DNA of 64,000 nt from Flavobacterium nitrogenifigens (GTDB lineage Bacteria; Bacteroidota; Bacteroidia; Flavobacteriales; Flavobacteriaceae). Made by a program: the position numbers and the translations under genes. Below are positions 1 to 64,000 of the stretch, piece by piece (positions within the stretch are counted from its first letter, which is position 1; each line of letters begins with the position of its first letter). Where the stretch lies: positions 62,001 to 126,000 of the forward strand of contig NZ_QJRI01000167.1 of assembly GCF_003254565.1 (NCBI RefSeq). Direction: 5' to 3'. The notes under the pieces were generated by a model that was not told the origin of the DNA, did not search any database, and saw only the letters and a list, made by a program, of their open reading frames with translations.

Positions 1-408
1 AGCAGTTTTAATCCATGTTTTTTTAGCATCATCCCAAGTGTATATACCATAAACACCAGAAATGTTTAAAACTTCTTCTACACCATTTTGACTTTTTCCG
101 TCAAAAAGATCAATATGTTTAAGGCTAAACAAACGGCCTAAGTTTTTAATAGCTTCGATTGCTCCAGAGCTTTTGCTTTTGTCCAATTGAACAAGCATTT
201 CATTAGCTTCAGCTTCAAATTTATTTTTTTGCTGTGCAGGAGTAAGATTTGAATAAGGCTGTTTTAATAATGCAGCAATTTGTTCTTCTAGTGTTAGCTC
301 CTTTTCTGGTTTTGGTTCTGGTATGATTTCGTCACTGCTATTGTCGCTAGAACATGAAACCATAAGTTGAGTAAGAACCAATGATGATAAAAATAGTTTT
401 TTAATCAT
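1..408 (-). CDS. Putative lipoprotein, C-terminus cut by window edge
   Basis: Reading from an ATG at 408 gives 136 open codons with no stop before the window edge, so the gene is partial. The N-terminus is a short lysine-led hydrophobic signal ending in a lipobox-like MVSC with the Cys near residue 19, followed by a Ser/Asp/Glu/Pro-rich linker (SSDNSSDEIIPEPKPEK). This pattern is typical of Bacteroidota lipoproteins exported to the outer membrane. The rest is a soluble mixed helix region with no family I recognise. It is divergent from the hydrolase at 621, with a palindromic site between them. The lipoprotein call is fairly sure; function is unknown. Confidence 0.75.
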   Translation of the reverse strand, partial: MIKKLFLSSLVLTQLMVSCSSDNSSDEIIPEPKPEKELTLEEQIAALLKQPYSNLTPAQQKNKFEAEANEMLVQLDKSKSSGAIEAIKNLGRLFSLKHIDLFDGKSQNGVEEVLNISGVYGIYTWDDAKKTWIKTA

Positions 409-463
409 GATTTGGTGTTTAAATTAGTTTGTTAAATCAAGACTTTAATGCTTGATTTTGGTG

Positions 464-508
464 CGAAAATAGTTTTTTTAAAACGTATTACCTTACGGAA
501 AACCGTAA
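464..508 (-). promoter_or_regulatory. Candidate promoter with upstream palindrome for the lipoprotein gene
   Basis: On the minus strand a near-consensus -7 box TATTTTCG (464-471; consensus TAnnTTTG) lies 56 nt before the ATG. A perfect palindrome, TTACGGAAAACCGTAA (493-508), sits 21 nt upstream of that box, where a -33 TTG would be expected but is not seen. This arrangement suggests an activator-dependent promoter. The identity of the regulator is unknown. Confidence 0.4.
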
Positions 509-588
509 AAAGTAAAATATTTTTGTATTAAATATCTTACAATGTGTTATAGCTATGTTTTTGACTCTTTTTTGCTCAATAACTTTTT

Positions 589-596
589 TACCTTTG
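589..596 (+). promoter_or_regulatory. -7 element upstream of the hydrolase gene
   Basis: TACCTTTG matches the Bacteroidota -7 consensus TAnnTTTG exactly and lies 24 nt before the ATG at 621. Candidate TTG elements upstream are at suboptimal spacing (14 or 25 nt), so only the -7 box is well supported. Confidence 0.5.
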
Positions 597-620
597 TAAA
601 AGATATTAATACCAATACAA

Positions 621-1385
621 ATGTTATATTCAAAAATAGAAGGCGAGGGAAAGCCATTTATCATCATGCACGGATTTCTTGGAATGTCTGATAACTGGAA
701 AACTCTTGCTGGACAATATGTAGAAGCTGGATTTCAAGTTCATATTTTAGATTTACGAAACCACGGTCGCAGTTTTCATTCAGACGAATGGAGTTATGAA
801 GCCATGGTTCAAGATGTTTACGAATATTGTCAGGCAAATAATCTAACCAGAATTGATATTCTAGGACATTCTATGGGAGGAAAAGTGGCAATGCTTTTTG
901 CAACAACTCATCCTGAAATTGTAGATAAATTGATTGTAGCAGATATTGGTCCGAGATTTTATAAACAGCATCATCAAGATATTTTAGCAGGATTAAATGC
1001 TGTTGACTTTTCAGCAAAACCAAGCCGAAATGATGTAGAAGAAATAGTGTCACAATATGTTCCGGATTTTGGAACACGTCAGTTTTTGCTAAAAAATCTA
1101 TATTGGAAAGAGCCAGGACAATTGGCTTTTAGGTTTAATCTTGAAGCATTTAATAATAATCTCGATGCGATTGGAAAACCTTTGGCAGATCATTTAGTTT
1201 TTAATAATCCGACATTATTTATTAGAGGTGGGAATTCTGGATATATTCAAGATGCTGATATTGATGAAATTCGCAAGCATTTTCCAAATTTAAAACTGGA
1301 AACTATTCCAAACGCTGGACATTGGCTTCATGCAGAAAATCCGAAAATGTTTTTTGAATTGACGGCTACGTTTTTAAAAGAGTAG
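621..1385 (+). CDS. Alpha/beta hydrolase (YbfF-like esterase)
   Basis: A 254-residue single-domain alpha/beta hydrolase. The oxyanion-hole HG is at residues 17-18 (MHGFLG), the nucleophile elbow GHSMGG puts the catalytic Ser at 84, and a late NAGHWLH supplies the catalytic His near 235. Length and the LDLRNHGRS segment after the second strand match the YbfF/acyl-thioesterase-like esterases. No signal peptide, so it is cytoplasmic. Substrate cannot be read from sequence. It is followed after 54 bp by the small membrane protein at 1440 on the same strand, and the two may be cotranscribed. Confidence 0.85.
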   Translation: MLYSKIEGEGKPFIIMHGFLGMSDNWKTLAGQYVEAGFQVHILDLRNHGRSFHSDEWSYEAMVQDVYEYCQANNLTRIDILGHSMGGKVAMLFATTHPEIVDKLIVADIGPRFYKQHHQDILAGLNAVDFSAKPSRNDVEEIVSQYVPDFGTRQFLLKNLYWKEPGQLAFRFNLEAFNNNLDAIGKPLADHLVFNNPTLFIRGGNSGYIQDADIDEIRKHFPNLKLETIPNAGHWLHAENPKMFFELTATFLKE

Positions 1386-1439
1386 TCGTTTTTGATAAAA
1401 ATTTTATTACTTTTAAATAAATTTTAAACCTGAAGAACT

Positions 1440-1784
1440 ATGAAATTATTACTTAGACTCCTTGTTACTGCAGCCTTGGTTCTATTATTATCTAACATTT
1501 TGACTGGGGTTCATGTTGCTAGTTTTGGTACGGCTGTAATTGTCGCAGTAGTTTTAGGATTGCTGAACGTTTTTATAAAACCAATTTTAGTGATTTTAAC
1601 CTTGCCGGTTACTTTTGTTACATTAGGCTTATTTTTACTGGTAATCAACGCTATAATTATTTTATTATCAACTAAGATCGTAGGCGGTTTTGTAGTAGAT
1701 TCGTTTTGGACGGCATTAATTTTCAGCATTATTTTGTCTATACTTCAATCTCTTACTTATAAAATACTTGGAGACGATAAATAA
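1440..1784 (+). CDS. Holin-family-4-like (YvlD) small membrane protein
   Basis: A 114-residue, almost wholly hydrophobic protein with about four transmembrane helices (roughly 5-22, 30-50, 57-80, 88-110). Short polar turns and a GLLNVFIKPIL segment after the second helix resemble the phage-holin 4_2/YvlD family (PF04020). Despite the family name these proteins are widespread chromosomal membrane proteins of unknown role. No phage genes are nearby. The next gene begins 113 bp on with its own promoter. Confidence 0.75.
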   Translation: MKLLLRLLVTAALVLLLSNILTGVHVASFGTAVIVAVVLGLLNVFIKPILVILTLPVTFVTLGLFLLVINAIIILLSTKIVGGFVVDSFWTALIFSIILSILQSLTYKILGDDK

Positions 1785-1832
1785 AACAAATGCAGCAGAT
1801 TAAAACTGCTTCAAATACAATAGATTAAAAAC

Positions 1833-1876
1833 TTGGTTGGGTTGCAAAAATTTTATAATTTTGCAACCCAATTTTA
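1833..1876 (+). promoter_or_regulatory. tig promoter embedded in a terminator-like hairpin
   Basis: TTG (1833-1835), a 20-nt spacer and TAATTTTG (1856-1863) form a consensus Bacteroidota promoter 35 nt before the tig ATG. The same bases lie in a strong hairpin: TTGGGTTGCAAAA (from 1837) pairs with TTTTGCAACCCAA (ending 1871), followed by TTTTATT. The hairpin probably terminates the upstream hydrolase/holin transcript, so terminator and promoter overlap. Confidence 0.6.
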
Positions 1877-1897
1877 TTATGTAAATTAAAGAAGAAG

Positions 1898-3220
1898 ATG
1901 GATATTAAAAGAGTAGCAATAGACGCTGTAAACGAGACAATCGTTATGAACGTTGTTCATATGGATTATAAAGGTCAAGTAGCAAAAAGAATTAACGAAA
2001 AAATGCCTTTAGCGCAAGTAAAAGGATTTAGAAAAGGGGCAGTGCCTAAAGATCTTGTTGAAAAACAATACGGAAAAGCTATTAAGCAAGAAGAGATCAA
2101 AAAAGTAGTTGATTTGGCTTTAGAGCGTTATATTCAATCTGAAAGATTAAATCTTTTAGGAACTCCTCTTGCTAAAGTAAACGAAGATTTTAACTGGGAT
2201 GCTGAAGAATTAACTTTCGAATACGAAATTGGTTTAGTGCCAAACTTCGAAATTGATCTTGAAGCTAAAAATAATATCGTAAAATACATCGTTACTGCTG
2301 ACGATAAATTAATCGACGGACAAGTTGAGCGTATCCAAAAACAATTTGGAAAAGCAGTTCCTCAAGAAGTTTCTGATGCAAAATCTGACTTAACTGGAAC
2401 TTTCTCAAACGAAGCAAACGGAATCAATAATACAACTACAATTTCTGTTGATACATTCAGCAAAAAAGCTCAAAAACAATTCACAGGTAAAAAAGTTGGA
2501 GATGTTGTTACAGTAAGCACAAAAGGTTTATTTGAAGACGATCACCAATTAATGGATTACTTAAAAGTTGGTCACGAAGGTGTTCACGGTTTAGATGTTG
2601 AAGTAAACTTCACTATCAGCGCTATCAACGGTTCTGAGCCAGCTGAATTAAACCAAGAATTATTCGATAAACTTTTTGGTGAAGGAAAAGTAGCTTCTTT
2701 AGAAGATTTAAAATCTAAAATTAAAGAAGATGCTGAAGCGCAATTCGCTCAGCAAGCTGACCAAAAATTATTATTAGATGTTCAGGATTTCTTAATCGAA
2801 AACACAAAATTCGATTTACCAGCTGAATTCCTTAAAAAATGGTTGCAAACTGTAGGTGAGAAAAAATTAACGGCAGAAGAAGCTGAGGTTGAATACGCAA
2901 GATCTGAAAAAGGATTACGTTTCCAATTAATCGAAGGAAAAGCTTTAGCTCAAAGCAATATCCAAATTACATTTGATGACTTGAAAGAGTTTACATCAAA
3001 CGCAATCAGACAGCAAATGGCTCAATTTGGTCAAACAAACCCAACTGACGAAGAAGTTCAAGGAATCGTGGCTAGAGTTTTATCTAACCAAGACGAAGTG
3101 AAAAGACTTTCTGAGCAAGTTGTAGCAGCTAAAATGTTAGACATCTTCAAAGAAAAAGCTAACCCAACAACTAAAGAGGTTACTTACGAAGAATTTATCG
3201 CTGCTTCTTACGGAGAATAA
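1898..3220 (+). CDS. tig: Trigger factor, ribosome-associated chaperone
   Basis: A 440-residue trigger factor that binds ribosomal protein L23 at the exit tunnel and shields nascent chains. The ribosome-docking signature GFRKGAVP is at residues 43-50 of the N-terminal domain; the middle region (about 140-245) corresponds to the degenerate FKBP-like domain and the rest to the helical chaperone arms. Length is typical of Bacteroidota. It is followed by clpP and clpX on the same strand, the classic tig-clpP-clpX order, though repeat-filled gaps of 326 and 187 bp separate them. Codon use looks highly expressed (many AAC, GAC and TTC codons). Confidence 0.95.
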   Translation: MDIKRVAIDAVNETIVMNVVHMDYKGQVAKRINEKMPLAQVKGFRKGAVPKDLVEKQYGKAIKQEEIKKVVDLALERYIQSERLNLLGTPLAKVNEDFNWDAEELTFEYEIGLVPNFEIDLEAKNNIVKYIVTADDKLIDGQVERIQKQFGKAVPQEVSDAKSDLTGTFSNEANGINNTTTISVDTFSKKAQKQFTGKKVGDVVTVSTKGLFEDDHQLMDYLKVGHEGVHGLDVEVNFTISAINGSEPAELNQELFDKLFGEGKVASLEDLKSKIKEDAEAQFAQQADQKLLLDVQDFLIENTKFDLPAEFLKKWLQTVGEKKLTAEEAEVEYARSEKGLRFQLIEGKALAQSNIQITFDDLKEFTSNAIRQQMAQFGQTNPTDEEVQGIVARVLSNQDEVKRLSEQVVAAKMLDIFKEKANPTTKEVTYEEFIAASYGE

Positions 3221-3546
3221 ATTTAGTCTGAAAGTCAAAAGTCCTAAAGTCGAAAGTTAAGAAGTATACTTTTTAAAAATTAAGATTTTATTACAGAAAC
3301 TGAAAGATAAAAATAATTATATTTGAACGTCAATGGAATTTTCTTTCTGTTGACGTTCTTTTTTGTTTCAAGTTTCAAGTTGGTAAACGTTTCTTAGAAA
3401 AAAAAACTTAGAACCTTAGTAGCTTAGAATCTTAGCATCTTAAAAAAGAAGACAAATTGGCATCTCTTGTAAAAAGGTACGAACTTTGTTTAATTCGTTT
3501 TAGTCAATTTCTGACTATAGACTTTCAAACTTTATAAACTAAAAAT
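3221..3546 (+). repeat. tig-clpP intergenic region with degenerate short repeats
   Basis: This 326-bp gap holds no convincing gene. It contains AAAGTC-type reiterations (3230-3262), the tig terminator hairpin, a TTTCAAG duplication (3366-3380) and a run of CTTAG units (3407-3443: ACTTAG, CCTTAG, GCTTAG, TCTTAG). The CTTAG array recurs at 4325-4393 and 15658-15742. Confidence 0.6.
3325..3364 (+). terminator. Terminator after tig
   Basis: GAACGTCAA (3325-3333) pairs with TTGACGTTC (3350-3358), followed by TTTTTT. It stands 105 bp after the tig stop codon. Confidence 0.65.
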
Positions 3547-4221
3547 ATGAACTACGGTAAAGAATTCAAAAAATTTGCTACAAAGCACCAAGGAGTAAAC
3601 GCAATGTATTACGATAAAATCGTAGCTGCAATGACGCCAACAAACATGACTCCATATATTATTGAAGAGCGTCAGTTGAATATTTCTCAATTAGATGTTT
3701 TCTCAAGATTAATGATGGATAGAATTATCTTTTTAGGAACTGGTATTGACGATCAGATTGCTAATATCGTTCAGGCTCAGTTGTTATTTTTAGAAAGCGC
3801 TGATGCTTCAAAAGATATTCAAATTTACTTAAACTCTCCAGGAGGAAGTGTTTATGCAGGTTTAGGAATTTATGATACCATGCAGTACATTAAACCAGAT
3901 GTAGCAACAATCTGTACAGGAATGGCAGCTTCTATGGGAGCAGTTTTATTGTGTGCAGGAGCTGCAGGAAAACGTTCTGCATTGCCTCACTCAAGAGTAA
4001 TGATTCACCAGCCATCTGGAGGAGCACAAGGTGTTGCAACAGATATGGAAATCAATTTACGTGAGATGTTGAAATTAAAAGACGAATTATACAACATTAT
4101 TTCGCACCATTCAGGACAAACTTTTGACAAAGTGCACAAAGACAGTGAGCGTGATTATTGGATGATCGCTGACGAAGCTAAAGAGTACGGAATGATTGAC
4201 GAAGTATTGAGAAGAGGATAA
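3547..4221 (+). CDS. clpP: ATP-dependent Clp protease proteolytic subunit
   Basis: A 224-residue ClpP serine peptidase. The catalytic triad is S129 (GMAASMG), H154 (VMIHQPSGG) and D203 (ERDYW), with the same spacing as in E. coli ClpP (25 and 49 residues). The oxyanion/handle region LNSPGGSV is at 96-102. The N-terminal extension of about 30 residues before TPYIIEER is processed or flexible in relatives. ClpP forms the tetradecameric chamber fed by ClpX, encoded 187 bp downstream, where hairpin-forming repeats intervene. Confidence 0.95.
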   Translation: MNYGKEFKKFATKHQGVNAMYYDKIVAAMTPTNMTPYIIEERQLNISQLDVFSRLMMDRIIFLGTGIDDQIANIVQAQLLFLESADASKDIQIYLNSPGGSVYAGLGIYDTMQYIKPDVATICTGMAASMGAVLLCAGAAGKRSALPHSRVMIHQPSGGAQGVATDMEINLREMLKLKDELYNIISHHSGQTFDKVHKDSERDYWMIADEAKEYGMIDEVLRRG

Positions 4222-4236
4222 TTTTTAAAGTTTAAA

Positions 4237-4311
4237 TTGTTTCAAGTTTCAGGTTTCAAGTTCCGTAAATAACGCGCCAACTTGAAACCTGAAACCTGAA
4301 ACTTGAAACAA
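4237..4311 (+). repeat. TTTCAAG palindromic repeat
   Basis: TTTCAAGTTTCAGGTTTC on the left pairs with GAAACCTGAAACTTGAAA on the right around a loop containing ATAACGCGCC. The right arm carries one extra CTGAAAC unit. The same unit is found at 57402-57424 and in fragmentary form at 3366. It may also serve as the clpP terminator. Confidence 0.6.
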
Positions 4312-4324
4312 AAAATAAAGACTT

Positions 4325-4393
4325 AAGCTGCAAAGAGCTAAGTTTTTAAGTTTTAGGTCAAAAAGCTTAGAAACTTAGTATCTTTGCAGCTTA
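4325..4393 (+). repeat. CTTAG-type palindromic repeat with a -7 box for clpX
   Basis: AGCTGCAAAGA (from 4326) pairs with TCTTTGCAGCT (ending 4391), enclosing CTAAG/CTTAG units. The right arm contains TATCTTTG (4379-4386), an exact TAnnTTTG match 22 nt before the clpX ATG, so the repeat arm itself may act as the clpX promoter. No -33 TTG is present at normal spacing. Confidence 0.5.
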
Positions 4394-4408
4394 GTAACTA
4401 AATATAGA

Positions 4409-5641
4409 ATGGCAAAAGTAGTATTAGAATGTTCGTTTTGTGGAAGAAAGAAGCCAGAAACTAATTTATTAATTGCAGGGATCAATGCACATATTTGTGA
4501 TAAGTGTATTGAACAGGCACATGGAATTGTTTTAGAAGAATTAAAATCTAGCGGAAGCGCAAAACTAGTTGGGGACTTGATTTTAAAGAAACCAAAAGAA
4601 ATTAGAGCTTTCCTAGATCAATATGTTATTGGTCAAGATCAGACTAAAAAAGTAATGTCGGTTGCGGTTTATAATCACTACAAGCGTTTAATGCAACAGC
4701 AATTAGACGATGAAGTTGAGATTGAAAAAAGTAACATCATTATGGTGGGGCAGACAGGAACTGGAAAAACATTAGTGGCAAAAACTATTGCTAAAATGTT
4801 AGACGTTCCTTTGGCCATTGTTGATGCTACAGTATTGACAGAAGCAGGTTATGTTGGAGAAGACGTTGAAAGTATTTTGACTCGTTTGCTTCAGGCTGCA
4901 GATTATGATGTAGCAAAAGCAGAAAGAGGAATTGTATTTATTGACGAAATTGATAAAATTGCTCGTAAGAGCGATAATCCATCAATAACTCGTGACGTTT
5001 CTGGAGAAGGTGTTCAGCAGGCATTATTAAAATTGTTGGAAGGAACAGTGGTAAACGTACCGCCAAAAGGAGGACGTAAACACCCAGACCAAAAATTTGT
5101 TGAGGTAAATACTCAAAATATCTTATTTATTGCTGGTGGAGCTTTTGATGGAGTAGAGCGTATTATTTCTAAACGTTTAAACCGTCAGGCAGTTGGTTAT
5201 TCAACTTCTAAAAACACTGACAATATCGATAAAGATAATTTATTGCAATACATTATTCCAAAAGACATTAAAGACTTTGGTTTGATTCCTGAGATTATTG
5301 GACGTTTACCAGTTTTAACGCACATGGATCCTTTGGATAAAGCAACGCTTCGCGCGATTTTAACGCAACCTAAAAATGCGTTGATAAAACAATATCAGAA
5401 ATTATTCTTAATGGATGATGTTGAGTTTACGATTACCGATGAAGCTTTAGATTTTATTGTAGATAAAGCTTTAGAGTACAAATTGGGTGCTCGTGGATTA
5501 CGTTCATTATGTGAAGCGATCTTGACAGATGCGATGTACGAATTGCCAACATCTGATGATATTAGTTTGACAATCGATAAAGAATATGCAGAACATACGT
5601 TAAGTAAAAACTTATTGAAGCGTATGGAGATTGCTTCTTAA
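4409..5641 (+). CDS. clpX: ATP-dependent Clp protease ATP-binding subunit ClpX
   Basis: A 410-residue AAA+ unfoldase. The N-terminal zinc finger uses C8, C11, C30 and C33; Walker A is GQTGTGKT (114-121); the pore loop is GYVG (147-150); Walker B is VFIDE with D179/E180; the sensor-2 region GARGLR lies near 360. It unfolds tagged substrates and feeds them to ClpP. The loop that in E. coli carries the ClpP-docking IGF tripeptide reads VGY here (262-264). The gene ends 20 bp before a strong terminator. Confidence 0.97.
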
Positions 5642-5661
5642 ATATTAAAAGTATATTTTCT

Positions 5662-5693
5662 AAAAACCTGTTCATTTTTTGAACAGGTTTTTT
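5662..5693 (+). terminator. Terminator after clpX
   Basis: AAAAACCTGTTC pairs with GAACAGGTTTTT around a 6-nt loop, followed by a T run. It lies 20 bp after the clpX stop codon. Confidence 0.9.
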
Positions 5694-5769
5694 TATTGTC
5701 TTTTTCGTTTAGTTTTATGAAAACAAAAGTTCTGTTTTGTGCCTGATTAAAACGGGATTTTAGACAAGT

Positions 5770-5870
5770 TTTATTGTAGAGATGCACTGCAGTGCATTAA
5801 CCTATGTATGTATTTTTAGATTATTTTTAAATCAATTGTTAGACGCACTGCGGTGCGTCTCTACGATAAA
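5770..5870 (-). repeat. GTAGAGA-bounded nested palindromic element
   Basis: Outer arms TTTATTGTAGAGA (5770-5782) and TCTCTACGATAAA (5858-5870) enclose two internal palindromes, TGCACTGCAGTGCA and GACGCACTGCGGTGCGTC. The element ends 2 bp before the stop codon of the convergent glxA-like gene and may double as its terminator. Confidence 0.6.
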
Positions 5871-5872
5871 AA

Positions 5873-6838
5873 TTACTGCACTCTAAATTTCTCGCGATAC
5901 TCAATTGGTTTCATTCCTACCATTTTATAAAAAACCTTTCTGAAAGCTTTAGGATCGTTATAACCAGTTTTTTCTATAATTTCTGAAATGGAAAGCTGCG
6001 TTTGCTCTAGGTATTTCTTCGAACTTTCGACTCTAATATTTTGCAAATATTCAATTGGAGGAATTCCTGTCACTTGTTTGAAACGGCGTGTCATGTTTCT
6101 GGTACTTGTAGGGATATCTTTTGTGATTTCTTCCAGTTTTTCGATAGAATGGTATTGATTCTCAATTTTTTGCTGCAGCATGGCAACTAGAGAATCGTTG
6201 TGTAAATGGTTGGGTCTAAAAGTGCTGAAATAGCTTTGTTTGTATCTGTTCAGGTCGATTGAGAATATTTTAGCAATTTTGACTGCCATTTCGTTACCGC
6301 AGAATTTCTGAACCAAAAGAATCAACAAATGAAAAGTTGAAGTTGATCCGCCGCTGGTGTATAAACTTCCGTCTGCAGTCAAAGTTTCTTCTGGTTTTAA
6401 TTTTACCATCGGAAAAGCTTTGGTAAATGCGCTACAGGCATCAACATGCGTTGTAGCTAATTTTTCATTCAGTAAACCAGAGGCAGCAAACAAAAAAGCT
6501 CCGGTACAAAAACTGGCTAATTCTGCTCCAGCTTTATGCTGTTTTTGCAACCACGGAATAAAACTTTTATTCTTTTTGATCATCTCGCTCATATTATCTG
6601 TCGTAAAAGCGGGAATTAAAATTAAGTCTAGAATACTATCTGAAGTTTCGATTGCGTTGCTTTTATATCCAAATAAATTTCCTTGATCGTTTTGCTCTTG
6701 CGATTGAAAAATCATAATTTCAAATGGTTTTTCGGTTCCAGGAGTAAGTTTGTTCGTAGTTTCGAATACCTCTAATATTGCCGCGATGCTCAGTAATTTA
6801 TAATCGTGAGGTATGATTAAGCCTAGTTTCGTGCTCAT
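5873..6838 (-). CDS. GlxA family transcriptional regulator (DJ-1/PfpI plus AraC HTH)
   Basis: A 321-residue regulator. Residues ~4-165 form a DJ-1/PfpI-like class I amidotransferase fold with an elbow Cys in SFCTGAF (C111); residues ~215-320 carry two AraC helix-turn-helix motifs (TRRFKQVTGIPPIEYLQ and FYKMVGMKPIEYR). I start it at the ATG at 6838. A reading extended to a TTG at 6874 would put the start codon inside an exact TAnnTTTG -7 box. It is divergent from the VOC/SRPBCC cluster 140 bp away and probably controls it. The ligand is unknown. Confidence 0.85.
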   Translation of the reverse strand: MSTKLGLIIPHDYKLLSIAAILEVFETTNKLTPGTEKPFEIMIFQSQEQNDQGNLFGYKSNAIETSDSILDLILIPAFTTDNMSEMIKKNKSFIPWLQKQHKAGAELASFCTGAFLFAASGLLNEKLATTHVDACSAFTKAFPMVKLKPEETLTADGSLYTSGGSTSTFHLLILLVQKFCGNEMAVKIAKIFSIDLNRYKQSYFSTFRPNHLHNDSLVAMLQQKIENQYHSIEKLEEITKDIPTSTRNMTRRFKQVTGIPPIEYLQNIRVESSKKYLEQTQLSISEIIEKTGYNDPKAFRKVFYKMVGMKPIEYREKFRVQ

Positions 6839-6871
6839 GATATTTTGGTTTTTTGGAATTGCAGTATCATA

Positions 6872-6879
6872 CAAAAATA
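6872..6879 (-). promoter_or_regulatory. -7 element of the GlxA-like gene
   Basis: On the minus strand 6879-6872 reads TATTTTTG, an exact TAnnTTTG match. It is 33 nt upstream of the ATG at 6838 and overlaps the alternative TTG start, which argues against that start. No clear -33 TTG is visible. Confidence 0.45.
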
Positions 6880-6979
6880 AGCAAAATGTCTTAAATGCCC
6901 CTAAAAATGACTTTTATTGACGTTTTTAAGTAATCTTAAAAAATTAAATTTGTTTTAATTAATTCGTAATTTTATAAAG

Positions 6980-7390
6980 ATGAAAACAAAAATCTTCTTA
7001 AATCTTGCTGTAAAAGATTTAAACAGGGCAGTGTCTTTTTATAACGGACTTGGTTTTTCGACCAATCCAAAATTCACAAATGAAAAAGGAGCTTGTTTGG
7101 TTATTGATGAAAATATATTTGTGATGATTTTGGCAGAAGAGTTTTATCAAACCTTTACCAAAAAACAAATTTGTGATTCAACAACAACTAGTGAAGCTAT
7201 TATTGCTATTTCTGTAGACACTCGAGAGCAGGTTGATGAAATGATGGAAAAAGCCATTAAATCAGGCGGAACAGATTATAACCAGACAAATGATTATGGC
7301 TGGATGTATCAAAGAACTTTTTTGGATGTTGATGGACATCATTGGGAAGTTTTCTTTATGGATGAAAATCAGATTCCAGAAAACATATAA
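6980..7390 (+). CDS. VOC family protein (glyoxalase/dioxygenase fold)
   Basis: A 136-residue vicinal-oxygen-chelate domain with the usual paired beta-alpha-beta-beta-beta modules: NLAVKDLNRAVSFYNGLGF at the start and FLDVDGHHWEVFFMD at the end. It is a clear paralogue of the protein at 7964: both share a VKDxxxAxxF(Y/F) opening, an (A/S)xDxREQVDE-like central helix, GWMY, and the DxDGHxWxVxFMD ending. First gene of a five-gene rightward cluster. The substrate is not evident; some homologues are resistance or methylglyoxal-related, but many are uncharacterised. Confidence 0.85.
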   Translation: MKTKIFLNLAVKDLNRAVSFYNGLGFSTNPKFTNEKGACLVIDENIFVMILAEEFYQTFTKKQICDSTTTSEAIIAISVDTREQVDEMMEKAIKSGGTDYNQTNDYGWMYQRTFLDVDGHHWEVFFMDENQIPENI

Positions 7391-7442
7391 TAATTAATGC
7401 GAAACAGATCAAACAAACCAAAAATATTAAAAAGCTATAAAA

Positions 7443-7847
7443 ATGATAACAATTAAAAACACGGTGAATGCATCTCTTGACAAAGTTTGGAACTTTTGGA
7501 ATACTCCAGAACATATTACAAAATGGAGCTTTGCTTCTCCTGATTGGCACACACCTTACGCAGAAGCTGATTTGAGAGAAGGAGGGAAATTCAAATCGAC
7601 TATGGCGGCAAAAGATGGAAGTATGAGTTTTGATTTTGGAGGGGAATTTACTCTTGTAAAACCAAACGAAGCACTTTCGTATGTAATGGGAGACGGAAGA
7701 AAAGTCGAAATTACTTTTACAAAAACAGCAGACGGTGTTGAGATAATTGAAAGTTTTGACCCAGAAACACAAAACCCAGAAGAGATGCAGCGTGCTGGTT
7801 GGCAAGCAATCTTGGATAATTTTAAAAGTTATGTAGAAGCTAATTAA
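7443..7847 (+). CDS. SRPBCC / AHSA1 family protein
   Basis: A 134-residue AHSA1-type START-fold protein. It opens with IKNTVNASLDKVWNFW and ends in GWQAILDNFKSYVE, the long C-terminal helix that lines the hydrophobic ligand pocket of this family. Cytoplasmic, no signal peptide. It lies 52 bp after a VOC gene and 116 bp before its paralogue, forming the first half of a repeated VOC-SRPBCC pair. Ligand unknown. Confidence 0.85.
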   Translation: MITIKNTVNASLDKVWNFWNTPEHITKWSFASPDWHTPYAEADLREGGKFKSTMAAKDGSMSFDFGGEFTLVKPNEALSYVMGDGRKVEITFTKTADGVEIIESFDPETQNPEEMQRAGWQAILDNFKSYVEAN

Positions 7848-7963
7848 TTTTAGGTTCACAGGCTCAAAGTAACAATGGTTCAAAGATTACAAACTTAAAT
7901 TTGCTTATATCTCTTATATGGTTTAAAAAGAAATAAATATCTAACCCAACAAAAAAACAAAAA

Positions 7964-8374
7964 ATGACAAAACAAATATGGTTGAATCTTCCTGTAAAGG
8001 ATGTGGCAAAAGCGAAAGACTTTTTCTGGAAAATTGGTTTTTCGTTTAATGAACAGCATGATACGCCAAGTTCGACGTGCATGGTTGTAGGTGAAGGACA
8101 TTTTGTAATAATGCTTTTTGAAGAAATGCTTTTTTCAAGTTTTTCTCAAAACAGTATTACCGATACGAAATCAAGTTCAGAAGTCTTGATTTCGATCGAC
8201 GCAGAAAGCAGAGAAGAAGTTGATGAATTAGCTGAAAAAGTCAAAGAAGCCGGCGGAAACGTTTTTGCTCCTCCAGCAGAAAGTCAAGGCTGGATGTACG
8301 GCTGCGGCTTTACCGATTTGGATGGTCATCGTTGGAATGTTTTATTTATGGATTTTAGTAAATTACCAGATTAA
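7964..8374 (+). CDS. VOC family protein, paralogue of the one at 6980
   Basis: A 136-residue VOC domain, the same length as the protein at 6980 and similar along its whole length (opening LNLPVKDVAKAKDFFWKIGF, ending DLDGHRWNVLFMD). It is separated from the next gene by a single base (stop ends 8374, ATG at 8376), so the two are almost certainly co-translated. Function within the VOC superfamily is not resolved. Confidence 0.85.
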   Translation: MTKQIWLNLPVKDVAKAKDFFWKIGFSFNEQHDTPSSTCMVVGEGHFVIMLFEEMLFSSFSQNSITDTKSSSEVLISIDAESREEVDELAEKVKEAGGNVFAPPAESQGWMYGCGFTDLDGHRWNVLFMDFSKLPD

Positions 8375-8375
8375 A

Positions 8376-8813
8376 ATGGAAAAATTAGTGTTTAATATTG
8401 AGATAAAGGCTTCTAAAGAAAAGATTTGGAAAGTCTTATGGGACGATGAAACGTATAGAAAGTGGACAAGCGCTTTTTGCGAAGGAAGTTATGCAGAATC
8501 GACATGGAATGAAGGAGACAAAATTTATTTTTTAGGTCCTGGCGGAGCAGGAATGAATAGTCTTATTGAAACTAAAATGCCGAACGAATATATGGCTTTT
8601 AAGCATCTTGGTGAAATCAAAGATTTTAAAGAAGTGCCGCCAAATGCGGAGACGGAAAAATGGAGTGGTGCAATGGAAACTTATAAACTGACTCAAAAAG
8701 GAGATGCTGTAAATCTTCATGTTGAGGTAGATGTAATTGAAAAACATATTGATTATTTCAAAGATGCCTTTCCAAAAGCGGTGGAATTGATTAAAGAATT
8801 GTCTGAGAAGTAA
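8376..8813 (+). CDS. SRPBCC domain-containing protein
   Basis: A 145-residue START-like protein beginning MEKLVFNIEIKASKEKIWKV, typical of the polyketide-cyclase/AHSA1 branch, with the long C-terminal helix at ~122-143. An upstream in-frame start at 8265 lies inside the preceding VOC gene and would add 37 residues unlike the family, so I take the ATG at 8376. It is the second half of the repeated VOC-SRPBCC pair. Confidence 0.85.
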   Translation: MEKLVFNIEIKASKEKIWKVLWDDETYRKWTSAFCEGSYAESTWNEGDKIYFLGPGGAGMNSLIETKMPNEYMAFKHLGEIKDFKEVPPNAETEKWSGAMETYKLTQKGDAVNLHVEVDVIEKHIDYFKDAFPKAVELIKELSEK

Positions 8814-8884
8814 AAGCAAGAGAATAGAAGAAAGAAGAGCAACTAATAATTTAAAATTTATAATTAACAATTAAAAAAAATATC

Positions 8885-9322
8885 ATGGCAACAGTAAATC
8901 CTTATTTATTATTTAATGGAAATTGCGAACAAGCATTTCTATTTTACAAATCCGTTTTTGGAGGTGAATTTCCATATATTGGAAAATTTAAAGACATGCC
9001 AAAAGAAGAAGGATGTGATCAAGTTTCTGAAGCAGACGCTGAAAGAATAATGCACGTTTCCCTTCCAATTGGAGATACTATTTTAATGGGAAGTGATAGT
9101 TCGACAAGATTTGGCGATTTGCCTATTGGAGAAAACTTTTCCGTTTCTATTAATACAGAAAGCACAGAAGAGGCAGATAGAATTTTTAATGGACTTTCTG
9201 CAGGAGGAAAAGTAGAAATGCCAATGAACAAAACTTTCTGGGGAGCTTATTTCGGAATGTTTAAAGACAAATTTGGAATCAATTGGATGGTAAATTTTGA
9301 CGAAAACATGAACAAGAAATAA
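8885..9322 (+). CDS. PhnB-like VOC family protein
   Basis: A 145-residue protein of the PhnB/YjdN-like VOC group. Hallmarks are YLLFNGNCEQAFLFYKSVFG at the N-terminus, MHVSLPIGDTILMGSD in the middle and TFWGAYFGMFKDKFGINWMV near the end. Older annotations call this group 3-demethylubiquinone 3-methyltransferase-like, but no methyltransferase motif is present. It is the last gene of the cluster and is followed by a terminator. Confidence 0.85.
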   Translation: MATVNPYLLFNGNCEQAFLFYKSVFGGEFPYIGKFKDMPKEEGCDQVSEADAERIMHVSLPIGDTILMGSDSSTRFGDLPIGENFSVSINTESTEEADRIFNGLSAGGKVEMPMNKTFWGAYFGMFKDKFGINWMVNFDENMNKK

Positions 9323-9373
9323 CATAAAAGTTATGTTATTTTAATAATAAAACAGAAATGTTAAATTACTCGA

Positions 9374-9400
9374 AAAAGCACATGGAAATGTGCTTTTTTG
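9374..9400 (+). terminator. Terminator after the VOC/SRPBCC cluster
   Basis: AAGCACAT pairs with ATGTGCTT around a short loop, followed by TTTT. A possible long reading of the next gene would start with a TTG inside this hairpin, which argues for the later serB start. Confidence 0.85.
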
Positions 9401-9478
9401 TTTCAAAAAAACAATGATTATTCTTTTTTATCAACAAGAGATTGCCGATTTTTGTCGCTTCATAATCAAGAAAGAAAA

Positions 9479-10708
9479 ATGGCAGCAGAAGATAAAGAAA
9501 TTATTTTATTAAAAGTTTCTGGACACGATAAAATTGGAGTTACAGCAGGTTTAACAGCTGTATTAGCAACGTACGACGCTAATATTTTAGATATCGGGCA
9601 AGCTGATATACATGATACACTTTCCTTAGGAATTTTGTTCGAGATTGCTGCAGGATCTTCATCTGCACCCGTTTTAAAAGATCTTTTGTTTAAAGCATAC
9701 GAATTGGAAATCAAAGTAAAATTTATTCCGATTTCTATTGAAGATTACGAAACTTGGGTAAAATCACAATCAAAACAACGTTATATCATCAATATTTTGG
9801 GAGAAAAACTGGCAGCTTCACAATTGTCTGCAGTGACCCAAATATTGTCAGATCAAAATTTAAATATCGATTCAATTATCCGATTAACAGGAAGAACTTC
9901 TATTGTAGAAAAAGAAGAATATCCACGTTCTTGTATTCAATTGTCTGTAACGGGCGAAATTGTAAACAAGATTATGATGACGGCAAGTTTTATGGAAATT
10001 TCCAGAACGCTCAACGTTGATATCTCTTTCCAGGAAGATAATATTTACAGAAGAAACCGCCGTTTGGTTTGCTTTGATATGGATTCGACTTTAATTCAAA
10101 CTGAAGTAATCGATGAATTGGCAGAATTGAATGGAGTAGGAGATCAAGTTCGCGCCATTACAGAATCGGCTATGAACGGTGAAATTGATTTCAACGAAAG
10201 TTTCAAAAAGCGTATGGCTCTTTTGGAAGGTTTAAGCGAAGAAGTGTTGCAAAACGTTGCGATTAATTTACCAATCACGCAAGGCGCACATCGTTTGATG
10301 AAAGCTTTAAAATACTATGGTTATAAAACCGCAATTCTTTCAGGAGGATTTACATATTTTGGAGAATACCTTCAAAAAGAATTAGGAATAGATTATGTTC
10401 ACGCCAATCAATTAGAAATAAAAGATGGTAAACTAACCGGTAAATATATCGGCGATATCGTAGACGGTCAGAAAAAAGCAGAATATCTAAAAGCAATTGC
10501 CGAAAAAGAAGGAATCCACATCAACCAGACAATCGCAGTTGGTGATGGAGCAAACGATTTGCCAATGCTAAACTTAGCAGGCCTAGGAATTGCTTTCCAC
10601 GCTAAACCAAAAGTAAAAGAAAGTGCTTCAACTTCAATATCAAGTTTAGGTCTTGACGGTGTTTTATACCTTTTAGGATATCACGATAGATATATTGATA
10701 TGATGTAA
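9479..10708 (+). CDS. serB: Phosphoserine phosphatase with N-terminal ACT domains
   Basis: A 409-residue enzyme catalysing the last step of serine synthesis. Residues ~8-180 contain two ACT-like domains, probably for amino-acid sensing. The HAD phosphatase domain starts with CFDMDST (nucleophile D200, D202), continues with LSGGFT (287-292) and ends with GDGANDLPML (355-364). I start it at the ATG at 9479 because the longer reading begins in the preceding terminator. Confidence 0.93.
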   Translation: MAAEDKEIILLKVSGHDKIGVTAGLTAVLATYDANILDIGQADIHDTLSLGILFEIAAGSSSAPVLKDLLFKAYELEIKVKFIPISIEDYETWVKSQSKQRYIINILGEKLAASQLSAVTQILSDQNLNIDSIIRLTGRTSIVEKEEYPRSCIQLSVTGEIVNKIMMTASFMEISRTLNVDISFQEDNIYRRNRRLVCFDMDSTLIQTEVIDELAELNGVGDQVRAITESAMNGEIDFNESFKKRMALLEGLSEEVLQNVAINLPITQGAHRLMKALKYYGYKTAILSGGFTYFGEYLQKELGIDYVHANQLEIKDGKLTGKYIGDIVDGQKKAEYLKAIAEKEGIHINQTIAVGDGANDLPMLNLAGLGIAFHAKPKVKESASTSISSLGLDGVLYLLGYHDRYIDMM

Positions 10709-10711
10709 TTT

Positions 10712-10800
10712 ACAAGTTATCACCCCGAGCGAAGTCGAAGAACCCGACCCATTTTTTGTCATCCCGAGGAACGAGGGATCTCCGCAAGTAGCTCGACAAT
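10712..10800. repeat. Dispersed GAGGAACGA-type repeat
   Basis: Contains CGAAGTCGAAGAACCCGA and GTCATCCCGAGGAACGAGG, followed by ATCTCCGCAAGTAGCTCGACAA. Related sequence occurs at 39822-39923 (GTCATCCTGAGGAACGAAGG), at 48853-48983 and as a fragment at 38552-38572. No coding potential is evident. Confidence 0.6.
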
Positions 10801-10816
10801 CAAAATAAAAAAAAAC

Positions 10817-10856
10817 AAACCTCAGTCTTTTTTAATAAAGAGCTGAGGTTTTTTAT
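10817..10856 (+). terminator. Terminator between serB and the convergent operon
   Basis: AAACCTCAG (10817-10825) pairs with CTGAGGTTT around a 17-nt loop, followed by TTTTATTT. It is 108 bp after the serB stop and could also serve the minus-strand genes, with an A-rich left flank. Confidence 0.75.
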
Positions 10857-10859
10857 TTG

Positions 10860-10950
10860 GGCATGTCCCGCCAGAAAAAGGCGGGTCGGGCTATCCGTTT
10901 CAATCTTTTATGCCGAACCCCGGCATAAAAGGATTTCCACTCCTATCCCT
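10860..10950 (+). repeat. GC-rich dispersed repeat, copy 1
   Basis: A ~91-nt element that begins GGCATGTCCCGCC and contains a CCCGCC/GGCGGG hairpin followed by GTCGGGCTATC. A second hairpin has arms TTTTATGCCG/CGGCATAAAA, and the element ends near CTATCCCTCATGCGGG. An inverted homologous copy is at 53030-53120. It is far more GC-rich than its surroundings, and its 3' end supplies the stop codon of the convergent membrane-protein gene. Confidence 0.7.
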
Positions 10951-11489
10951 CATGCGGGTTTAGTGGAATTGTTGGTTTGGAAATTGTAGAGTTTCTTGGC
11001 TTCTCTAAATTTATAAATAGAATTATAAATATCTTCATTTCGTCCTTTAACTAAACTGATTTCAGTTTTTATAGCGATTTCTTCAGGATTTGGAAGTTTA
11101 AATAAAATTTTTGAAAGAAATCCATCTAACTGTTTGGCATATTCAATTTTATCTTTCAGAATAAAATTTACATATGTATTTCCTCTGATAGAAATTACAC
11201 TTAATTTGTCAATATTGTGCCAATAAATTTTAATGTTATTTATATGATCGAAGAAATATGCTCCAGTAAGTTCAATTGCGGGTTGATTTTTTAAGTTTCG
11301 ATATAAATTTTTAATTGTTCTCTTTATGCGATTTTTAGTTAAGACAATTAAGAAAAAAGCTAAAATAATCCCAAAAGGTTGATTGTTGCTAAATAAAGTT
11401 AGTAAAATCAACAAAAAGGTAATAATCAAAAAAATAGCCGAATCAGTCCATAACTTAATAGAATAATATGGATAGAGAACATTATTCAC
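10950..11489 (-). CDS. Two-TM membrane protein with PH-like domain (STM3941-like)
   Basis: 179 residues. Two transmembrane helices lie at ~17-33 and ~38-50, followed by a basic stretch (KNRIKRTIKNLYRNLK) and a soluble domain whose pattern, with WHNIDKLSV in the middle, resembles the small STM3941-like membrane proteins. That family call is tentative. It overlaps the upstream 80-residue membrane protein by 8 bp, indicating translational coupling. The stop codon falls in a GC-rich dispersed repeat, so the last residues may derive from the repeat. Function unknown. Confidence 0.7.
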   Translation of the reverse strand: MNNVLYPYYSIKLWTDSAIFLIITFLLILLTLFSNNQPFGIILAFFLIVLTKNRIKRTIKNLYRNLKNQPAIELTGAYFFDHINNIKIYWHNIDKLSVISIRGNTYVNFILKDKIEYAKQLDGFLSKILFKLPNPEEIAIKTEISLVKGRNEDIYNSIYKFREAKKLYNFQTNNSTKPA

Positions 11490-11724
11490 GAGATTCTAAT
11501 TCTCGTTTCATTTCCTTTAAATTCTTCAGATTCAAAAAAAGAATAGGCAATAACGCAACAGGAATAACATTCATGGCACTAAACCCTTTCATAAAAACAA
11601 TGAATATATTAAGAATGAATAACATAAAAAGAACCACGCAAAAAATAGTATTCACGGTTTTTAATGTCTTCTGATTTTTAATCAGTTCTTCAGTGGTCAT
11701 TTCGCTGAATTTTGTGTCTTTCAT
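11482..11724 (-). CDS. Small two-TM membrane protein of unknown function
   Basis: 80 residues from the ATG at 11724 (a GTG at 11745 would overlap the previous gene's stop). A charged N-terminus (KDTKFSEMTTEELIKNQK) is followed by two transmembrane helices (~28-48 and ~52-68) and a basic C-terminal tail ending KRELESRE. It lies 14 bp after the GH3-like gene and overlaps the next gene by 8 bp. It is probably cotranscribed with both. I do not recognise a family. Confidence 0.7.
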   Translation of the reverse strand: MKDTKFSEMTTEELIKNQKTLKTVNTIFCVVLFMLFILNIFIVFMKGFSAMNVIPVALLPILFLNLKNLKEMKRELESRE

Positions 11725-11738
11725 TTTGCAAGTTGTTA

Positions 11739-13250
11739 TTAGCACATTTCTTTCAATTGTTCCAAATAATCTCTCTGATTTGAAAGTCTCGGAATCTTAT
11801 GCTGACCGCCCAATTTATCTCTTTCCTTTAGCCAGTCATAAAATAAGTTCTCTCTGGCAACATTGACCACCAAAGGATTTAAAGTCATATTGTTGTAGCG
11901 TTTCGCTTCGTAGTCGGAATTTAGGGTTTGCAAGGTTTCATCTAGTACTTTTTGGAAAAGTCCCACATCGGCAGGATCTTTCTTGAATTCGATCATCCAT
12001 TCATGAGCACCTTTTTCTTTATCGTGCATAAATATAGGCGCAACCGTATAATCGATAACTTCAGTTTGAGTCACCTGACAAGCTTTTGCAATTGCTTGAT
12101 CAGTATTTTCAACCATTAATTCTTCGCCAAAAACATTAATATGATGTTTGGTTCTTCCCGTAACTCTAATTCTGTACGGATTTAAAGAAGTAAAACGAAC
12201 CGTGTCGCCAATTAAATAACGCCACAAACCAGAATTTGTAGTAATAACAATAGCGTAATTTTTATTCAATTCAACATCTGCCAGACGAACCACTTTTTGG
12301 TTTGGAGTTCCAAAAGTATCCATCGGAATAAATTCATAGAAAATTCCGTAATCCAGCATTAATAATAAATCGCTCGAATTGTTTAAATCCTGAATCGCAA
12401 AAAAGCCTTCAGAAGCATTGTATATTTCGTAATATCTAAAATCTTTACTTGGCAATAGTTTTTTGTACTGTTCTCTATAAGGAGAAAAACTTACACCTCC
12501 ATGAAAGTAAACTTCCAGATTTGGCCAAAGTTCCAATAAGCTTTGTTTGCCTGTGTTTTCAAGAACTTTATTCATTAAAACCAGCATCCATGACGGAACT
12601 CCTGCAAAACTGGTTACATTCTCATTTTTGGTTTCGTTGATAATGGCTGCAATTTTCGTTTCCCATTCGCTCATTAACGAAGTTTTACTGCTTGGAGTAC
12701 TGCTGAATTCAGCCCAAATAGGCATGTTTTCAATCAAAATTGCCGATAAATCTCCAAAGAAAGTATTATTGTTTTCGTAAATCTGAGAACTTCCGCCTAA
12801 GCGAAGACTTTTTCCTAAAAACAGCTCAGAATCTTCATTATTATTTAGATAGAGACATAAAAGATCTTTACTGCCCTTGTAATGGCAATCTTCCAGAGCT
12901 TCGTTACTTACAGGTATAAATTTACTTTTGGCATTTGTTGTGCCACTCGATTTGGCAAACCATTTAATCGGACTTTCCCAAAAAACATTTTGTTCGCCCA
13001 AACGAGTACGTTCAATTAGAGGTTGTAATTCTTCATAAGTGGCAATAGGAACTCTTTCAGCAAATGTCTGATAAGAATTAATACTCGAAAACTCATATTT
13101 TTTTCCAATAACTGTATTTTCAGATGCCGTCAATAAGTTATGCAATAATTCTTCTTGAACTTCATTTGGGTATTTTAAAAAAAGCTCTATTTGATGAATC
13201 CTTTGTTTTAGGACCCAAGATGCAAACGAATTGATAATAGATAAAGGCAT
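11739..13250 (-). CDS. GH3 (auxin-responsive-like) acyl-adenylate-forming synthetase family protein
   Basis: 503 residues, full length for the bacterial branch of the GH3 family (PF03321). The AMP-binding P-loop-like motif is AKSSGTTNAKSKFIP near residue 98, and YEIYNASEGFF, IGDTVRFTSL and RIRVTGRTKHHINVFGEELM correspond to the later adenylation motifs. Plant GH3 enzymes conjugate amino acids to acyl acids via acyl-adenylates. Bacteroidota homologues are common but their substrates are unknown. First gene of a three-gene leftward operon with two small membrane proteins. Confidence 0.88.
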   Translation of the reverse strand: MPLSIINSFASWVLKQRIHQIELFLKYPNEVQEELLHNLLTASENTVIGKKYEFSSINSYQTFAERVPIATYEELQPLIERTRLGEQNVFWESPIKWFAKSSGTTNAKSKFIPVSNEALEDCHYKGSKDLLCLYLNNNEDSELFLGKSLRLGGSSQIYENNNTFFGDLSAILIENMPIWAEFSSTPSSKTSLMSEWETKIAAIINETKNENVTSFAGVPSWMLVLMNKVLENTGKQSLLELWPNLEVYFHGGVSFSPYREQYKKLLPSKDFRYYEIYNASEGFFAIQDLNNSSDLLLMLDYGIFYEFIPMDTFGTPNQKVVRLADVELNKNYAIVITTNSGLWRYLIGDTVRFTSLNPYRIRVTGRTKHHINVFGEELMVENTDQAIAKACQVTQTEVIDYTVAPIFMHDKEKGAHEWMIEFKKDPADVGLFQKVLDETLQTLNSDYEAKRYNNMTLNPLVVNVARENLFYDWLKERDKLGGQHKIPRLSNQRDYLEQLKEMC

Positions 13251-13322
13251 GAATCTGTTTTTAAGTTAACTGATTTTAGGTTTTAAATCTTACAATCTGT
13301 GTAAAACAAAAAAACTTAAAAT

Positions 13323-13352
13323 TTGAATATCGAGAGACAAATAGTAACTTTG
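13323..13352 (+). promoter_or_regulatory. Consensus Bacteroidota promoter upstream of the DUF2797 gene
   Basis: TTG (13323-13325), a 19-nt spacer and TAACTTTG (13345-13352) match the ideal sigma-A consensus of this phylum. The next plus-strand start codon is 140 bp downstream, implying a leader of about 135 nt, within which I see no ORF or clear riboswitch fold. Confidence 0.7.
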
Positions 13353-13492
13353 TCTTCATATCAAAAATAATATTTTTTTGTAAAAAACAATTCTATTTGA
13401 AGTAAAGATTCTATCTAATTAAACGAATTTTAACACAAAAAATTTTAAATCTTTTGATAAATCGAAATCAGCAATTATAAATAAAAAGACGA

Positions 13493-14287
13493 ATGCAATA
13501 TCAAGGTGTACTGACAAAAATGCAAACTGAACTAGGGAGTCCAATTCAATACTATTTGGTTTTTGAGGATAATTTTCTGAATGTAAACCAATTATTAGAT
13601 AAAGAAATTGAAATCAATTTTGTAGGCACCCAATGCTTAAATTGTGGTAAAAAGAAAAAAATATACCGACAAGGTTTTTGCTACGAATGTTTTTATTCTA
13701 GTCCAGCAGTTGGAGATTGGATTATGAGGCCAGAATTGAGTACGGCACATTTAGGAATTGCTGATAGAGATTTAGAATACGAATCAAAGGCTCAGTTGCA
13801 GCCACATATTGTGTATTTGGCTTCGGCGAGCGAAATAAAAGTTGGCGTAACCCGTAAAGCACAGATTCCGACACGATGGATCGATCAAGGTGCTTCTCAA
13901 GCGATTGCAATTGTTGAGGTTCCAAACCGCTATTTGGCAGGAATAACAGAGGTTGCGTTAAAAGATCATTATACAGATAAAACAAATTGGAGAAAAATGC
14001 TGCAAAACTCTGTTGAGAGTTTTGATTTAATTGCTGAAAAAGCCAAAATTGAAAGTCTTATTCCTCAAGAAGTTAGAGATTATTTTTATGCTGAAAAAAA
14101 TGATGTTTACGAACTTCAATATCCAGTTTTAACCTATCCTGCAAAAGTAAATAGTTTAAACTTAGATAAGACACCTTCTTTTAGCGGAAAATTAACGGGA
14201 ATTAAAGGCCAGTATTTGTTATTTGAAAATGGAACCGTTTTTAATGTTCGTGGTTCTGAAGGTTATGTTGTAACAATAGACGTCTAA
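13493..14287 (+). CDS. DUF2797 domain-containing protein
   Basis: 264 residues matching DUF2797 (PF10977). A probable zinc-binding cluster, CLNC (C48, C51) and CYEC (C63, C66), lies in the N-terminal third. Further family-like segments are IVYLASASEIKVGVTRKAQIP and the central ASQAIAIVEVPNRYLAGITE, a stretch reminiscent of GIY-YIG-fold proteins (inference). Cytoplasmic. No function is established. It is monocistronic between GH3 (divergent) and GT9. Confidence 0.85.
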   Translation: MQYQGVLTKMQTELGSPIQYYLVFEDNFLNVNQLLDKEIEINFVGTQCLNCGKKKKIYRQGFCYECFYSSPAVGDWIMRPELSTAHLGIADRDLEYESKAQLQPHIVYLASASEIKVGVTRKAQIPTRWIDQGASQAIAIVEVPNRYLAGITEVALKDHYTDKTNWRKMLQNSVESFDLIAEKAKIESLIPQEVRDYFYAEKNDVYELQYPVLTYPAKVNSLNLDKTPSFSGKLTGIKGQYLLFENGTVFNVRGSEGYVVTIDV

Positions 14288-14532
14288 ATTTATTTGGGAT
14301 CTGTCGATGGTTTTTGTATAACTGTCTATTACTTTGTTGATTAGATAATAATTTATTGTAATTTTATATCAATTCCAAAAACAAAAAAATGTAAATATTG
14401 ATACATTTGATTACAATTTTGTAACAAATGCTTATTGGAAGAATTTATTTTTAGAAAATAAAAGAAGGTAGATTTGAAACTGCCACTGTTTTTAAAATTA
14501 ATCAAGATTTATAATCGTAAATTATTCCATAA

Positions 14533-15615
14533 ATGAGTGTTTTAAACAAAATAAATGTGCACAGACGTAGCATAATGCGAAGCCTCACAAAGAATGTTGG
14601 AAAGGCAAATATGCAGGATGATTTTATTTTGGTCGATAAGAACGAAATCAAAAAAGTTCTGATTTGCAGACCAAATGGAAGATTAGGAAATCTCTTATTG
14701 ATTACACCACTCGTTCAGGAAGTGTCAGAAATGTTTCCAAATTGTAAAATTGATTTATTTGTTAAAGGAACATTGGCTCCCATTATTTTTGAAAAATATG
14801 AGGTAGTTGATAAAATAATTCATTTGCCTAAAAAGCCATTTAAAAATTTATTAGCTTATTCAAAAGTTTGGATTTCGTTAAAAAAAGCACACTACGATTT
14901 GGCTATTAATGTTGATCAAAACTCCTCTTCAGGCCGATTAGCGGTTCAGTTTTCTAATGCTAAATACAAATTTTTCGGAGATTCAGGTGAGGAATCAACA
15001 GAGCAGAAAAGTGGCTTTGAACACATTGCAAAATATCCAGTTTATAATTTTCGAAATTATTTGTCAAAATTAAGATTACCAACAAACAGTAATAAAATAA
15101 TTCCTCCTTTAGATCTTAAATTATCAGCTTCTGAAATTGCAAAAGGCAGAAAAATATTAAACGAATTGGCGAATAACGATAAAAAAACGATTTGTATTTT
15201 TACTTATGCCACAGGAACAAAATGTCTTTCAGAAGATTGGTGGGAAAAGTTTTATTCGATGCTTACCTCAGAATATAAAGAGTATAATATTATTGAAATT
15301 TTGCCTGTAGAAAATGTATCTCAAATCGGATTTAAAGCGCCAACATTTTACAGTAAAGATATTCGCGAAATAGGATCTGTTATTACAAATGCCGATTTAT
15401 TTGTTGGCGCCGATAGCGGAATCATGCATTTGTCAAGTGCCGTACATACACCAACTATAGGACTGTTTTCTGTTTCTAATTTAAAAAAATATGAGCCTTA
15501 TGATAATTGCAGTGTCGGCATAGATGTAAATCTCTACACGAAAAAGAAATACATAAAAACTATCAACACAATTTTGAATAACGGTAGATTGAACGGCTTG
15601 TCAAGGGCAATTTAA
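14533..15615 (+). CDS. Glycosyltransferase family 9 (heptosyltransferase-like)
   Basis: 360 residues with the GT9/ADP-heptose:LPS heptosyltransferase pattern. The N-terminal Rossmann start is KKVLICRPNGRLGNLLLITP; the middle has FTYATGTKCLSEDWW (nucleotide-sugar region) and the donor-binding signature is GADSGIMHLSSAVHTPTIGL. The first ~27 residues are extra and basic, so the true start could be the internal Met at 27. It is a lone gene with a terminator at its stop codon. It probably acts in LPS or other surface glycan assembly, but the acceptor is unknown. Confidence 0.85.
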   Translation: MSVLNKINVHRRSIMRSLTKNVGKANMQDDFILVDKNEIKKVLICRPNGRLGNLLLITPLVQEVSEMFPNCKIDLFVKGTLAPIIFEKYEVVDKIIHLPKKPFKNLLAYSKVWISLKKAHYDLAINVDQNSSSGRLAVQFSNAKYKFFGDSGEESTEQKSGFEHIAKYPVYNFRNYLSKLRLPTNSNKIIPPLDLKLSASEIAKGRKILNELANNDKKTICIFTYATGTKCLSEDWWEKFYSMLTSEYKEYNIIEILPVENVSQIGFKAPTFYSKDIREIGSVITNADLFVGADSGIMHLSSAVHTPTIGLFSVSNLKKYEPYDNCSVGIDVNLYTKKKYIKTINTILNNGRLNGLSRAI

Positions 15616-15657
15616 AAGCAAAAAATCCTGTTCATTTGAACAGGATTTTTTGCTTTT
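15614..15657. terminator. Bidirectional terminator between GT9 and the AsmA-like gene
   Basis: A perfect 20-bp stem with a 4-nt ATTT loop. The arms include AATCCTGTTC and GAACAGGATT flanked by A-rich and T-rich outer parts, so it can act on both strands. It overlaps the last two bases of the GT9 stop codon. Confidence 0.9.
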
Positions 15658-15742
15658 AAAGATGCTAAGCTTCTAAGGCGCTGAGGTCCTAAGCTTTTTT
15701 TTAGCTTTAGAAAAGCTTAGCACCTTAGCATCTCAGCATCTT
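15658..15742. repeat. CTTAG-type palindromic repeat
   Basis: AAGATGCTAAGC on the left pairs imperfectly with CTTAGCATCTCAGCATCTT on the right through several CTAAG/CTTAG units. Its right end abuts the stop codon of the AsmA-like gene. Same family as 3407-3443 and 4325-4393. Confidence 0.6.
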
Positions 15743-15745
15743 TTT

Positions 15746-18349
15746 TTATGGATTCTTTTTCTTGAACAACCCGTTCAATAAATCACCAGCTTTTTTCGTC
15801 ACTTCTTGAGTTTTCTGCTCTTTTTCAGTTTTAGCTGCCTGAGTGGTATCTTTAGCTTTAGTGTTTTTGTTGATTAAATCAGTAAGTGCTGAAGTGCCTT
15901 TTTGAGTCAGTTTGTCCTTCTGCTGATTTACCAATTGTGTAGTTAAATTGCTCACTGCAGCTTTCATGTCTGTGCTGATTTTCGGATTCGAAAAATTACC
16001 AGTCAAAGAAGCATTAATTGGAATATTATCCAGTTTTGCAGCATCAGCAGGAGACATTTTTGCAATTAAGTTGTTAGCTTCAGTTCCCAAATATTTGGCA
16101 GGAACATCAAATTTTAGATTGTAGTTCATCGTTTGATCAAAACCATGAGTTCCTCCAACAGTTACTTTAATATCTTGGTATTTAATGTCAAAAGGTTTAA
16201 CATTTACTTTTCCATTATCAAAAGTTAAAGCTGCTTTTATGTCATTCAGATTCACTTTATTCAAATCGATAAACTTCACATTTGAACTTAGTGCAGTAAG
16301 CAAAGTAGAGTTTTTTGAATTTACAGTAGTAGACAGTAATTGACCAATCAAATCTCCTGAAATAGATTTAAGATCTGGAGTCAACTCTTTTGCATCCAAA
16401 TTACCATTCAGTTTGATAGTCGAATTCAGTTTTCCGTTAATGATTCCAGCAATCGGAGCGATTTTTTTCATCATATCCAATTGTGTAAAAGTCTGTGCAA
16501 TATCAACTTGATTAAAGCCTAAGTTCATATCAAAAGTTGGCACTTTTTCTTTTGTAGAAACCGCTCCATTAAGACCAATCTGTCCTCCGAAAATATTTGT
16601 TTTAAAGTTTTCTAGAGTTGCTTTTTCATCTTTAATAAGCAATCTTCCAGAAACATCTTTTAGTTTCAGGTTGTCATATAAAACCGTTGTTGCTTTTGCG
16701 TTCAATGTACAATTCAAGAAAGCAGGAATCTTCATTGCATCAGCAGGTTTTGCTGGAGTTTTGGTTTCTTCTTTTGCAGGTTCGCCAGCAGTCATGAAAT
16801 CATCAACAGCCAATTGGTTTGAGCTCATGTTAAAGTTTCCTTTCAGTTCTTGTTTTTTAAACATAAAACCATAGAAGTTTTCTAGAACTCCATTAATGCT
16901 AATATCACTTTTTCCAGTCGTAGCATCAAATTGCTTCAAGTTAATTTTACTCGGATTGAATTCAACAAGCGCTGTGCTGATGTTCATCGATTTGTTGTTT
17001 TCATCAGTATATTTAAATCCTGACAAGCTCATTGTACCAGCATTTTTGATGTTTTGGTACTGGCTTTTTTCTACAGAAGCCATATCAAAATTGGTAGTAA
17101 CGTCAGCTTTTAAAATACCTGCCAAAGGCTTATCCATTTTAATTGGATACGCTTTTGAAAGATTAGCTAAATTGATTGTTCCTTTTAAAGCCGCATCAAT
17201 AATAGGATTTACCGTTATGTTTTTAATATTCGCTTTAGCGTTGAAAACATCCTGATCAATTCTAAAAGATAACTTATCTAGGTTGACATAAGTATCATTT
17301 AAAATTCCTGTCTCGTTAATGATTTTCGTATCAATTACAATATTTTGAACTGATTTTGGAAGGTTAGGATATTGAAATGAAGCATTGTTAGATGCAATTT
17401 CTATATTGAATTTCGGAACAGTTGTATCTGTCAGTTCTCCTTTTGCAAAACCATTTACTGTAAAATCTCCAGTAGTTTTTACGCTATCTAAACCAGCAGC
17501 ATAAGCCGAAGGAATTAAACCTAAGAAATTGGTAAAAGATGAAGTAGGAGTTTTAAACTTTAAATCGTAAATCTGAGCTTTCTCTGCCATTTGAATGAAT
17601 CCATCAAATTCTAATGGCAATTGATTGATTAAAGCTTTGTTTTCTTTGAAAGTATATTTGCTCTTTTCTAAATCAATTCCAAGAACGGCGTCAAGAGTTA
17701 GTTTTACATTTTTCATGTAGTTTATCTTGTCCATGTCCAATGAAACTTTTGCAGTAGATTTTGTAGCCAGATCTAATTTTGAATTGGTAAAATCTCCAGT
17801 TCCTTCGTGGTTTAAACTGTCAATTACCATTTTAATTTTAGAACCTTGATCGATGTATCTAAAAGTAAAATTCTCAATTTTATAGTTTTGAATTTTCAAT
17901 GCAAGTGGTTTGCTTGCTTCGTCTTTCGTGTCTTCTTTTTTGTCTTTTAAAGCAATATCGAAGTTTCCGACACCATCTTTGTTGAAGATAATATTTACTA
18001 ATCCATTTGTAGAACTAATTCCCTGAATGCTTAAAGGTTCTTCTTTTCCTTTGAAAAGTTCTTTAATACTCATTTTTAGGTTTAATTCTCCTAGCGAAAC
18101 CAAAGTATCGCCTTCAAAAGGAGCTTTGTTAATGATAACTAATTTTTCGATTCCAACTGTCGCGTTTGGAAAATTCTTAAATAAACTTAAATCAGCATCT
18201 GTAAAACTTACTTTGGCATCAACACTTTCGTTGATTGCTTCGACAATTTTAGCTTTGATTTGGTCTTTAAACAAAAACGGAATGGCAAATAATGCCGCAA
18301 CAAATACCACAATAACTATGGCACTTATTTTTAAAACTTTTTTTAGCAT
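15746..18349 (-). CDS. AsmA family inner-membrane-anchored protein
   Basis: 867 residues. A single N-terminal helix (~7-27) anchors a large periplasmic domain of the AsmA type, starting with DQIKAKIVEAINESVDAKVSF and ending with SLTGNFSNPKIS and a Lys/Gln/Thr-rich tail (~800-867). AsmA-like proteins are proposed bridge-like lipid movers between membranes; this role is inferred from family. It has its own upstream gap of 170 bp. Length is typical of Bacteroidota AsmA proteins. Confidence 0.88.
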   Translation of the reverse strand: MLKKVLKISAIVIVVFVAALFAIPFLFKDQIKAKIVEAINESVDAKVSFTDADLSLFKNFPNATVGIEKLVIINKAPFEGDTLVSLGELNLKMSIKELFKGKEEPLSIQGISSTNGLVNIIFNKDGVGNFDIALKDKKEDTKDEASKPLALKIQNYKIENFTFRYIDQGSKIKMVIDSLNHEGTGDFTNSKLDLATKSTAKVSLDMDKINYMKNVKLTLDAVLGIDLEKSKYTFKENKALINQLPLEFDGFIQMAEKAQIYDLKFKTPTSSFTNFLGLIPSAYAAGLDSVKTTGDFTVNGFAKGELTDTTVPKFNIEIASNNASFQYPNLPKSVQNIVIDTKIINETGILNDTYVNLDKLSFRIDQDVFNAKANIKNITVNPIIDAALKGTINLANLSKAYPIKMDKPLAGILKADVTTNFDMASVEKSQYQNIKNAGTMSLSGFKYTDENNKSMNISTALVEFNPSKINLKQFDATTGKSDISINGVLENFYGFMFKKQELKGNFNMSSNQLAVDDFMTAGEPAKEETKTPAKPADAMKIPAFLNCTLNAKATTVLYDNLKLKDVSGRLLIKDEKATLENFKTNIFGGQIGLNGAVSTKEKVPTFDMNLGFNQVDIAQTFTQLDMMKKIAPIAGIINGKLNSTIKLNGNLDAKELTPDLKSISGDLIGQLLSTTVNSKNSTLLTALSSNVKFIDLNKVNLNDIKAALTFDNGKVNVKPFDIKYQDIKVTVGGTHGFDQTMNYNLKFDVPAKYLGTEANNLIAKMSPADAAKLDNIPINASLTGNFSNPKISTDMKAAVSNLTTQLVNQQKDKLTQKGTSALTDLINKNTKAKDTTQAAKTEKEQKTQEVTKKAGDLLNGLFKKKNP

Positions 18350-18466
18350 ATAAATAGATTTGAGGGTTTACATTTTAAAATCGACTCCTGCAAAAATAGT
18401 TTTTTTTACTAGAGTTTAAAGATAAAGTTTTCTTAATTGTGTAAGAAAAATATTAAAATTGTTAAA

Positions 18467-18509
18467 TAAAAAAATCCGTTGAGAACTATTTTCAAAACGG
18501 ATTTTTTAG
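18467..18509 (-). terminator. Terminator of the SppA-hydrolase pair
   Basis: AAAAAATCCGTT pairs with AACGGATTTTTT around a 15-nt loop, 14 bp beyond the stop codon of the minus-strand hydrolase. Confidence 0.8.
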
Positions 18510-18522
18510 GGTATTTATTTTA

Positions 18523-19470
18523 TTATTTCTGAATAAATGAAACTATTTTTTCAATTAAGACCTCAGAAATTGGAAGTGTTTCATTATTATAACTAGCCAT
18601 ATTATCTTCCTGATTACCATCAATGATTTTCATGATGTGATTCATCTTGTCAATAATCTGCAAGTCTGCATTTTTGTTTGCCTGTTTTAAATTTTCAGCG
18701 TCTTTTACTGCAATCTGAATATCATTGTTTCCCTGTAGTATTAAAACAGGAATTGTCAGTTTTTGTATTTCGGTCTGTGGATTGTATTTGAACCAAGAAA
18801 TGAGATAAGGCTGAACGCTTGGCCTGAAAAGAGAATTTAGCATCGGGTCAACTTTCTTTACCTCAAATCCGTTTTTTAAACTATCAATAATTGGGAAAGT
18901 CATGTCATTAAGCTGTTTCATTGACTTTGCTCCAATCTGTGTTTTTAGAATCTGATCTGCCGGTTCGCCTGCTCCTGCAATAGAGATAAACTTATCGGCT
19001 TTTGCACTGGCAACCATTCCTATCAAAGAACCTTCGCTGTGACCGATTATAATTATTTTAGAAAAACGTTTGTCCTGTTTTAAATAATTAATCCAGCTTT
19101 TTGCGTCCTGGATATAATTTTCAAAAACCAGACTGCTTTCAGATCCGCCGGCAGCTTTACTTTCTCCGATTGCTCTTTTGTCGTATCGTAAAGACGCAAT
19201 TCCGTTTTTTGCTAAAGCTTCTGCCAGCATTTTCAACGAATTGTTTTTCATCATCGGATTATTTCCGTTTCGGTCCGTTGGCCCAGAACCCGCAATGATT
19301 AAAGCAACTGGAAATTTTTTGGTTAAATCGGGTGTTGTCAACGTACCAAAAATCTGATCGTTATTTATCTTTAAGATCGCTGGTGTTTCCTTAAACGTGA
19401 TTTCTTTTTTGGTTTGGGCGTTTAAGAAACTCCAAAACAAAACTGTTAGAAAAAGAATTGCTTTATTCAT
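18523..19470 (-). CDS. Secreted alpha/beta hydrolase
   Basis: 315 residues. A signal peptide covers residues 1-18 (cleaved near LNAQTKK), followed by an alpha/beta hydrolase domain: IAGSGPTDRNGN (oxyanion region), the nucleophile elbow GHSEGS near 145, ILQGNNDIQI carrying the acid, and the catalytic His in KMNHIMK near 275. Likely a periplasmic esterase or peptidase-like hydrolase; substrate unknown. It starts 13 bp after the SppA gene, so the two are probably one transcript. Confidence 0.85.
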   Translation of the reverse strand: MNKAILFLTVLFWSFLNAQTKKEITFKETPAILKINNDQIFGTLTTPDLTKKFPVALIIAGSGPTDRNGNNPMMKNNSLKMLAEALAKNGIASLRYDKRAIGESKAAGGSESSLVFENYIQDAKSWINYLKQDKRFSKIIIIGHSEGSLIGMVASAKADKFISIAGAGEPADQILKTQIGAKSMKQLNDMTFPIIDSLKNGFEVKKVDPMLNSLFRPSVQPYLISWFKYNPQTEIQKLTIPVLILQGNNDIQIAVKDAENLKQANKNADLQIIDKMNHIMKIIDGNQEDNMASYNNETLPISEVLIEKIVSFIQK

Positions 19471-19483
19471 CTTTTAATCCGAA

Positions 19484-21241
19484 TTAATAAATATTGATTC
19501 CATAAGGCAATATGGCTTGTACTCCTTTTTGTTTTTGGAATTTTTTCACCTGTTCAATAAGAAGATAATTTTCTTCTCCGATTTCTTCTTTTATAAATGC
19601 CTCTTTCGATTTTGCAAAAGGAAGGTTACCCAACAAATCGTTTAAAGTCTTTTCGTATTCAGGATAATTCTGAGTGCTGTATTTTTTTACTTTAGCGATT
19701 TTTGCTGCTTCAGCAATTGCATCATTTAGTCCGCCTATTTTATCAACTAAGCCAATTTTTAAAGCTTCAGTTCCAGACCAAACTCTACCTTGAGCAATAG
19801 AATCTACTTGTGAAAAAGTCATTTTACGACCTTCGGCAACGTGAGTCACAAAAGTGTTGTAGATTTTTTCAACCCCTTCTAAAGTAAACGCTTTGAATTT
19901 TTCATCGACAGGTAAAAACGGACTGTAGTTTGCAGCATTTTCATGTGTTTTAACCTGCTCAGAATTGATTCCTAATTTGTTGGCCAATGGGCTAAAGTTT
20001 GGCAGCATTCCGAAAACCCCAATAGATCCTGTAATAGTATTGTTTTCGGCAAATATTTTATTGGCGTTACAAGCAATATAATAACCGCCAGAAGCAGCAT
20101 AATTACCCATAGAAACCACAACTGGCTTCACTTTTTTGGTAATTTCGATTTCTCTCCAAATTAAATCTGAAGTCAAAGCGCTTCCGCCTGGGCTGTCAAT
20201 TCTAAGAACGATAGCTTTAACATCGTCATTTTTTCTAGCTTCTTGAAGAGAACGTCTCATTGAACCTTCCCCAATAGTATTTACATCTCCTTCGCCGCTT
20301 CCAATTTCGCCTTGAGCGTAAATAATGGCAATCTGATCTGTTGCCGTATTAGCTAATGCTGTTGTAACATTGTTTTGAGTATAATCTGAGATTGAAATTT
20401 TATTATAATCTTCGTCTTTGTCTACTTTCAGCGCTTTTCTAATGGCATCATGATAAACATCTTCGTAAGCAATAATATCAACCAAATGTTGTTGTTTGGC
20501 CATTTCTGGAGTTCTTGCCAGAAGTCCGTTTGCAATTTCGTTTAATTTAGGCAACGGGATATTTCTGCTTTTTGAAATATCAGCAGAAACGGTAGCCCAA
20601 ATAGAGTTCAAAAGTGCAGTGATTTGTTCTCTGTTGGCATCACTCATTTTATTTTCTAAGAAAGGTTCAACGGCACTTTTGTATTTTCCGTGACGAATAA
20701 CTTCCATGTGAATTCCTGATTTATCCTGAAAATCTTTGAAGAACATAATTTCAGAAGAAAGACCTTTAAAATCAAGATCTCCAGCAGGATTTAAATAAAT
20801 AGTGTTGGCTACAGAATTTAAATAATATTCTTTCTGAGAATAAGTATTGGCATAAGCCCAGACAAATTTTCCAGATTTTTTAAAGCTTTCTAGAGCATTT
20901 CTTAAATCTTTATATTGCGCAAGACCAAGAGAAGATTCATCATTTAAAATCGAAATTCCTTTGATGTTGTCGTCTGTTTTTGCCGCTTCAATGGCATTGA
21001 TAACATCAGTCAAACCAATGCCTTTTTTGTCTGAAAAGACAGTTACCCAAGGATCTTTATATTTTCCTGCGTAATCATTTTTAATTTCTTTTAAATTCAA
21101 TTCAATAACCGAATCCGATTTAACAGAAACACTGTCGTCTCCGCCAAAAATGGCTCCAATAAAGATTACTCCAAAAAAGAAGAGCATAATAAATACAAAA
21201 ATACCAATTACTGTGGCAATTACATTTCCTAAAAACTTCAT
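19484..21241 (-). CDS. sppA: Signal peptide peptidase SppA (67-kDa type)
   Basis: 585 residues, the long two-domain SppA form. An N-terminal transmembrane helix (~5-30) is followed by two S49 domains. The probable general-base Lys is in the first (RHGKYKSAVEPF) and the nucleophile Ser in the second (YAASGGYYIAC, followed by TITGSIGVFG). It degrades cleaved signal peptides in the inner membrane. Followed closely by a secreted hydrolase. Confidence 0.93.
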   Translation of the reverse strand: MKFLGNVIATVIGIFVFIMLFFFGVIFIGAIFGGDDSVSVKSDSVIELNLKEIKNDYAGKYKDPWVTVFSDKKGIGLTDVINAIEAAKTDDNIKGISILNDESSLGLAQYKDLRNALESFKKSGKFVWAYANTYSQKEYYLNSVANTIYLNPAGDLDFKGLSSEIMFFKDFQDKSGIHMEVIRHGKYKSAVEPFLENKMSDANREQITALLNSIWATVSADISKSRNIPLPKLNEIANGLLARTPEMAKQQHLVDIIAYEDVYHDAIRKALKVDKDEDYNKISISDYTQNNVTTALANTATDQIAIIYAQGEIGSGEGDVNTIGEGSMRRSLQEARKNDDVKAIVLRIDSPGGSALTSDLIWREIEITKKVKPVVVSMGNYAASGGYYIACNANKIFAENNTITGSIGVFGMLPNFSPLANKLGINSEQVKTHENAANYSPFLPVDEKFKAFTLEGVEKIYNTFVTHVAEGRKMTFSQVDSIAQGRVWSGTEALKIGLVDKIGGLNDAIAEAAKIAKVKKYSTQNYPEYEKTLNDLLGNLPFAKSKEAFIKEEIGEENYLLIEQVKKFQKQKGVQAILPYGINIY

Positions 21242-21379
21242 ATGTATATTTTTTTAATAAGTAGCGAAAAAGGGCAAAATGTTACAAATTAGACTTCTAA
21301 ATTTATGTTTGGATTTGAGACGTCGTTTCACAAATATATTGGTTAATTCTAAAATAGTTTTAGTTAATTTGCATTAATT

Positions 21380-22513
21380 ATGAAATTACAGCATCAAGTC
21401 GTTTTATCGATAGGCAGCAACCAAGGCAGCAGACTAGAAAACATTCAGAAATGTATTGATTTAATACACCAAAATGTAGGGACTGTTATTGAGGTTTCAA
21501 AACTTTACGAAACTCCTGCATGGGGTTTTGAAAGTGATGCTTTTTATAATTGTGCGCTTCTTTTGCATACCTATTCTTCTGCACAAAAAATACTCAATCA
21601 GATTTTAAAAGTCGAAAAAGAACTGGGCAGAATCCGCTTGAACCAAGAAGGATATCAGTCTAGAATTATTGATGTTGATCTGATTGCTTTTGATACTGAA
21701 ATAATTGATACAGAAAAACTTCAAGTTCCTCATCCATTAATGCAGAATAGAAACTTTGTTTTACTGCCAATGCAGGATTTAAAGTTAAATTGGAAACACC
21801 CGATTTTGCAGAAAACAGTTTCGGAACTAATTGCCATTACTCCAGATGACAGTGTGTGCACGGTTGTTCAGGATTTGAAAAGTCCGATAAGAGAAATTCC
21901 ATTAAACCAATTTAACTATGTTGCTTTTGAAGGAAATATTGGTGCAGGAAAAACTACTTTGGTGCATAAAATATCGGAAGATTTTAACGGGAAAACGGTT
22001 TTAGAGAGATTTGCAGATAATCCGTTTCTTCCAAAGTTTTACAAAGATCAGAACCGATATGCGTTTCCTTTAGAAATGTCTTTTTTAGCCGATCGCTATC
22101 AGCAATTGGCAGATGATTTGGCGCAGTTTGATTTGTTTAAGGATTTTATAGTCGCAGATTATCATATTTTTAAATCGCTGATTTTTGCAAAAATCACGCT
22201 TGCTGAAGATGAATATCGTTTGTATAGAAATCTATTTGATATTATTTACAGAGAAATGCCAAAACCAGATTTGTATATTTATTTGTACCAAAATACAGAT
22301 CGCCTTCTTCAAAACATCAAAAAACGCGGGCGAGTTTATGAACAGAATATAGAAGCTACGTATTTAGAAAAAATCAATAACGGTTACTTAGAATATATAA
22401 AATCTCAAACCGATTTGAATGTTTTAATTATTGATGTTTCTAATCGAGATTTTGTGAAAAACCATGAAGATTATCTTTATATTTTAAATGAAATTAAGAA
22501 GAAGCTTAATTAA
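21380..22513 (+). CDS. folK: Fusion of FolK (HPPK) with a deoxynucleoside kinase
   Basis: 377 residues, two enzymes in one chain. Residues ~7-155 are 6-hydroxymethyl-dihydropterin pyrophosphokinase (LSIGSNQGSRLENI, YETPAWG, SRIIDVDLIAFD, VPHPLMQNRNFVLLP), a folate step. Residues ~178-377 are a dNK-type kinase with P-loop GNIGAGKTT (185-193), a DRYQQLADDL-like substrate helix and a LID region KKRGRVYEQ. Both halves retain their key motifs. The fusion is known across Bacteroidota. Monocistronic, divergent from sppA. Confidence 0.93.
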   Translation: MKLQHQVVLSIGSNQGSRLENIQKCIDLIHQNVGTVIEVSKLYETPAWGFESDAFYNCALLLHTYSSAQKILNQILKVEKELGRIRLNQEGYQSRIIDVDLIAFDTEIIDTEKLQVPHPLMQNRNFVLLPMQDLKLNWKHPILQKTVSELIAITPDDSVCTVVQDLKSPIREIPLNQFNYVAFEGNIGAGKTTLVHKISEDFNGKTVLERFADNPFLPKFYKDQNRYAFPLEMSFLADRYQQLADDLAQFDLFKDFIVADYHIFKSLIFAKITLAEDEYRLYRNLFDIIYREMPKPDLYIYLYQNTDRLLQNIKKRGRVYEQNIEATYLEKINNGYLEYIKSQTDLNVLIIDVSNRDFVKNHEDYLYILNEIKKKLN

Positions 22514-22520
22514 TTGAGAT

Positions 22521-22601
22521 AATGAGAAAATGTGTCAATTAGAAAATTTTCTAAACAATGGTTTGAATTATCTAATTATCAAATTGACATATTCTCTCAT
22601 T
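22521..22601. terminator. Long imperfect hairpin between convergent genes
   Basis: AATGAGAAAATGTGTCAATT (from 22521) pairs with AATTGACATATTCTCTCATT (ending 22601), with an additional inner pairing AATTATCTAATTATCAAATT. It probably terminates both folK and the convergent T9SS lectin gene. Confidence 0.6.
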
Positions 22602-22606
22602 AAAAA

Positions 22607-24796
22607 CTATCTTTTTAGTGTAAAATGTCCTCTTAAAACAGGCATTGAATCATCTACTTTTAAAGCATACCAATAATCTGAAGCAGGAAGCGGAACTTGA
22701 TTTAAAGTACCGTCCCAGCTCATTTTGAAACGAGTTAATTGCGCTACTAATTTTCCATATCGATCAAAAATTGTAACCACGGCCTGAGGATAATTTTCCA
22801 TTCCTGTTACTTCCCAAATGTCATTGTAGGTGTCATTATTTGGTGTAAAGAATGGAGGGAAAACCAATACAACAAATTGTTTTTCAGCTTCACCGCAATG
22901 GTTTTTTTCTCGTGCATACGCAGTTTGTAATCCGCCAGGGACATCGTAAAAAACAGTTGAATCTTGATAATGAACGCCATCAACAGAATACTCAAAATAA
23001 TCTTCTGCTTTTACAGGGTAAATGATGGCTCTTGTTCCTTCTACATCAACACGTGCAATTTGAGGAATCATATGTTCTTCAACCATAATTGTTTTTGTGC
23101 TCGAACAGTTTTCAGGACTTGTTACAACAACGGTATATTTGCCTCCTTTACTAACTGTAATTTGTTGTGTAGCTTCATTAGCATTTGACCATAAATAACT
23201 CATTCCAGAAATTCCTGCATCTAATGTAATAGACTTGAATTGGCACAAAGGCAAAGTTTCGTCTGTAACAGCTGGAGGTGTGTTAATTACAATGTTTACA
23301 GGGGTTCTAGTTGTATTTTTGCATCCATTATTTGATGCTTCAGCATAGTACGTCGTATTGGATGAAATTATTGGAGTTGTAAAAGTTGTTCCTTGAGATA
23401 TAATGGTTTGGTCAGTTGCTGAAGCATACCAGTTTATAATTCCAATATTTGAAGATGCCTTAATTGTTAGAGATCCTGCGCCACAATTAGTATAGGTGTC
23501 TTTTTCTGCTATTGGAGTTGTAGGAGTTGCATATATAGTTGCTTTTACTGGTTTTCGGTTAGATTCGCAGCCCGCATCAACATAATAAGTTGTAGTTGCA
23601 GTTAGTGGTAGTGTAGTGTAAGTTGGTCCTGTTGCCAATAAATTTCCACCAACAAGAGCGTCAAACCATCTAATGGTTGCTCCAGCAGTTGCAGTTGCGT
23701 TAAAGGTAAAACTTCCAGAATCGCAAACTGGGGCTGGGTCAGTAGCTGGCATTGCTACAGGAATCGTGATTTTAGTGCTCGCAGCAATTTCTAATAGAGT
23801 TTCGCCTGGCATTCCGCCATATTCTACAATATATCCTTTTGGCTGATAAGGATCTCCAGAGGTAAGTGATCCTGTATTTGATAAATCATTCCAAGAGCCT
23901 CTTGTTCCGATGCCTGGTTGAGTGATGTGGGCATAATCTTCATCACCTTGCTGGTTCGGTTCGCCTGTGTTCCAAAAAGCATAATTAGGTGTTGAACCGT
24001 TTGCGTTGCCATTCCAAAAAATAGTTCCTGTTTCTGGGCCAGTAACCCATTTCCAGACACCTTCGGTTTCGGCATCACTTCCGCCAATCCATCCAGTTCC
24101 AGAAGCTTGTTCACCAATTAATTTGGCTTCATCTGCAGATAGAATTGTTGCTAAATAACCTTGAAGACCATAATAGGTGCTTGAAGCTGCCAAATCTCGT
24201 GCATTTGTCCAAGTAACACCAACATTCGGAATAAAGAGATAATAATGCCCAGTAGAAGGTAAATAATTAGCTTGTCCAATTGTAATTGAAAATGTTCTTG
24301 TTCCGCTAGCCGTTGCGGAAGAATTAGTAAATACAACATCTTTTACTGCTGAGACAAAATCAGCATAAGGAATGTCGGCTGAAGTTGTTCCAGACAATCT
24401 TAGTTTTCCAGATGTAGCGTCCCAGCTGGTTATGATATTAGGATGCAATGTCGGATTTGTTAGCTCTAATCTGTCTAAGCCACTTGAATATCCAGACGAA
24501 ATCTGGATGTAAAGCACTTGTGTTCCGTTTTCGGCAATATCATGATCAATTCTAAAGTCGGTTACAATGTTAATTGATGTCTGTGGGCAATAAAATTGGT
24601 CTCCCTGCGCAATAAGCTTTGGAGGGTCAATTACGAAACTACTTTTCTTTTGTTTTTTTATATTTGAATTTACGCTAGGTTTTGAGGAGTGTGTATTCTT
24701 TTTGTTAAAAGTTTTCATATTTTCATTGGCATTAGAAAAATTAAAACTTAAAACAGAAAATAAAAAGAAAAAGGTTGCTAATTTGATATTCTTCAT
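22607..24796 (-). CDS. Secreted C-type-lectin protein with T9SS type B sorting domain
   Basis: 729 residues. A signal peptide (~1-23) is followed by a cadherin/Ig-like segment, then a C-type lectin domain (~185-325: YLATILSADEAKLIGEQ, GWIGGSDAETEGVWKW, FWNTGEPNQQGDEDYA, GSWNDL). Three Ig-like repeats with paired cysteines follow (~340-590). The last ~85 residues are the gliding-motility type B C-terminal domain (FFTPNNDTYNDIWEVTG, FDRYGKLV, WDGT, LRGHFTLKR) that directs secretion through the type IX system. Likely a cell-surface carbohydrate-binding adhesin; ligand unknown. Monocistronic. Confidence 0.88.
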   Translation of the reverse strand: MKNIKLATFFFLFSVLSFNFSNANENMKTFNKKNTHSSKPSVNSNIKKQKKSSFVIDPPKLIAQGDQFYCPQTSINIVTDFRIDHDIAENGTQVLYIQISSGYSSGLDRLELTNPTLHPNIITSWDATSGKLRLSGTTSADIPYADFVSAVKDVVFTNSSATASGTRTFSITIGQANYLPSTGHYYLFIPNVGVTWTNARDLAASSTYYGLQGYLATILSADEAKLIGEQASGTGWIGGSDAETEGVWKWVTGPETGTIFWNGNANGSTPNYAFWNTGEPNQQGDEDYAHITQPGIGTRGSWNDLSNTGSLTSGDPYQPKGYIVEYGGMPGETLLEIAASTKITIPVAMPATDPAPVCDSGSFTFNATATAGATIRWFDALVGGNLLATGPTYTTLPLTATTTYYVDAGCESNRKPVKATIYATPTTPIAEKDTYTNCGAGSLTIKASSNIGIINWYASATDQTIISQGTTFTTPIISSNTTYYAEASNNGCKNTTRTPVNIVINTPPAVTDETLPLCQFKSITLDAGISGMSYLWSNANEATQQITVSKGGKYTVVVTSPENCSSTKTIMVEEHMIPQIARVDVEGTRAIIYPVKAEDYFEYSVDGVHYQDSTVFYDVPGGLQTAYAREKNHCGEAEKQFVVLVFPPFFTPNNDTYNDIWEVTGMENYPQAVVTIFDRYGKLVAQLTRFKMSWDGTLNQVPLPASDYWYALKVDDSMPVLRGHFTLKR

Positions 24797-24838
24797 TCGC
24801 TAAAAATATCAATTAATTGAGAATAAAAAAATAAATTT

Positions 24839-25375
24839 TTACTCAGGCCAATTTATTTTTTGAAATAAATCCCAAACAACAATTCCGGCACTTACAGAAA
24901 TATTTAGAGAGTGTTTTGTTCCCAGCTGAGGGATTTCAATACATCCGTCGCAAATGGCAACAGCTTCTTGTGATACACCATAAACCTCATTTCCAAAAAC
25001 CAAAGCATATTTCTGATTTTTTTCAACTTTAAAATCTTGAAGAAAAATCGCACTTTCAACTTGCTCAATAGCCATAGTCAAAACATTTTCTTTCTTTAAA
25101 TTTTCAATGACTTCCAAAACATCCTCATGATGTTCCCAAGCAACAGTTTCTGTTGCACCAAGAGCAGTTTTGTGAATTTCTTTATTTGGAGGAGTTGCAG
25201 TAATACCGCACAGAATTATTTTTTCGATCAAAAACGCATCAGCTGTTCTAAAAACAGAACCAATATTATGCAGACTTCTAATATCGTCTAAAACTAATAT
25301 TAAAGGGGTTTTTTCCGATTTCTTAAAATCTTCAATTGATTTACGGTCTAGTTCGCTGTTTTCGAGTTTTCTCAT
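24839..25375 (-). CDS. SpoU/TrmH family RNA 2'-O-methyltransferase
   Basis: 178 residues, single SPOUT domain. Motif 1 is LDDIRSLHNIGSVFRTADAF, motif 2 ALVFGNEVYGVS and motif 3 IPQLGTKHSLNISVSAGIV, together forming the trefoil knot that binds AdoMet. The short form, without a substrate-binding N-terminal domain, resembles TrmL/TrmH-like enzymes; which RNA position it modifies is not clear from sequence. It lies upstream of the lectin gene with a 42-bp gap. Confidence 0.9.
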   Translation of the reverse strand: MRKLENSELDRKSIEDFKKSEKTPLILVLDDIRSLHNIGSVFRTADAFLIEKIILCGITATPPNKEIHKTALGATETVAWEHHEDVLEVIENLKKENVLTMAIEQVESAIFLQDFKVEKNQKYALVFGNEVYGVSQEAVAICDGCIEIPQLGTKHSLNISVSAGIVVWDLFQKINWPE

Positions 25376-25395
25376 TGTTTTAAATTCTAGTAATA

Positions 25396-25427
25396 AAAAA
25401 AGCTTCCAAAGGTAAGGAAGCTTTTTG
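25396..25427 (-). terminator. Terminator after the DUF1573 gene
   Basis: AAAAAAGCTTCC pairs with GGAAGCTTTTT around an 8-nt loop, 23 bp beyond the DUF1573 stop codon on the minus strand. Confidence 0.85.
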
Positions 25428-25449
25428 ATTATTTTAAATGTTTTTCAGA

Positions 25450-25872
25450 TTAGCTTTTTACTGGATCTGGTAAAACAGTACCTTTAATAGTAAGGATTTT
25501 TGTTGGTTGTCCTTCTGCATTAGAAGTAACAGTTACAGTTTTTGTAAAAGCACCAACTCTGTCAGTAGCATATTTTACGCCAATAATACCTTTAGCTCCT
25601 GGAGCGATTGGTTCTTTTGGAGTAGTTGGAACAGTACATCCGCAAGATCCTTGAGTGTTTGTAATGATTAATGGTTTAGTTCCATTGTTAACAAAAACAA
25701 ACTCGCGTTTTCCATCAGCATTGTGAGCGATAGTTCCGTAGTCAATAGTTTCAGTTTCGAAAAGCATTCCTGCTCCTTCAACTTTAGCAGCTTTAGCTTT
25801 TTTAGTTGTTTGTGCATTTGTAGCCGTGATACCAGCAACAGCCAACATAGCGAATAAAATTATTTTTTTCAT
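25450..25872 (-). CDS. DUF1573 domain-containing secreted protein
   Basis: 140 residues. A signal peptide (~1-20, MKKIILFAMLAVAGITATNA) is followed by one DUF1573 (ASPM/SPD-2/Hydin-like) Ig-fold domain with hallmark FETETIDYGTIAHNADGKR, NTQGSCGCTVPTTPKEPI and GVKYATDRVGAFTKTVTV. Such small proteins are abundant in Bacteroidota periplasms; function unknown. On the minus strand a TAGCTTTG -7 box (25901-25908) lies 28 nt upstream of the ATG. Confidence 0.9.
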   Translation of the reverse strand: MKKIILFAMLAVAGITATNAQTTKKAKAAKVEGAGMLFETETIDYGTIAHNADGKREFVFVNNGTKPLIITNTQGSCGCTVPTTPKEPIAPGAKGIIGVKYATDRVGAFTKTVTVTSNAEGQPTKILTIKGTVLPDPVKS

Positions 25873-26030
25873 CTTTAAGGGTCTTTTTTTAAATGATAAA
25901 CAAAGCTATATAAAAAACTTAAATCAGTAACTAAAAATATCTTAAAATATTTTAATTTTTGAAGCTTTCGATATGCGACCAAAAAATCATAAATTCGCTG
26001 TCTTAATTTTTTCATTTAAAATATAATAAT

Positions 26031-28637
26031 TTGGCAGCTAAAGAGAAAGTGGTGAAAGAAACACCTTTAATGAAACAGTACAACGAGATCAAGGCTAAAT
26101 ATCCTGATGCATGTCTGCTTTTCAGAGTAGGAGATTTTTATGAAACCTTTGGAGAAGACGCCATTCGAGCTTCTAAAATTTTAGGAATAACCTTAACTAA
26201 AAGAGGAGCGGGGTCTGATACCGAAACAGCATTGGCTGGGTTTCCGCATCATTCTGTAAATACTTATTTGCCAAAATTGGTAAAAGCTGGACTTCGTGTA
26301 GCGATCTGCGATCAGCTGGAAGATCCAAAAATGACTAAAACTATCGTAAAAAGAGGTGTAACGGAGCTTGTAACTCCAGGGGTTTCTTTAAATGATGAGG
26401 TTTTACAGTCAAAATCGAACAACTTCTTGGCATCCGTTTATTTTGCTAATAAAAATATCGGAATTTCATTTTTAGATGTTTCGACAGGAGAGTTTTTGAC
26501 TGCTCAAGGAAATGCAGAATATATTGATAAATTGCTGCAGAATTTTAATCCAAGCGAGGTTTTGGTTCCAAAGAATAATAAGAATGATTTCAAAACTGCT
26601 TTTGGAGAAGATTTTCATAGTTTTTACTTAGAAGATTGGATTTATAAAGAAGATTATGCTTTAGAAACCTTAACAAAGCATTTCCAGACTAATTCGCTAA
26701 AAGGATTTGGTGTTGAGGAATTAAAAGAAGGAATTATTGCTTCTGGAGCGATTTTATACTACTTGTCAGAAACACAGCATAATCGTGTGCAGCATATTAC
26801 AGCGATTCAGCGTATTGCAGAAGATGCTTACGTTTGGATGGATCGCTTTACGATTAGAAACTTAGAATTATATCATAGTTATAATCCAAATGCAGTTACG
26901 CTTTTGGATGTTATCGATAAAACGCTTTCTCCAATGGGAGGACGTTTATTGAAGCGTTGGCTGGCTTTGCCATTGAAAGATGCGAACAAGGTAAAAAGCA
27001 GACATGAGGTTGTGGCTTATTTGAAATCTAATCCTGAAATTCTGCACAGTATTCAATATCAAATCAAGCAGATTTCAGATTTAGAACGTTTAATTTCTAA
27101 AATTGCTGCGGGGAAAGTTTCTCCTCGTGAAATCGTGTATTTAAAGGAATCTTTGGATGCCATTATTCCAATTAAAACTCTTGCGTTAGAAAGTCCGCAA
27201 GAAGCGGTAAAAGTTATTGGAGACAGTTTGCATGCTTGCGATTTGCTTCGTGAAAAAATTAAAACTACACTAAATCAAGATGCTCCAGTTGCCATTTCAA
27301 AAGGAAATGCTATTGCGAGCGGAATAAATGAGGAACTGGACGAACTTCGTGCGATTTCAACTTCAGGAAAAGAATTTTTAGAAGGAATCGAAAAACGTGA
27401 ATCTGAAAGAACTGGAATTTCGTCATTGAAAATTTCTTTTAATAATGTTTTCGGATATTATATCGAAGTTAGAAACACGCACAAAGATAAAGTACCAGAA
27501 GAGTGGATTCGTAAGCAGACCTTGGTAAACGCAGAGCGTTATATTACCGAAGAATTAAAAGAATACGAAACTAAAATCTTAGGCGCTGAAGAGAAAATAT
27601 ATAAAATAGAAAGCGAGCTTTTTGAGCAATTGGTGGCGTGGATTTCGACATACATCAAACCAGTTCAGATGAACGCGTATTTGGTTGCGCAATTGGACTG
27701 TTTATGTTCGTTTACGCAAATGGCTGTCGAAAATCAATATGTGCAGCCTGAAATCGATGAGACTTTCGAATTAGACATCAAAAACGGAAGACACCCTGTA
27801 ATTGAAAAACAATTGCCAGTCGGAACGCCGTATATCGCCAATGATGTTTTCTTAGATAGAGAAACGCAGCAGATTATTATGATTACTGGGCCAAACATGT
27901 CGGGTAAGTCGGCGATTTTAAGACAAACGGCTCTAATTGTGCTTTTGGCTCAAATGGGAAGTTTTGTTCCTGCTGATAGTGTTAGAATGGGAATTGTCGA
28001 TAAGATTTTTACCAGAGTTGGAGCTTCAGATAATATTTCGATGGGAGAATCTACTTTTATGGTAGAAATGAACGAAACAGCTTCTATTTTGAATAACTTA
28101 TCAGATAGAAGTTTGGTATTGTTAGATGAGATTGGAAGAGGGACAAGTACTTATGACGGAATCTCTATCGCTTGGGCAATTGCTGAATTTTTGCACGAAC
28201 ATCCAGGCAGAGCAAAAACGCTTTTTGCAACACATTATCATGAACTGAATGAAATGACGGAATCGATGCCGAGAATCCAGAATTTCAATGTGGCGGTAAA
28301 AGAGTTAAAAGATACCGTTCTTTTTGTTAGAAAGCTGGTAAAAGGAGGAAGCGCGCATAGTTTTGGAATTCACGTGGCAAAAATGGCCGGAATGCCTCAA
28401 TTGGTTATTTCAAAAGCGCAGAAACTTTTAAAGAAATTAGAAAAGAATCATTCGAGTGATGCTTTAAACGGAATAAAATCGGCAAATGAAGAAATGCAGA
28501 TGAGTTTCTTTAATCTGGATGATCCTTTGTTGGAAGAGATAAAAGAAGAAATTTTGAATCTCGATATTAATGCAATTACACCAGTAGAAGCATTGATGAA
28601 ACTGAATGAGATCAAAAGAATGCTGGTTAAAAAATAA
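26031..28637 (+). CDS. mutS: DNA mismatch repair protein MutS
   Basis: 868 residues with all MutS parts. The mismatch-binding domain has the Phe-X-Glu motif in [12 protein letters not shown] near residue 36; connector, core and clamp domains follow. The ATPase has Walker [21 protein letters not shown], Walker [14 protein letters not shown] and THYHELNE. I use the TTG at 26031 as start (Leu codon read as Met, then AAKEKVV), because no ATG precedes the conserved [10 protein letters not shown] and the next Met would trim it. Monocistronic, followed by tRNA genes. Confidence 0.95.
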
Positions 28638-28715
28638 AATTCAAAAATTTTTCAAATTTAAACTTTAGGTTATCAGAAAGTTATAAAATAAGTCGATTTT
28701 TTTTTGAAAAAACAC

Positions 28716-28745
28716 TTGTGTAATTGAATAAATGTCCTAAATTTG
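28716..28745 (+). promoter_or_regulatory. Promoter of the tRNA-Gly/tRNA-Leu operon
   Basis: TTG (28716-28718), a 19-nt spacer and TAAATTTG (28738-28745) match the ideal Bacteroidota promoter. It lies 55 nt upstream of the first tRNA. Confidence 0.85.
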
Positions 28746-28800
28746 CACTCGCAATACGAAACAAATCAAGTGTTGCGGTTCTTAAACAGAATTTGAAAAT

Positions 28801-28873
28801 GCGAAAATAGCTCAGTTGGTAGAGCGCGACCTTGCCAAGGTCGAGGTCGCGGGTTCGAGCCCCGTTTTTCGCT
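28801..28873 (+). tRNA. tRNA-Gly (anticodon GCC)
   Basis: A 73-nt cloverleaf: acceptor arms GCGAAAA/TTTTCGC with discriminator T; D arm GCTC/GAGC; anticodon stem CGACC/GGTCG with loop TTGCCAA (anticodon GCC at 28834-28836); T arm GCGGG/CCCGT with loop TTCGAGC. The 3' CCA is not encoded. Confidence 0.97.
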
Positions 28874-28888
28874 CTAAGACCATACAAT

Positions 28889-28974
28889 GCTCGGATGGTG
28901 AAATTGGTAGACACGCTGGACTTAAAATCCAGTGAACAGCAATGTTCGTGCGGGTTCAAGTCCCGCTCTGAGTA
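28889..28974 (+). tRNA. tRNA-Leu (anticodon TAA)
   Basis: An 86-nt class II tRNA. Acceptor arms GCTCGGA/TCTGAGT (with G-U pairs) and discriminator A; anticodon stem CTGGA/TCCAG with loop CTTAAAA (anticodon TAA); a long variable arm with AACA...TGTT stem; T arm GCGGG/CCCGC. It is 15 bp after tRNA-Gly and clearly in the same transcript. CCA is not encoded. Confidence 0.96.
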
Positions 28975-28976
28975 CT

Positions 28977-29004
28977 AAAGCCTCTTCTTTTGAAGAGGCT
29001 TTTT
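28977..29004 (+). terminator. Terminator of the tRNA operon
   Basis: AAAGCCTCTTC pairs with GAAGAGGCTTT around TTTT, followed by a T run, directly after tRNA-Leu. Confidence 0.92.
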
Positions 29005-29109
29005 TTATTTGCAGACTTGCAGGTAATAAATTTACGCAGTAAATTTATTAGAATCTCAGAATCTCAGAATCTCAGAAAAAATCAACAATCTAAAATCTAA
29101 AATTTATAA

Positions 29110-29493
29110 ATGGGTGCTTTTGTAATTAGCAAGCGATTTAATGATGAATATAAGTTTACGTTTACTTCTCGAAAGGGGAAAGTGATTTTTACAAGTTTGA
29201 GTTATGAATTGAGGTTTGAGTGTGAAGAGGATATTGAGAAGTTTAAAGCGAATATCGATCTTGCGAAATTTTTGAAATTTAAAGGCTCAGGCGGGAAGTA
29301 TTTTTTTAAATTGATGTTGGGTGAAGTTCATTTTGCTACAAGTCGAAAATACAGCACGGAATTGCTTTTGCAGAAAGGGATAAAAGAAATTGTAACTTAT
29401 TCTTCTAGATCGGAAATTTTGGATTTTTCTTCTAGTGAGTCGATTTTTGGTGATGAGGGATCTGAGGAAGAATTGGAAGAGGTGGCTGAATAG
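29110..29493 (+). CDS. DUF1508 (YegP-like) protein
   Basis: 127 residues made of two related beta-rich halves, each like the YegP/DUF1508 unit (FTFTSRKGKVIFTSLSY and YFFKLMLGEVHFATSRKY). The C-terminus is acidic (GDEGSEEELEEVAE). Small cytoplasmic protein of unknown function. It has no clear promoter other than the region beyond the tRNA terminator and is followed by its own terminator. Confidence 0.75.
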   Translation: MGAFVISKRFNDEYKFTFTSRKGKVIFTSLSYELRFECEEDIEKFKANIDLAKFLKFKGSGGKYFFKLMLGEVHFATSRKYSTELLLQKGIKEIVTYSSRSEILDFSSSESIFGDEGSEEELEEVAE

Positions 29494-29514
29494 AGAAAAA
29501 ATATGGATAACAAT

Positions 29515-29552
29515 AAAAAAAAAGCGTTCGCAATTGCGAACGCTTTTTTTTT
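29515..29552. terminator. Perfect palindromic terminator after DUF1508
   Basis: GCGTTCGC-AATT-GCGAACGC flanked by A and T runs forms a perfect stem usable from both directions. Confidence 0.92.
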
Positions 29553-29586
29553 ATTGTTGAAGTGGATTAAAGGAAAAATTAATCAC

Positions 29587-29618
29587 AAAAAAAACCATCT
29601 AAAAAGATGGTTTTAAAA
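29587..29618 (-). terminator. Terminator of the heptad-repeat lipoprotein gene
   Basis: AAAACCATCT pairs with AGATGGTTTT around a 4-nt loop, with a T run on the minus strand. A further small hairpin, TTAGAAC/GTTCTAA, lies between it and the stop codon. Confidence 0.85.
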
Positions 29619-29639
29619 TCGTTAGAACTTAGGTTCTAA

Positions 29640-29855
29640 TTATTTTTTTACTTCTTCTACTTTAGCAGCAGCAGAATCAACTTTAGCAGCAGCAGAATCA
29701 ACAGTTGCAGCAGCAGAATCAACAACAGCAGCAGCTGAATCAACAGCAACAGCAGTAGAATCTACAGCAGGAGCTTCAGCAGCAGCGTCAGCTTTTTTAC
29801 AAGATACAACAGTTAATACAGCAACAACAGCTAAACTTAAAAATACTTTTTTCAT
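29640..29855 (-). CDS. Small lipoprotein with five VDSAAAx heptad repeats
   Basis: 71 residues. The signal peptide ends in lipobox TVVSC (lipidated C19). After a short Ala/Glu linker come five consecutive heptads at residues 31-65 (VDSTAVA, VDSAAAV, VDSAAAT, VDSAAAK, VDSAAAK), then VEEVKK. The strict 7-residue period with Val and Ala at repeating positions predicts an alanine-rich helix or coiled coil, resembling Braun's lipoprotein in style but not in sequence. DNA repeats follow the protein repeats. A TATCTTTG -7 box lies at 29893-29900 on the minus strand. Confidence 0.85.
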   Translation of the reverse strand: MKKVFLSLAVVAVLTVVSCKKADAAAEAPAVDSTAVAVDSAAAVVDSAAATVDSAAAKVDSAAAKVEEVKK

Positions 29856-30172
29856 CTTACTTTATTATAAAAGGTTAATTATTAATTCGTGGCAAAGATA
29901 TAAATTTTTTAATATGTAAAATATTTTTTCACTTTTTTTTTAAAATATTTTCCTTGCTCACGTTTATCTTATTTATCAAAGAATATGCCAAAATTATAAA
30001 TTTTTCTTAAATTATCTAATTTCTAGTCTAAATATTTTTTTATTGAATAATCTCTATGAAAATCAGTTGTTTAGTTTTTCGGATTTAGAGTTTATTCTGT
30101 TTTTTAAGAGTATTTAGATGAATGCTTTTTTTCTTATTTCTTCAAATTTAACACTTTTATCAGGTCAAAAGG
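29856..30172. other. AT-rich gap without a gene
   Basis: This 317-bp region contains the lipoprotein -7 box (29893-29900) and long A/T runs. I see no ORF, RNA fold or repeat that I can defend in the remainder, nor a clear terminator for the KDO-transferase gene that ends at 30173. Confidence 0.5.
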
Positions 30173-31402
30173 TTATGAGATGAGTTTCATGATTGTTTCA
30201 GTAGCTCCTTTATTGTCTTGAATAAACGATTTGCAGATTTTGCTTTTTTCTTCTAGAAAGTTTTTGTCATTCAATAATTGGTCAAAAACGGCCTTAAGTT
30301 CTGCGCTCGTTGAAATTGTTACGCAACCACCGATTTCTACTAAAGCAACAGCTTCTGCAAAACTCGAATAGTTTGGACCAATTACAATTGGAATTCCAAA
30401 AGTAGCAGGTTCTAATATGTTGTGTATTCCAGGATTTCCGAATCCGCCACCGACATACGCTATGGTTCCGTAACTATAAATCTTAGTAAGAATTCCAATC
30501 GTATCAATTATAAAGACATTATAGGTTGATAGGTCTTTGTTTTCTTTTTCGGAAAATAAAATGGTTGGTTTTGTAATTTTTGATAGAAGATCTGAGATTT
30601 GATCTTGCTTAATATTGTGCGGAGCAATGATAAATTTTACATAATCGGGTGCTTGATTAATGTATTCAGCAATTAGAATTTCATCTTTTGGCCACGAACT
30701 TCCAATAACTATCGTTGGCTGGTTGTTTTTGAAATTTCCCACATAATCCAATCGGTTGTCTCTTTCTAAAATAGCATTTACACGATCAAAACGAGTATCG
30801 CCAGAAACAATTACATTATTGAAGCCAAGACTTTCTACCTTTTGTTTTGATTTTTCGTTTTGAACAAAGAAATAAGTAAAAGCATTTAGTGCTTTTCTGT
30901 AGAAACCGCCATACCATTTAAAAAACATCTGATTGTCTCTGAAAATCCCAGAAATTAAATAAGTTGGCGTTTTGCTTTTTTCTAGTTCCTTTAAATAGTT
31001 TAGCCAAAATTCATATTTAATGAAGAATGCAAGTTCAGGATGAACTAGTTTTAAAAAATTTTTAGCGTTGCTTTTAGAGTCAAGCGGTAAATAAATTGTT
31101 ACATCGGCAACTGTGTTATTTTTACGCACTTCGTATCCAGATGGTGAAAAAAAGGTTACAACAATTTTATGGGAAGGGTATTTTTCTTTGATTTTTTCAA
31201 TTACAGGAAGTCCTTGTTCGTACTCGCCTAGAGAGGCAGAATGAAACCAAATAGTTTTATCTTCTGCTTTAATCTTTTCTTCTAATGTTGAAAATACATT
31301 TTTTCGCCCTTCAACAAAAAGCTTAATTTTCGGACTAAATAGCGCTATGATTTTTAAGAAAAATCCTGCTATGTAAATGGTTAGATTGTATAAAAAAAGC
31401 AT
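30173..31402 (-). CDS. waaA: 3-deoxy-D-manno-octulosonic acid (KDO) transferase
   Basis: 409 residues. An N-terminal membrane-associated helix (~1-22) precedes a GT-B glycosyltransferase of the WaaA/KdtA family. Family-typical segments are IWFHSASLGEYEQGLPVIE, YEFWLNYL, ASSWP-like VIGSSWPKDE, the HN in IIAPHNIKQD, and YVGGGFGNPGIHNILEPATFG-like donor-binding region near 315. It adds KDO to lipid A precursor at the inner membrane. Divergent from the sugar aminotransferase/galE pair. Confidence 0.92.
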   Translation of the reverse strand: MLFLYNLTIYIAGFFLKIIALFSPKIKLFVEGRKNVFSTLEEKIKAEDKTIWFHSASLGEYEQGLPVIEKIKEKYPSHKIVVTFFSPSGYEVRKNNTVADVTIYLPLDSKSNAKNFLKLVHPELAFFIKYEFWLNYLKELEKSKTPTYLISGIFRDNQMFFKWYGGFYRKALNAFTYFFVQNEKSKQKVESLGFNNVIVSGDTRFDRVNAILERDNRLDYVGNFKNNQPTIVIGSSWPKDEILIAEYINQAPDYVKFIIAPHNIKQDQISDLLSKITKPTILFSEKENKDLSTYNVFIIDTIGILTKIYSYGTIAYVGGGFGNPGIHNILEPATFGIPIVIGPNYSSFAEAVALVEIGGCVTISTSAELKAVFDQLLNDKNFLEEKSKICKSFIQDNKGATETIMKLIS

Positions 31403-31537
31403 GTAATTTTTTTTGCAGCTAAATTACATTTCTTTCGACTATTTTCATTGGTTTGAAGCTATTAATAACTATTTTTGTTCCTCCTTTTAGAGATTTCTGT
31501 TAAAAATAGAGTCTTTAATTTTTAAATATTATTCGAA

Positions 31538-32671
31538 ATGAAAAAAATACAAATGGTTGACTTAAAAAGTCAATACGAGAAAATAAAATCTACTGTAGAT
31601 GCTTCAATTCAAGAAGTTTTAGACACAAATACTTACATCAACGGGCCTTTAGTTCATCAGTTTCAAAAAAATCTTGAAGACTATTTAGGAGCAAAACATG
31701 TTATTCCGTGTGCGAATGGTACAGATGCGTTGCAGATTGCCATGATGGGATTAGATTTGAAACCAGGTGATGAGGTAATTACTGCCGATTTTACTTTCGC
31801 GGCAACTGTTGAGGTTATTGCTTTACTACAATTAACTCCAGTTTTGGTTGATGTAGATTTGCACAATATGAACATCGATATTGATGCGGTTAAAAAAGCA
31901 ATAACACCAAAAACAAAAGCGATTGTTCCAGTTCATTTATTTGGACGTGCGGCGAACATGGACGCGATTATGGAAATTGCAGCAGAACACAATTTATATG
32001 TAATTGAAGATAATGCACAAGCAATTGGAGCAGATTATATTTCGAAATCTGGATCAAAAGTGAAAGTAGGGACAATTGGTCACGTTGCGGCAACTTCATT
32101 CTTCCCTTCTAAAAACTTAGGCTGTTATGGAGACGGAGGAGCAATTTTTACAAATGACGATAAATTGGCGCACATCATCCGCGGAATAGTAAATCACGGA
32201 ATGTATGAGCGTTACCACCACGATGTTGTAGGTGTAAATTCCCGTTTAGATAGTATTCAGGCTGGAGTTTTAAATGCAAAATTGCCTTTGTTGGATGAAT
32301 ATAATAAAGCACGTCGTTTGGCGGCAACTAAATATAATGCAGCTTTCGCAGGAAATGCAAAAATCATTACTCCTGATTTTGATGCAAACGAAAATGATCA
32401 CGTTTTTCACCAATATGTATTAAGAATTTTAGATGCTGATAGAAATGCTTTAATGCAGCATTTGTTAGATAAAGGAATTCCTTGTGCAATTTATTATCCA
32501 ATTCCGCTTCACTCTCAAAAAGCATATTTGGATCCTCGTTACAAAGAAGAGCAGTTTCCTGTTACGAATCAATTAGTGCAAGAAGTAATTGCTTTGCCAA
32601 TGCATACTGAGCTTGACGACGAACAAATTAAATTTATTACCGATTCTGTTTTAGAATTTCTAAATAAATAA
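31538..32671 (+). CDS. DegT/DnrJ/EryC1/StrS family sugar aminotransferase
   Basis: 377 residues, full-length PLP-dependent sugar aminotransferase. The PLP pocket residues occur in CANGTDALQIAMM and VIEDNAQAIGA, and the Schiff-base Lys is in SFFPSKNLGCYGDGGA. The C-terminal substrate region has IYYPIPLHSQKAY. Closest in style to WbpE/WlbC-type enzymes of UDP-sugar amination in surface polysaccharide synthesis; the exact sugar is not determinable. galE follows 36 bp later, so they are likely cotranscribed. Confidence 0.9.
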   Translation: MKKIQMVDLKSQYEKIKSTVDASIQEVLDTNTYINGPLVHQFQKNLEDYLGAKHVIPCANGTDALQIAMMGLDLKPGDEVITADFTFAATVEVIALLQLTPVLVDVDLHNMNIDIDAVKKAITPKTKAIVPVHLFGRAANMDAIMEIAAEHNLYVIEDNAQAIGADYISKSGSKVKVGTIGHVAATSFFPSKNLGCYGDGGAIFTNDDKLAHIIRGIVNHGMYERYHHDVVGVNSRLDSIQAGVLNAKLPLLDEYNKARRLAATKYNAAFAGNAKIITPDFDANENDHVFHQYVLRILDADRNALMQHLLDKGIPCAIYYPIPLHSQKAYLDPRYKEEQFPVTNQLVQEVIALPMHTELDDEQIKFITDSVLEFLNK

Positions 32672-32707
32672 TTAAAAGCCAAAATAACCACAAAACAACC
32701 AAATAAA

Positions 32708-33724
32708 ATGAAAGTATTAGTAACAGGAGGATTAGGGTTTATTGGTTCTCACACCGTAGTCGAATTACAAAATGAAGGCTTCGAAGTTGTGATAATTGAT
32801 AATCTTTCAAACTCTTCAGAAGATGTTTTAAAAGGGATAACAGCCATTACAGGAAAAACACCTTTATTCGAAAAAATTGATTTAAGAGAGAAAAGTGCCG
32901 TTCGGGATTTTTTTAAAAAACATAATGATGTTACTGGTGTCATTCATTTTGCCGCTTCAAAAGCGGTTGGTGAAAGTGTTGAACAGCCTTTGCTGTATTA
33001 TGAAAACAACATTAGCAGTTTGGTTTATCTTTTACAAGAATTACAGCAAAAACCTGAAGCAAGTTTTATTTTTAGTTCTTCTTGTACGGTTTACGGTCAA
33101 GCTGAAAAAATGCCTATTACAGAAGATGCTCCAGTGCAAACTGCAATGTCTCCTTACGGAAATACAAAACAGATCGGAGAAGAAATTATTACAGATACAG
33201 CTAAAGTTACCAACATCAGCGCTATTTTATTGCGCTACTTTAATCCAGTTGGAGCACACGAATCTGTACAGATTGGTGAATTACCATTGGGTGTTCCTCA
33301 AAATTTAGTTCCGTTTATTACACAAACAGGAGTAGGATTACGTCAGGAATTATCGGTTTTCGGAAACGATTACCCAACGCCAGACGGAACCGCAGTTCGT
33401 GATTATATTCACGTAGTGGATTTAGCAAAAGCACACGTAATTGCTTTACAGCGTTTGTTGAATAAAAAGAATTTAGCAAAAGTTGAAACATTCAATTTAG
33501 GAACAGGAAAAGGAAGTTCTGTTCTTGAAGTCATTCACAGTTTCGAAAAAGTCAGCGGTAAAAACTTGCCTTATAAGATGATGCCTCGTCGCGAAGGTGA
33601 TATTACTGAGGCTTATGCAAATACAGATAAGGCAAATAATGTCTTAGGATGGAAGGCTGAACTAAGTTTAGACGAAGCAATGGCAAGTGCTTGGAAATGG
33701 GAACAAAAAGTGAGGAATAAGTAA
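32708..33724 (+). CDS. galE: UDP-glucose 4-epimerase
   Basis: 338 residues of the extended SDR type. The NAD-binding Rossmann motif GGLGFIGSHT is at 7-16; catalytic SSSCTVYG and the YxxxK of SPYGNTKQIGEE lie at 120-160; the substrate region has RYFNPVGAHES and DGTAVRDYIHV. It interconverts UDP-glucose and UDP-galactose. It follows the sugar aminotransferase and ends with a terminator. Confidence 0.95.
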   Translation: MKVLVTGGLGFIGSHTVVELQNEGFEVVIIDNLSNSSEDVLKGITAITGKTPLFEKIDLREKSAVRDFFKKHNDVTGVIHFAASKAVGESVEQPLLYYENNISSLVYLLQELQQKPEASFIFSSSCTVYGQAEKMPITEDAPVQTAMSPYGNTKQIGEEIITDTAKVTNISAILLRYFNPVGAHESVQIGELPLGVPQNLVPFITQTGVGLRQELSVFGNDYPTPDGTAVRDYIHVVDLAKAHVIALQRLLNKKNLAKVETFNLGTGKGSSVLEVIHSFEKVSGKNLPYKMMPRREGDITEAYANTDKANNVLGWKAELSLDEAMASAWKWEQKVRNK

Positions 33725-33751
33725 TTTTTAATAAAATTATAAATTTTTAAG

Positions 33752-33788
33752 ATCCCAGATTATAGCAATATAGTTTGGGATTTTTTTT
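33752..33788 (+). terminator. Terminator after galE
   Basis: ATCCCA (33752-33757) pairs with TGGGAT (33776-33781) through an AT-rich loop, with a T run following. It ends 15 bp before the next gene's ATG. Confidence 0.7.
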
Positions 33789-33802
33789 AGCTATTAATTA
33801 TC

Positions 33803-34708
33803 ATGAAACAAAGTTTAGATTATAAATTAATATTTGCCTTAGCAGCAGTTGGAATTGTTTGGGGGACAACGTTTTTAGGAATTCGTGTTGCAGTTGAAAC
33901 TATTCCGCCTTGGTTTGTAACTTCAATTCGTCAAGGTCTTGCGGGATTCATTATGATGACCATTTTATTGTTTAAAAAAGAATTAAAATGGATTGGTTGG
34001 GGAAATTTCAAACAACAGCTTATTGCTTCGGTTTTAATGCTTGTGATTGCAAATGGTTTTACGACAATTGCAGAGCAGAATATTCCAAGCGGATTAGCAT
34101 CAGTAATAAATGCGCTCACTCCGATTCTTATTTTCTTGGGCAGTATTTTGTTTGGATTGCAAAAAATGAGCTTAAAGGGATTTATAGGTGTAATTATTGG
34201 GTTTTCGGGAGTAGTTTTTATCTTTAAAGATGGACTAGGATCTTTTCTAGATGCTAATTATAGAACAGGAATGATGTTTATGGGATTTGCAATTTTGGCT
34301 TGGGCGGCTGGAACAATTTATACCAAAACGCATGCTAATAAATCGAAAAATATAACACTCAATTTGTTTTACCAATTTACAATCGCATCTTGTATTCAGT
34401 TGGTTTTGGCTTCAATATTCTCACCAAATCCAGATTTTAACTCGTGGAGTTCAAAAAGCATTTTTGCGGCTTTGTATTTATCAATATTTGGATCTGTAAT
34501 TGCTTTCTTTTGTTATAATTATGCATTAAAACATGTTACAGCAGTTCAGGTTTCTATTTTGTCCTATATTAATACAATAATAGCTGTTTTCTTGGGCTGG
34601 TTGCTTTTGGATGAAGTAATTACGATTGATTTTATTATTGCTACAGCTTTAATTATTCTTGGGGTTTTTATTGTGAATTACAAGAAGAAAGAAAAGAAAG
34701 TCGTGTAA
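33803..34708 (+). CDS. EamA/DMT-superfamily transporter
   Basis: 301 residues with ten predicted transmembrane helices in two EamA repeats. Repeat 1 opens GIVWGTTFLGIRVAVETIPP; repeat 2 includes MGFAILAWAAGTIYTK and ends with the LLLDEVITIDFIIATALIILG pattern. A basic tail (NYKKKEKKVV) is cytoplasmic. Inner-membrane metabolite exporter or permease; substrate unknown. It is close to the toxin-antitoxin pair but the latter has its own -7 box. Confidence 0.9.
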   Translation: MKQSLDYKLIFALAAVGIVWGTTFLGIRVAVETIPPWFVTSIRQGLAGFIMMTILLFKKELKWIGWGNFKQQLIASVLMLVIANGFTTIAEQNIPSGLASVINALTPILIFLGSILFGLQKMSLKGFIGVIIGFSGVVFIFKDGLGSFLDANYRTGMMFMGFAILAWAAGTIYTKTHANKSKNITLNLFYQFTIASCIQLVLASIFSPNPDFNSWSSKSIFAALYLSIFGSVIAFFCYNYALKHVTAVQVSILSYINTIIAVFLGWLLLDEVITIDFIIATALIILGVFIVNYKKKEKKVV

Positions 34709-34729
34709 ATTTTGATTCGTTTTATTTTG

Positions 34730-34737
34730 TAAATTTG
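34730..34737 (+). promoter_or_regulatory. -7 element of the toxin-antitoxin pair
   Basis: TAAATTTG matches TAnnTTTG exactly, 23 nt before the antitoxin ATG. The nearest upstream TTG is 15 nt away, shorter than usual. Its position inside the EamA-antitoxin gap suggests separate transcription. Confidence 0.5.
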
Positions 34738-34760
34738 TAAGAATTAAAAATGTGGGAATA

Positions 34761-34952
34761 ATGAGCTTGGATAAAGAAGATAAAAAGAACAAGGTTGAAG
34801 AGCCAAGAGTAGAATACGAAGTTCAAAAACCAAGGCGACAAGGTATAGATCTCGAAACTTTTGATTTTGATGCTGAGTTTGCGAAAGGATTGACTCCTGA
34901 GCAAGCAAAAGCAGAATCTATTAGAAGAATTAGAGAATGGTGGGGGAAATAG
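34761..34952 (+). CDS. Putative antitoxin, small charged protein
   Basis: 63 residues from the ATG at 34761 (a GTG at 34752 is an alternative adding 3 residues). Very charged: an N-terminal basic/acidic stretch (DKEDKKNKVEEPRVEYEVQ) and a C-terminal helix (LTPEQAKAESIRRIREWW). No helix-turn-helix, ribbon-helix-helix or SpoVT/AbrB domain can be seen. Its stop overlaps the next gene's start by 16 bp. Antitoxin role is inferred from size, charge and coupling to a RelE/ParE-like protein. Confidence 0.65.
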   Translation: MSLDKEDKKNKVEEPRVEYEVQKPRRQGIDLETFDFDAEFAKGLTPEQAKAESIRRIREWWGK

Positions 34953-35263
34953 GAGTTATTTATACGCCAGAAGTAATACGATATTTAGACGATTTGGTAA
35001 TAACTTTATATAAAGAAGATTATTTTGGCTTCATAGAATCTGCGGAAGAATATGTTTCTAATATATATAATGCTGTTTCAGAAAGAATAAAGAAATTTCC
35101 TCAAAAGAAAACTCCGCATTCGTTGCAATATTTAGGAGCTAATTATATTTTCTATAAAACTAACTCAAGAACAACTTGGTATATATTTTTTGAAAAGAGT
35201 AATCAAAATTATCTGATTACTGGAATTTTAAATAATTACAACGAAGAAGCAAAAGAATTATAA
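34937..35263 (+). CDS. RelE/ParE-superfamily toxin-like protein
   Basis: 108 residues with the RelE/ParE layout: N-terminal beta strand (VIYTPEVIRYLDDL), two helices, then a basic beta sheet (ERIKKFPQ, LGANYIFYKTNSRTTWYIFFEK, YLITGILNN). Whether it is an RNase (RelE) or a gyrase poison (ParE) cannot be decided, since catalytic residues of RelE are variable. It overlaps the putative antitoxin by 16 bp and ends at a bidirectional terminator. Confidence 0.75.
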   Translation: MVGEIGVIYTPEVIRYLDDLVITLYKEDYFGFIESAEEYVSNIYNAVSERIKKFPQKKTPHSLQYLGANYIFYKTNSRTTWYIFFEKSNQNYLITGILNNYNEEAKEL

Positions 35264-35266
35264 AAT

Positions 35267-35307
35267 AAAATCCTCATAAACCTATTAAAGCTTATGAGGA
35301 TTTTTTT
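35267..35307. terminator. Bidirectional terminator between the toxin gene and fabD
   Basis: AAAATCCTCATAA pairs with TTATGAGGATTTT around a 12-nt loop, with A and T runs on either side for both strands. Confidence 0.85.
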
Positions 35308-35356
35308 ATGCGTATAGTTTTTAACTTATCACTAAAAACTGAACACTGAAAACTAA

Positions 35357-36229
35357 TTAAGCATTTGCAGTAGCAGCTTCTTTATCAATTTTATTAATCA
35401 AACCAGTTAAAACTTTTCCAGGACCAACTTCAGTAAACAAAGTAGCACCGTCAGCGATCATTTGCTGTACAGATTGTGTCCATCTTACAGGAGCAGTCAA
35501 TTGAATAATTAAGTTCTTTTTAATTTCATTAGCATCAGAAACCGCATTTGCAGTAACGTTTTGATATACTGGACAAATCGGAGTAGAAAAAGTAGTTGCT
35601 TCAATTGCAGCTGCCAATTCTTCTCTTGCAGGTTCCATCATTGGAGAGTGGAAAGCACCTCCAACAGGTAAAATTAAAGCACGTTTTGCTCCAGCAGCTT
35701 TCATAGCTTCACAAGCTTTTTCAACTGCTGTAGTTTCACCAGAAATTACTAATTGTCCAGGGCAGTTATAGTTAGCTGCAACCACAACTCCGTCTATAGA
35801 AGCGCAAACTTCTTCCACAACATTATCAGCTAGACCTAAAACTGCAGCCATTGTAGATGGAGTAATTTCGCAAGCTTTCTGCATTGCTAAAGCACGTTGA
35901 GAAACTAATTTAAGACCATCTTCAAAAGATAAAGTTCCGTTAGCAACCAAAGCCGAAAATTCTCCTAAAGAATGTCCTGCAACCATTTCTGGTTTGAAAT
36001 TTTCTAAAGTTTTAGCTAAAATAACAGAGTGTAAGAATACTGCAGGCTGTGTAACTTTAGTTTCTTTTAGTTCTTCGGCAGTGCCTTCAAACATGATATC
36101 TGTAATTCTAAAACCTAGAATTTCATTAGCTTTTTCGAATAATTCTTTGGCTAAAGCCGAATTTTCATAAAGGTCTTTACCCATTCCTGTGAATTGTGCA
36201 CCCTGACCCGGAAATACGTATGCTTTCAT
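35357..36229 (-). CDS. fabD: Malonyl-CoA:ACP transacylase
   Basis: 290 residues. GQGAQ (8-12) forms the oxyanion region; the nucleophile is S87 in GHSLGEF; the catalytic His is in GGAFHSPMM near 197. It loads malonate onto acyl carrier protein for fatty-acid synthesis. It lies downstream of a DUF983 gene (71-bp gap) on the same strand. Confidence 0.95.
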   Translation of the reverse strand: MKAYVFPGQGAQFTGMGKDLYENSALAKELFEKANEILGFRITDIMFEGTAEELKETKVTQPAVFLHSVILAKTLENFKPEMVAGHSLGEFSALVANGTLSFEDGLKLVSQRALAMQKACEITPSTMAAVLGLADNVVEEVCASIDGVVVAANYNCPGQLVISGETTAVEKACEAMKAAGAKRALILPVGGAFHSPMMEPAREELAAAIEATTFSTPICPVYQNVTANAVSDANEIKKNLIIQLTAPVRWTQSVQQMIADGATLFTEVGPGKVLTGLINKIDKEAATANA

Positions 36230-36299
36230 TTGTCTAATTTGTTTTTTATTTTTTTGAATTGAAAATTAGCTTCAATTGAAAGGCAAAAATAATACTTTT

Positions 36300-36662
36300 T
36301 TATTTCGAATAATCCTTAAACATATAAATCCATGCTAATCTGGAAAATCGAAGGTTAAAAGGTGTGAGCAAAGTGATAGAAACTGCAATAATTGGAAGGA
36401 TTCTTAAATCGAAATTTTTCTCAAAGAAAAACTGCGCAATACAATACGTTGCAATTCCTTGGGCTACAGTTAATCCGTAGTTTACATACATAGCGCCAAA
36501 GAAATAACCAGGTTCTTTTTGAAATTTATAATTGCAATGACTGCAGTATTCATTCATTTTTGGAAAACTGAAATTTAGAAAGATATTCTTGTCTGTAAAA
36601 ACTTTTCCCTTATGACAAACAGGACATTCGTTTTTTAAAATATGAGTTAATGCGCTTGACAT
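36300..36662 (-). CDS. DUF983 family membrane protein
   Basis: 120 residues. An N-terminal zinc-ribbon-like segment (CPVCHKGKVF near 14-23 and CSHCNYKF near 40-47) precedes two transmembrane helices (~58-80 and ~90-107). This matches DUF983 (PF06170), often found near cytochrome or lipid genes; function unknown. Precedes fabD on the same strand. Confidence 0.85.
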   Translation of the reverse strand: MSSALTHILKNECPVCHKGKVFTDKNIFLNFSFPKMNEYCSHCNYKFQKEPGYFFGAMYVNYGLTVAQGIATYCIAQFFFEKNFDLRILPIIAVSITLLTPFNLRFSRLAWIYMFKDYSK

Positions 36663-36793
36663 GATATTGTTATTTTTATTTAAGCAAAGGTAATTCAGGG
36701 CATTATAAAAGTCTTTTTAGTATCTTCGCTTGTTATAGCACAATAAAGACATTCTTGATTTAAATTTCAAAAGAATAAATTCCAAATTCCAAA

Positions 36794-37657
36794 ATGAAAA
36801 AATATCCTATTTATAGTGTTCAGAATTTCAGCTGTAATGATATTCACCGCGATTTTTATGTAAATACTTTTACAGAACATTTAAAAAATCATAGTTTCGT
36901 TGAAGAACCACATCGGCATGACTCTTATTTAATGGTCTTTTTTACAAAAGGTTCTGGATTGCATGAAGTCGATTTTGACCAGTTCGAAATCAAAAGAGGA
37001 AGCCTTTTTGTGCTGCAGCCAGGACAAATGCATCATTGGAATTTATCTGAAGATGTTGAAGGTTTTGTGATTATCTTTTCGCAGGAATTGTACAATCTGT
37101 ATTTCGGACAGAAAAAGATCAACGATTACAACTTTTACCATTCTATTCAAAACCGCCCCGAAATGGTTTTTGAAGAAAAAGAAATTCCAAAAATCCTTCC
37201 ATATTTCGATTTGCTGATTCAAGAAAATAGCCATAACAACAAATTTCAATTAGACAAATTGTTGAATTTGCTTGATTGCATTCATATTGAAGTAGCCAGA
37301 AAATATGGCGAAACTTATTCGCATCAAACCCATTCATACAATATTAAGATCAATAAGTTTGAATCGCTTTTAGAAGAATATTTCAGAACCCAAAAATTGC
37401 CTTCTTTCTACGCAGAAAAATTAAATATCACGCTAAAACACTTAAACAGAATCTGTAACGAAATCCTTCAAAAAACAGCCACAGAAGTTATTACTGACAG
37501 AGTAATTCTAGAAATAAAACGAATGCTGATAGATAAACAATTGGCTGTAAACGAAGTCGCCTTTAAGGTTGGTTACGAAGATTACTCGTATTTCTCTCGC
37601 TTCTTCAAAAAACAAACAGGAATGTCACCAACAGAATTCCGAAATACTGTACGTTGA
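36794..37657 (+). CDS. AraC family transcriptional regulator
   Basis: 287 residues. An N-terminal cupin-like sensing domain (HRHDSYLMVFFTKGSG, RGSLFVLQPGQMHHW) is followed by two AraC HTH motifs (~190-287: YAEKLNITLKHLNRICNE and VAFKVGYEDYSYFSRFFKK, ending TGMSPTEFR). It is divergent from DUF983 and convergent with YceI, so no adjacent target is obvious. Ligand unknown. Confidence 0.9.
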   Translation: MKKYPIYSVQNFSCNDIHRDFYVNTFTEHLKNHSFVEEPHRHDSYLMVFFTKGSGLHEVDFDQFEIKRGSLFVLQPGQMHHWNLSEDVEGFVIIFSQELYNLYFGQKKINDYNFYHSIQNRPEMVFEEKEIPKILPYFDLLIQENSHNNKFQLDKLLNLLDCIHIEVARKYGETYSHQTHSYNIKINKFESLLEEYFRTQKLPSFYAEKLNITLKHLNRICNEILQKTATEVITDRVILEIKRMLIDKQLAVNEVAFKVGYEDYSYFSRFFKKQTGMSPTEFRNTVR

Positions 37658-37666
37658 TTTTTTTTA

Positions 37667-37803
37667 GCCACGAATTCACGAATTATTTTTTTTTCGTTTG
37701 CCACAGATTGAAGGATTTTTACAGATTTAATCCTAATAATCATTTTAATCTGTGGCATTAAAATTTCTGGCATTTAGGAAAAATGAATTCGTGAATTCGT
37801 GGC
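37667..37803. repeat. Nested palindrome of GCCACGAATT and GCCACAGATT units
   Basis: The outer 18-bp perfect inverted repeat GCCACGAATTCACGAATT (37667-37684) pairs with 37786-37803. Inside it a GCCACAGATT/AATCTGTGGC pair encloses AT-rich sequence. Shares both unit types with 45274-45408, there in the reverse nesting order. Confidence 0.7.
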
Positions 37804-37812
37804 AAAAAAAAC

Positions 37813-37840
37813 AACCCCTTGCGTGAGGACGCAAGGGGTT
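37813..37840 (-). terminator. Terminator after the YceI gene
   Basis: AACCCCTTGCG pairs with CGCAAGGGGTT around 6 nt, with a T run on the minus strand beyond it. Confidence 0.85.
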
Positions 37841-37875
37841 CAATAACCAACCAATTAAATCTAAAACCAAATAGA

Positions 37876-38409
37876 TTAGGCTTGTTTTACAAATTGTAAT
37901 TCAATGTTCAAACGAACTTCTTCTCCTACTAAAACACCTCCTGTTTCAAGAGCTGAGTTCCAGTTTAAACCCCAATCTTTACGATTAATTTTTCCTTCTA
38001 TACTTAAACCAACTTTTGTATTTCCCCAAGGATCAGTCATAGTTCCGCTAAATTCTACTGGGAATTTTACTGTTTTAGAAACACCTTTAATGTTTAAATC
38101 TCCAGTTAACTCATAATCACCAGCATCAATTTTTTTGAAAGATGAAGCTTTGAAAGTCAATTTTGGATTGTTTTCTACATCAAAAAAGTCAGCACTTCTT
38201 AAATGTCCGTCTCTGTCTGCATTTGCAGTATCGATTGAAGCAATATCGCCAGAAAATTCGATAGTGGCATTTTCGAAGTTGTCTCCGTCTGTAGTAATTG
38301 TAGCGTCATAAGTTCCAAATTTTCCTGAAACATTTGTAAACATCATGTGTTTAACTTTAAAACCAATTTCTGAGTGAGTTGGGTCAATTGACCATTTTGT
38401 AGTTGCCAT
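37876..38409 (-). CDS. YceI-like lipocalin-fold protein
   Basis: 177 residues, a full YceI domain without a signal peptide, so cytoplasmic. Family marks are WSIDPTHSEIGFKVKHMMFT, GHLRSADFFDVENNPKLTF and GLSIEGKINRKDWGLNWN. YceI proteins bind polyisoprenoids or amphipathic molecules and are often stress-induced. Its promoter carries the 16-bp palindrome that also precedes the pirin gene. Confidence 0.92.
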   Translation of the reverse strand: MATTKWSIDPTHSEIGFKVKHMMFTNVSGKFGTYDATITTDGDNFENATIEFSGDIASIDTANADRDGHLRSADFFDVENNPKLTFKASSFKKIDAGDYELTGDLNIKGVSKTVKFPVEFSGTMTDPWGNTKVGLSIEGKINRKDWGLNWNSALETGGVLVGEEVRLNIELQFVKQA

Positions 38410-38453
38410 AATTTTATTTTTTTAAATAATTAATTTGTTTCATTTTGATAGGA

Positions 38454-38499
38454 CAAAGTTACGGTGACAGTTGTCCTAGAGCACTTAACCTAGATTAAG
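38454..38499 (-). promoter_or_regulatory. YceI promoter with 16-bp palindromic activator site
   Basis: On the minus strand TAACTTTG (38461-38454) is an exact -7 box, and 22 nt upstream of it lies a 16-bp palindrome (38499-38484; plus strand CTTAACCTAGATTAAG). There is no -33 TTG at normal spacing. The pirin promoter at 39714-39759 repeats the same layout, with an ACGGT run at the same place (plus strand) next to the -7 box. Confidence 0.7.
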
Positions 38500-38505
38500 A
38501 AATAA

Positions 38506-38536
38506 AAATGTGATAATTTTTTGGTTATCACATTTT
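38506..38536 (-). terminator. Terminator after the YjdI-like gene
   Basis: AAAATGTGATAA pairs with TTATCACATTTT around TTTTTTGG. It separates the ferredoxin-like gene from the YceI promoter. Confidence 0.75.
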
Positions 38537-38570
38537 GTGTTTTGTTGTCTCTCTGAGTAAAGTCGAAGAA

Positions 38571-38801
38571 TTATTTTTTATCATTCATATAAAATGTCAG
38601 CGCTCCCGACGGACATTTATTAACAGTAGAAATAATTTTCTCAGTAGTAGATTGTTCTGGAGTAATCCACGGTTTTTCTTTTGGACGAAAGACATCAGGA
38701 TTGTTTTTAACACAATTAGCAGAATGAATGCATTTTCCAGATTGCCATACAATCGTGACTTCTCCGTTTGTATATTCTTTAGTGAGGTTATTTGGATTCA
38801 T
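38571..38801 (-). CDS. YjdI-type (4Fe-4S) mono-cluster protein
   Basis: 76 residues of the YjdI/Fer4_19 family. Visible Cys are C24 and C30 (SGKCIHSANCVKN) and C63 (NKCPSGAL); WQSGKC, PDVF and KPWI match the family. Cluster binding is predicted from family, and I see only three Cys. It lies between the YceI and pirin genes, all leftward. Confidence 0.85.
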   Translation of the reverse strand: MNPNNLTKEYTNGEVTIVWQSGKCIHSANCVKNNPDVFRPKEKPWITPEQSTTEKIISTVNKCPSGALTFYMNDKK

Positions 38802-38888
38802 GGTTTAAAATTTTAAGGATTAGTTTAATTTTAAAGTCAGACCAATTTTTTTACTTATAAAGGTAGTCTTTCTTTTTTGAAATGGAAT

Positions 38889-38935
38889 AAAAAAAGAAAC
38901 GATAATAATCTGATTTTCAGGATTATTATCGTTTC
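38889..38935 (-). terminator. Terminator after the pirin gene
   Basis: GAAACGATAATAATC pairs with GATTATTATCGTTTC around a 10-nt loop, with a T run on the minus strand. Confidence 0.9.
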
Positions 38936-38967
38936 GGCATTCAGGTATTTAATTGTTTTTGTTTGAA

Positions 38968-39684
38968 TTAATAATTCATCGGAATGTCCATTAATAAAAA
39001 CTCAGCATCTGTATTGGCTTTAATATTTAAAGTATCAGTTCCTGAAATTCCAACTGCATCACGAGAGTTTAATTCCTGACCGTTGATGGTTACATTTCCT
39101 TTCAAAACGAAAGCATAAACTCCGTTTCCTTCTTTTTTGATTTTATATTCAGCAGTAACTCCAGAATCGAAATTCCCCATATTAAACCAAGCATCTTGGT
39201 GAATCCAAACCCCTTCATCATCTGCATTTGGAGATAAAACCTGAGATAATTTATTATGTCTGTCAGCAACATCCAAAGTAATCTGCTGATAGCGTGGCGT
39301 AACATTTCTTTTGTTCGGAAACAACCAAATCTGCAATAACTTAGTCTGCTGATCTGCATTTGGGTTAAACTCACTATGCTGAATTCCAGTTCCGGCACTC
39401 ATTACCTGAATATCTCCGTTTTTGATGATTTCAGTATTTCCCATACTGTCTTTATGAGCTAAATCACCTTCCAATGGAATCGTAATAATCTCCATATTAT
39501 CGTGAGGGTGAGTTCCAAAACCCATTCCGGCAGCAATTGTATCATCATTTAAAACACGAAGCGCTCCAAACTGAATTCTATCCGGATTGTACCAGCTCGC
39601 AAAACTAAAGCTATGATAAGCGTTCAACCATCCGTGATTTGCATTTCCTCTTGATTCTGCTTTGTGCAATACTATATTTTCCAT
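38968..39684 (-). CDS. Pirin family bicupin protein
   Basis: 238 residues. The N-terminal cupin has the metal-site motif GTHPHDNMEIITIPLEG and later GTGIQHSEFN; the second cupin is degenerate (~150-235). Start RGNANHGWLNAYHSFSFA is diagnostic for pirin/YhhW-type proteins, some of which are quercetinases. Its promoter shares the palindrome of the YceI gene, suggesting joint control. Confidence 0.92.
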   Translation of the reverse strand: MENIVLHKAESRGNANHGWLNAYHSFSFASWYNPDRIQFGALRVLNDDTIAAGMGFGTHPHDNMEIITIPLEGDLAHKDSMGNTEIIKNGDIQVMSAGTGIQHSEFNPNADQQTKLLQIWLFPNKRNVTPRYQQITLDVADRHNKLSQVLSPNADDEGVWIHQDAWFNMGNFDSGVTAEYKIKKEGNGVYAFVLKGNVTINGQELNSRDAVGISGTDTLNIKANTDAEFLLMDIPMNY

Positions 39685-39713
39685 GATTTTGTCCTTTTGT
39701 TATTTTTATAGTA

Positions 39714-39759
39714 CAAAGATACGGTCGATGTAGACGAAAAGCACTTAATCTAGGTTAAG
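39714..39759 (-). promoter_or_regulatory. Pirin promoter with 16-bp palindromic activator site
   Basis: On the minus strand TATCTTTG (39721-39714) is an exact -7 box. Exactly 22 nt upstream lies the palindrome (39759-39744; plus strand CTTAATCTAGGTTAAG), the exact reverse complement of the site in front of the YceI gene. No -33 TTG is seen. Confidence 0.7.
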
Positions 39760-39821
39760 AAAGGTTTTTTGAGGTGCAAAGGGTCAGAGTTTCAGAGGTG
39801 CAAAGGTTTTTTTTATGCAGT

Positions 39822-39923
39822 TTGTCATCCTGAGGAACGAAGGATCACACTCGGAACTCGACAAAGATTGGCGATTAAGCAGATGGAATTTCTTGTGCGA
39901 TCCTTCGTTCCTCAGGATGACAA
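39822..39923. repeat. 25-bp perfect inverted repeat element
   Basis: Arms 39822-39846 and 39899-39923 are perfectly complementary over 25 bp (core GTCATCCTGAGGAACGAAGG). The 52-nt loop includes ACTCGACAAAGATTGG, also found in the repeat at 48853-48983. Confidence 0.75.
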
Positions 39924-39967
39924 GATTATGATGAAATTATGTGATGTAAAGTCTAGAGAAGCGTGTG

Positions 39968-40327
39968 CTATTTAATCCTAACCAATTTCCCTTTTCCAAC
40001 TACAACATCAAGGTAATTCGCAACTGGACTTTGTTTGTCATGCATAAAAAATGGAATTGTATCTTTTTCAATCTGATCTTTTGGAATACTTATAATCAAA
40101 TCGGTATTAATGAAATTATCCAATAGTATCACATTACCATAAGAAACTTTCCCTTTTGGCAGAAATTTATTATCAAACTTAAAAATACTATCGCCAAAAG
40201 TAATTTTATCTTTTAAAATATAAGCGCCTTCATCTTCAATTAAATATTCGTAACGGCCAGTAAGTTTATCTGTTTTCTGGTTGAAGTTAATAAAAAACAG
40301 AGTGATTAGTAAAGCAAAATATTTCAT
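39968..40327 (-). CDS. Hypothetical exported protein
   Basis: 119 residues. The N-terminal hydrophobic stretch (MKYFALLITLFFINF) looks like a signal peptide; the rest is a small beta-rich domain (LTGRYEYLIEDEGAYILKD). No family recognised. It starts 6 bp after the stop of the RamB-like regulator, so it is almost surely cotranscribed with it. Confidence 0.7.
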   Translation of the reverse strand: MKYFALLITLFFINFNQKTDKLTGRYEYLIEDEGAYILKDKITFGDSIFKFDNKFLPKGKVSYGNVILLDNFINTDLIISIPKDQIEKDTIPFFMHDKQSPVANYLDVVVGKGKLVRIK

Positions 40328-40333
40328 GGTATT

Positions 40334-41815
40334 CTAACTGTATTGATTTATAAACTGCTGTACAACAGTGTCTGTATTTTGATGTCGTTTCTCTTTTTCC
40401 AAAACTGTCGGTGGAGCACTTCGTTCCAAACAATCTTGTACAGCACAAGTTTCGCAAGTTACACCAACAATTCGTTTCACCAAAGGTTTCCCATCAATGA
40501 ATTTGAATTTCTTTTTCATCGTCGGATTTATTAAAATTCCAACCGAAATGCTTCTAATATAATTTTCTGCAAAAGGATCTTTTGTCGCCGATGAAAAAAC
40601 CAAATATTCGTTTCCGCTATTGGCATAACTCGAAATTTGAGCATCAAAAAAATGAGATTTGTTTTGTTTAATGGCCTCATCAATTGTTTTAACCGAAACC
40701 CATCTTCTGCAATAATGCTCGTTGGTTTCATTGGCATGTGGTTCCTGTTGGTGCGTGATGTGTAATTCTTTATTTATCTGGTAAAAATCAGAACCAATTT
40801 TATGGGATAATCTTAAAAAGAATAAGTTTTTTAGCTGAAAATCTTTTGGTAATAAATTGGTCAATCGCTGATAAAAAGATTCTGGCGAAACCTCAAAACT
40901 TTCAATTAGCTGGACAAATTCTTCTGGTTTCGGATTTTCATTTTCCAAAAAAGAATTGATTTTGTCTACCACTAATTTCCTCGGCAATAATAAAGCACCT
41001 GCAAAATAAGAGGCATAAAAATTATTTAAAACTTGGTCGAAATTTTCAAACTTAATCCAGCTGAAAGTCAACAGACGATCGGAAATTTTCAAATAATTAT
41101 AGGCGATTTCTTTAGCTAAAATAAAAGCTTTCTGTGGAGCGTCGAGTTCTGTAGAAAGCAATAAAGTTCTACTTTTTGGAACATAAATCGAACGCAAATC
41201 ATCTAAAGCTTCCTGATCTGTAAAAGCAATTTCTTTAATGTTGTATTCGTATTCTTCTTTTAAAATTGATTCCAGTTCTTCAACGCTGATTTTAGAATCC
41301 AAATTGATTTGAAATGACTTAGAAAACGTAATTACTTTTTCTTCTAAATCTTCAAAATAATTGCTGTGCGCTTCCTGATACGAGCGTAAAGCAGCTAAAA
41401 AGAAGCTCTCACGGCTTAAATTATAATGCTGTGCAATTTCGATAATGGTACTAATGAATGCATTGACTTTGGCGGGAGCATTCGCAATAATATCAATCAA
41501 ATCGGCTTCCTGAATTCCGAAAAGCTCTAGTGGAATTTCTTTTAAAATTCCTGATTTCAAGATTTCGCCAATAGGAGCGAGGTTGTTATCGAGTTTTAAA
41601 GACACCATTTGGTCGTAATTCACGTCCAAATGTTCGCATAAAAGCAAAATTTTATCGGTTTTGGGATATTTTTTTCCCTTTTCAATCTCGTTTAAATACG
41701 ATTTTGAAAGATTAGTCAGTTTGGCCAAGCCAAAAAGAGACAAGTTTTTTTGTGTACGAACTTGTTTCATTTTTAGCCCAAAAATCAGCTTTATATAGTC
41801 TTTTTCGATATCCAT
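40334..41815 (-). CDS. RamB/ScfR-like transcriptional regulator of the glyoxylate shunt
   Basis: 493 residues. An N-terminal XRE helix-turn-helix (~12-70: KNLSLFGLAKLTNLSKSYLN) is followed by an IrrE/ImmA-like middle that lacks the HExxH protease motif (KAFILAKEIAYNYL). The C-terminal domain resembles DUF2083 of short-chain fatty acyl-CoA regulators, with a Cys cluster C454, C457, C462 (CETCAVQDC). Divergent from aceB, as RamB-type regulators act on acetate and glyoxylate genes in actinobacteria. The ligand here is inferred. Confidence 0.85.
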   Translation of the reverse strand: MDIEKDYIKLIFGLKMKQVRTQKNLSLFGLAKLTNLSKSYLNEIEKGKKYPKTDKILLLCEHLDVNYDQMVSLKLDNNLAPIGEILKSGILKEIPLELFGIQEADLIDIIANAPAKVNAFISTIIEIAQHYNLSRESFFLAALRSYQEAHSNYFEDLEEKVITFSKSFQINLDSKISVEELESILKEEYEYNIKEIAFTDQEALDDLRSIYVPKSRTLLLSTELDAPQKAFILAKEIAYNYLKISDRLLTFSWIKFENFDQVLNNFYASYFAGALLLPRKLVVDKINSFLENENPKPEEFVQLIESFEVSPESFYQRLTNLLPKDFQLKNLFFLRLSHKIGSDFYQINKELHITHQQEPHANETNEHYCRRWVSVKTIDEAIKQNKSHFFDAQISSYANSGNEYLVFSSATKDPFAENYIRSISVGILINPTMKKKFKFIDGKPLVKRIVGVTCETCAVQDCLERSAPPTVLEKEKRHQNTDTVVQQFINQYS

Positions 41816-41819
41816 AATC

Positions 41820-41850
41820 CAAATGTAGGTAATCTAAAAATAATCGCCAA
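41820..41850 (-). promoter_or_regulatory. RamB-like gene promoter, possibly leaderless
   Basis: On the minus strand TTG (41850-41848), 20 nt, then TACATTTG (41827-41820) form a full consensus promoter. Only four bases (GATT) separate the -7 box from the ATG at 41815, so transcription would start at or within a base or two of the start codon. Confidence 0.65.
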
Positions 41851-41869
41851 AAAAATATTTTTAAAATTT

Positions 41870-41913
41870 AGCGAACGTTCGCTTGTTTTGTAAAAAACTT
41901 TTTTATAACATTG
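41870..41913 (+). promoter_or_regulatory. aceB promoter with 14-bp palindrome
   Basis: AGCGAACGTTCGCT (41870-41883) is a perfect 14-bp palindrome in the ramB-aceB divergent region. It directly abuts a TTG (41883-41885), which with a 20-nt spacer and TAACATTG (41906-41913, one mismatch to TAnnTTTG) gives a plausible aceB promoter. The position is what a class-II activator would need. Confidence 0.5.
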
Positions 41914-42024
41914 TATCGTTGAAACTTATTAATTATGAATTAGTTATGATTGAGTTGTTTTGATGAAATGAAAATAAAAAACAGAGAATCTGTTTTTAAA
42001 AATTAAAAATAAAAATCTGCAGCT

Positions 42025-43626
42025 ATGAAAAACCAATTAGAGACCACTGAAATGGCTATAGAATTCCTAGCCGACAAAAAGCTTGCTTATCCAAAAATCT
42101 GGACAGAAGAAGCAACTGCGTTTATTATCGAATTGCACAAAAAATTCGAATCGCAAAGAAAATTATTGCTTTTGCAGAGGGAACAGAAACAAGTCACTTT
42201 TGATCAGGGAATCATGCCGGTTTTTATTCCAGAAACCAAAAGCATCAGAGAAAGTAATTGGACAGCTGGAGAAATTCCGAAAGATTTACAAGACAGAAGA
42301 GTAGAAATTACTGGACCGGTTGACCGAAAAATGATTATCAATGCTTTGAATTCTGGTGCTAAAACTTTTATGGCAGATTTTGAAGACAGCACTTCACCAA
42401 CCTGGCAAAACTTGATGGATGGACAAATGAATTTAATAGATGCCGTTAATAAAACCATCACATTTACTGATTTGGTTAAACAGAAGTCCTATCATTTAAA
42501 TGAAAAAACTGCAACATTGATTGTTCGTCCAAGAGGTTTGCATTTGCCAGAAAAGCATGTTTTGATTGAAGGAAAAGAGGTTTCAGGTTCTTTGGTAGAT
42601 TTTGGTTTGTATGTTTTTCATAATCATAAAAGACTTTTGGAAAACAATTCTGGACCGTATTTCTACATTCCAAAATTAGAACATTATCTGGAAGCAAGAT
42701 GGTGGAATACTGTAATTGATTTTACCGAGGATTATTTGAAGCTAGAAAGAGGAACGATAAAAGTGACTGTTTTAATTGAAACCATAACCGCAAGTTTTCA
42801 ATTGGATGAAATCATTTATGAATTAAAAGAGCATATCGTTGGCTTGAACTGCGGACGCTGGGATTATATTTTCTCTTACATTAAAAAGTTTAGAAAAAAT
42901 CCAAAATACATTGTTCCAGATCGTGATCAGGTAAATATGACTTCGCCTTTTATGAATGCGTATTCAAATCTAGTAATTCAAAGATGCCATAAACGAGGAA
43001 TTCATGCGATTGGCGGAATGGCTGCACAGATTCCGATTCGAAATAATGAAGAAGCAAATGCTGTCGCTTTCGCAAAAGTAAAAACCGATAAAGAGCGTGA
43101 AGTTCGAAACGGTCATGACGGAACTTGGGTGGCGCATCCAGATTTGGTTGCCATAGCAAAAGAAGTTTTTGATAAAGGAATGCCAACTCCAAATCAGATT
43201 CACGTAAAAAGAGAATATCGAAAAATTACAGAAACCGATTTAATCGAACCGCCAATTGGATTGATCACAGAAAATGGCGTTCGAAAAAACATCAACGTTG
43301 CGGTTTTGTACTTGGCTTCATGGCTAAACGGACAAGGCGCTGCTGCTTTGCATAATTTGATGGAAGATGCCGCAACAGCCGAAATTTCGAGATCACAATT
43401 GTGGCAATGGCTTCAGAATAAAGTGATTTTGGATAATGGCCGAAAATTGGATTTGGTGTATTATCATGAATTGGCTTTGGATGAATTTAGAAAACTCAAA
43501 GAAGAAGTAGGAGCAGAAAATCACGAAAAACAGCAATTTCCATTAGCTGAAAAATTGCTAGAAAGATTAGTTGTAAACCTGCATTTTGTGGATTTCCTTA
43601 CTCTTCCGTGTTATAAATATTTATAG
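42025..43626 (+). CDS. aceB: Malate synthase A
   Basis: 533 residues, the A-type malate synthase. Family marks are MADFEDSTSPTWQN, LNCGRWDYIFSYIKKF, HAIGGMAAQIPI, NGHDGTWVAHPDL and the catalytic-region LASWLNGQGAAALHNLMEDA. It condenses glyoxylate with acetyl-CoA to malate. Isocitrate lyase follows on the same strand after a 326-bp repeat-filled gap. No signal or truncation. Confidence 0.96.
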   Translation: MKNQLETTEMAIEFLADKKLAYPKIWTEEATAFIIELHKKFESQRKLLLLQREQKQVTFDQGIMPVFIPETKSIRESNWTAGEIPKDLQDRRVEITGPVDRKMIINALNSGAKTFMADFEDSTSPTWQNLMDGQMNLIDAVNKTITFTDLVKQKSYHLNEKTATLIVRPRGLHLPEKHVLIEGKEVSGSLVDFGLYVFHNHKRLLENNSGPYFYIPKLEHYLEARWWNTVIDFTEDYLKLERGTIKVTVLIETITASFQLDEIIYELKEHIVGLNCGRWDYIFSYIKKFRKNPKYIVPDRDQVNMTSPFMNAYSNLVIQRCHKRGIHAIGGMAAQIPIRNNEEANAVAFAKVKTDKEREVRNGHDGTWVAHPDLVAIAKEVFDKGMPTPNQIHVKREYRKITETDLIEPPIGLITENGVRKNINVAVLYLASWLNGQGAAALHNLMEDAATAEISRSQLWQWLQNKVILDNGRKLDLVYYHELALDEFRKLKEEVGAENHEKQQFPLAEKLLERLVVNLHFVDFLTLPCYKYL

Positions 43627-43634
43627 ACTTTTAA

Positions 43635-43703
43635 AATCTGCTCAATCTGCCAGATCTGTGGGCTAATATTTTTTTCTCGCAGATTTAGCAGATCAGGCAG
43701 ATA
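43635..43703. repeat. GCAGAT-type short palindrome
   Basis: AATCTGCTCAATCTGCCAGATCT on the left is partly complementary to CGCAGATTTAGCAGATCAGGCAGAT on the right. It is downstream of aceB and may act as its terminator. With the element at 43736-43875 it accounts for most of the aceB-aceA gap (43627-43952), in which I see no gene. Confidence 0.45.
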
Positions 43704-43735
43704 CAATGAAAATCAAACTTAGACTTAAATTGTTT

Positions 43736-43875
43736 AAACACATAGAAACATAGATTTTATTTTTTCTGTAAAAAGAGAAAAGAAAAAAACTGGTTTTTCA
43801 TGCATAGATAACTATGTGTATTGAAACAAGTGAAACGCCTTTAACCACAAAGTATAACTATGTTTCTATGTGTTT
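43736..43875 (+). repeat. MITE-like repeat with terminal inverted repeats, copy A
   Basis: Terminal arms at 43733-43753 and 43858-43878 form a 21-bp perfect inverted repeat (core ACACATAGAAACATAG). Inside lies a 24-nt core (43820-43843, starts ATTGAAACAAGTG) that recurs exactly, inverted, at 46379-46402. The second copy is 46347-46492. Confidence 0.7.
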
Positions 43876-43952
43876 AAAATCTTGGTTCAAACTGAAAACT
43901 GAGAACCGAGACTGAAAACTTTATTAACGAACCACTTTAACTAAACTATATT

Positions 43953-45233
43953 ATGAAAACAACAGAAGACAGAATTCAGGAATTGATTAACGATTGGATT
44001 ACGAACCCAAGATGGAAAGGCGTTGAGCGTCCTTACACTGCGAGTGAAGTAGTAACGCTTCAAGGGTCTTATAAAATTGAGCATTCTATTGCGAAAATGG
44101 GTGCAGAGAAATTATGGAGAAAGTTAAAAAGTCAGGATTATGTTGCGGGTTTGGGAGCGTTGACTGGAAATCAGGCGATTCAGGAAGTCGATGCGGGTTT
44201 AGAAGCGATTTATTTAAGCGGATGGCAGGTTGCGGCTGATGCAAACTTGGCAGGAGAAATGTATCCTGATCAATCGCTTTATCCAGTAAATAGCGTTCCG
44301 ATGGTGGTTAAAAAAATCAACAACGCTTTATTGCGTGCTGATCAGATTCAGACTGTAAATAATATTGAAGATAAAAAAGATTATTTAGTACCAATTGTAG
44401 CCGATGCCGAAGCGGGTTTTGGCGGAAACCTAAATGCTTTCGAATTAATGAAATCAATGATTGAAGCGGGAGCTTCTGGAGTTCACTTTGAAGATCAGTT
44501 AAGTTCTGCAAAAAAGTGTGGACACTTGGGCGGAAAAGTTTTAGTACCAACTCAAGAAGCGATTAACAAATTGATTGCAGCGCGTTTAGCTTCAGATGTT
44601 ATGGGAATTTCGACTTTAATAGTTGCTCGAACAGATGCTGATGCAGCTAATTTATTAACAAGCGATGCCGATCCAAGAGACAGAAAATTTCTAACAGGAG
44701 AAAAAACGGCGGAAGGCTTTTTCTACGTAAAAAACGGAATCGACCAAGGAATTGCAAGAGGTTTGAGTTACGCGCCGTATGCCGATTTAATTTGGATGGA
44801 AACCAGTAATCCCGATTTGGATTATGCGAGAAAATTTGCGAAAGCAATGAAAAAAGAATTTCCAGATAAAATGCTGGCGTATAATTGTTCTCCGTCTTTC
44901 AATTGGGCTGCGAAATTATCAGTGGCAGAAATGGAAACGTTTAGGGAAGATTTGGCTGCAATGGGTTATAGTTTCCAGTTCATTACTTTGGCGGGATTCC
45001 ATGCTTTGAACACAAGTATGTTCGAATTATCTAAAGCCTATAAAGAACGAGGAATGGCTGGGTATTCTGAATTGCAGGAAAGAGAATTCGCTTTACAGAA
45101 AAACGGATTCAGAGCAGTAAAACACCAGGCTTTTGTTGGAACTTCTTATTTTGATGCCGTTCAGAACACAGTAATGTTAGGAAAATCAGCAATAACGGCG
45201 ATGGAACATTCTACAGAGGTTGAGCAATTTTAA
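43953..45233 (+). CDS. aceA: Isocitrate lyase
   Basis: 426 residues. The catalytic KKCGH motif places the nucleophile/acid at C189; [19 protein letters not shown] and YNCSPSFNW are further hallmarks. It cleaves isocitrate to glyoxylate and succinate, and with aceB makes the glyoxylate shunt for growth on acetate or fatty acids. A terminator follows 8 bp after the stop. An independent promoter is not clear in the gap before it. Confidence 0.97.
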
Positions 45234-45241
45234 TTCACTAC

Positions 45242-45268
45242 ACACGGTTCATTTTTGAGCCGTGTTTT
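45242..45268 (+). terminator. Terminator after aceA
   Basis: ACACGGTTC pairs with GAGCCGTGT around ATTTTT, followed by T's. Confidence 0.9.
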
Positions 45269-45273
45269 TTTTA

Positions 45274-45408
45274 GCCACAGATTTCACAGATTGAAAGGAT
45301 TAAAAAAATGTCGCCACGAATTACACAAATTTTCACGAATTTTATTTCAATCTAATTCGTGAAAATTTGTGTAATTCGTGGCGAAAAAAAATCTTTTTAA
45401 TCTGTGGC
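45274..45408. repeat. Nested palindrome with a 29-bp perfect inner stem
   Basis: Outer GCCACAGATT and AATCTGTGGC units (45274 onward and 45399-45408) enclose a perfect 29-bp inverted repeat (45313-45341 with 45354-45382, beginning GCCACGAATTACACAAAT). Same unit types as 37667-37803 but nested the opposite way. It lies between the convergent aceA and Crp/Fnr genes. Confidence 0.75.
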
Positions 45409-45414
45409 AAAAAA

Positions 45415-45990
45415 TTATTTTTTCAAAAGACGGGCTTTCATTTTACTGAAAAATTCTGGTGTTACACCAATGAAAGAAGCGATTTGTTTTTGAGGAACTT
45501 TGTGAACTAATGTTCCGTATTTTTTAGTGAATTTTTCGAAACGTTCTTCCGCAGGCAAACTCAAGTTATCCATTAATCTCTGCTGATTTGCAACTAAGGA
45601 ATTTTCAATTAAAATCCTGAAAAAACGTTCTAGCTTCGGAATTTCAAGATACAATTGTTCCTGATTTTCTTTAGATAACAAAACCACTTCAGCTTCTTCC
45701 AAAACTTCAATAAAAAGCTGTCCTGGTTTTTGCGAAAAATAACTGTACATGTCACTCATCCACCAGCCTTCACACGCGAACGAAAGAACATGTTCCACAA
45801 TATTATCATTGATATTGAAACTTCTTAAAATACCTGAATTTACAAAATAGGAATGTTTACAAACTTCTCCCGCGTTTAATAAAACAGTTTTTGCTTTATA
45901 AGTGTTCGTCTCTAATTTAGATAAAAAAAGCGCCTGTTCCTCTGGTGTCAGAGAAACGTGTTTAGCAATATTTTCGAGAATTAATGCCAT
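45415..45990 (-). CDS. Crp/Fnr family transcriptional regulator
   Basis: 191 residues. The cyclic-nucleotide-binding-like domain (~15-120) includes LLNAGEVCKHSYFVNSGILR; the C-terminal HTH is short (QIASFIGVTPEFFSKMKARL). It lacks an Fe-S Cys cluster at the N-terminus, so it is not a classical FNR. Its ATG shares one base with the stop of the upstream small secreted Cys protein, implying translational coupling. Target genes unknown; the YceI/pirin palindromes fit this family's usual site geometry (inference). Confidence 0.9.
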   Translation of the reverse strand: MALILENIAKHVSLTPEEQALFLSKLETNTYKAKTVLLNAGEVCKHSYFVNSGILRSFNINDNIVEHVLSFACEGWWMSDMYSYFSQKPGQLFIEVLEEAEVVLLSKENQEQLYLEIPKLERFFRILIENSLVANQQRLMDNLSLPAEERFEKFTKKYGTLVHKVPQKQIASFIGVTPEFFSKMKARLLKK

Positions 45991-46310
45991 TATTTTTTAT
46001 CGTCTATTAAAGTAAATGAAGTTGCTTTGAATCTGTCTCCTTTGATTTCTCCCGTAACTAAAGCTTTACTGATTGCATTGCAGAAACCTTTTTCAGCGTG
46101 AGCATCACCGTGATCGTGAATTGTAGTTCCATCAACAAAATAGCTTTTTCCGTCAATACGAACAGCTAAATCACAGCTTTTGCCTTTCATTCCGAATTGG
46201 CATTCTCCGCAAGAAGCTTCAACGACTGTTGGTTTGTCAAATTTCTTTTTGTCTTGTGCCTGTACTGCGATTCCAATAAAAAGGAATGTCGCTAAAAGTA
46301 TATTTTTCAT
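45990..46310 (-). CDS. Small secreted Cys-containing protein (DUF6370-like)
   Basis: 106 residues from the ATG at 46310; an earlier in-frame start would add 14 residues before the signal peptide. The signal peptide (~1-19, ending VQAQ) precedes a small domain with CGEC (C34, C37), C46 and C77, and a His-rich loop (DHGDAH). I believe it matches DUF6370, but not firmly. Metal binding is plausible from Cys and His content. It overlaps the Crp/Fnr gene by one base. Confidence 0.75.
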   Translation of the reverse strand: MKNILLATFLFIGIAVQAQDKKKFDKPTVVEASCGECQFGMKGKSCDLAVRIDGKSYFVDGTTIHDHGDAHAEKGFCNAISKALVTGEIKGDRFKATSFTLIDDKK

Positions 46311-46346
46311 AGTTAAGAATTTATAGTTAATCTGTTGTGTGTATGT

Positions 46347-46492
46347 AAACACATAGAATCATAGTTCTGCTTTGTATATAAAGGCGTTTCACTTGTTTCA
46401 ATGCATCCCGATAGCTATCGGGACTATGTGTGAAAACTTGTTTTTTCTTTTCCCTTTTTTATTAGAATTAAAATCTATGTTTCTATGTGTTA
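46347..46492 (-). repeat. MITE-like repeat, inverted copy B
   Basis: Terminal arms AAACACATAGAATCATAG (46347-46364) and CTATGTTTCTATGTGTTA (46475-46492). It is homologous, in reverse orientation, to 43736-43875 over ~140 nt, including an exact 24-nt core. The loop also has a perfect CCCGATAGCTATCGGG palindrome absent from copy A. Confidence 0.7.
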
Positions 46493-46513
46493 AAGAAAAT
46501 TTTTAATTTAATT

Positions 46514-47674
46514 CTACGAATTTACAGTTACTAATTTTGCTGTTTCTTTGGCGCGTTCTGTTACTTCGTTAATTGGAGTCGAAAGTGTATCATGGCTTAA
46601 AACAACTCCCATTCTTCGGTAAGGTCTTGAAGTTGGTTTTCCGAAAATCCTGAAATCGGTTTTGGGTAAAGCTGCTACTTTCTCAATTCCAGTAAAAGTT
46701 GGATTTGTAGAATCTTCTGATGCCAAAATTACAGCACTTGCTCCAGCTTTTTCTAAAGTGATTTCGAAAATTGGAAGACTTAAAATCGCTCTTAAATGCA
46801 ATTCAAATTCATTGAAATTCTGCGTTCCAGCCAAAGTTACCATTCCAGTATCATGAGGACGAGGAGAAAGTTCAGAGAAATAAACGCCTTCTTTCGTTAG
46901 GAAAAATTCAACGCCAAAAAGTCCAGCACCGCCAAGTGCTTCAGTGATTTTTTCGGCCATATCCTGAGCTTCGTATAAATCTTTTTCTGAAACCAAAGCA
47001 GGTTGCCAGCTTTCCTGATAATCGCCTCTTTCTTGTCTGTGTCCAATTGGCGCACAAAACAAAGTTGGATTATTATTTTGAGTAATCGTTAAAAGTGTAA
47101 TTTCAGAATCAAAATTGACAAAAGCTTCTACAATCACTTCGATAACATCGCCACGCGAGCCTGCAACGGCATATTGCCAAGCTTTTTCAATATCGCTTTC
47201 TGTTTTGATAGTCGATTGCCCTTTTCCAGATGAAGACATTAATGGTTTCACGACACAGGGAATTCCAACTTCTTGAACGGCTTTTTGAAGTTCTTCTGCT
47301 GAGGTTGCGTATTTGTATTTTGCAGTTCTTAATCCTAGTTCTTTTGCTGCTAAATCACGAATGGCTTTACGATTCATAGTAAAGTTTGCTGCTTTCGCTG
47401 AAGGAACAACGGTAATGCCTTGTTTTTCATAATCGTAAAAACGTTCGGTGCGAATGGCTTCGATTTCAGGAACGATAAAATCGGGTTGATGTTTGGCTAC
47501 GATTCGGTCAAGTGCTTCACCGTCAAGCATGTTTATGACTTCAAAGTCGTGAGCGACTTGCATGGCTGGTGCATTTTCGTAACTGTCAACTGCAATTATG
47601 GTTTGTCCGATTCGTTGTGCGGCAATGACAAATTCTTTGCCTAATTCGCCTGAACCTAGGAGTAGTATTTTCAT
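46514..47674 (-). CDS. purT: Formate-dependent GAR transformylase
   Basis: 386 residues, ATP-grasp enzyme. [17 protein letters not shown] is the N-terminal motif, with [11 protein letters not shown] for ATP binding and [24 protein letters not shown] for the catalytic metal region. It makes formyl-GAR in purine synthesis using formate and ATP. Monocistronic as far as seen. Confidence 0.96.
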
Positions 47675-47769
47675 TTTGGAGTGTTGTAATGTTCTATAAA
47701 CAAAAGTAGTTAATTCAATTAAATTTTGTTGTTCAATATCGATCGAAAAGCTTAACGGATTTGTTTTTA

Positions 47770-48279
47770 CTAATGATCAAATCCTTCAAAAAGTTTGCTT
47801 TTTTTCATGATTTTGTACATTATGAAAGTAATTATAATTGAGAGAAGCCAAAGTAATGGCACTTTTGCTTTTTGATAAAATATTTTTTTTGCTGGAAGCA
47901 TTTTATCTTTTTTCATAGCAGGATAAGCAAAATCGATCCCATTTCTATGCCATACATCCATGTGAGCATTTCCCAAACTATCTATTTCGCTCTCCTCATT
48001 TCTGTTTTTATCAAGTAAAATAATTGTTTTATAATTGTTGAGGTCTTTTGAGTAGCCATCAACTCTTGGTTTGTCATTACCATCAGTATTCAGATAAGTT
48101 AAAGAATCAATAACAATATGTTTCTTTTGATATTTATCGTAGTGAATGTAAATGTCTTTATAGTACAGAATAGTGCCAATATCTCCTATGGCAGGAAAGA
48201 AACCTATTAGCGCAAAGAATGTAGAAAAGGCTCCTATTAATCTTACCCATCTTCTATAATATACATTGTTACTGGTCAA
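47770..48279 (-). CDS. Two-TM membrane protein of unknown function
   Basis: 169 residues with TM helices at ~15-40 and ~140-157 and an extracytoplasmic domain between ([19 protein letters not shown]). The start is a TTG at 48279, lying in the 3' end of the upstream reading frame (11-bp overlap); no ATG in frame is nearby. Family not recognised. The overlap suggests the two genes were one transcript, and the first is broken by an amber codon. Confidence 0.6.
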
Positions 48280-48751
48280 ATTTTGAGCTTTTTAGGTTAA
48301 GTTTCATAATTATTAAACTGCTTATAAAAGCTAAGGTCATTAATACAAATGATAGGAATAAAATCATTAGTATCGAAAACATAATTATATATGGAATTTG
48401 TGACTTTAATACAACAGATAATCCATTAATAAATAGTCCGATTATATAAATTGTAAAAAGTGATAGTATAAGTTTAGAACTTACTCCAAAAGAAAACTGA
48501 GAACAGGCTTTAAAATAAGTTATTTGATTTAATGAATAGTTTAATTTTTTAGCAGTATTCCAAAAAATAAAAACAATGAAAATTGGGAATAAGATTCCCT
48601 AGAAAAGTGGATTCCAAAAAATACCGAAATCACATATTTGAATACATAAATCGACGAAAAGGGTTTTTGAAAAAAATAAAAGTGGAAAAAAAGCGGTCAC
48701 AAAAATCCCACCAATAATTGCGTGTTTTTGAATGTTGTTTTTGGCTTCCAT
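48269..48751 (-). pseudogene. Membrane protein gene interrupted by an in-frame amber codon
   Basis: From the ATG at 48751 a frame of 161 codons runs to a TAA at 48269, broken only at codon 51 by TAG (48601-48599). The conceptual protein has about four hydrophobic helices on both sides of the stop: KHAIIGGIFVTAFFPLLFF before it; GILFPIFIVFIFW, LILSLFTIYIIGLFI and IIMFSILMILFLSFVL after it. The same frame continuing without a shift shows recent loss, a sequencing error or readthrough. Downstream it overlaps the 47770-48279 gene by 11 bp. No family recognised. Confidence 0.7.
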
Positions 48752-48852
48752 TTAAATTTAGTTTGGAGAGTAAAGATAAATAAATGGAATTTATTCCCAT
48801 GTAGATTTTGGAAATTCGGCAGATTTGCTTTTAGATACGTTAATCATACAGT

Positions 48853-48983
48853 TTGTCAATTTCGACGAAAGAGAAATCTCCACGAGAAGCTCTACAAAGA
48901 TTGGCTTGTTGGAACGGAGTTACTTACGAAGATTTGCTTCGCCTGTTCGCTATCGCTTGAGTCTCCTTACGTCGAAATGACAA
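48853..48983. repeat. TTGTCA-bounded palindromic repeat
   Basis: Terminal arms TTGTCAATTTCGACG and CGTCGAAATGACAA (one insertion) frame ATCTCCACGAGAAGCTCTACAA-like sequence that resembles the elements at 10712-10800 and 39822-39923. A short apparent frame (plus strand, 48722-48997) lies over it but is not a gene. The gap 48752-49150 otherwise holds only the element at 49009-49124. Confidence 0.55.
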
Positions 48984-49008
48984 TATTGCGGAAATAGCAG
49001 AATATTTA

Positions 49009-49124
49009 ACCGCAAAGAATTACGCAAAGAGCGCTAAGTTTGATTTTAAGTTAAAAAAAAGGTTCGCAAAGATTGGTTTAAAATCTTTGCGAACCTTTGC
49101 GTAATTCTTTGCGCTCTTTGCGGT
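49009..49124. repeat. CGCAAAG palindromic repeat
   Basis: An inner perfect 14-bp stem, GGTTCGCAAAGATT (49061-49074) with AATCTTTGCGAACC (49082-49095), is flanked by CGCAAAG-type units whose order differs on the two sides (ACCGCAAAGAATTACGC left, GCGCTCTTTGCGGT right). It lies downstream of the U32 peptidase gene and may terminate it. Confidence 0.6.
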
Positions 49125-49150
49125 AAAAAAAACGTTGCGGTTAAATATTA

Positions 49151-51025
49151 TTAATGAAAATGATCTTCTTCAATCTCAAATTCAGCATCTTTTTCCCAGA
49201 TTTCCATTTCGCAGGGTTTGCAGTTGAATTTTAGTTTGTATTCCAATTCTCCTTGTTTTAAAACTAAAGGTTCTTTTACTTTAACGCCCACTATATCTTT
49301 TTGGTGAATCGGGCATTTTTTTAATTCGTATTTAATGCAATATTTGGTTGTCATTACACGAGATTTTCCTGGATCCCATTGTAATTCGAATGCTTTTTCG
49401 ATTTCGGTAACACCGTGGCGTTCGTAGAATTTACGAGCCGTTTTGTTTGAAACATTGTACATGAAATCCAGTTTGGTTTCTGGATATGGATGTGACGTTT
49501 TTACCAATTGGTGTTCTTCACGAACGTAATTTGCCAAACGAATTTCGGTCAATTGATCGTAAACAGTTCTTCTCATTTCATTGATTTTTGAAATAGGAAG
49601 GAACCAGTTTTGAGAAAACATGATAGTAATTTCATCAGCTGTATAAGGCGTAAAACCTGTTTTTGCTAATTGCGTTTTGATGTTTTCTTCTATAGATTCG
49701 CCTGTTTTTGTTTGCTCTTTTGGGTGTTCTAAGTTAACAGTACTTACATTTCCATCTTCATCGGTTGCGATTAATTCGAAACCAGTTTCAGTTTCAGTAA
49801 GCAATAAAGTGGTGCTTAATTTACGAACAGCACTGTCTTCTCTTTCTACAATTTTGATGAAAGCAGCGTCGTTATTTCTGTATATGAAAGTTCCGTCTTT
49901 TATTTCTTTTAAAACGTTTGGATAAACTTTTCCGTTTTCGGCTTTGTTTACGTAGATTCCATCGGCTTCGTTATTTTCGTTAATGAAGCAAAGTCCGTCA
50001 CCGTTGTTTAATAATTCGCCATTTTCGATTTCGTAAGCGCCGCCAACAGTTCGGATTAATTTACCGATATATTGACCTTTTGATTTTGGGCTTTCCCAAG
50101 AACCAATTGAGCTGTGTCTTTCGTTAACGAAATAATCGGTATAACCACGGTTAAAAGTTCTGTTTAATGCAGAATCGAAGGTATATGTACATTTTCCAGA
50201 AGAAGCTTTTGTGTATTTATCGCTTCCAGGACCTTCTAAATAACTGTCTAATTTCTGACGAAGATAAGATACGTTGTTTTTAACGTAGGCTACGTCTTTT
50301 AATCGACCTTCGATTTTGAAAGAAACGATTCCTGCTTCGATCAAATTCGGAATCTGATCGGAAATATCTAAATCTTTAATAGAAAGCAAGTGACTGTTTC
50401 TGATTAACGTATCTCCGTTTCCGTCGATTAAGTTATAAGGTAAACGGCAGTTTTGTGCGCAAGAACCACGATTGGCACTGCGTTCTCCGTTTGCCACACT
50501 CATATAGCAGTTTCCGCTGAAAGAAACACATAAAGCTCCAGTTACGAAAAACTCTAATTCAACATCAGCGTGATCGTATATAGTTTTAATTTGATGCAAG
50601 TTTAATTCACGTGCTAAAACGACACGTTTGATACCAGCATCTTTTAAGAATTTAATTTTATCAGCATCACGATTATTAGCTTGTGTGCTGGCGTGAAGTA
50701 CGATAGGAGGCAAGTCCATTTCCATAATCGCCATATCTTGAATAATCAAGGCATCGACACCAATATCGTATAATTCCCAGATCATGGCGCGACAAGTTTC
50801 TAATTCGTTATCATATAAAATGGTATTGATAACTACAAAAACCTGAGCGTTAAATAAGTGCGCATATTTTACAAGTTCAGCAACATCTTCGATTGAGTTG
50901 TTGGCATTTGAACGTGCTCCAAATTGCGGTGCGCCAATATAAACTGCATCGGCACCACTATTTATAGCAGCGATTCCTCCAATTAAATCTCTAGCAGGAG
51001 CTAATATTTCGATTTTCTTCTTCAT
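49151..51025 (-). CDS. Peptidase U32 family protein
   Basis: 624 residues. The U32 core (APARDLIGGIAAINSGADAVYIG at the start; HASTQANNRDADKIKFL; ELEFFVTGALCVSFSGNCYMS with the Cys-rich segment SRGSCAQNCRLPY-like, here ANRGSCAQNCRLPYN) is followed by C-terminal domains ending with KKCPIHQKD and FNCKPCEMEIW. Family members include RNA-hydroxylating RlhA/YdcP-like and ubiquinone-synthesis proteins; long forms of this type resemble RlhA, so peptidase activity should not be assumed. Confidence 0.87.
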   Translation of the reverse strand: MKKKIEILAPARDLIGGIAAINSGADAVYIGAPQFGARSNANNSIEDVAELVKYAHLFNAQVFVVINTILYDNELETCRAMIWELYDIGVDALIIQDMAIMEMDLPPIVLHASTQANNRDADKIKFLKDAGIKRVVLARELNLHQIKTIYDHADVELEFFVTGALCVSFSGNCYMSVANGERSANRGSCAQNCRLPYNLIDGNGDTLIRNSHLLSIKDLDISDQIPNLIEAGIVSFKIEGRLKDVAYVKNNVSYLRQKLDSYLEGPGSDKYTKASSGKCTYTFDSALNRTFNRGYTDYFVNERHSSIGSWESPKSKGQYIGKLIRTVGGAYEIENGELLNNGDGLCFINENNEADGIYVNKAENGKVYPNVLKEIKDGTFIYRNNDAAFIKIVEREDSAVRKLSTTLLLTETETGFELIATDEDGNVSTVNLEHPKEQTKTGESIEENIKTQLAKTGFTPYTADEITIMFSQNWFLPISKINEMRRTVYDQLTEIRLANYVREEHQLVKTSHPYPETKLDFMYNVSNKTARKFYERHGVTEIEKAFELQWDPGKSRVMTTKYCIKYELKKCPIHQKDIVGVKVKEPLVLKQGELEYKLKFNCKPCEMEIWEKDAEFEIEEDHFH

Positions 51026-51173
51026 TTCTAAAACTTTAGACTTTTGTGGTATTCCCGAAAAAAAGTGTGCAAAGGTCTAATAAATATTCCGAGTTTGCTA
51101 GTGATGAAGCGATTTTTTTGAAATTGTTAACTTAATATGGAATGATGATGGTTAAAATGCATATGGTTATATT

Positions 51174-52229
51174 TTAAATAATTCTTTTATATGTCTCAAT
51201 TATCTCTTCCCCTATTTTAGTATTCGGTTCTTCATCAATAGTATTTGAATAATAGTAATTTGCAAATTCTACATCTTTACTTTTTCCAGCAAGTACGTAA
51301 CACAAATAAAATAAGGAAATTCCCTTGTCAAAACTTCCTGGTATTTTGTCTTTAAGCCATTCTGATGCAAAATTTATTATCTTTTCCTTATTTTCGATTA
51401 TTTCTTCTTCTAATTTTTTAATTGTATCAATATTTAAAAAAAGTAGTCTTTTAACATGATTTTCAATGTCAATATTTTGATGGTTTGCTAATTTACATCC
51501 TGAGACTTCACATATTTTTTCGTCAATTTCTTTCACATCTTTATTAGATAAAATAAATGATTTGAGTGAAGTAGCATTTATCTCAACATTTTCGGGATCT
51601 CTTTCAATACTGCTAGCAATATTTGTCTCATAATTTTGAAGACCTTTTTTTATATTGACAAATTCAATATCAGCTGTTTCTAACAATGCAGCAACACGAT
51701 AAAAATTTCGTTTAAATAGAGTTGGTATAGCTTGCTCACTTTTATAGCCAATATCATGTTCAATTTCTGCCCAAGCATGTTGCAAAATTGATCTGATTTG
51801 TAACTCAATCTTTATGTCTTTAAATCGTTTATATTCTGTCAAGTTTTTTCTTTCATTTGTTAATGATATGACATAGTGTAAAGAACGATAGCCAAATTTG
51901 TCAGAGTCAAGCATTCTTTTATCAATTGAATTATTATGATCAAGTGTAAACTCTTTTGATATAATATCGGCTACCTTATCTACGTCATCTTCGAGATACG
52001 TAATAACTCTTACACCAACTAAGTCCGTGATCTCGTCTAATGACGAGTATTTTTCATCTTTTCGATATATTTTTTCATCTAACTTACTTATATCTTTTAT
52101 TCTTGATTCAATTTTATGATAGTTTAGATTGTTTTGAATTAATAGTTCAAGTATTAGATTTTCTGCTTTACGCTTATAATCCTCATATTTTTTAATTGCT
52201 GATTTATATTGTTGTGTTAATTTGTGCAT
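51174..52229 (-). CDS. RelA/SpoT-domain small alarmone synthetase-like protein
   Basis: 351 residues. The (p)ppGpp synthetase domain (~10-190) retains its motifs: SRIKDISKLDEKI (42-54), DLVGVRV (69-75), FGYRSLHY (112-119) and ELQIRSILQHAWAEIEHDIG (142-161). No HD hydrolase domain and no TGS or ACT. A ~160-residue helical C-terminus (~190-351) of unknown type follows. It is a lone gene and could be an alarmone synthetase or a toxic small alarmone synthetase; no neighbouring antitoxin is seen. Confidence 0.85.
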   Translation of the reverse strand: MHKLTQQYKSAIKKYEDYKRKAENLILELLIQNNLNYHKIESRIKDISKLDEKIYRKDEKYSSLDEITDLVGVRVITYLEDDVDKVADIISKEFTLDHNNSIDKRMLDSDKFGYRSLHYVISLTNERKNLTEYKRFKDIKIELQIRSILQHAWAEIEHDIGYKSEQAIPTLFKRNFYRVAALLETADIEFVNIKKGLQNYETNIASSIERDPENVEINATSLKSFILSNKDVKEIDEKICEVSGCKLANHQNIDIENHVKRLLFLNIDTIKKLEEEIIENKEKIINFASEWLKDKIPGSFDKGISLFYLCYVLAGKSKDVEFANYYYSNTIDEEPNTKIGEEIIETYKRII

Positions 52230-52332
52230 AATAATTTTTGGTAATTAGTTATTATTTTATGGAAGTTTTAAAAATAAGAAAATATGCTACATATTTAGAA
52301 AGAAATAGAATTAATTTAGGCTATAATTTAAA

Positions 52333-52367
52333 CAAAAAAACTGCTCAATCCGAAGACCGAGCAGTTC
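52333..52367 (-). terminator. Terminator after the PA2169-like gene
   Basis: AACTGCTC pairs with GAGCAGTT around a 12-nt loop, with a T run on the minus strand. Confidence 0.85.
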
Positions 52368-52388
52368 TCAAAAAAAAGCATGAATCGT

Positions 52389-52844
52389 TTAATTCACTCT
52401 CATTTTAATTTGTGACAAAGTGTTTTGAATACTGTTTAATTGTTTTGAAACAATGTAAACCTGACTGTGTTCAAGATGATTTTCTTCGAGTGCTGCTTTG
52501 TATTTTTCAATTGCAGCTTCTTCACCCGTAACACAAGCGTTGATAATTGCTTTAGTGTCGCCTCCTGAAAATGATGATTTGATGTCAATCCAAGCTCGGT
52601 GTAAAGCGCCTAATGGCCCACCGCCCGAAGTATCTGTTGATTTACCAAGTTTATTGATTTCGTCTTGCAGTTCTACAATGAATAGGGCACGTTCGCGGGC
52701 GTAATCAAGGAAATCGGCTTTCATGGCTAGATTTTCGACATGTTCAGCGGCGTTTGTATATCCTAGTTTTCCGTCTTCAAGAATTGAAATTAATCCGTTT
52801 AGTGTTTTTACGGTTTCATCTGTGTTTACATCTGTATTTGTCAT
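52389..52844 (-). CDS. PA2169-like four-helix-bundle protein (DUF2383)
   Basis: 151 residues, nearly all helical. Marks of the family are VKTLNGLISILEDGKLGYTNAAEHV, RERALFIVELQDEINKLG, SGGGPLGALHRAWIDIKSSF and EEAAIEKYKAALEE. The ferritin-like fold is suggested by family; stress-linked expression is common for homologues. Monocistronic. Confidence 0.88.
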   Translation of the reverse strand: MTNTDVNTDETVKTLNGLISILEDGKLGYTNAAEHVENLAMKADFLDYARERALFIVELQDEINKLGKSTDTSGGGPLGALHRAWIDIKSSFSGGDTKAIINACVTGEEAAIEKYKAALEENHLEHSQVYIVSKQLNSIQNTLSQIKMRVN

Positions 52845-53029
52845 GACTAATAGTTTTTTAATTAATACATTACAAAGTTGATGATTTCTAAAACGTTATG
52901 TTTTACAGGATTATCGTTGAGGTTTTATAATATTGTAGAATGGGAATTTTGAAAGTGTTTTTTTTTGCTCTCGCAGATTTTTTTAGATTTTTTTCTTTTG
53001 AAAATGAATTTTCTCGTTTACCGTTTTGC

Positions 53030-53120
53030 GTGAGGGATTGAGGCGGTATCCTTTTATGGAGCGGAGCGGAATAAAAGATATAGCCGAAAGCCCGACCCGC
53101 CTTTTTCGGCGGGACACGCC
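53030..53120 (-). repeat. GC-rich dispersed repeat, inverted copy 2
   Basis: Reverse complement of this stretch begins GGCGTGTCCCGCC and aligns along ~91 nt with 10860-10950, keeping the GGCGGGTCGGGCT core and the TTTTAT/ATAAAA outer stem of the second hairpin. The 367-bp gap 52845-53211 otherwise holds AT-rich sequence, the next terminator, and no gene I can support. Confidence 0.7.
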
Positions 53121-53137
53121 AAAAATAACTTCATAAA

Positions 53138-53190
53138 AAAACAGCTTAAAGTATAAAAGTGATGAAACTTTTGAACCTTAAGCCGTTTTA
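53138..53190 (-). terminator. Terminator after the aminotransferase gene
   Basis: AAACAGCTTAAAGT pairs with ACCTTAAGCCGTTT (mismatches) around an AT-rich loop, just beyond the aminotransferase stop codon on the minus strand. Confidence 0.6.
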
Positions 53191-53211
53191 ATAAAACTTA
53201 GAATATTATTG

Positions 53212-54402
53212 TTATGCAGTCAAAGCTTCTTTGATTCTGCGTAATGCTTCTTTTAAAATATCGTTGCTTGTTGCGTAAGAGAAACGAATACAGTTTGGAT
53301 TTCCGAAAGCGTCTCCAGTTACTGTTGCAACATTAGCTTCAGCTAAAAGATACATAGAAACGTCGTTTGCATCTTTAATTTCGTGTCCTTTTAAAGTTTT
53401 TCCGAAGAAAGAAGAAACGTCTGGGAATACATAGAATGCACCTTCTGGAACGTTGATTTTTACTCCAGGAATTTCTTTTAATAATCCAACCACTAAATCT
53501 CTACGTCCGTGGAAAGCCTCAACCATGTGGTTTAAAACGCTTGGGTCAGCATCTACTGCAGTGATTGTAGCTCGTTGTGCTACAGAATTTGCTCCAGAAG
53601 TTACTTGCCCTTGAATTTTTGTACATGCTTTTGCAATAAATTCAGGAGCTCCTATATAACCAATTCTGTATCCTGTCATTGCAAATGCTTTTGCAACTCC
53701 GTTTACAGTAATTGTTTTTTCTAACATTCCTGGAATAGAACCGATACTGCAGAAAGTTCCTGAGAAATTAATGTGCTCATAAATTTCGTCTGAAACTACA
53801 TAGATATTTGGGTGTTTTTCTAAGACTTTTGCCAATGCTGTTAATTCTTCTCTGCTGTAAACAGAACCTGAAGGATTACAAGGAGAAGAGAACCACATCA
53901 TTTTTGTTTTTGGTGTAATCGCAGCTTCTAATTGTTCTGGCGTCATTTTGAAATCTGTTTCAACAGAAGTTGGAACTTCAACTGGAACTCCGCCAGAAAG
54001 TTTTACGATTTCAAAATAAGAAACCCAGTAAGGTGCTGGTAAAATAACCTCGTCACCGTCGTTTAACATTACTTGCGCGATGTTGTATAAAGATTGTTTT
54101 GCTCCTGTAGAAACTACAATTTGGGTTGGTTTGTACTCTAAATCGTTGTCTCTTTTGAATTTTCTGCAAATTGCTTCTCTCAATTCAAGGTAACCTTCTA
54201 CTGGAGAATAAGTGCTATAATTTTCGTCTACTGCTTTTTTTACTGCTTCTTTAATGAAGTCTGGTGTGTTGAAATCAGGTTCACCTAAACTTAAGCTGAT
54301 AATATCTTTTCCTTGTGCTTTTAATTCGCGGGCTAAAGCAGCCATTGCTAATGTTTGCGAAGTCGCTAAGTTGTTGATTCTGTCCGAAAGAATATGATTC
54401 AT
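53212..54402 (-). CDS. Pyridoxal-phosphate-dependent aminotransferase (AspC-like class I)
   Basis: 396 residues. SLGEPDFNTPDFI starts the class I fold; the PLP-Lys is in VNGVAKAFAMTGYRIGY, and NPSGSVYSREEL, YVVSDEIYEH and CIRFSYATS complete the pattern. It is the aspartate/prephenate-type aminotransferase common in Bacteroidota. The desaturase gene precedes it on the same strand with a 75-bp gap. Confidence 0.92.
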   Translation of the reverse strand: MNHILSDRINNLATSQTLAMAALARELKAQGKDIISLSLGEPDFNTPDFIKEAVKKAVDENYSTYSPVEGYLELREAICRKFKRDNDLEYKPTQIVVSTGAKQSLYNIAQVMLNDGDEVILPAPYWVSYFEIVKLSGGVPVEVPTSVETDFKMTPEQLEAAITPKTKMMWFSSPCNPSGSVYSREELTALAKVLEKHPNIYVVSDEIYEHINFSGTFCSIGSIPGMLEKTITVNGVAKAFAMTGYRIGYIGAPEFIAKACTKIQGQVTSGANSVAQRATITAVDADPSVLNHMVEAFHGRRDLVVGLLKEIPGVKINVPEGAFYVFPDVSSFFGKTLKGHEIKDANDVSMYLLAEANVATVTGDAFGNPNCIRFSYATSNDILKEALRRIKEALTA

Positions 54403-54477
54403 TATAAAATTTTTGAATGTCCTTAATTTGCTGTGTTGATTAAGGAAGGTTAATTATTAATAGATTTCTTTTAGTTC

Positions 54478-55575
54478 TTAAACTGCCAATTCCGGTTTTA
54501 TTCCCAATTCGCGTAAATGTTTAAAGTGAGCAATAACGGCACTTCTCATTGTTTTATATTCGTAATAAGGCAAATTGCATTCTTTTGCTGTTTCTTTTAC
54601 AATTTTAGCAATTTTACCATAATGAATATGACTGATATTTGGGAAAATATGATGTTCTATCTGATGATTTAAACCTCCTGTATACCAGTTTACAATGGCA
54701 TTTTTTGGTGCAAAGTTAGTTGTGGTATACAATTGATGAATAGCCCAAGTATTATCCATTTCTCCTAATTCATTTGGAGTTGGATTTGTAGTATGATCAA
54801 CCACGTGCGCTAATTGAAAAACGATACTTAAGATTAATCCAGCTGTGTAGTGCATTGCAAAAAATCCAACAAGCACTTTCCACCATGTAATTCCAATTAC
54901 AATTGGTAAAACAATCCAGATTGAAACATAAATCATTTTAGTGATGATAAGCGTTGTCCATAAAATTTTAGGATTTTTTGGCTCACCATAAGATAGTTTT
55001 CTCTTCAAATAGTTTCTCATCTGCTTAAAATCGGTTGTTAAAGCCCAATTGAAAGTCAATAAACCATATAAGAAAACAGAGTAGTAATGTTGAAAACGGT
55101 GAAAACGATGCCATTCTGCATGTTCTGTAAAGCGAATAATTCTTCCTGCATCTAAATCTTCGTCATGACCTGGAATATTAGTATAAGTATGATGCAATAC
55201 ATTATGCTGTACTTGCCAGTTATAAACATTTCCGGCAAGAACGTAGATTGTTCCGCCCATAAATTTATTAATCCAGTTTTTAGTCGAGTAAGAACCGTGA
55301 TTGCCATCGTGCATTACATTCATTCCAACACCAGCCATTCCAACACCCATTACAATTGATAAAAGCAACATAACCCAAAATGGCATGTTAAGCGTGAGAA
55401 TTAAAAAGTACGGAGTTAAAAAAACAGCAAATAGAATAACAGCTTTTAAGTGTAACTTCCAGTTTCCGGTTTTTTTGATATTATTTTCTTTAAAGTAATT
55501 GTTAACGCGAGAGTTAAGCGTTCTAAAAAACTTTAAATTGTCTTGCCGTGCAAAAGTTGGAGCAGTGTTATTCAT
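54478..55575 (-). CDS. Acyl-CoA / acyl-lipid fatty acid desaturase
   Basis: 365 residues, membrane desaturase with the three His boxes: HDGNH (89-93), HNVLHH (124-129) and HQIEHH near 309. Three to four hydrophobic spans (44-64, 68-85, 195-240) fit the family. The final QIEHH box is the pattern of front-end or linoleoyl-CoA-type desaturases. It introduces double bonds into acyl chains for membrane fluidity; substrate position not determinable. Confidence 0.92.
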   Translation of the reverse strand: MNNTAPTFARQDNLKFFRTLNSRVNNYFKENNIKKTGNWKLHLKAVILFAVFLTPYFLILTLNMPFWVMLLLSIVMGVGMAGVGMNVMHDGNHGSYSTKNWINKFMGGTIYVLAGNVYNWQVQHNVLHHTYTNIPGHDEDLDAGRIIRFTEHAEWHRFHRFQHYYSVFLYGLLTFNWALTTDFKQMRNYLKRKLSYGEPKNPKILWTTLIITKMIYVSIWIVLPIVIGITWWKVLVGFFAMHYTAGLILSIVFQLAHVVDHTTNPTPNELGEMDNTWAIHQLYTTTNFAPKNAIVNWYTGGLNHQIEHHIFPNISHIHYGKIAKIVKETAKECNLPYYEYKTMRSAVIAHFKHLRELGIKPELAV

Positions 55576-55594
55576 AATTAATTTAAATAGATTT

Positions 55595-55627
55595 CAAAGG
55601 TAATTATTATAAATTTTCAATTTGCAA
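55595..55627 (-). promoter_or_regulatory. Promoter of the desaturase gene
   Basis: On the minus strand TTG (55627-55625), 22 nt, then TACCTTTG (55602-55595), 20 nt before the ATG. On the plus strand of the same region a TACTTTTG box (55659-55666) may serve rsmG. Confidence 0.6.
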
Positions 55628-55682
55628 AATTGAGTTAAATATTTCAATCGTAAAGTAGTACTTTTGTTAAAAATTTAGAGCA

Positions 55683-56312
55683 ATGGATGAGATATTGAAA
55701 TATTTTCCAAATTTGACCGATCTTCAAATAGAACAATTTCAAAAATTAGACTTTTTATACCACGATTGGAATGAAAAAATCAATGTTATTTCTCGTAAAG
55801 ACATCGATTCATTATATACAAAACATATTTTGCATTCATTAGGAATTGCTAAGGTTATGAAATTCGAACCTGGAGCAACCGTTTTAGATGTTGGAACAGG
55901 AGGTGGTTTTCCTGGAATTCCGCTAGCAATTCTTTTTCCTGAAACCCGTTTTTATTTAATTGACGTTATTGCCAAAAAAATAAGAGTAGTTCAGGGTGTT
56001 GTTGATGCATTAGAGTTAAAGAACGTAAAGGCGGAACAAAAACGTGCTGAATTAGTAAAAGGGGATTTCGATTTTATTGTAAGTCGAGCCGTTACTAATA
56101 TGCCTGATTTTGTTTCATGGATTAAAGACAAAATCAAGAAACAGCACAAACACCTATTAAAAAATGGAATTCTTTATTTAAAGGGCGGTGACTTAGCCGA
56201 AGAACTAAAAGATTTTCCAAATGCTACTTTATATGATTTAGCTGATTTTTTTGAAGATGAATTTTTTGAAACGAAAAAAGTGGTTCATCTTCCGCTAAAA
56301 TTTAAACCTTAA
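55683..56312 (+). CDS. rsmG: 16S rRNA (guanine-527-N7) methyltransferase
   Basis: 209 residues. AdoMet site VLDVGTGGGFPGIPLAILFP is the family signature; N-terminal WNEKINVISRKDID and the C-terminal LKGGDLAEEL also match. It methylates G527 of 16S rRNA. It is divergent from the desaturase and ends with a terminator. Confidence 0.95.
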   Translation: MDEILKYFPNLTDLQIEQFQKLDFLYHDWNEKINVISRKDIDSLYTKHILHSLGIAKVMKFEPGATVLDVGTGGGFPGIPLAILFPETRFYLIDVIAKKIRVVQGVVDALELKNVKAEQKRAELVKGDFDFIVSRAVTNMPDFVSWIKDKIKKQHKHLLKNGILYLKGGDLAEELKDFPNATLYDLADFFEDEFFETKKVVHLPLKFKP

Positions 56313-56317
56313 TAAGA

Positions 56318-56359
56318 AATAACCCGATTAGGAAATTCTAAGCGGGTTATTTTTTTTTG
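56318..56359 (+). terminator. Terminator after rsmG
   Basis: AATAACCCG pairs with CGGGTTATT around a 16-nt loop, followed by T's. Confidence 0.88.
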
Positions 56360-56381
56360 AACAAAACTAAACAGTTTAAAA

Positions 56382-57113
56382 TTAAGAAGCCTTTTTCGGA
56401 AGATTTAAAAAGCTATTTGCTTTATGGTCTAAACTATCAATGAATCCATGAATTGCATTCTCTGATGCCTCAACTGAATATTCGAATTTTTCGTCAAAGA
56501 AAAACTCCCTACAGATTACAGGCTCATTTGACGAGTCATATACCGCTTCGTCACTTTCATCTAATTTATCTTTTTTGTAAGGATTAGGATGAGAATGAGT
56601 CAGTTTCATAATAGTTTGTTCGAACCAGCTGTCAAAATTTTTCTTTTTTGGTGTAATATGACGAGCTAGTAGAACCAATCCCACAAGATCATTTTGTAAA
56701 AAATAGGAGCCTTTTCTATATCGAGCGTCTATTATTCTAACATTCATTAAAGCAATCCAAAGAGCTCCATTGACAGAACCACTGGCAGGTATTTCAAATT
56801 CTGTATCAAATAATAAAGGGTTTGTCTGTACGCAATTATTAATAGAGCACCAAAGTGCTTCAATACGTTTTTGTGTGTCGTGTGTAGCTTGGCTATAACC
56901 TGTAAAACGCCAATATATCCATTCTAATAATGCAGCTGTCAATCCCATAGAGCCTTTGTGGTTAATCTGCATTAGAATGTTCTCAAGGTCGTCATTTCCT
57001 TCTACGCAATCTAAAAGTTTATTTATTTTCTTCTTTGTCCATTTGTAATTAATAGGGTGCCCTATACTTTTAGATTCCAGAATAACTTTAGGAACATTGT
57101 TTAAATTTCTCAT
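56382..57113 (-). CDS. Unknown soluble protein
   Basis: 243 residues from the ATG at 57113. The longer reading starts with a TTG at 57200, and a TAnnTTTG-like box (TACATTTG, 57171-57164) lies within its first codons, arguing for the shorter form. The middle holds LLEWIYWRFTGYSQ and SGSVNGALWIALMN, mixed helix. No signal, TM or motif I recognise. It is a lone gene between rsmG and pruA. Confidence 0.6.
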   Translation of the reverse strand: MRNLNNVPKVILESKSIGHPINYKWTKKKINKLLDCVEGNDDLENILMQINHKGSMGLTAALLEWIYWRFTGYSQATHDTQKRIEALWCSINNCVQTNPLLFDTEFEIPASGSVNGALWIALMNVRIIDARYRKGSYFLQNDLVGLVLLARHITPKKKNFDSWFEQTIMKLTHSHPNPYKKDKLDESDEAVYDSSNEPVICREFFFDEKFEYSVEASENAIHGFIDSLDHKANSFLNLPKKAS

Positions 57114-57344
57114 ACTTATGCTATTTATTTTGTTATATCTATTAAGGTCTTCTAATATTGAAACAAATGTATAAGGATGTATGTTTTTCGAATGGAGCAA
57201 AAAGTTTTTTAAGTATTAAAATAAGGTATTTAAGAGTTTTAAAGCGTTGATTCTTAAATAAATAAGAAAAGTATTACAAATAATAAAAAGAATTAATTGT
57301 TGATGTGATCTGCATTTTGATGAAGTATTTTTTTGTTACAAAAA

Positions 57345-57385
57345 CAAAAGCCGGAATTTCAAAATGAAATTCCGGCTTTTTTATA
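57345..57385 (-). terminator. Terminator after pruA
   Basis: AAAGCCGGAATTTC pairs with GAAATTCCGGCTTT around AAAAT, usable from both strands, 44 bp beyond the pruA stop. A TTTCAAG-type repeat (57402-57424) lies between. Confidence 0.9.
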
Positions 57386-57428
57386 TTGACAGATTCCAAA
57401 ACTTGAAACCTGAAACTTGAAACAAAAA

Positions 57429-59054
57429 TTAACCTAAGAAAGGATATCTGTAATCTTCTGGAGTTACAAAAGTTTCTTTGATAGTTCTTGGAGAAGCCCA
57501 ACGCAATAAGTTTAATGCAGAACCTGCTTTATCGTTAGTTCCAGAAGCTCTTGCTCCACCAAATGGTTGCATTCCTACAACAGCTCCAGTTGGTTTGTCA
57601 TTGATGTAGAAGTTACCAGCAGAGTTTTGTAATTTAGTTGTCGCTACTTCAATAGCATAACGATCTTGGCTGAATACTGCTCCTGTTAAAGCATACTCAG
57701 AAGTAGTGTCAACTAATTCTAAAGTCTCTTCCCATTTAGCATCTTCATAAACATAAATAGTGATAACTGGTCCGAACAACTCAGTTTCCATTGTAGTATA
57801 TTTTGGGTTTGTAGTTACAATAACTGTTGGCTCAATAAAGTAACCTACAGATTTATCGTAATTTCCACCAACGATGATTTCTGCGTCAGCATCTTTTTTA
57901 GCTTGATCAATATAACTTGCTAACTTGTCAAAAGAACCTTCGTGGATAACTGCTGTAATGAAGTTTCCGAAATCTTCTGGAGAACCCATTTTCATAGATT
58001 TTACATCAGCAATCAATTGTTCTTTTACAGCTGGCCATAAACTTTGTGGAATATAAGCTCTAGAAGCAGCAGAACATTTTTGTCCTTGGAATTCGAAAGC
58101 TCCACGAGTAATTCCTGTAACCACTTGTTTTACGTTTGCACTTGGGTGAGCAATGATAAAATCTTTACCCCCCGTTTCACCAACGATTCTTGGGTACGTT
58201 TTGTAGTTGTGAATGTTTGCTCCAATTTTAGCCCAAATATCTTTAAATACATGAGTTGATCCTGTAAAGTGAACACCAGCAAAATCACGGCTAGCTAAAA
58301 CTGTATCTGTAATCATTAAAGCATCTCCAAAAACTACGTTGATAACTCCGTCAGGAACTCCAGCCTCTTTGAAAACTTCTAAAATGATTTTTGTAGAAAA
58401 TACTTGACTATCACTTGGTTTCCAAACCACAACGTTACCCATCATTGCAGCACTTGCAGGAAGGTTTGCAGCGATTGCAGTAAAGTTAAATGGAGTAATA
58501 GCATAAACAAAACCTTCTAATGGTCTGTACTCTACACGGTTCCAAACAGAAGAATCTGATTTTGGTTGATCGTTGTAGATTTGAGTCATAAACTCAACAT
58601 TGTAACGTAAAAAGTCGATTAATTCGCAAGAAGCATCAATTTCTGCTTGGTGAATATTTTTAGATTGACCAATCATTGTAGCAGCGTTAATACGAGCTCT
58701 GTATGGTCCAGCGATAAGTTCAGCAGCTTTTAAGAAAATAGCAGCACGCTGTTCCCATGCTAAGTTTGCCCATGCTTTTCTTGATTCAAGTGCATTTGCA
58801 ATTGCTTTTTCAATATGTTGTTTTTCAGCTAAATGATATTTTCCAACTACGTGCTGGTGATCGTGAGGAGCTGTAATGTTTCTTGTATTTCCAGTTCTAA
58901 TTTCTTCGTTTCCAATATACAAAGGAACGTCAATTTGAGAATTCCACATTGTGGTGTAAGCAGCTTGAACAGCAGCTTTTTCTGGTGAGTTTGGTGCGTA
59001 GCTCTTTACAGGCTCGTTTACCGCTTTTGGTACATGGAAAAATCCTTTAAGCAT
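57429..59054 (-). CDS. pruA: L-glutamate gamma-semialdehyde dehydrogenase
   Basis: 541 residues of the ALDH superfamily. Catalytic Cys in EFQGQKCSAASRAYIP and the preceding GETGGKDFI motif; NAD region ITPFNFTAIAANLP; the start (PVKSYAPNSPEKAAVQ) matches the PruA1-type long form. It oxidises P5C/glutamate semialdehyde to glutamate in proline breakdown. Monocistronic with its own promoter at 59130-59163. Confidence 0.95.
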   Translation of the reverse strand: MLKGFFHVPKAVNEPVKSYAPNSPEKAAVQAAYTTMWNSQIDVPLYIGNEEIRTGNTRNITAPHDHQHVVGKYHLAEKQHIEKAIANALESRKAWANLAWEQRAAIFLKAAELIAGPYRARINAATMIGQSKNIHQAEIDASCELIDFLRYNVEFMTQIYNDQPKSDSSVWNRVEYRPLEGFVYAITPFNFTAIAANLPASAAMMGNVVVWKPSDSQVFSTKIILEVFKEAGVPDGVINVVFGDALMITDTVLASRDFAGVHFTGSTHVFKDIWAKIGANIHNYKTYPRIVGETGGKDFIIAHPSANVKQVVTGITRGAFEFQGQKCSAASRAYIPQSLWPAVKEQLIADVKSMKMGSPEDFGNFITAVIHEGSFDKLASYIDQAKKDADAEIIVGGNYDKSVGYFIEPTVIVTTNPKYTTMETELFGPVITIYVYEDAKWEETLELVDTTSEYALTGAVFSQDRYAIEVATTKLQNSAGNFYINDKPTGAVVGMQPFGGARASGTNDKAGSALNLLRWASPRTIKETFVTPEDYRYPFLG

Positions 59055-59129
59055 GTTATTTAAAATTTTGTGAATTAGACAATTTAAAGTTAGACGATTT
59101 GTTTTGTTACGAATAATCTAACGTTGCAC

Positions 59130-59163
59130 AAAAGTACAAAGGATAAATTAATAAATTGACAAT
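59130..59163 (-). promoter_or_regulatory. Promoter of pruA
   Basis: On the minus strand TTG (59163-59161), 23 nt, then TACTTTTG (59137-59130), 76 nt before the pruA ATG. Confidence 0.55.
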
Positions 59164-59208
59164 TTTATGATTAAGATAACGATAAAAGCAATAGTTGTAA
59201 ACTATATC

Positions 59209-59595
59209 TTAATTTAATGCAAAAGGAGCACACATTCTAAAAGTAGGAACAATTACTTTGAATGTTTTTGTTGTAGTAAAGTTGATCATATTAAAATGAC
59301 CTTTCATTGCGCCGTAAGGAGACGATAATAAACAGCCAGAACTGTACGTATGGTTTTCACCAGGTTTTAGAACTGGTTTTTTACCAATTACACCCTCACC
59401 ATCTACAACTTCTAAATCATTTAAAGAATCAAAAATTTCCCAGTGGCGAGAAGTTAATTGTACAGAATCTTTACTATGATTTTCGATGGTAACTACGTAG
59501 CTAAAAGCAAAATGAATCTTGTAGTTTTTGAAGTATGTACCTTCAAAACTAGTCAAAACAGATATTTTTATGCCTCGTGTAATTTGAGAAACCAT
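59209..59595 (-). CDS. apaG: ApaG domain protein
   Basis: 128 residues. ApaG fold with HFAFSYVVTIENHSKDSVQL, SRHWEIFDS, GVIGKKPVLKPGENHTYSSGC and GAMKGHFNM. ApaG proteins are fibronectin-III-like and are linked to Co2+/Mg2+ homeostasis and to nucleotide-phosphate hydrolysis in different bacteria; the role here is unknown. Confidence 0.93.
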   Translation of the reverse strand: MVSQITRGIKISVLTSFEGTYFKNYKIHFAFSYVVTIENHSKDSVQLTSRHWEIFDSLNDLEVVDGEGVIGKKPVLKPGENHTYSSGCLLSSPYGAMKGHFNMINFTTTKTFKVIVPTFRMCAPFALN

Positions 59596-59674
59596 ACTAA
59601 CGCCGTATATATGTGAGTGTTATAGAGGCAAAGCTACAAAAAAAAATCGTTTAATCTAAAACCTTAACATTGTT

Positions 59675-60928
59675 TTAATTGACTATATTGATAGAGTTTG
59701 CATTTCCTTTTCCAATTACACGCTGATAACGGTCAGTAGCTTCTTTGTAATAAACCAAGATGGTGTACTCGTTTTCAGTCTGATAAAAGTTTCCGTCAAT
59801 GGCATTTTCAAAATCTACAGCCCCTTTTTTGTCTGCAACAGTGTACTGAAAATTAGTAAAACCTTGTTTGATCATAATGGCTTTTTCAAAAACTCCTTTG
59901 TCATTATTGTAATCCATTTTGTACTCTGGCGAAAGGCTGTAGTTGTTAAACATTCCAGTAATATAAATGTCTTTGTTCATTCTAAAAGCAGGAGCAGAAA
60001 GGCTAAAATAAACCCAAGCATAATCGGCTTCAATGTCATTATTAGAACCGTTGATGTTCTTCACAACAAAATTTCCGTTTACATCTTCATAATTAGTGTA
60101 AATCTGATTTCCTCTTGCGGCATTGGTGTACAAAAACGAATTGTAAATATCATTGTTCGAACCTACTTTGGCCACATTATTACTGGCAGCTCTAATGTCT
60201 TTGTTTTCAAAATACAAAAACTCATTTCCGCCCCAAAACTGGGTTTCTTTGTCATATTTATAAACCAGCTGATTACCAATTGTGTATTGGGGAACAACAT
60301 TTTTTATTTCGGTATGAAAGTTTCCGTTTTGCAGTAAAAGCACTTTTACATTTTGCAATGGAGTTTGAAACACAATGTCATTGGATAAAATAGCAAAATC
60401 AAGATTCTGTTTGTAATCAATATTACTAAGGTTACGGCTTCTTTTTACTTGCACGCCAACAGTACAATGATTTTCGTGTAAAATAAATTTTCTTGAGAAA
60501 ACAACTTCTCGGTCTTCATTAAGAATTCGCAACATATAATTGCCTGAAAGCTTTAATAATTGCGTAAACTGATTCGGAAAAGAAAGCCTATAATGTGTAT
60601 AAACCTGAAGTGTATTGAACGAATTGGAGAAATCTGTAATTCGCTGATTATCCATACCAAAAATATAGTCAGTTTTTGGAATATCTGTTGGAAACCAGTT
60701 GTAATCGCAATGAATAACTTCAAAGTAATAATTGGCTTCATTACCAAACAAATCATCAAATTGAAATGTAAATGGAGAACCTAATTCGAAAATTGGCGCA
60801 ACATTACTGCCATTCTGAATAAAAGAAGCAGTTTTAATGTTATAGGGAGGATCGATTTCTTTTTCTTGAGCTTTCGCTAAAGTGAAAATGAAAAGAAAAA
60901 TAAAGCTTGTATATAAAAATTTCGGCAT
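59675..60928 (-). CDS. Type IX secretion system Plug protein (DUF5103)
   Basis: 417 residues from the ATG at 60928, which puts a signal peptide (~1-20, ending LAKAQ) first; an upstream start would add 19 residues. The domains match the DUF5103/T9SS plug family: YFEVIHCDYNWFPTDIPKTDY, VVFSRKFILHENHC and ITGMFNNYSLSPEYKM. In Flavobacterium this periplasmic Plug protein closes the SprA translocon pore. It lies downstream of the SNF2 helicase. Confidence 0.85.
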   Translation of the reverse strand: MPKFLYTSFIFLFIFTLAKAQEKEIDPPYNIKTASFIQNGSNVAPIFELGSPFTFQFDDLFGNEANYYFEVIHCDYNWFPTDIPKTDYIFGMDNQRITDFSNSFNTLQVYTHYRLSFPNQFTQLLKLSGNYMLRILNEDREVVFSRKFILHENHCTVGVQVKRSRNLSNIDYKQNLDFAILSNDIVFQTPLQNVKVLLLQNGNFHTEIKNVVPQYTIGNQLVYKYDKETQFWGGNEFLYFENKDIRAASNNVAKVGSNNDIYNSFLYTNAARGNQIYTNYEDVNGNFVVKNINGSNNDIEADYAWVYFSLSAPAFRMNKDIYITGMFNNYSLSPEYKMDYNNDKGVFEKAIMIKQGFTNFQYTVADKKGAVDFENAIDGNFYQTENEYTILVYYKEATDRYQRVIGKGNANSINIVN

Positions 60929-61002
60929 CTTAAAACGTTGTAAGATTGTAAATATAACAATTTTATATAACGAAAAAGATGCCATTCTATTGGATTTAAC
61001 GA

Positions 61003-63909
61003 TTAATTTCCTAAAATATACTCTAAGTTACCTTCAATTTCATCATTGATATAACTTTCTTCTAAAAGTGAGTCAGACAATAATTTTTTGTTTTCCTGCA
61101 ATTTGATGATTTTTTCTTCGACTGTATTTTTAGAAATAAAACGAATCACATTTACTTTATTCAATTGTCCAATTCTGTGCGCACGTGCGACACCTTGTTT
61201 TTCTGCGAAAGGATTCCACCAAGGATCTAAAAATAAAACATAAGAAGCTTTTGTAATATTTAAACCAACACCTCCAGCTTTAAGCGAAATAAAGAATAAC
61301 AACGGATTTTCTTTTTCCTGAAACATTTTAACCTGCTGTTCTCTTTTATCTGATGGAGTTTCACCTGTAATTTCACAGAACTCTATTTTGTTTTCCTTAC
61401 ACCAATCGGTATAGAAATTTAAGTTGGTAACAAACGAACTGAAAATGATTACTTTCTGTTTTGCTTTTACTAAGTTCTCCAAATAATTGGTTACAGCAAT
61501 ATACTTTCCAGAATCAACTTCAGATTCCTGATCAACCATTTTTGGGTGATTGCTCAGCTGTCTCAACTTCATCAAAGTATTTATAATATTGATTTTATCT
61601 GGGCCAGATCCATCAGTTTTAAGCAAGAAATTACGAGCTTTAGATTTCTCTTTTTCGTATAATTTTTCCTGTTCTGGATCCATGTCGCAGTAATAAATCT
61701 GCTCGGTCAATTCAGGTAAATCTTTTAAAACCTGTTCTTTAGTTCGTCTTAAAATATAAGGAGCGATGAGGTTTTTTAATTCCGTTAAAACCTCTTCATT
61801 CTGGTTTTTCTCAATCGGATTTTTGAAATTTTCCATAAAGAAAGCATAGCTTCCTAAAATCTCTGGATTGATAAACTGCATTTGCGACCATAAATCGTCA
61901 AGCGAATTTTCGATCGGCGTTCCACTCAATGCAATTTTATGTCCTGTGCTTATTTTATTGATGGCTTTAAAAATCTTAGAATTTTTATTTTTGATGTATT
62001 GGCTTTCATCCAAAATCAGATAACGGAAATCGTATTTTTCTAAAATTGAAATATCTCTGTGAATGATGCTGTAACTTGTAAAAATCAAATCGGTTGAATT
62101 GATTCTGCTTGCTAAAGATTTTCTTTCATTGCCAACATATTGCATTTTTGAAAAGTGAGGCGTAAACTTTCCTGCTTCATTAAACCAGTTAAAAACCAAT
62201 GAAGAAGGTAGAACAATCAAAGCTTTCAACGGTTCTCTTTCGATAGTGGTTTCGTTAGCAAACAAATCAAAATTGGTGGTTTTGGTCGTAAAACCTAATT
62301 GTTCTTGTACAGAAACCAAAACAGATAAAGTCTGTAAAGTTTTTCCAAGTCCCATATCATCGGCCAGACACGCACCCATATTGGAATTGAAATGGCCTAA
62401 AAGCCACTTTACTCCATCAATTTGATACGGTCGCAAAGTTGCCTTTATTAAGTCAGAACCAGTAAATTCAGCTTGATGAATTTGATCTAAATCACTGTCA
62501 ATTTCTGAAATTCCGTCTAAAGCTGTAAAGTTACTTTTACGCAACAAAAGAACTCCATTTTCTGTTTTTGCCAGCTTTGCCAAAGAACCATATTTACTGA
62601 ACCATTCTAGCGGAATTAAAAAGTAGTTACCGTCAGGCAATGCAAAAAGTCTTTCTTTGCTTTTTATATTCGGAATTATTTCACTGAAATTGATCTTATA
62701 ATTGCCAACCGTAATGATTATTTTAATATCAAACCAATCGCCAGTTGTTTCTTTTGAAGCAGAAATAGTATAGTTTTCTGTAATGATTTCTTTGCTTTCC
62801 AGTTTTAGGTTATCAATTGTAAAACCTAAGTTTTTCAGTTCTTCTTTATGATCAATAATCAGCTGAATATTGATAAAAGGATCTGTATTTTCAGCTTCTG
62901 AATTTAACCCAAATAATTCATTTTTGATTTTGGTTAGACCAATTTTATTTAATTTTTCAATGAATAAATTTTCGTTTGGATTTCTTTTAAACTGAATTAT
63001 TTTAGGTTCATTAGCAATGCTGAAATCCACAAAAGAATGTGTTTTTTTAGTCTTGCTTGCATCAAATGAATATCCGTTATAATCAAAATAAAGATTGAGA
63101 TAATAACAGTTTTTAAAGAAATCATGAATTGGCTGAATCGTACAAGAAATAATTTTATCTCGAAGTTCAATTTCAAAACCAGTTGCTTCAATATCAATTT
63201 TTTTCGCTATTTGCGGAATAAAACTTTTAAAGTAATCATCAACTAATTTTGATGGTATTTCTATAGATTTTTTCTTTAAAAAAGGCATTAGCTTTTTAGA
63301 GTTCAACTCTTTTAGCTGCCCCAATTTTTTATTGATGATAAGCCAGCCTGGTTCGTCTAAAAGAATATCAACTTTGCTGTCCATTGGAGGGAAAATAGTT
63401 TCATTTTCTTTTAAAGAAAGGGTATAGGTGATTCCTTCAGCATGCTTGTCAAACTGAATCTGAGGTTCAAAATCAAGCGGATCAATGCTAACTCTTGAAC
63501 GATAAAAATCTTTTTCGGGTCCAAGATTTAAAGACAAAGGAAATTGTTCTTTTACAATTAAATCGTAAAATGAACTTAAATTGAATTTTAAATGTTGACG
63601 AATGGCAAATTCAATTTTCGAATCTTTCTGTAAATCAGCAATTGTTTTGGCTGACTTAATTTTAGCACCGAATTTTTTAAAAATAAATTCGGGTTTAAGA
63701 GAATCGCAAGCTGTTAATATTCTTTTTGAGTTAGAATCTAAATTGTCAAAAGTGACTCCGAAACTTTCAAGTACATCTGGACTTGCTTTTTTGTCTAAAT
63801 ATTTGATTTCGCTAGTATTCTCAACAATGTATGCGGTTGGAATATAGACATTCAGATTTTTTTCCAAACTGATGTCAAAACAGAACTGAAATGATTTTGT
63901 AGGTTCCAA
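61003..63909 (-). CDS. SNF2-family helicase
   Basis: 968 residues. The C-terminal half carries the SNF2 ATPase: DDMGLGKTLQTLSVL (Walker A, motif I), LDESQYIKN (motif II), ALSGTPIENSLDDLWSQMQF (III), KQKVIIFSSF, GGVGLNITKASYVLFLD (V) and ARAHRIGQ (VI). The N-terminal ~450 residues are beta-rich without a recognised domain. Start is a TTG at 63909, the only upstream start before the conserved N-terminus. Likely a chromosomal DNA translocase of unknown role. Confidence 0.9.
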   Translation of the reverse strand: MEPTKSFQFCFDISLEKNLNVYIPTAYIVENTSEIKYLDKKASPDVLESFGVTFDNLDSNSKRILTACDSLKPEFIFKKFGAKIKSAKTIADLQKDSKIEFAIRQHLKFNLSSFYDLIVKEQFPLSLNLGPEKDFYRSRVSIDPLDFEPQIQFDKHAEGITYTLSLKENETIFPPMDSKVDILLDEPGWLIINKKLGQLKELNSKKLMPFLKKKSIEIPSKLVDDYFKSFIPQIAKKIDIEATGFEIELRDKIISCTIQPIHDFFKNCYYLNLYFDYNGYSFDASKTKKTHSFVDFSIANEPKIIQFKRNPNENLFIEKLNKIGLTKIKNELFGLNSEAENTDPFINIQLIIDHKEELKNLGFTIDNLKLESKEIITENYTISASKETTGDWFDIKIIITVGNYKINFSEIIPNIKSKERLFALPDGNYFLIPLEWFSKYGSLAKLAKTENGVLLLRKSNFTALDGISEIDSDLDQIHQAEFTGSDLIKATLRPYQIDGVKWLLGHFNSNMGACLADDMGLGKTLQTLSVLVSVQEQLGFTTKTTNFDLFANETTIEREPLKALIVLPSSLVFNWFNEAGKFTPHFSKMQYVGNERKSLASRINSTDLIFTSYSIIHRDISILEKYDFRYLILDESQYIKNKNSKIFKAINKISTGHKIALSGTPIENSLDDLWSQMQFINPEILGSYAFFMENFKNPIEKNQNEEVLTELKNLIAPYILRRTKEQVLKDLPELTEQIYYCDMDPEQEKLYEKEKSKARNFLLKTDGSGPDKINIINTLMKLRQLSNHPKMVDQESEVDSGKYIAVTNYLENLVKAKQKVIIFSSFVTNLNFYTDWCKENKIEFCEITGETPSDKREQQVKMFQEKENPLLFFISLKAGGVGLNITKASYVLFLDPWWNPFAEKQGVARAHRIGQLNKVNVIRFISKNTVEEKIIKLQENKKLLSDSLLEESYINDEIEGNLEYILGN

Positions 63910-63955
63910 GGTTTAGGGATTTGGTTAGGCTTATATTTTGGGAATTGGGCAAAAA

Positions 63956-63997
63956 AATAAAGAGTTTTCAAATCTAGTATTTTGAAAACTCTTTATT
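63956..63997 (-). terminator. Terminator of a minus-strand gene beyond the right edge
   Basis: A perfect 17-bp stem (63956-63972 with 63981-63997; core AAAGAGTTTTCAAA) with a T run on the minus strand. It is probably the end of a leftward gene that lies just outside the window. Confidence 0.75.
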
Positions 63998-64000
63998 AAA

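Follow-up and report, generated by a model that had tools for sequence, protein, structure and literature searches.

The question raised by this locus is what role is played by a short perfect palindrome that stands between aceB, a malate synthase gene, and the divergently oriented gene of a RamB-like regulator, in a window of 64,000 nucleotides (the whole stretch of DNA analysed) from Flavobacterium nitrogenifigens. The evidence assembled below leads to the verdict that the palindrome is a genuine and strongly conserved putative operator which can be generalized across the phylum, and that it represents a variant of ScfR/RamB-type control.

The divergent region between the regulator gene and aceB

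The initial annotation reported a perfect 14-bp palindrome in this divergent region, and this is borne out: the 209-bp gap between the two genes contains the 14-mer AGCGAACGTTCGCT together with the elements of two candidate promoters. The promoter elements are consensus matches, and the transcription starts are predicted rather than mapped. The features are as follows.

40334..41815, minus strand: regulator coding sequence, 493 aa, with HTH_3, a Peptidase_M78-like region and a weak ScfRs domain
41820..41827, minus strand: probable regulator -7 element TACATTTG (minus-strand reading), a consensus match
41843..41848, minus strand: degenerate half-site ATCGCC (GGCGAT on the minus strand), presumably auxiliary in function
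41870..41883, no strand assigned: putative operator palindrome AGCGAACGTTCGCT, from sequence and conservation
41883..41885, plus strand: aceB -33 TTG, its first T shared with the palindrome
41906..41913, plus strand: probable aceB -7 element TAACATTG, a consensus match 20 bp past the TTG
42025..43626, plus strand: aceB, malate synthase A (TIGR01344, 760.6 bits against a cut-off of 594.5)
43953..45233, plus strand: aceA, isocitrate lyase, from a family search

The palindrome had been described as abutting the aceB -33 element; the contact is real, but the two do more than abut, since T41883 is both the final base of the palindrome and the first base of the TTG. The TTG and TAACATTG make up a predicted Bacteroidota-type -33/-7 promoter, and the centre of the palindrome falls at about -42 relative to the predicted aceB start. 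On the minus strand, the candidate promoter of the regulator gene consists of TTTG (41851-41848), a 20-bp spacer and TACATTTG (41827-41820). The ATCGCC half-site lies at a distance of 35 bp from the dyad's right half and touches the -33 TTTG of the regulator (the reverse complement of 41848-41851).

A palindrome of this kind is uninformative by itself, because the window contains 10 perfect 14-bp palindromes where 8.0 are expected; it is conservation that exceeds chance. The particular 14-mer occurs exactly once in the 5.4-Mb genome (the expectation for an exact match is 0.004 per genome), and only one further genomic site, C66, located within a long open frame, comes within two mismatches of it. 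Another of the 14-bp palindromes in the window, TTCGCAATTGCGAA at 29527-29540, is built from the operator half-sites, everted and 4 bp apart.

The sequence could also be read at the level of RNA, as an intrinsic terminator or leader hairpin with the stem AGCGA/TCGCT followed by T-rich DNA, and a scan for terminators does return one terminator-like site where 0.1 is expected. The palindrome is upstream of both predicted starts, however, so that neither divergent transcript would include it; the 5-bp stem is weak, and the AGCGTAC variants described below break one of its pairs. This reading is highly improbable and was rejected on the position of the palindrome.

Whether the downstream gene aceA would come under the same control can be considered from the gap between aceB and aceA (43627-43952). 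A search of this gap for GCGAA and TTCGC found neither, and aceA is therefore predicted either to be read through from aceB or to lie outside the control of the putative operator. The same gap holds a perfect 21-bp inverted repeat, TTTAAACACATAGAAACATAG with its reverse complement CTATGTTTCTATGTGTTTAAA, as well as GCAGAT/ATCTGC repeats, and these repeats resemble dispersed intergenic repeats.

Conservation of the palindrome and its co-occurrence with the regulator

Among 299 genomes of Flavobacteriaceae, the exact 14-mer is found in 42, with one copy in each, and the reversed control pattern in none. The regulator has strong matches in 45 of these genomes (74 genomes matched it, but 29 of these gave weak HTH-type matches of about 19-28 bits and were scored as regulator-less), and aceB has strong matches in 43, the weak match of G131 at 23.5 bits having been excluded from 44. 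By coordinates, all 42 copies of the 14-mer lie between the regulator gene and aceB, and the same 42 genomes are those that have both genes. The orthologous intergenic regions, in which the initial annotation had proposed to look for conservation, thus bear the palindrome out: of 44 genomes in which the regulator's N-terminal part is present, 42 carry the exact 14-mer and the remaining two retain its 10-bp core (G013, which has a C-terminal regulator fragment alone and no site, is omitted from this count), while the exact 14-mer occurs in 0 of 254 regulator-less genomes. The corresponding Fisher p is about 4e-48, uncorrected for relatedness.

It must then be asked whether the site belongs to the neighbouring regulator or to some other, global regulator of aceB, in which case the adjacent gene would be incidental. 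Palindromes are common in AT-rich DNA, which leaves some room for the latter, and yet the occurrence of just one copy in each of the 42 genomes is unlike the distribution expected of a global regulator, and the two genes can be told apart where one of them is missing. G289 has aceB (54% identical) and lacks both the regulator and the site. Conversely, G038 and G261, which belong to one genus, have the regulator with no aceB hit, and in them the core CGAACGTTCG is kept and has moved to a position 23 bp ahead of the regulator start, so that the site goes with the regulator rather than with aceB. Together with the recurrence of the match ahead of the regulator throughout the phylum, these cases make a global regulator very unlikely, and argue from comparative sequence that the palindrome is, with high probability, the operator of the neighbouring regulator. 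The regulators of G038 and G261 (loci L280 and L281) lie near an arginase-family gene, matched by eye at L281, and a GNAT gene is also present at L280.

Conservation alone could in principle reflect shared ancestry or chance. All 80 Flavobacterium loci have the site, which is weak evidence when taken alone because these are nearest relatives with regulators 84-99% identical. Regulators of only 55-64% identity nevertheless retain 14 of 14 palindrome bases in intergenic DNA that otherwise diverges, and the phylum-wide matches described next are far outside what shuffled sequence produces; the probability left to ancestry or chance is close to negligible, and a chance palindrome was rejected on conservation, ordinary as the palindrome alone may be.

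A profile built from 23 regulators of Flavobacteriaceae was run at a threshold of E 1e-20 on 395 genomes of the phylum, and it gave hits at 71 places in 70 genomes. Of these places 68 were analysed, with regulator starts set by hand and with G422, G526 and G645 left out (the last two being partial matches). In the 300 bp upstream of the regulator, AGCGAANNTTCGCT was matched 12/12 at 48 loci and at best 11/12 at another 12, so that 60 of 68 loci reach at least 11/12, as against 0 at 12/12 and 3 at 11/12 in 3400 dinucleotide shuffles. The site rule across the phylum is AGCGAA-N2-TTCGCT. The central dinucleotide in the 60 sites is CG in 25, AT in 17, AA in 6, TA and TT in 4 each, AC in 3 and AG in 1, and outside the order of the window it is mostly AT, AA, TA or TT. 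The exact 14-mer is accordingly not invariant, even in the genus of the window: 17 regulator loci of that genus in the phylum set comprise 10 with the 14-mer, 6 with AGCGTACGTTCGCT and 1 with TGCGAACGTTCGCT, and among 121 genomes sampled from the genus without regard to neighbouring genes, 43 have the site, as the 14-mer in 30 and as AGCGTACGTTCGCT in 13.

The rule has exceptions and a background. Seven of the 48 loci scanned outside Flavobacteriaceae have no site (L170, L177, L179, L180, L190, L203 and L210), although at L179 one is present at a greater distance from the regulator. Genome-wide, the exact 12-base pattern is found in 58 of 70 regulator-bearing genomes (in G432, at least, it lies away from the regulator) and is absent from the other 12; it is also found in 68 of 325 regulator-less genomes, a sizeable chance background which makes single distal sites untrustworthy. 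One genome of family f5, G359, has five AGCGAANNTTCGCT sites on several contigs, all with AC/GT at the centre, and no regulator match at E 1e-20; these sites may be a repeat element or may belong to a diverged regulator.

Promoter geometry, half-site register and the predicted regulon

The geometry of the divergent region bears on how the regulator might act. For the counts that follow, identical regions were merged, giving 37 regions from Flavobacteriaceae (loci L019 and L029, which lack the 14-mer, were excluded) and, for the two remaining groups, 44 and 40 sites. The aceB -7 element (TAnn[AT]TTG) lies 22 bp past the palindrome in 30 of the 37 regions and 18-22 bp past it in 34. In 31 the palindrome runs directly into the TTG, which has been lost in L006, L008, L026, L032, L122 and L131, and a match to a regulator-type -7 element starts 50-52 bp to the left of the palindrome in 33. 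At loci outside Flavobacteriaceae that have the site, the TTG begins at the last T of the palindrome in 25 of 41; at L175, L188, L194 and L196-L198 the fused TTG reads TTGACA, and some deeper lineages combine the fusion to TTGACA with a half-site within the spacer.

The palindrome is also accompanied by further half-sites in a regular register. Within 80 bp, 50 of the 54 extra half-sites in the 37 regions fall at absolute offsets of 16-19 or 33-37; GCGAA half-sites occur at -34 to -36 in 30 regions and at -17/-18 in 20, and 4 of the 54 lie elsewhere. Thirty regions have an outer half-site, and it reads TTTGCGAA in 21 of them. The register positions of the window itself (L003) contain no GCGAA half-site, and offset -35 in the 80 Flavobacterium loci reads ATCGCC in 67 and CTCGCC in 1 (68/80). 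Outside Flavobacteriaceae, 25 half-sites occupy the 8 positions at offsets 16-19, partly on the side of the target gene, compared with 45 over about 142 positions elsewhere, and the everted arrangement TTCGC-N5-GCGAA, which would be the expected product of two adjacent dyads spaced 17 bp apart, is found near several regulators. Distal sites do not share the register, since 1 of their 31 extra half-sites falls at 16-19, and the array is therefore apparently a property of the region around the regulator gene. Two loci from the genus of the window, L154 and L155, have an operator whose left half is AGCGTAC and also have TACGC near the regulator promoter, three steps along the register at -53/-52, possibly through a joint change of half-sites.

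A mechanism can be proposed from this geometry. The perfect dyad AGCGAA-N2-TTCGCT (O1) would be the main operator and would be bound by a dimer of the regulator. The imperfect half-sites, which run on at 17-18-bp steps in the direction of the promoter of the regulator gene, would take up further subunits, and both promoters would then be covered by a tetramer or by two dimers. Because O1 is placed on the aceB -33 element, and because occupancy of the array would extend over the -33 and -7 elements of the regulator gene, both genes would be repressed by default, a reading that is rather likely if the palindrome is indeed the operator of the regulator. Binding of an acyl-CoA close to a [4Fe-4S] cluster may then relieve the block on aceB or convert it to activation, as is reported for the RamB of Paracoccus. 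As to the sign of control, the best reading is that the regulator represses its own gene and either represses aceB or, when liganded, activates it.

The same operator and regulator could serve mainly to activate aceB, with a liganded dimer at about -42 contacting RNA polymerase and little repression. The centre of the palindrome lies near -42 of the predicted aceB start, which is also a classical class II activator position, and the TTG after the palindrome has been lost in 6 of the 37 regions. The RamB of Paracoccus, moreover, is an activator of ms-icl on acetate and needs no ligand to bind DNA (excerpts of PMC10370305). Occlusion is favoured, however, by the fusion of the TTG to the palindrome in 31 regions and the constant 22 bp to the -7 element in 30, by the TTGACA fusions with a spacer half-site in deeper lineages, and by the position of several distal sites close to start codons. 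A mainly activating role is a possibility of less than even weight.

A search for the site in 49 of the phylum's 70 genomes that bear the regulator yielded 84 sites as against 11 matches to the reversed control, with at least one site in 45 of the 49. The gene sets they front are coherent in some families. In four genomes of family f22, all 12 sites lie at four targets: the aconitase AcnA (3, by NCBIfam), SdhC-SdhA (2, one scanned and the other read by eye), the regulator-aceB region (3) and a gene of 409-421 aa (4, three of them scanned with no Pfam hit and the fourth read by eye) which adjoins a sodium:solute symporter in G405 and G398. Of the 11 sites in G468 and G333, from family f5, 8 stand before genes for acyl-CoA dehydrogenases, FadB-like proteins, enoyl-CoA hydratase or ETF, and the remaining three are at NMO, at an Fe-S protein and at a place with no assignment. 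All five sites in three genomes of family f9 are at the regulator-aceB region or at PEP carboxykinase, and family f10 has two sites at dihydroxy-acid dehydratase, one at the regulator and one with no assignment. In families f48 and f30, the sites other than those of the regulator are mostly at unrelated or unassigned genes or inside frames, and form no coherent set. A start codon, chosen mechanically, follows several of the distal sites within 40 bp. The neighbours of the regulator vary as well: by eye, it adjoins other genes in several lineages, being divergent from an acyl-CoA synthetase-like gene at L183-L186, L191 and L195 and from an adenylate kinase-like (adk-like) start at L202, L204, L207 and L209, in deep lineages.

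The predicted regulon in a Flavobacterium-type genome would thus consist of one divergent region, and the best explanation of the distal sites elsewhere in the phylum is that the same site putatively serves genes of beta-oxidation, of the TCA cycle and acetate metabolism, or of gluconeogenesis as well. The broadest reading, which the evidence tilts toward slightly, is that the regulator, throughout its range from Flavobacteriaceae to remote lineages of the phylum, switches fatty-acid, acetate and glyoxylate metabolism by sensing acyl-CoA; that it would use one operator code, GCGAA-N2-TTCGC-N5 repeats at a register of 17-18 bp, joined directly to the -33/-35 element of Bacteroidota-type (TTG...TAnnTTTG) or TTGACA promoters; and that its regulon has shrunk to a single divergent operator in Flavobacteriaceae.

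If this is right, one sequence rule would predict acetate and fatty-acid regulons over much of the Bacteroidota, and the putative operator makes the control of acetate and fatty-acid use in this phylum testable. A non-exhaustive search of accessible papers turned up neither a regulator nor an operator for the glyoxylate shunt in Flavobacterium or Bacteroidetes, and searches on Dokdonia and on Bacteroidetes regulons found nothing on the present regulator. The glyoxylate shunt of Dokdonia MED134, a proteorhodopsin flavobacterium, is reported in excerpts of PMC9040609 to be light-responsive, and the regulator would, if the reading above is right, be a possible candidate there.

The regulator and its known relatives

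The regulator has an HTH_3 domain at residues 16-68 (40 bits against a cut-off of 23), as found at the N-terminus of PF09856 regulators, followed by a degenerate IrrE/Peptidase_M78-like region at 207-319, in whose sequence no HExxH occurs, and a weak C-terminal ScfRs match at 378-472. The Pfam ScfRs model (PF09856) scores 20.4 bits, or 23.2 in the genome search, against a cut-off of 24, and 22 of 23 regulators from Flavobacteriaceae match it at E up to 0.01; the protein is therefore named ScfR/IsaR-like rather than a Pfam member. A cysteine signature that is shared with the ScfR/IsaR acyl-CoA regulators, C369 with C454-X2-C457-X4-C462, is invariant in 23 of 23 of these proteins, and the same pattern, with the fourth cysteine 83-91 residues ahead, is present at 12 of 12 further loci examined. 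The spacing would place C369 in a GAF-like domain. PDB sequence searches matched HTH domains only, with no solved relative for the C-terminal part, and an AlphaFold2 model, with a mean pLDDT of 41.2 from a shallow alignment of 44 sequences (the window and 43 of the 80 Flavobacterium loci), was unusable.

The HTH is nearly invariant across Flavobacteriaceae, and its recognition helix is similar throughout the phylum (6 of 55 rows in this comparison yielded no helix). Lys38 is paired with a CG operator centre in 11 of 11 f1/f2 rows, and V, I, A or L stands at this position in most others; L189, with a CG centre and Pro, is an exception, and the whole correlation tracks phylogeny.

The best reading of these features is that the protein probably represents a Bacteroidota branch of the ScfR/IsaR-like (PrpR/RamB-like) acyl-CoA regulators. 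The earlier description of it as RamB-like holds in this general sense and does not extend to membership of the RamB equivalog (NF038139), which was rejected at 58.7 bits against a cut-off of 700. Nor is the equivalog's operator, A(A/G)AACTTTGCAAA, matched by the dyad AGCGAA-N2-TTCGCT; the outer half-site alone resembles a known box.

Among known systems, the sites of family f5 at acyl-CoA dehydrogenases, FadB-like proteins and ETF recall FadR-type control of fatty-acid degradation, although FadR belongs to a protein family unrelated to the present regulator. The remaining comparisons draw on excerpts of the papers cited. The RamB of Corynebacterium glutamicum is likewise a regulator of aceA and aceB, mostly a repressor although it activates pstSCAB, and its site is unlike the operator found here (PMC4448153).

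A further comparison is with PrpR and RamB of M. tuberculosis (PMC6765138). The [4Fe-4S] ligands of PrpR, C363 with C447, C450 and C455, correspond to C369 with C454, C457 and C462 in the present regulator, with 84 residues between the first and second cysteines as against 85 here, and both proteins have an IrrE-like region with no HExxH. The 17-bp site of PrpR, TTTGCAAA-N-TTTGCgAA, differs from GCGAA-N2-TTCGC with its A/T cap. The contrast with TTTGCAAA-type sites drawn in the initial annotation is nevertheless weaker than it seemed, since the reported mycobacterial PrpR/RamB box TTTGC(A/G)AA is the outer half-site TTTGCGAA of 21 of 30 regions.

A likeness also exists with RamB of Paracoccus denitrificans, a class 2 member of the ScfR family, whose gene is likewise divergent from malate synthase and isocitrate lyase genes, with paired boxes at a fixed spacing in the divergent region (PMC10370305). 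There the site consists of two near-identical boxes with an 18-bp spacer, whereas here it is a perfect dyad with half-sites at 17-18 bp. The same excerpts report that this RamB represses ms-icl on succinate, that its ligand originates in the ethylmalonyl-CoA pathway and that CoA esters shift it from tetramer to dimer; its reported [4Fe-4S] cluster and binding of CoA esters agree with the cysteine signature of the present regulator.
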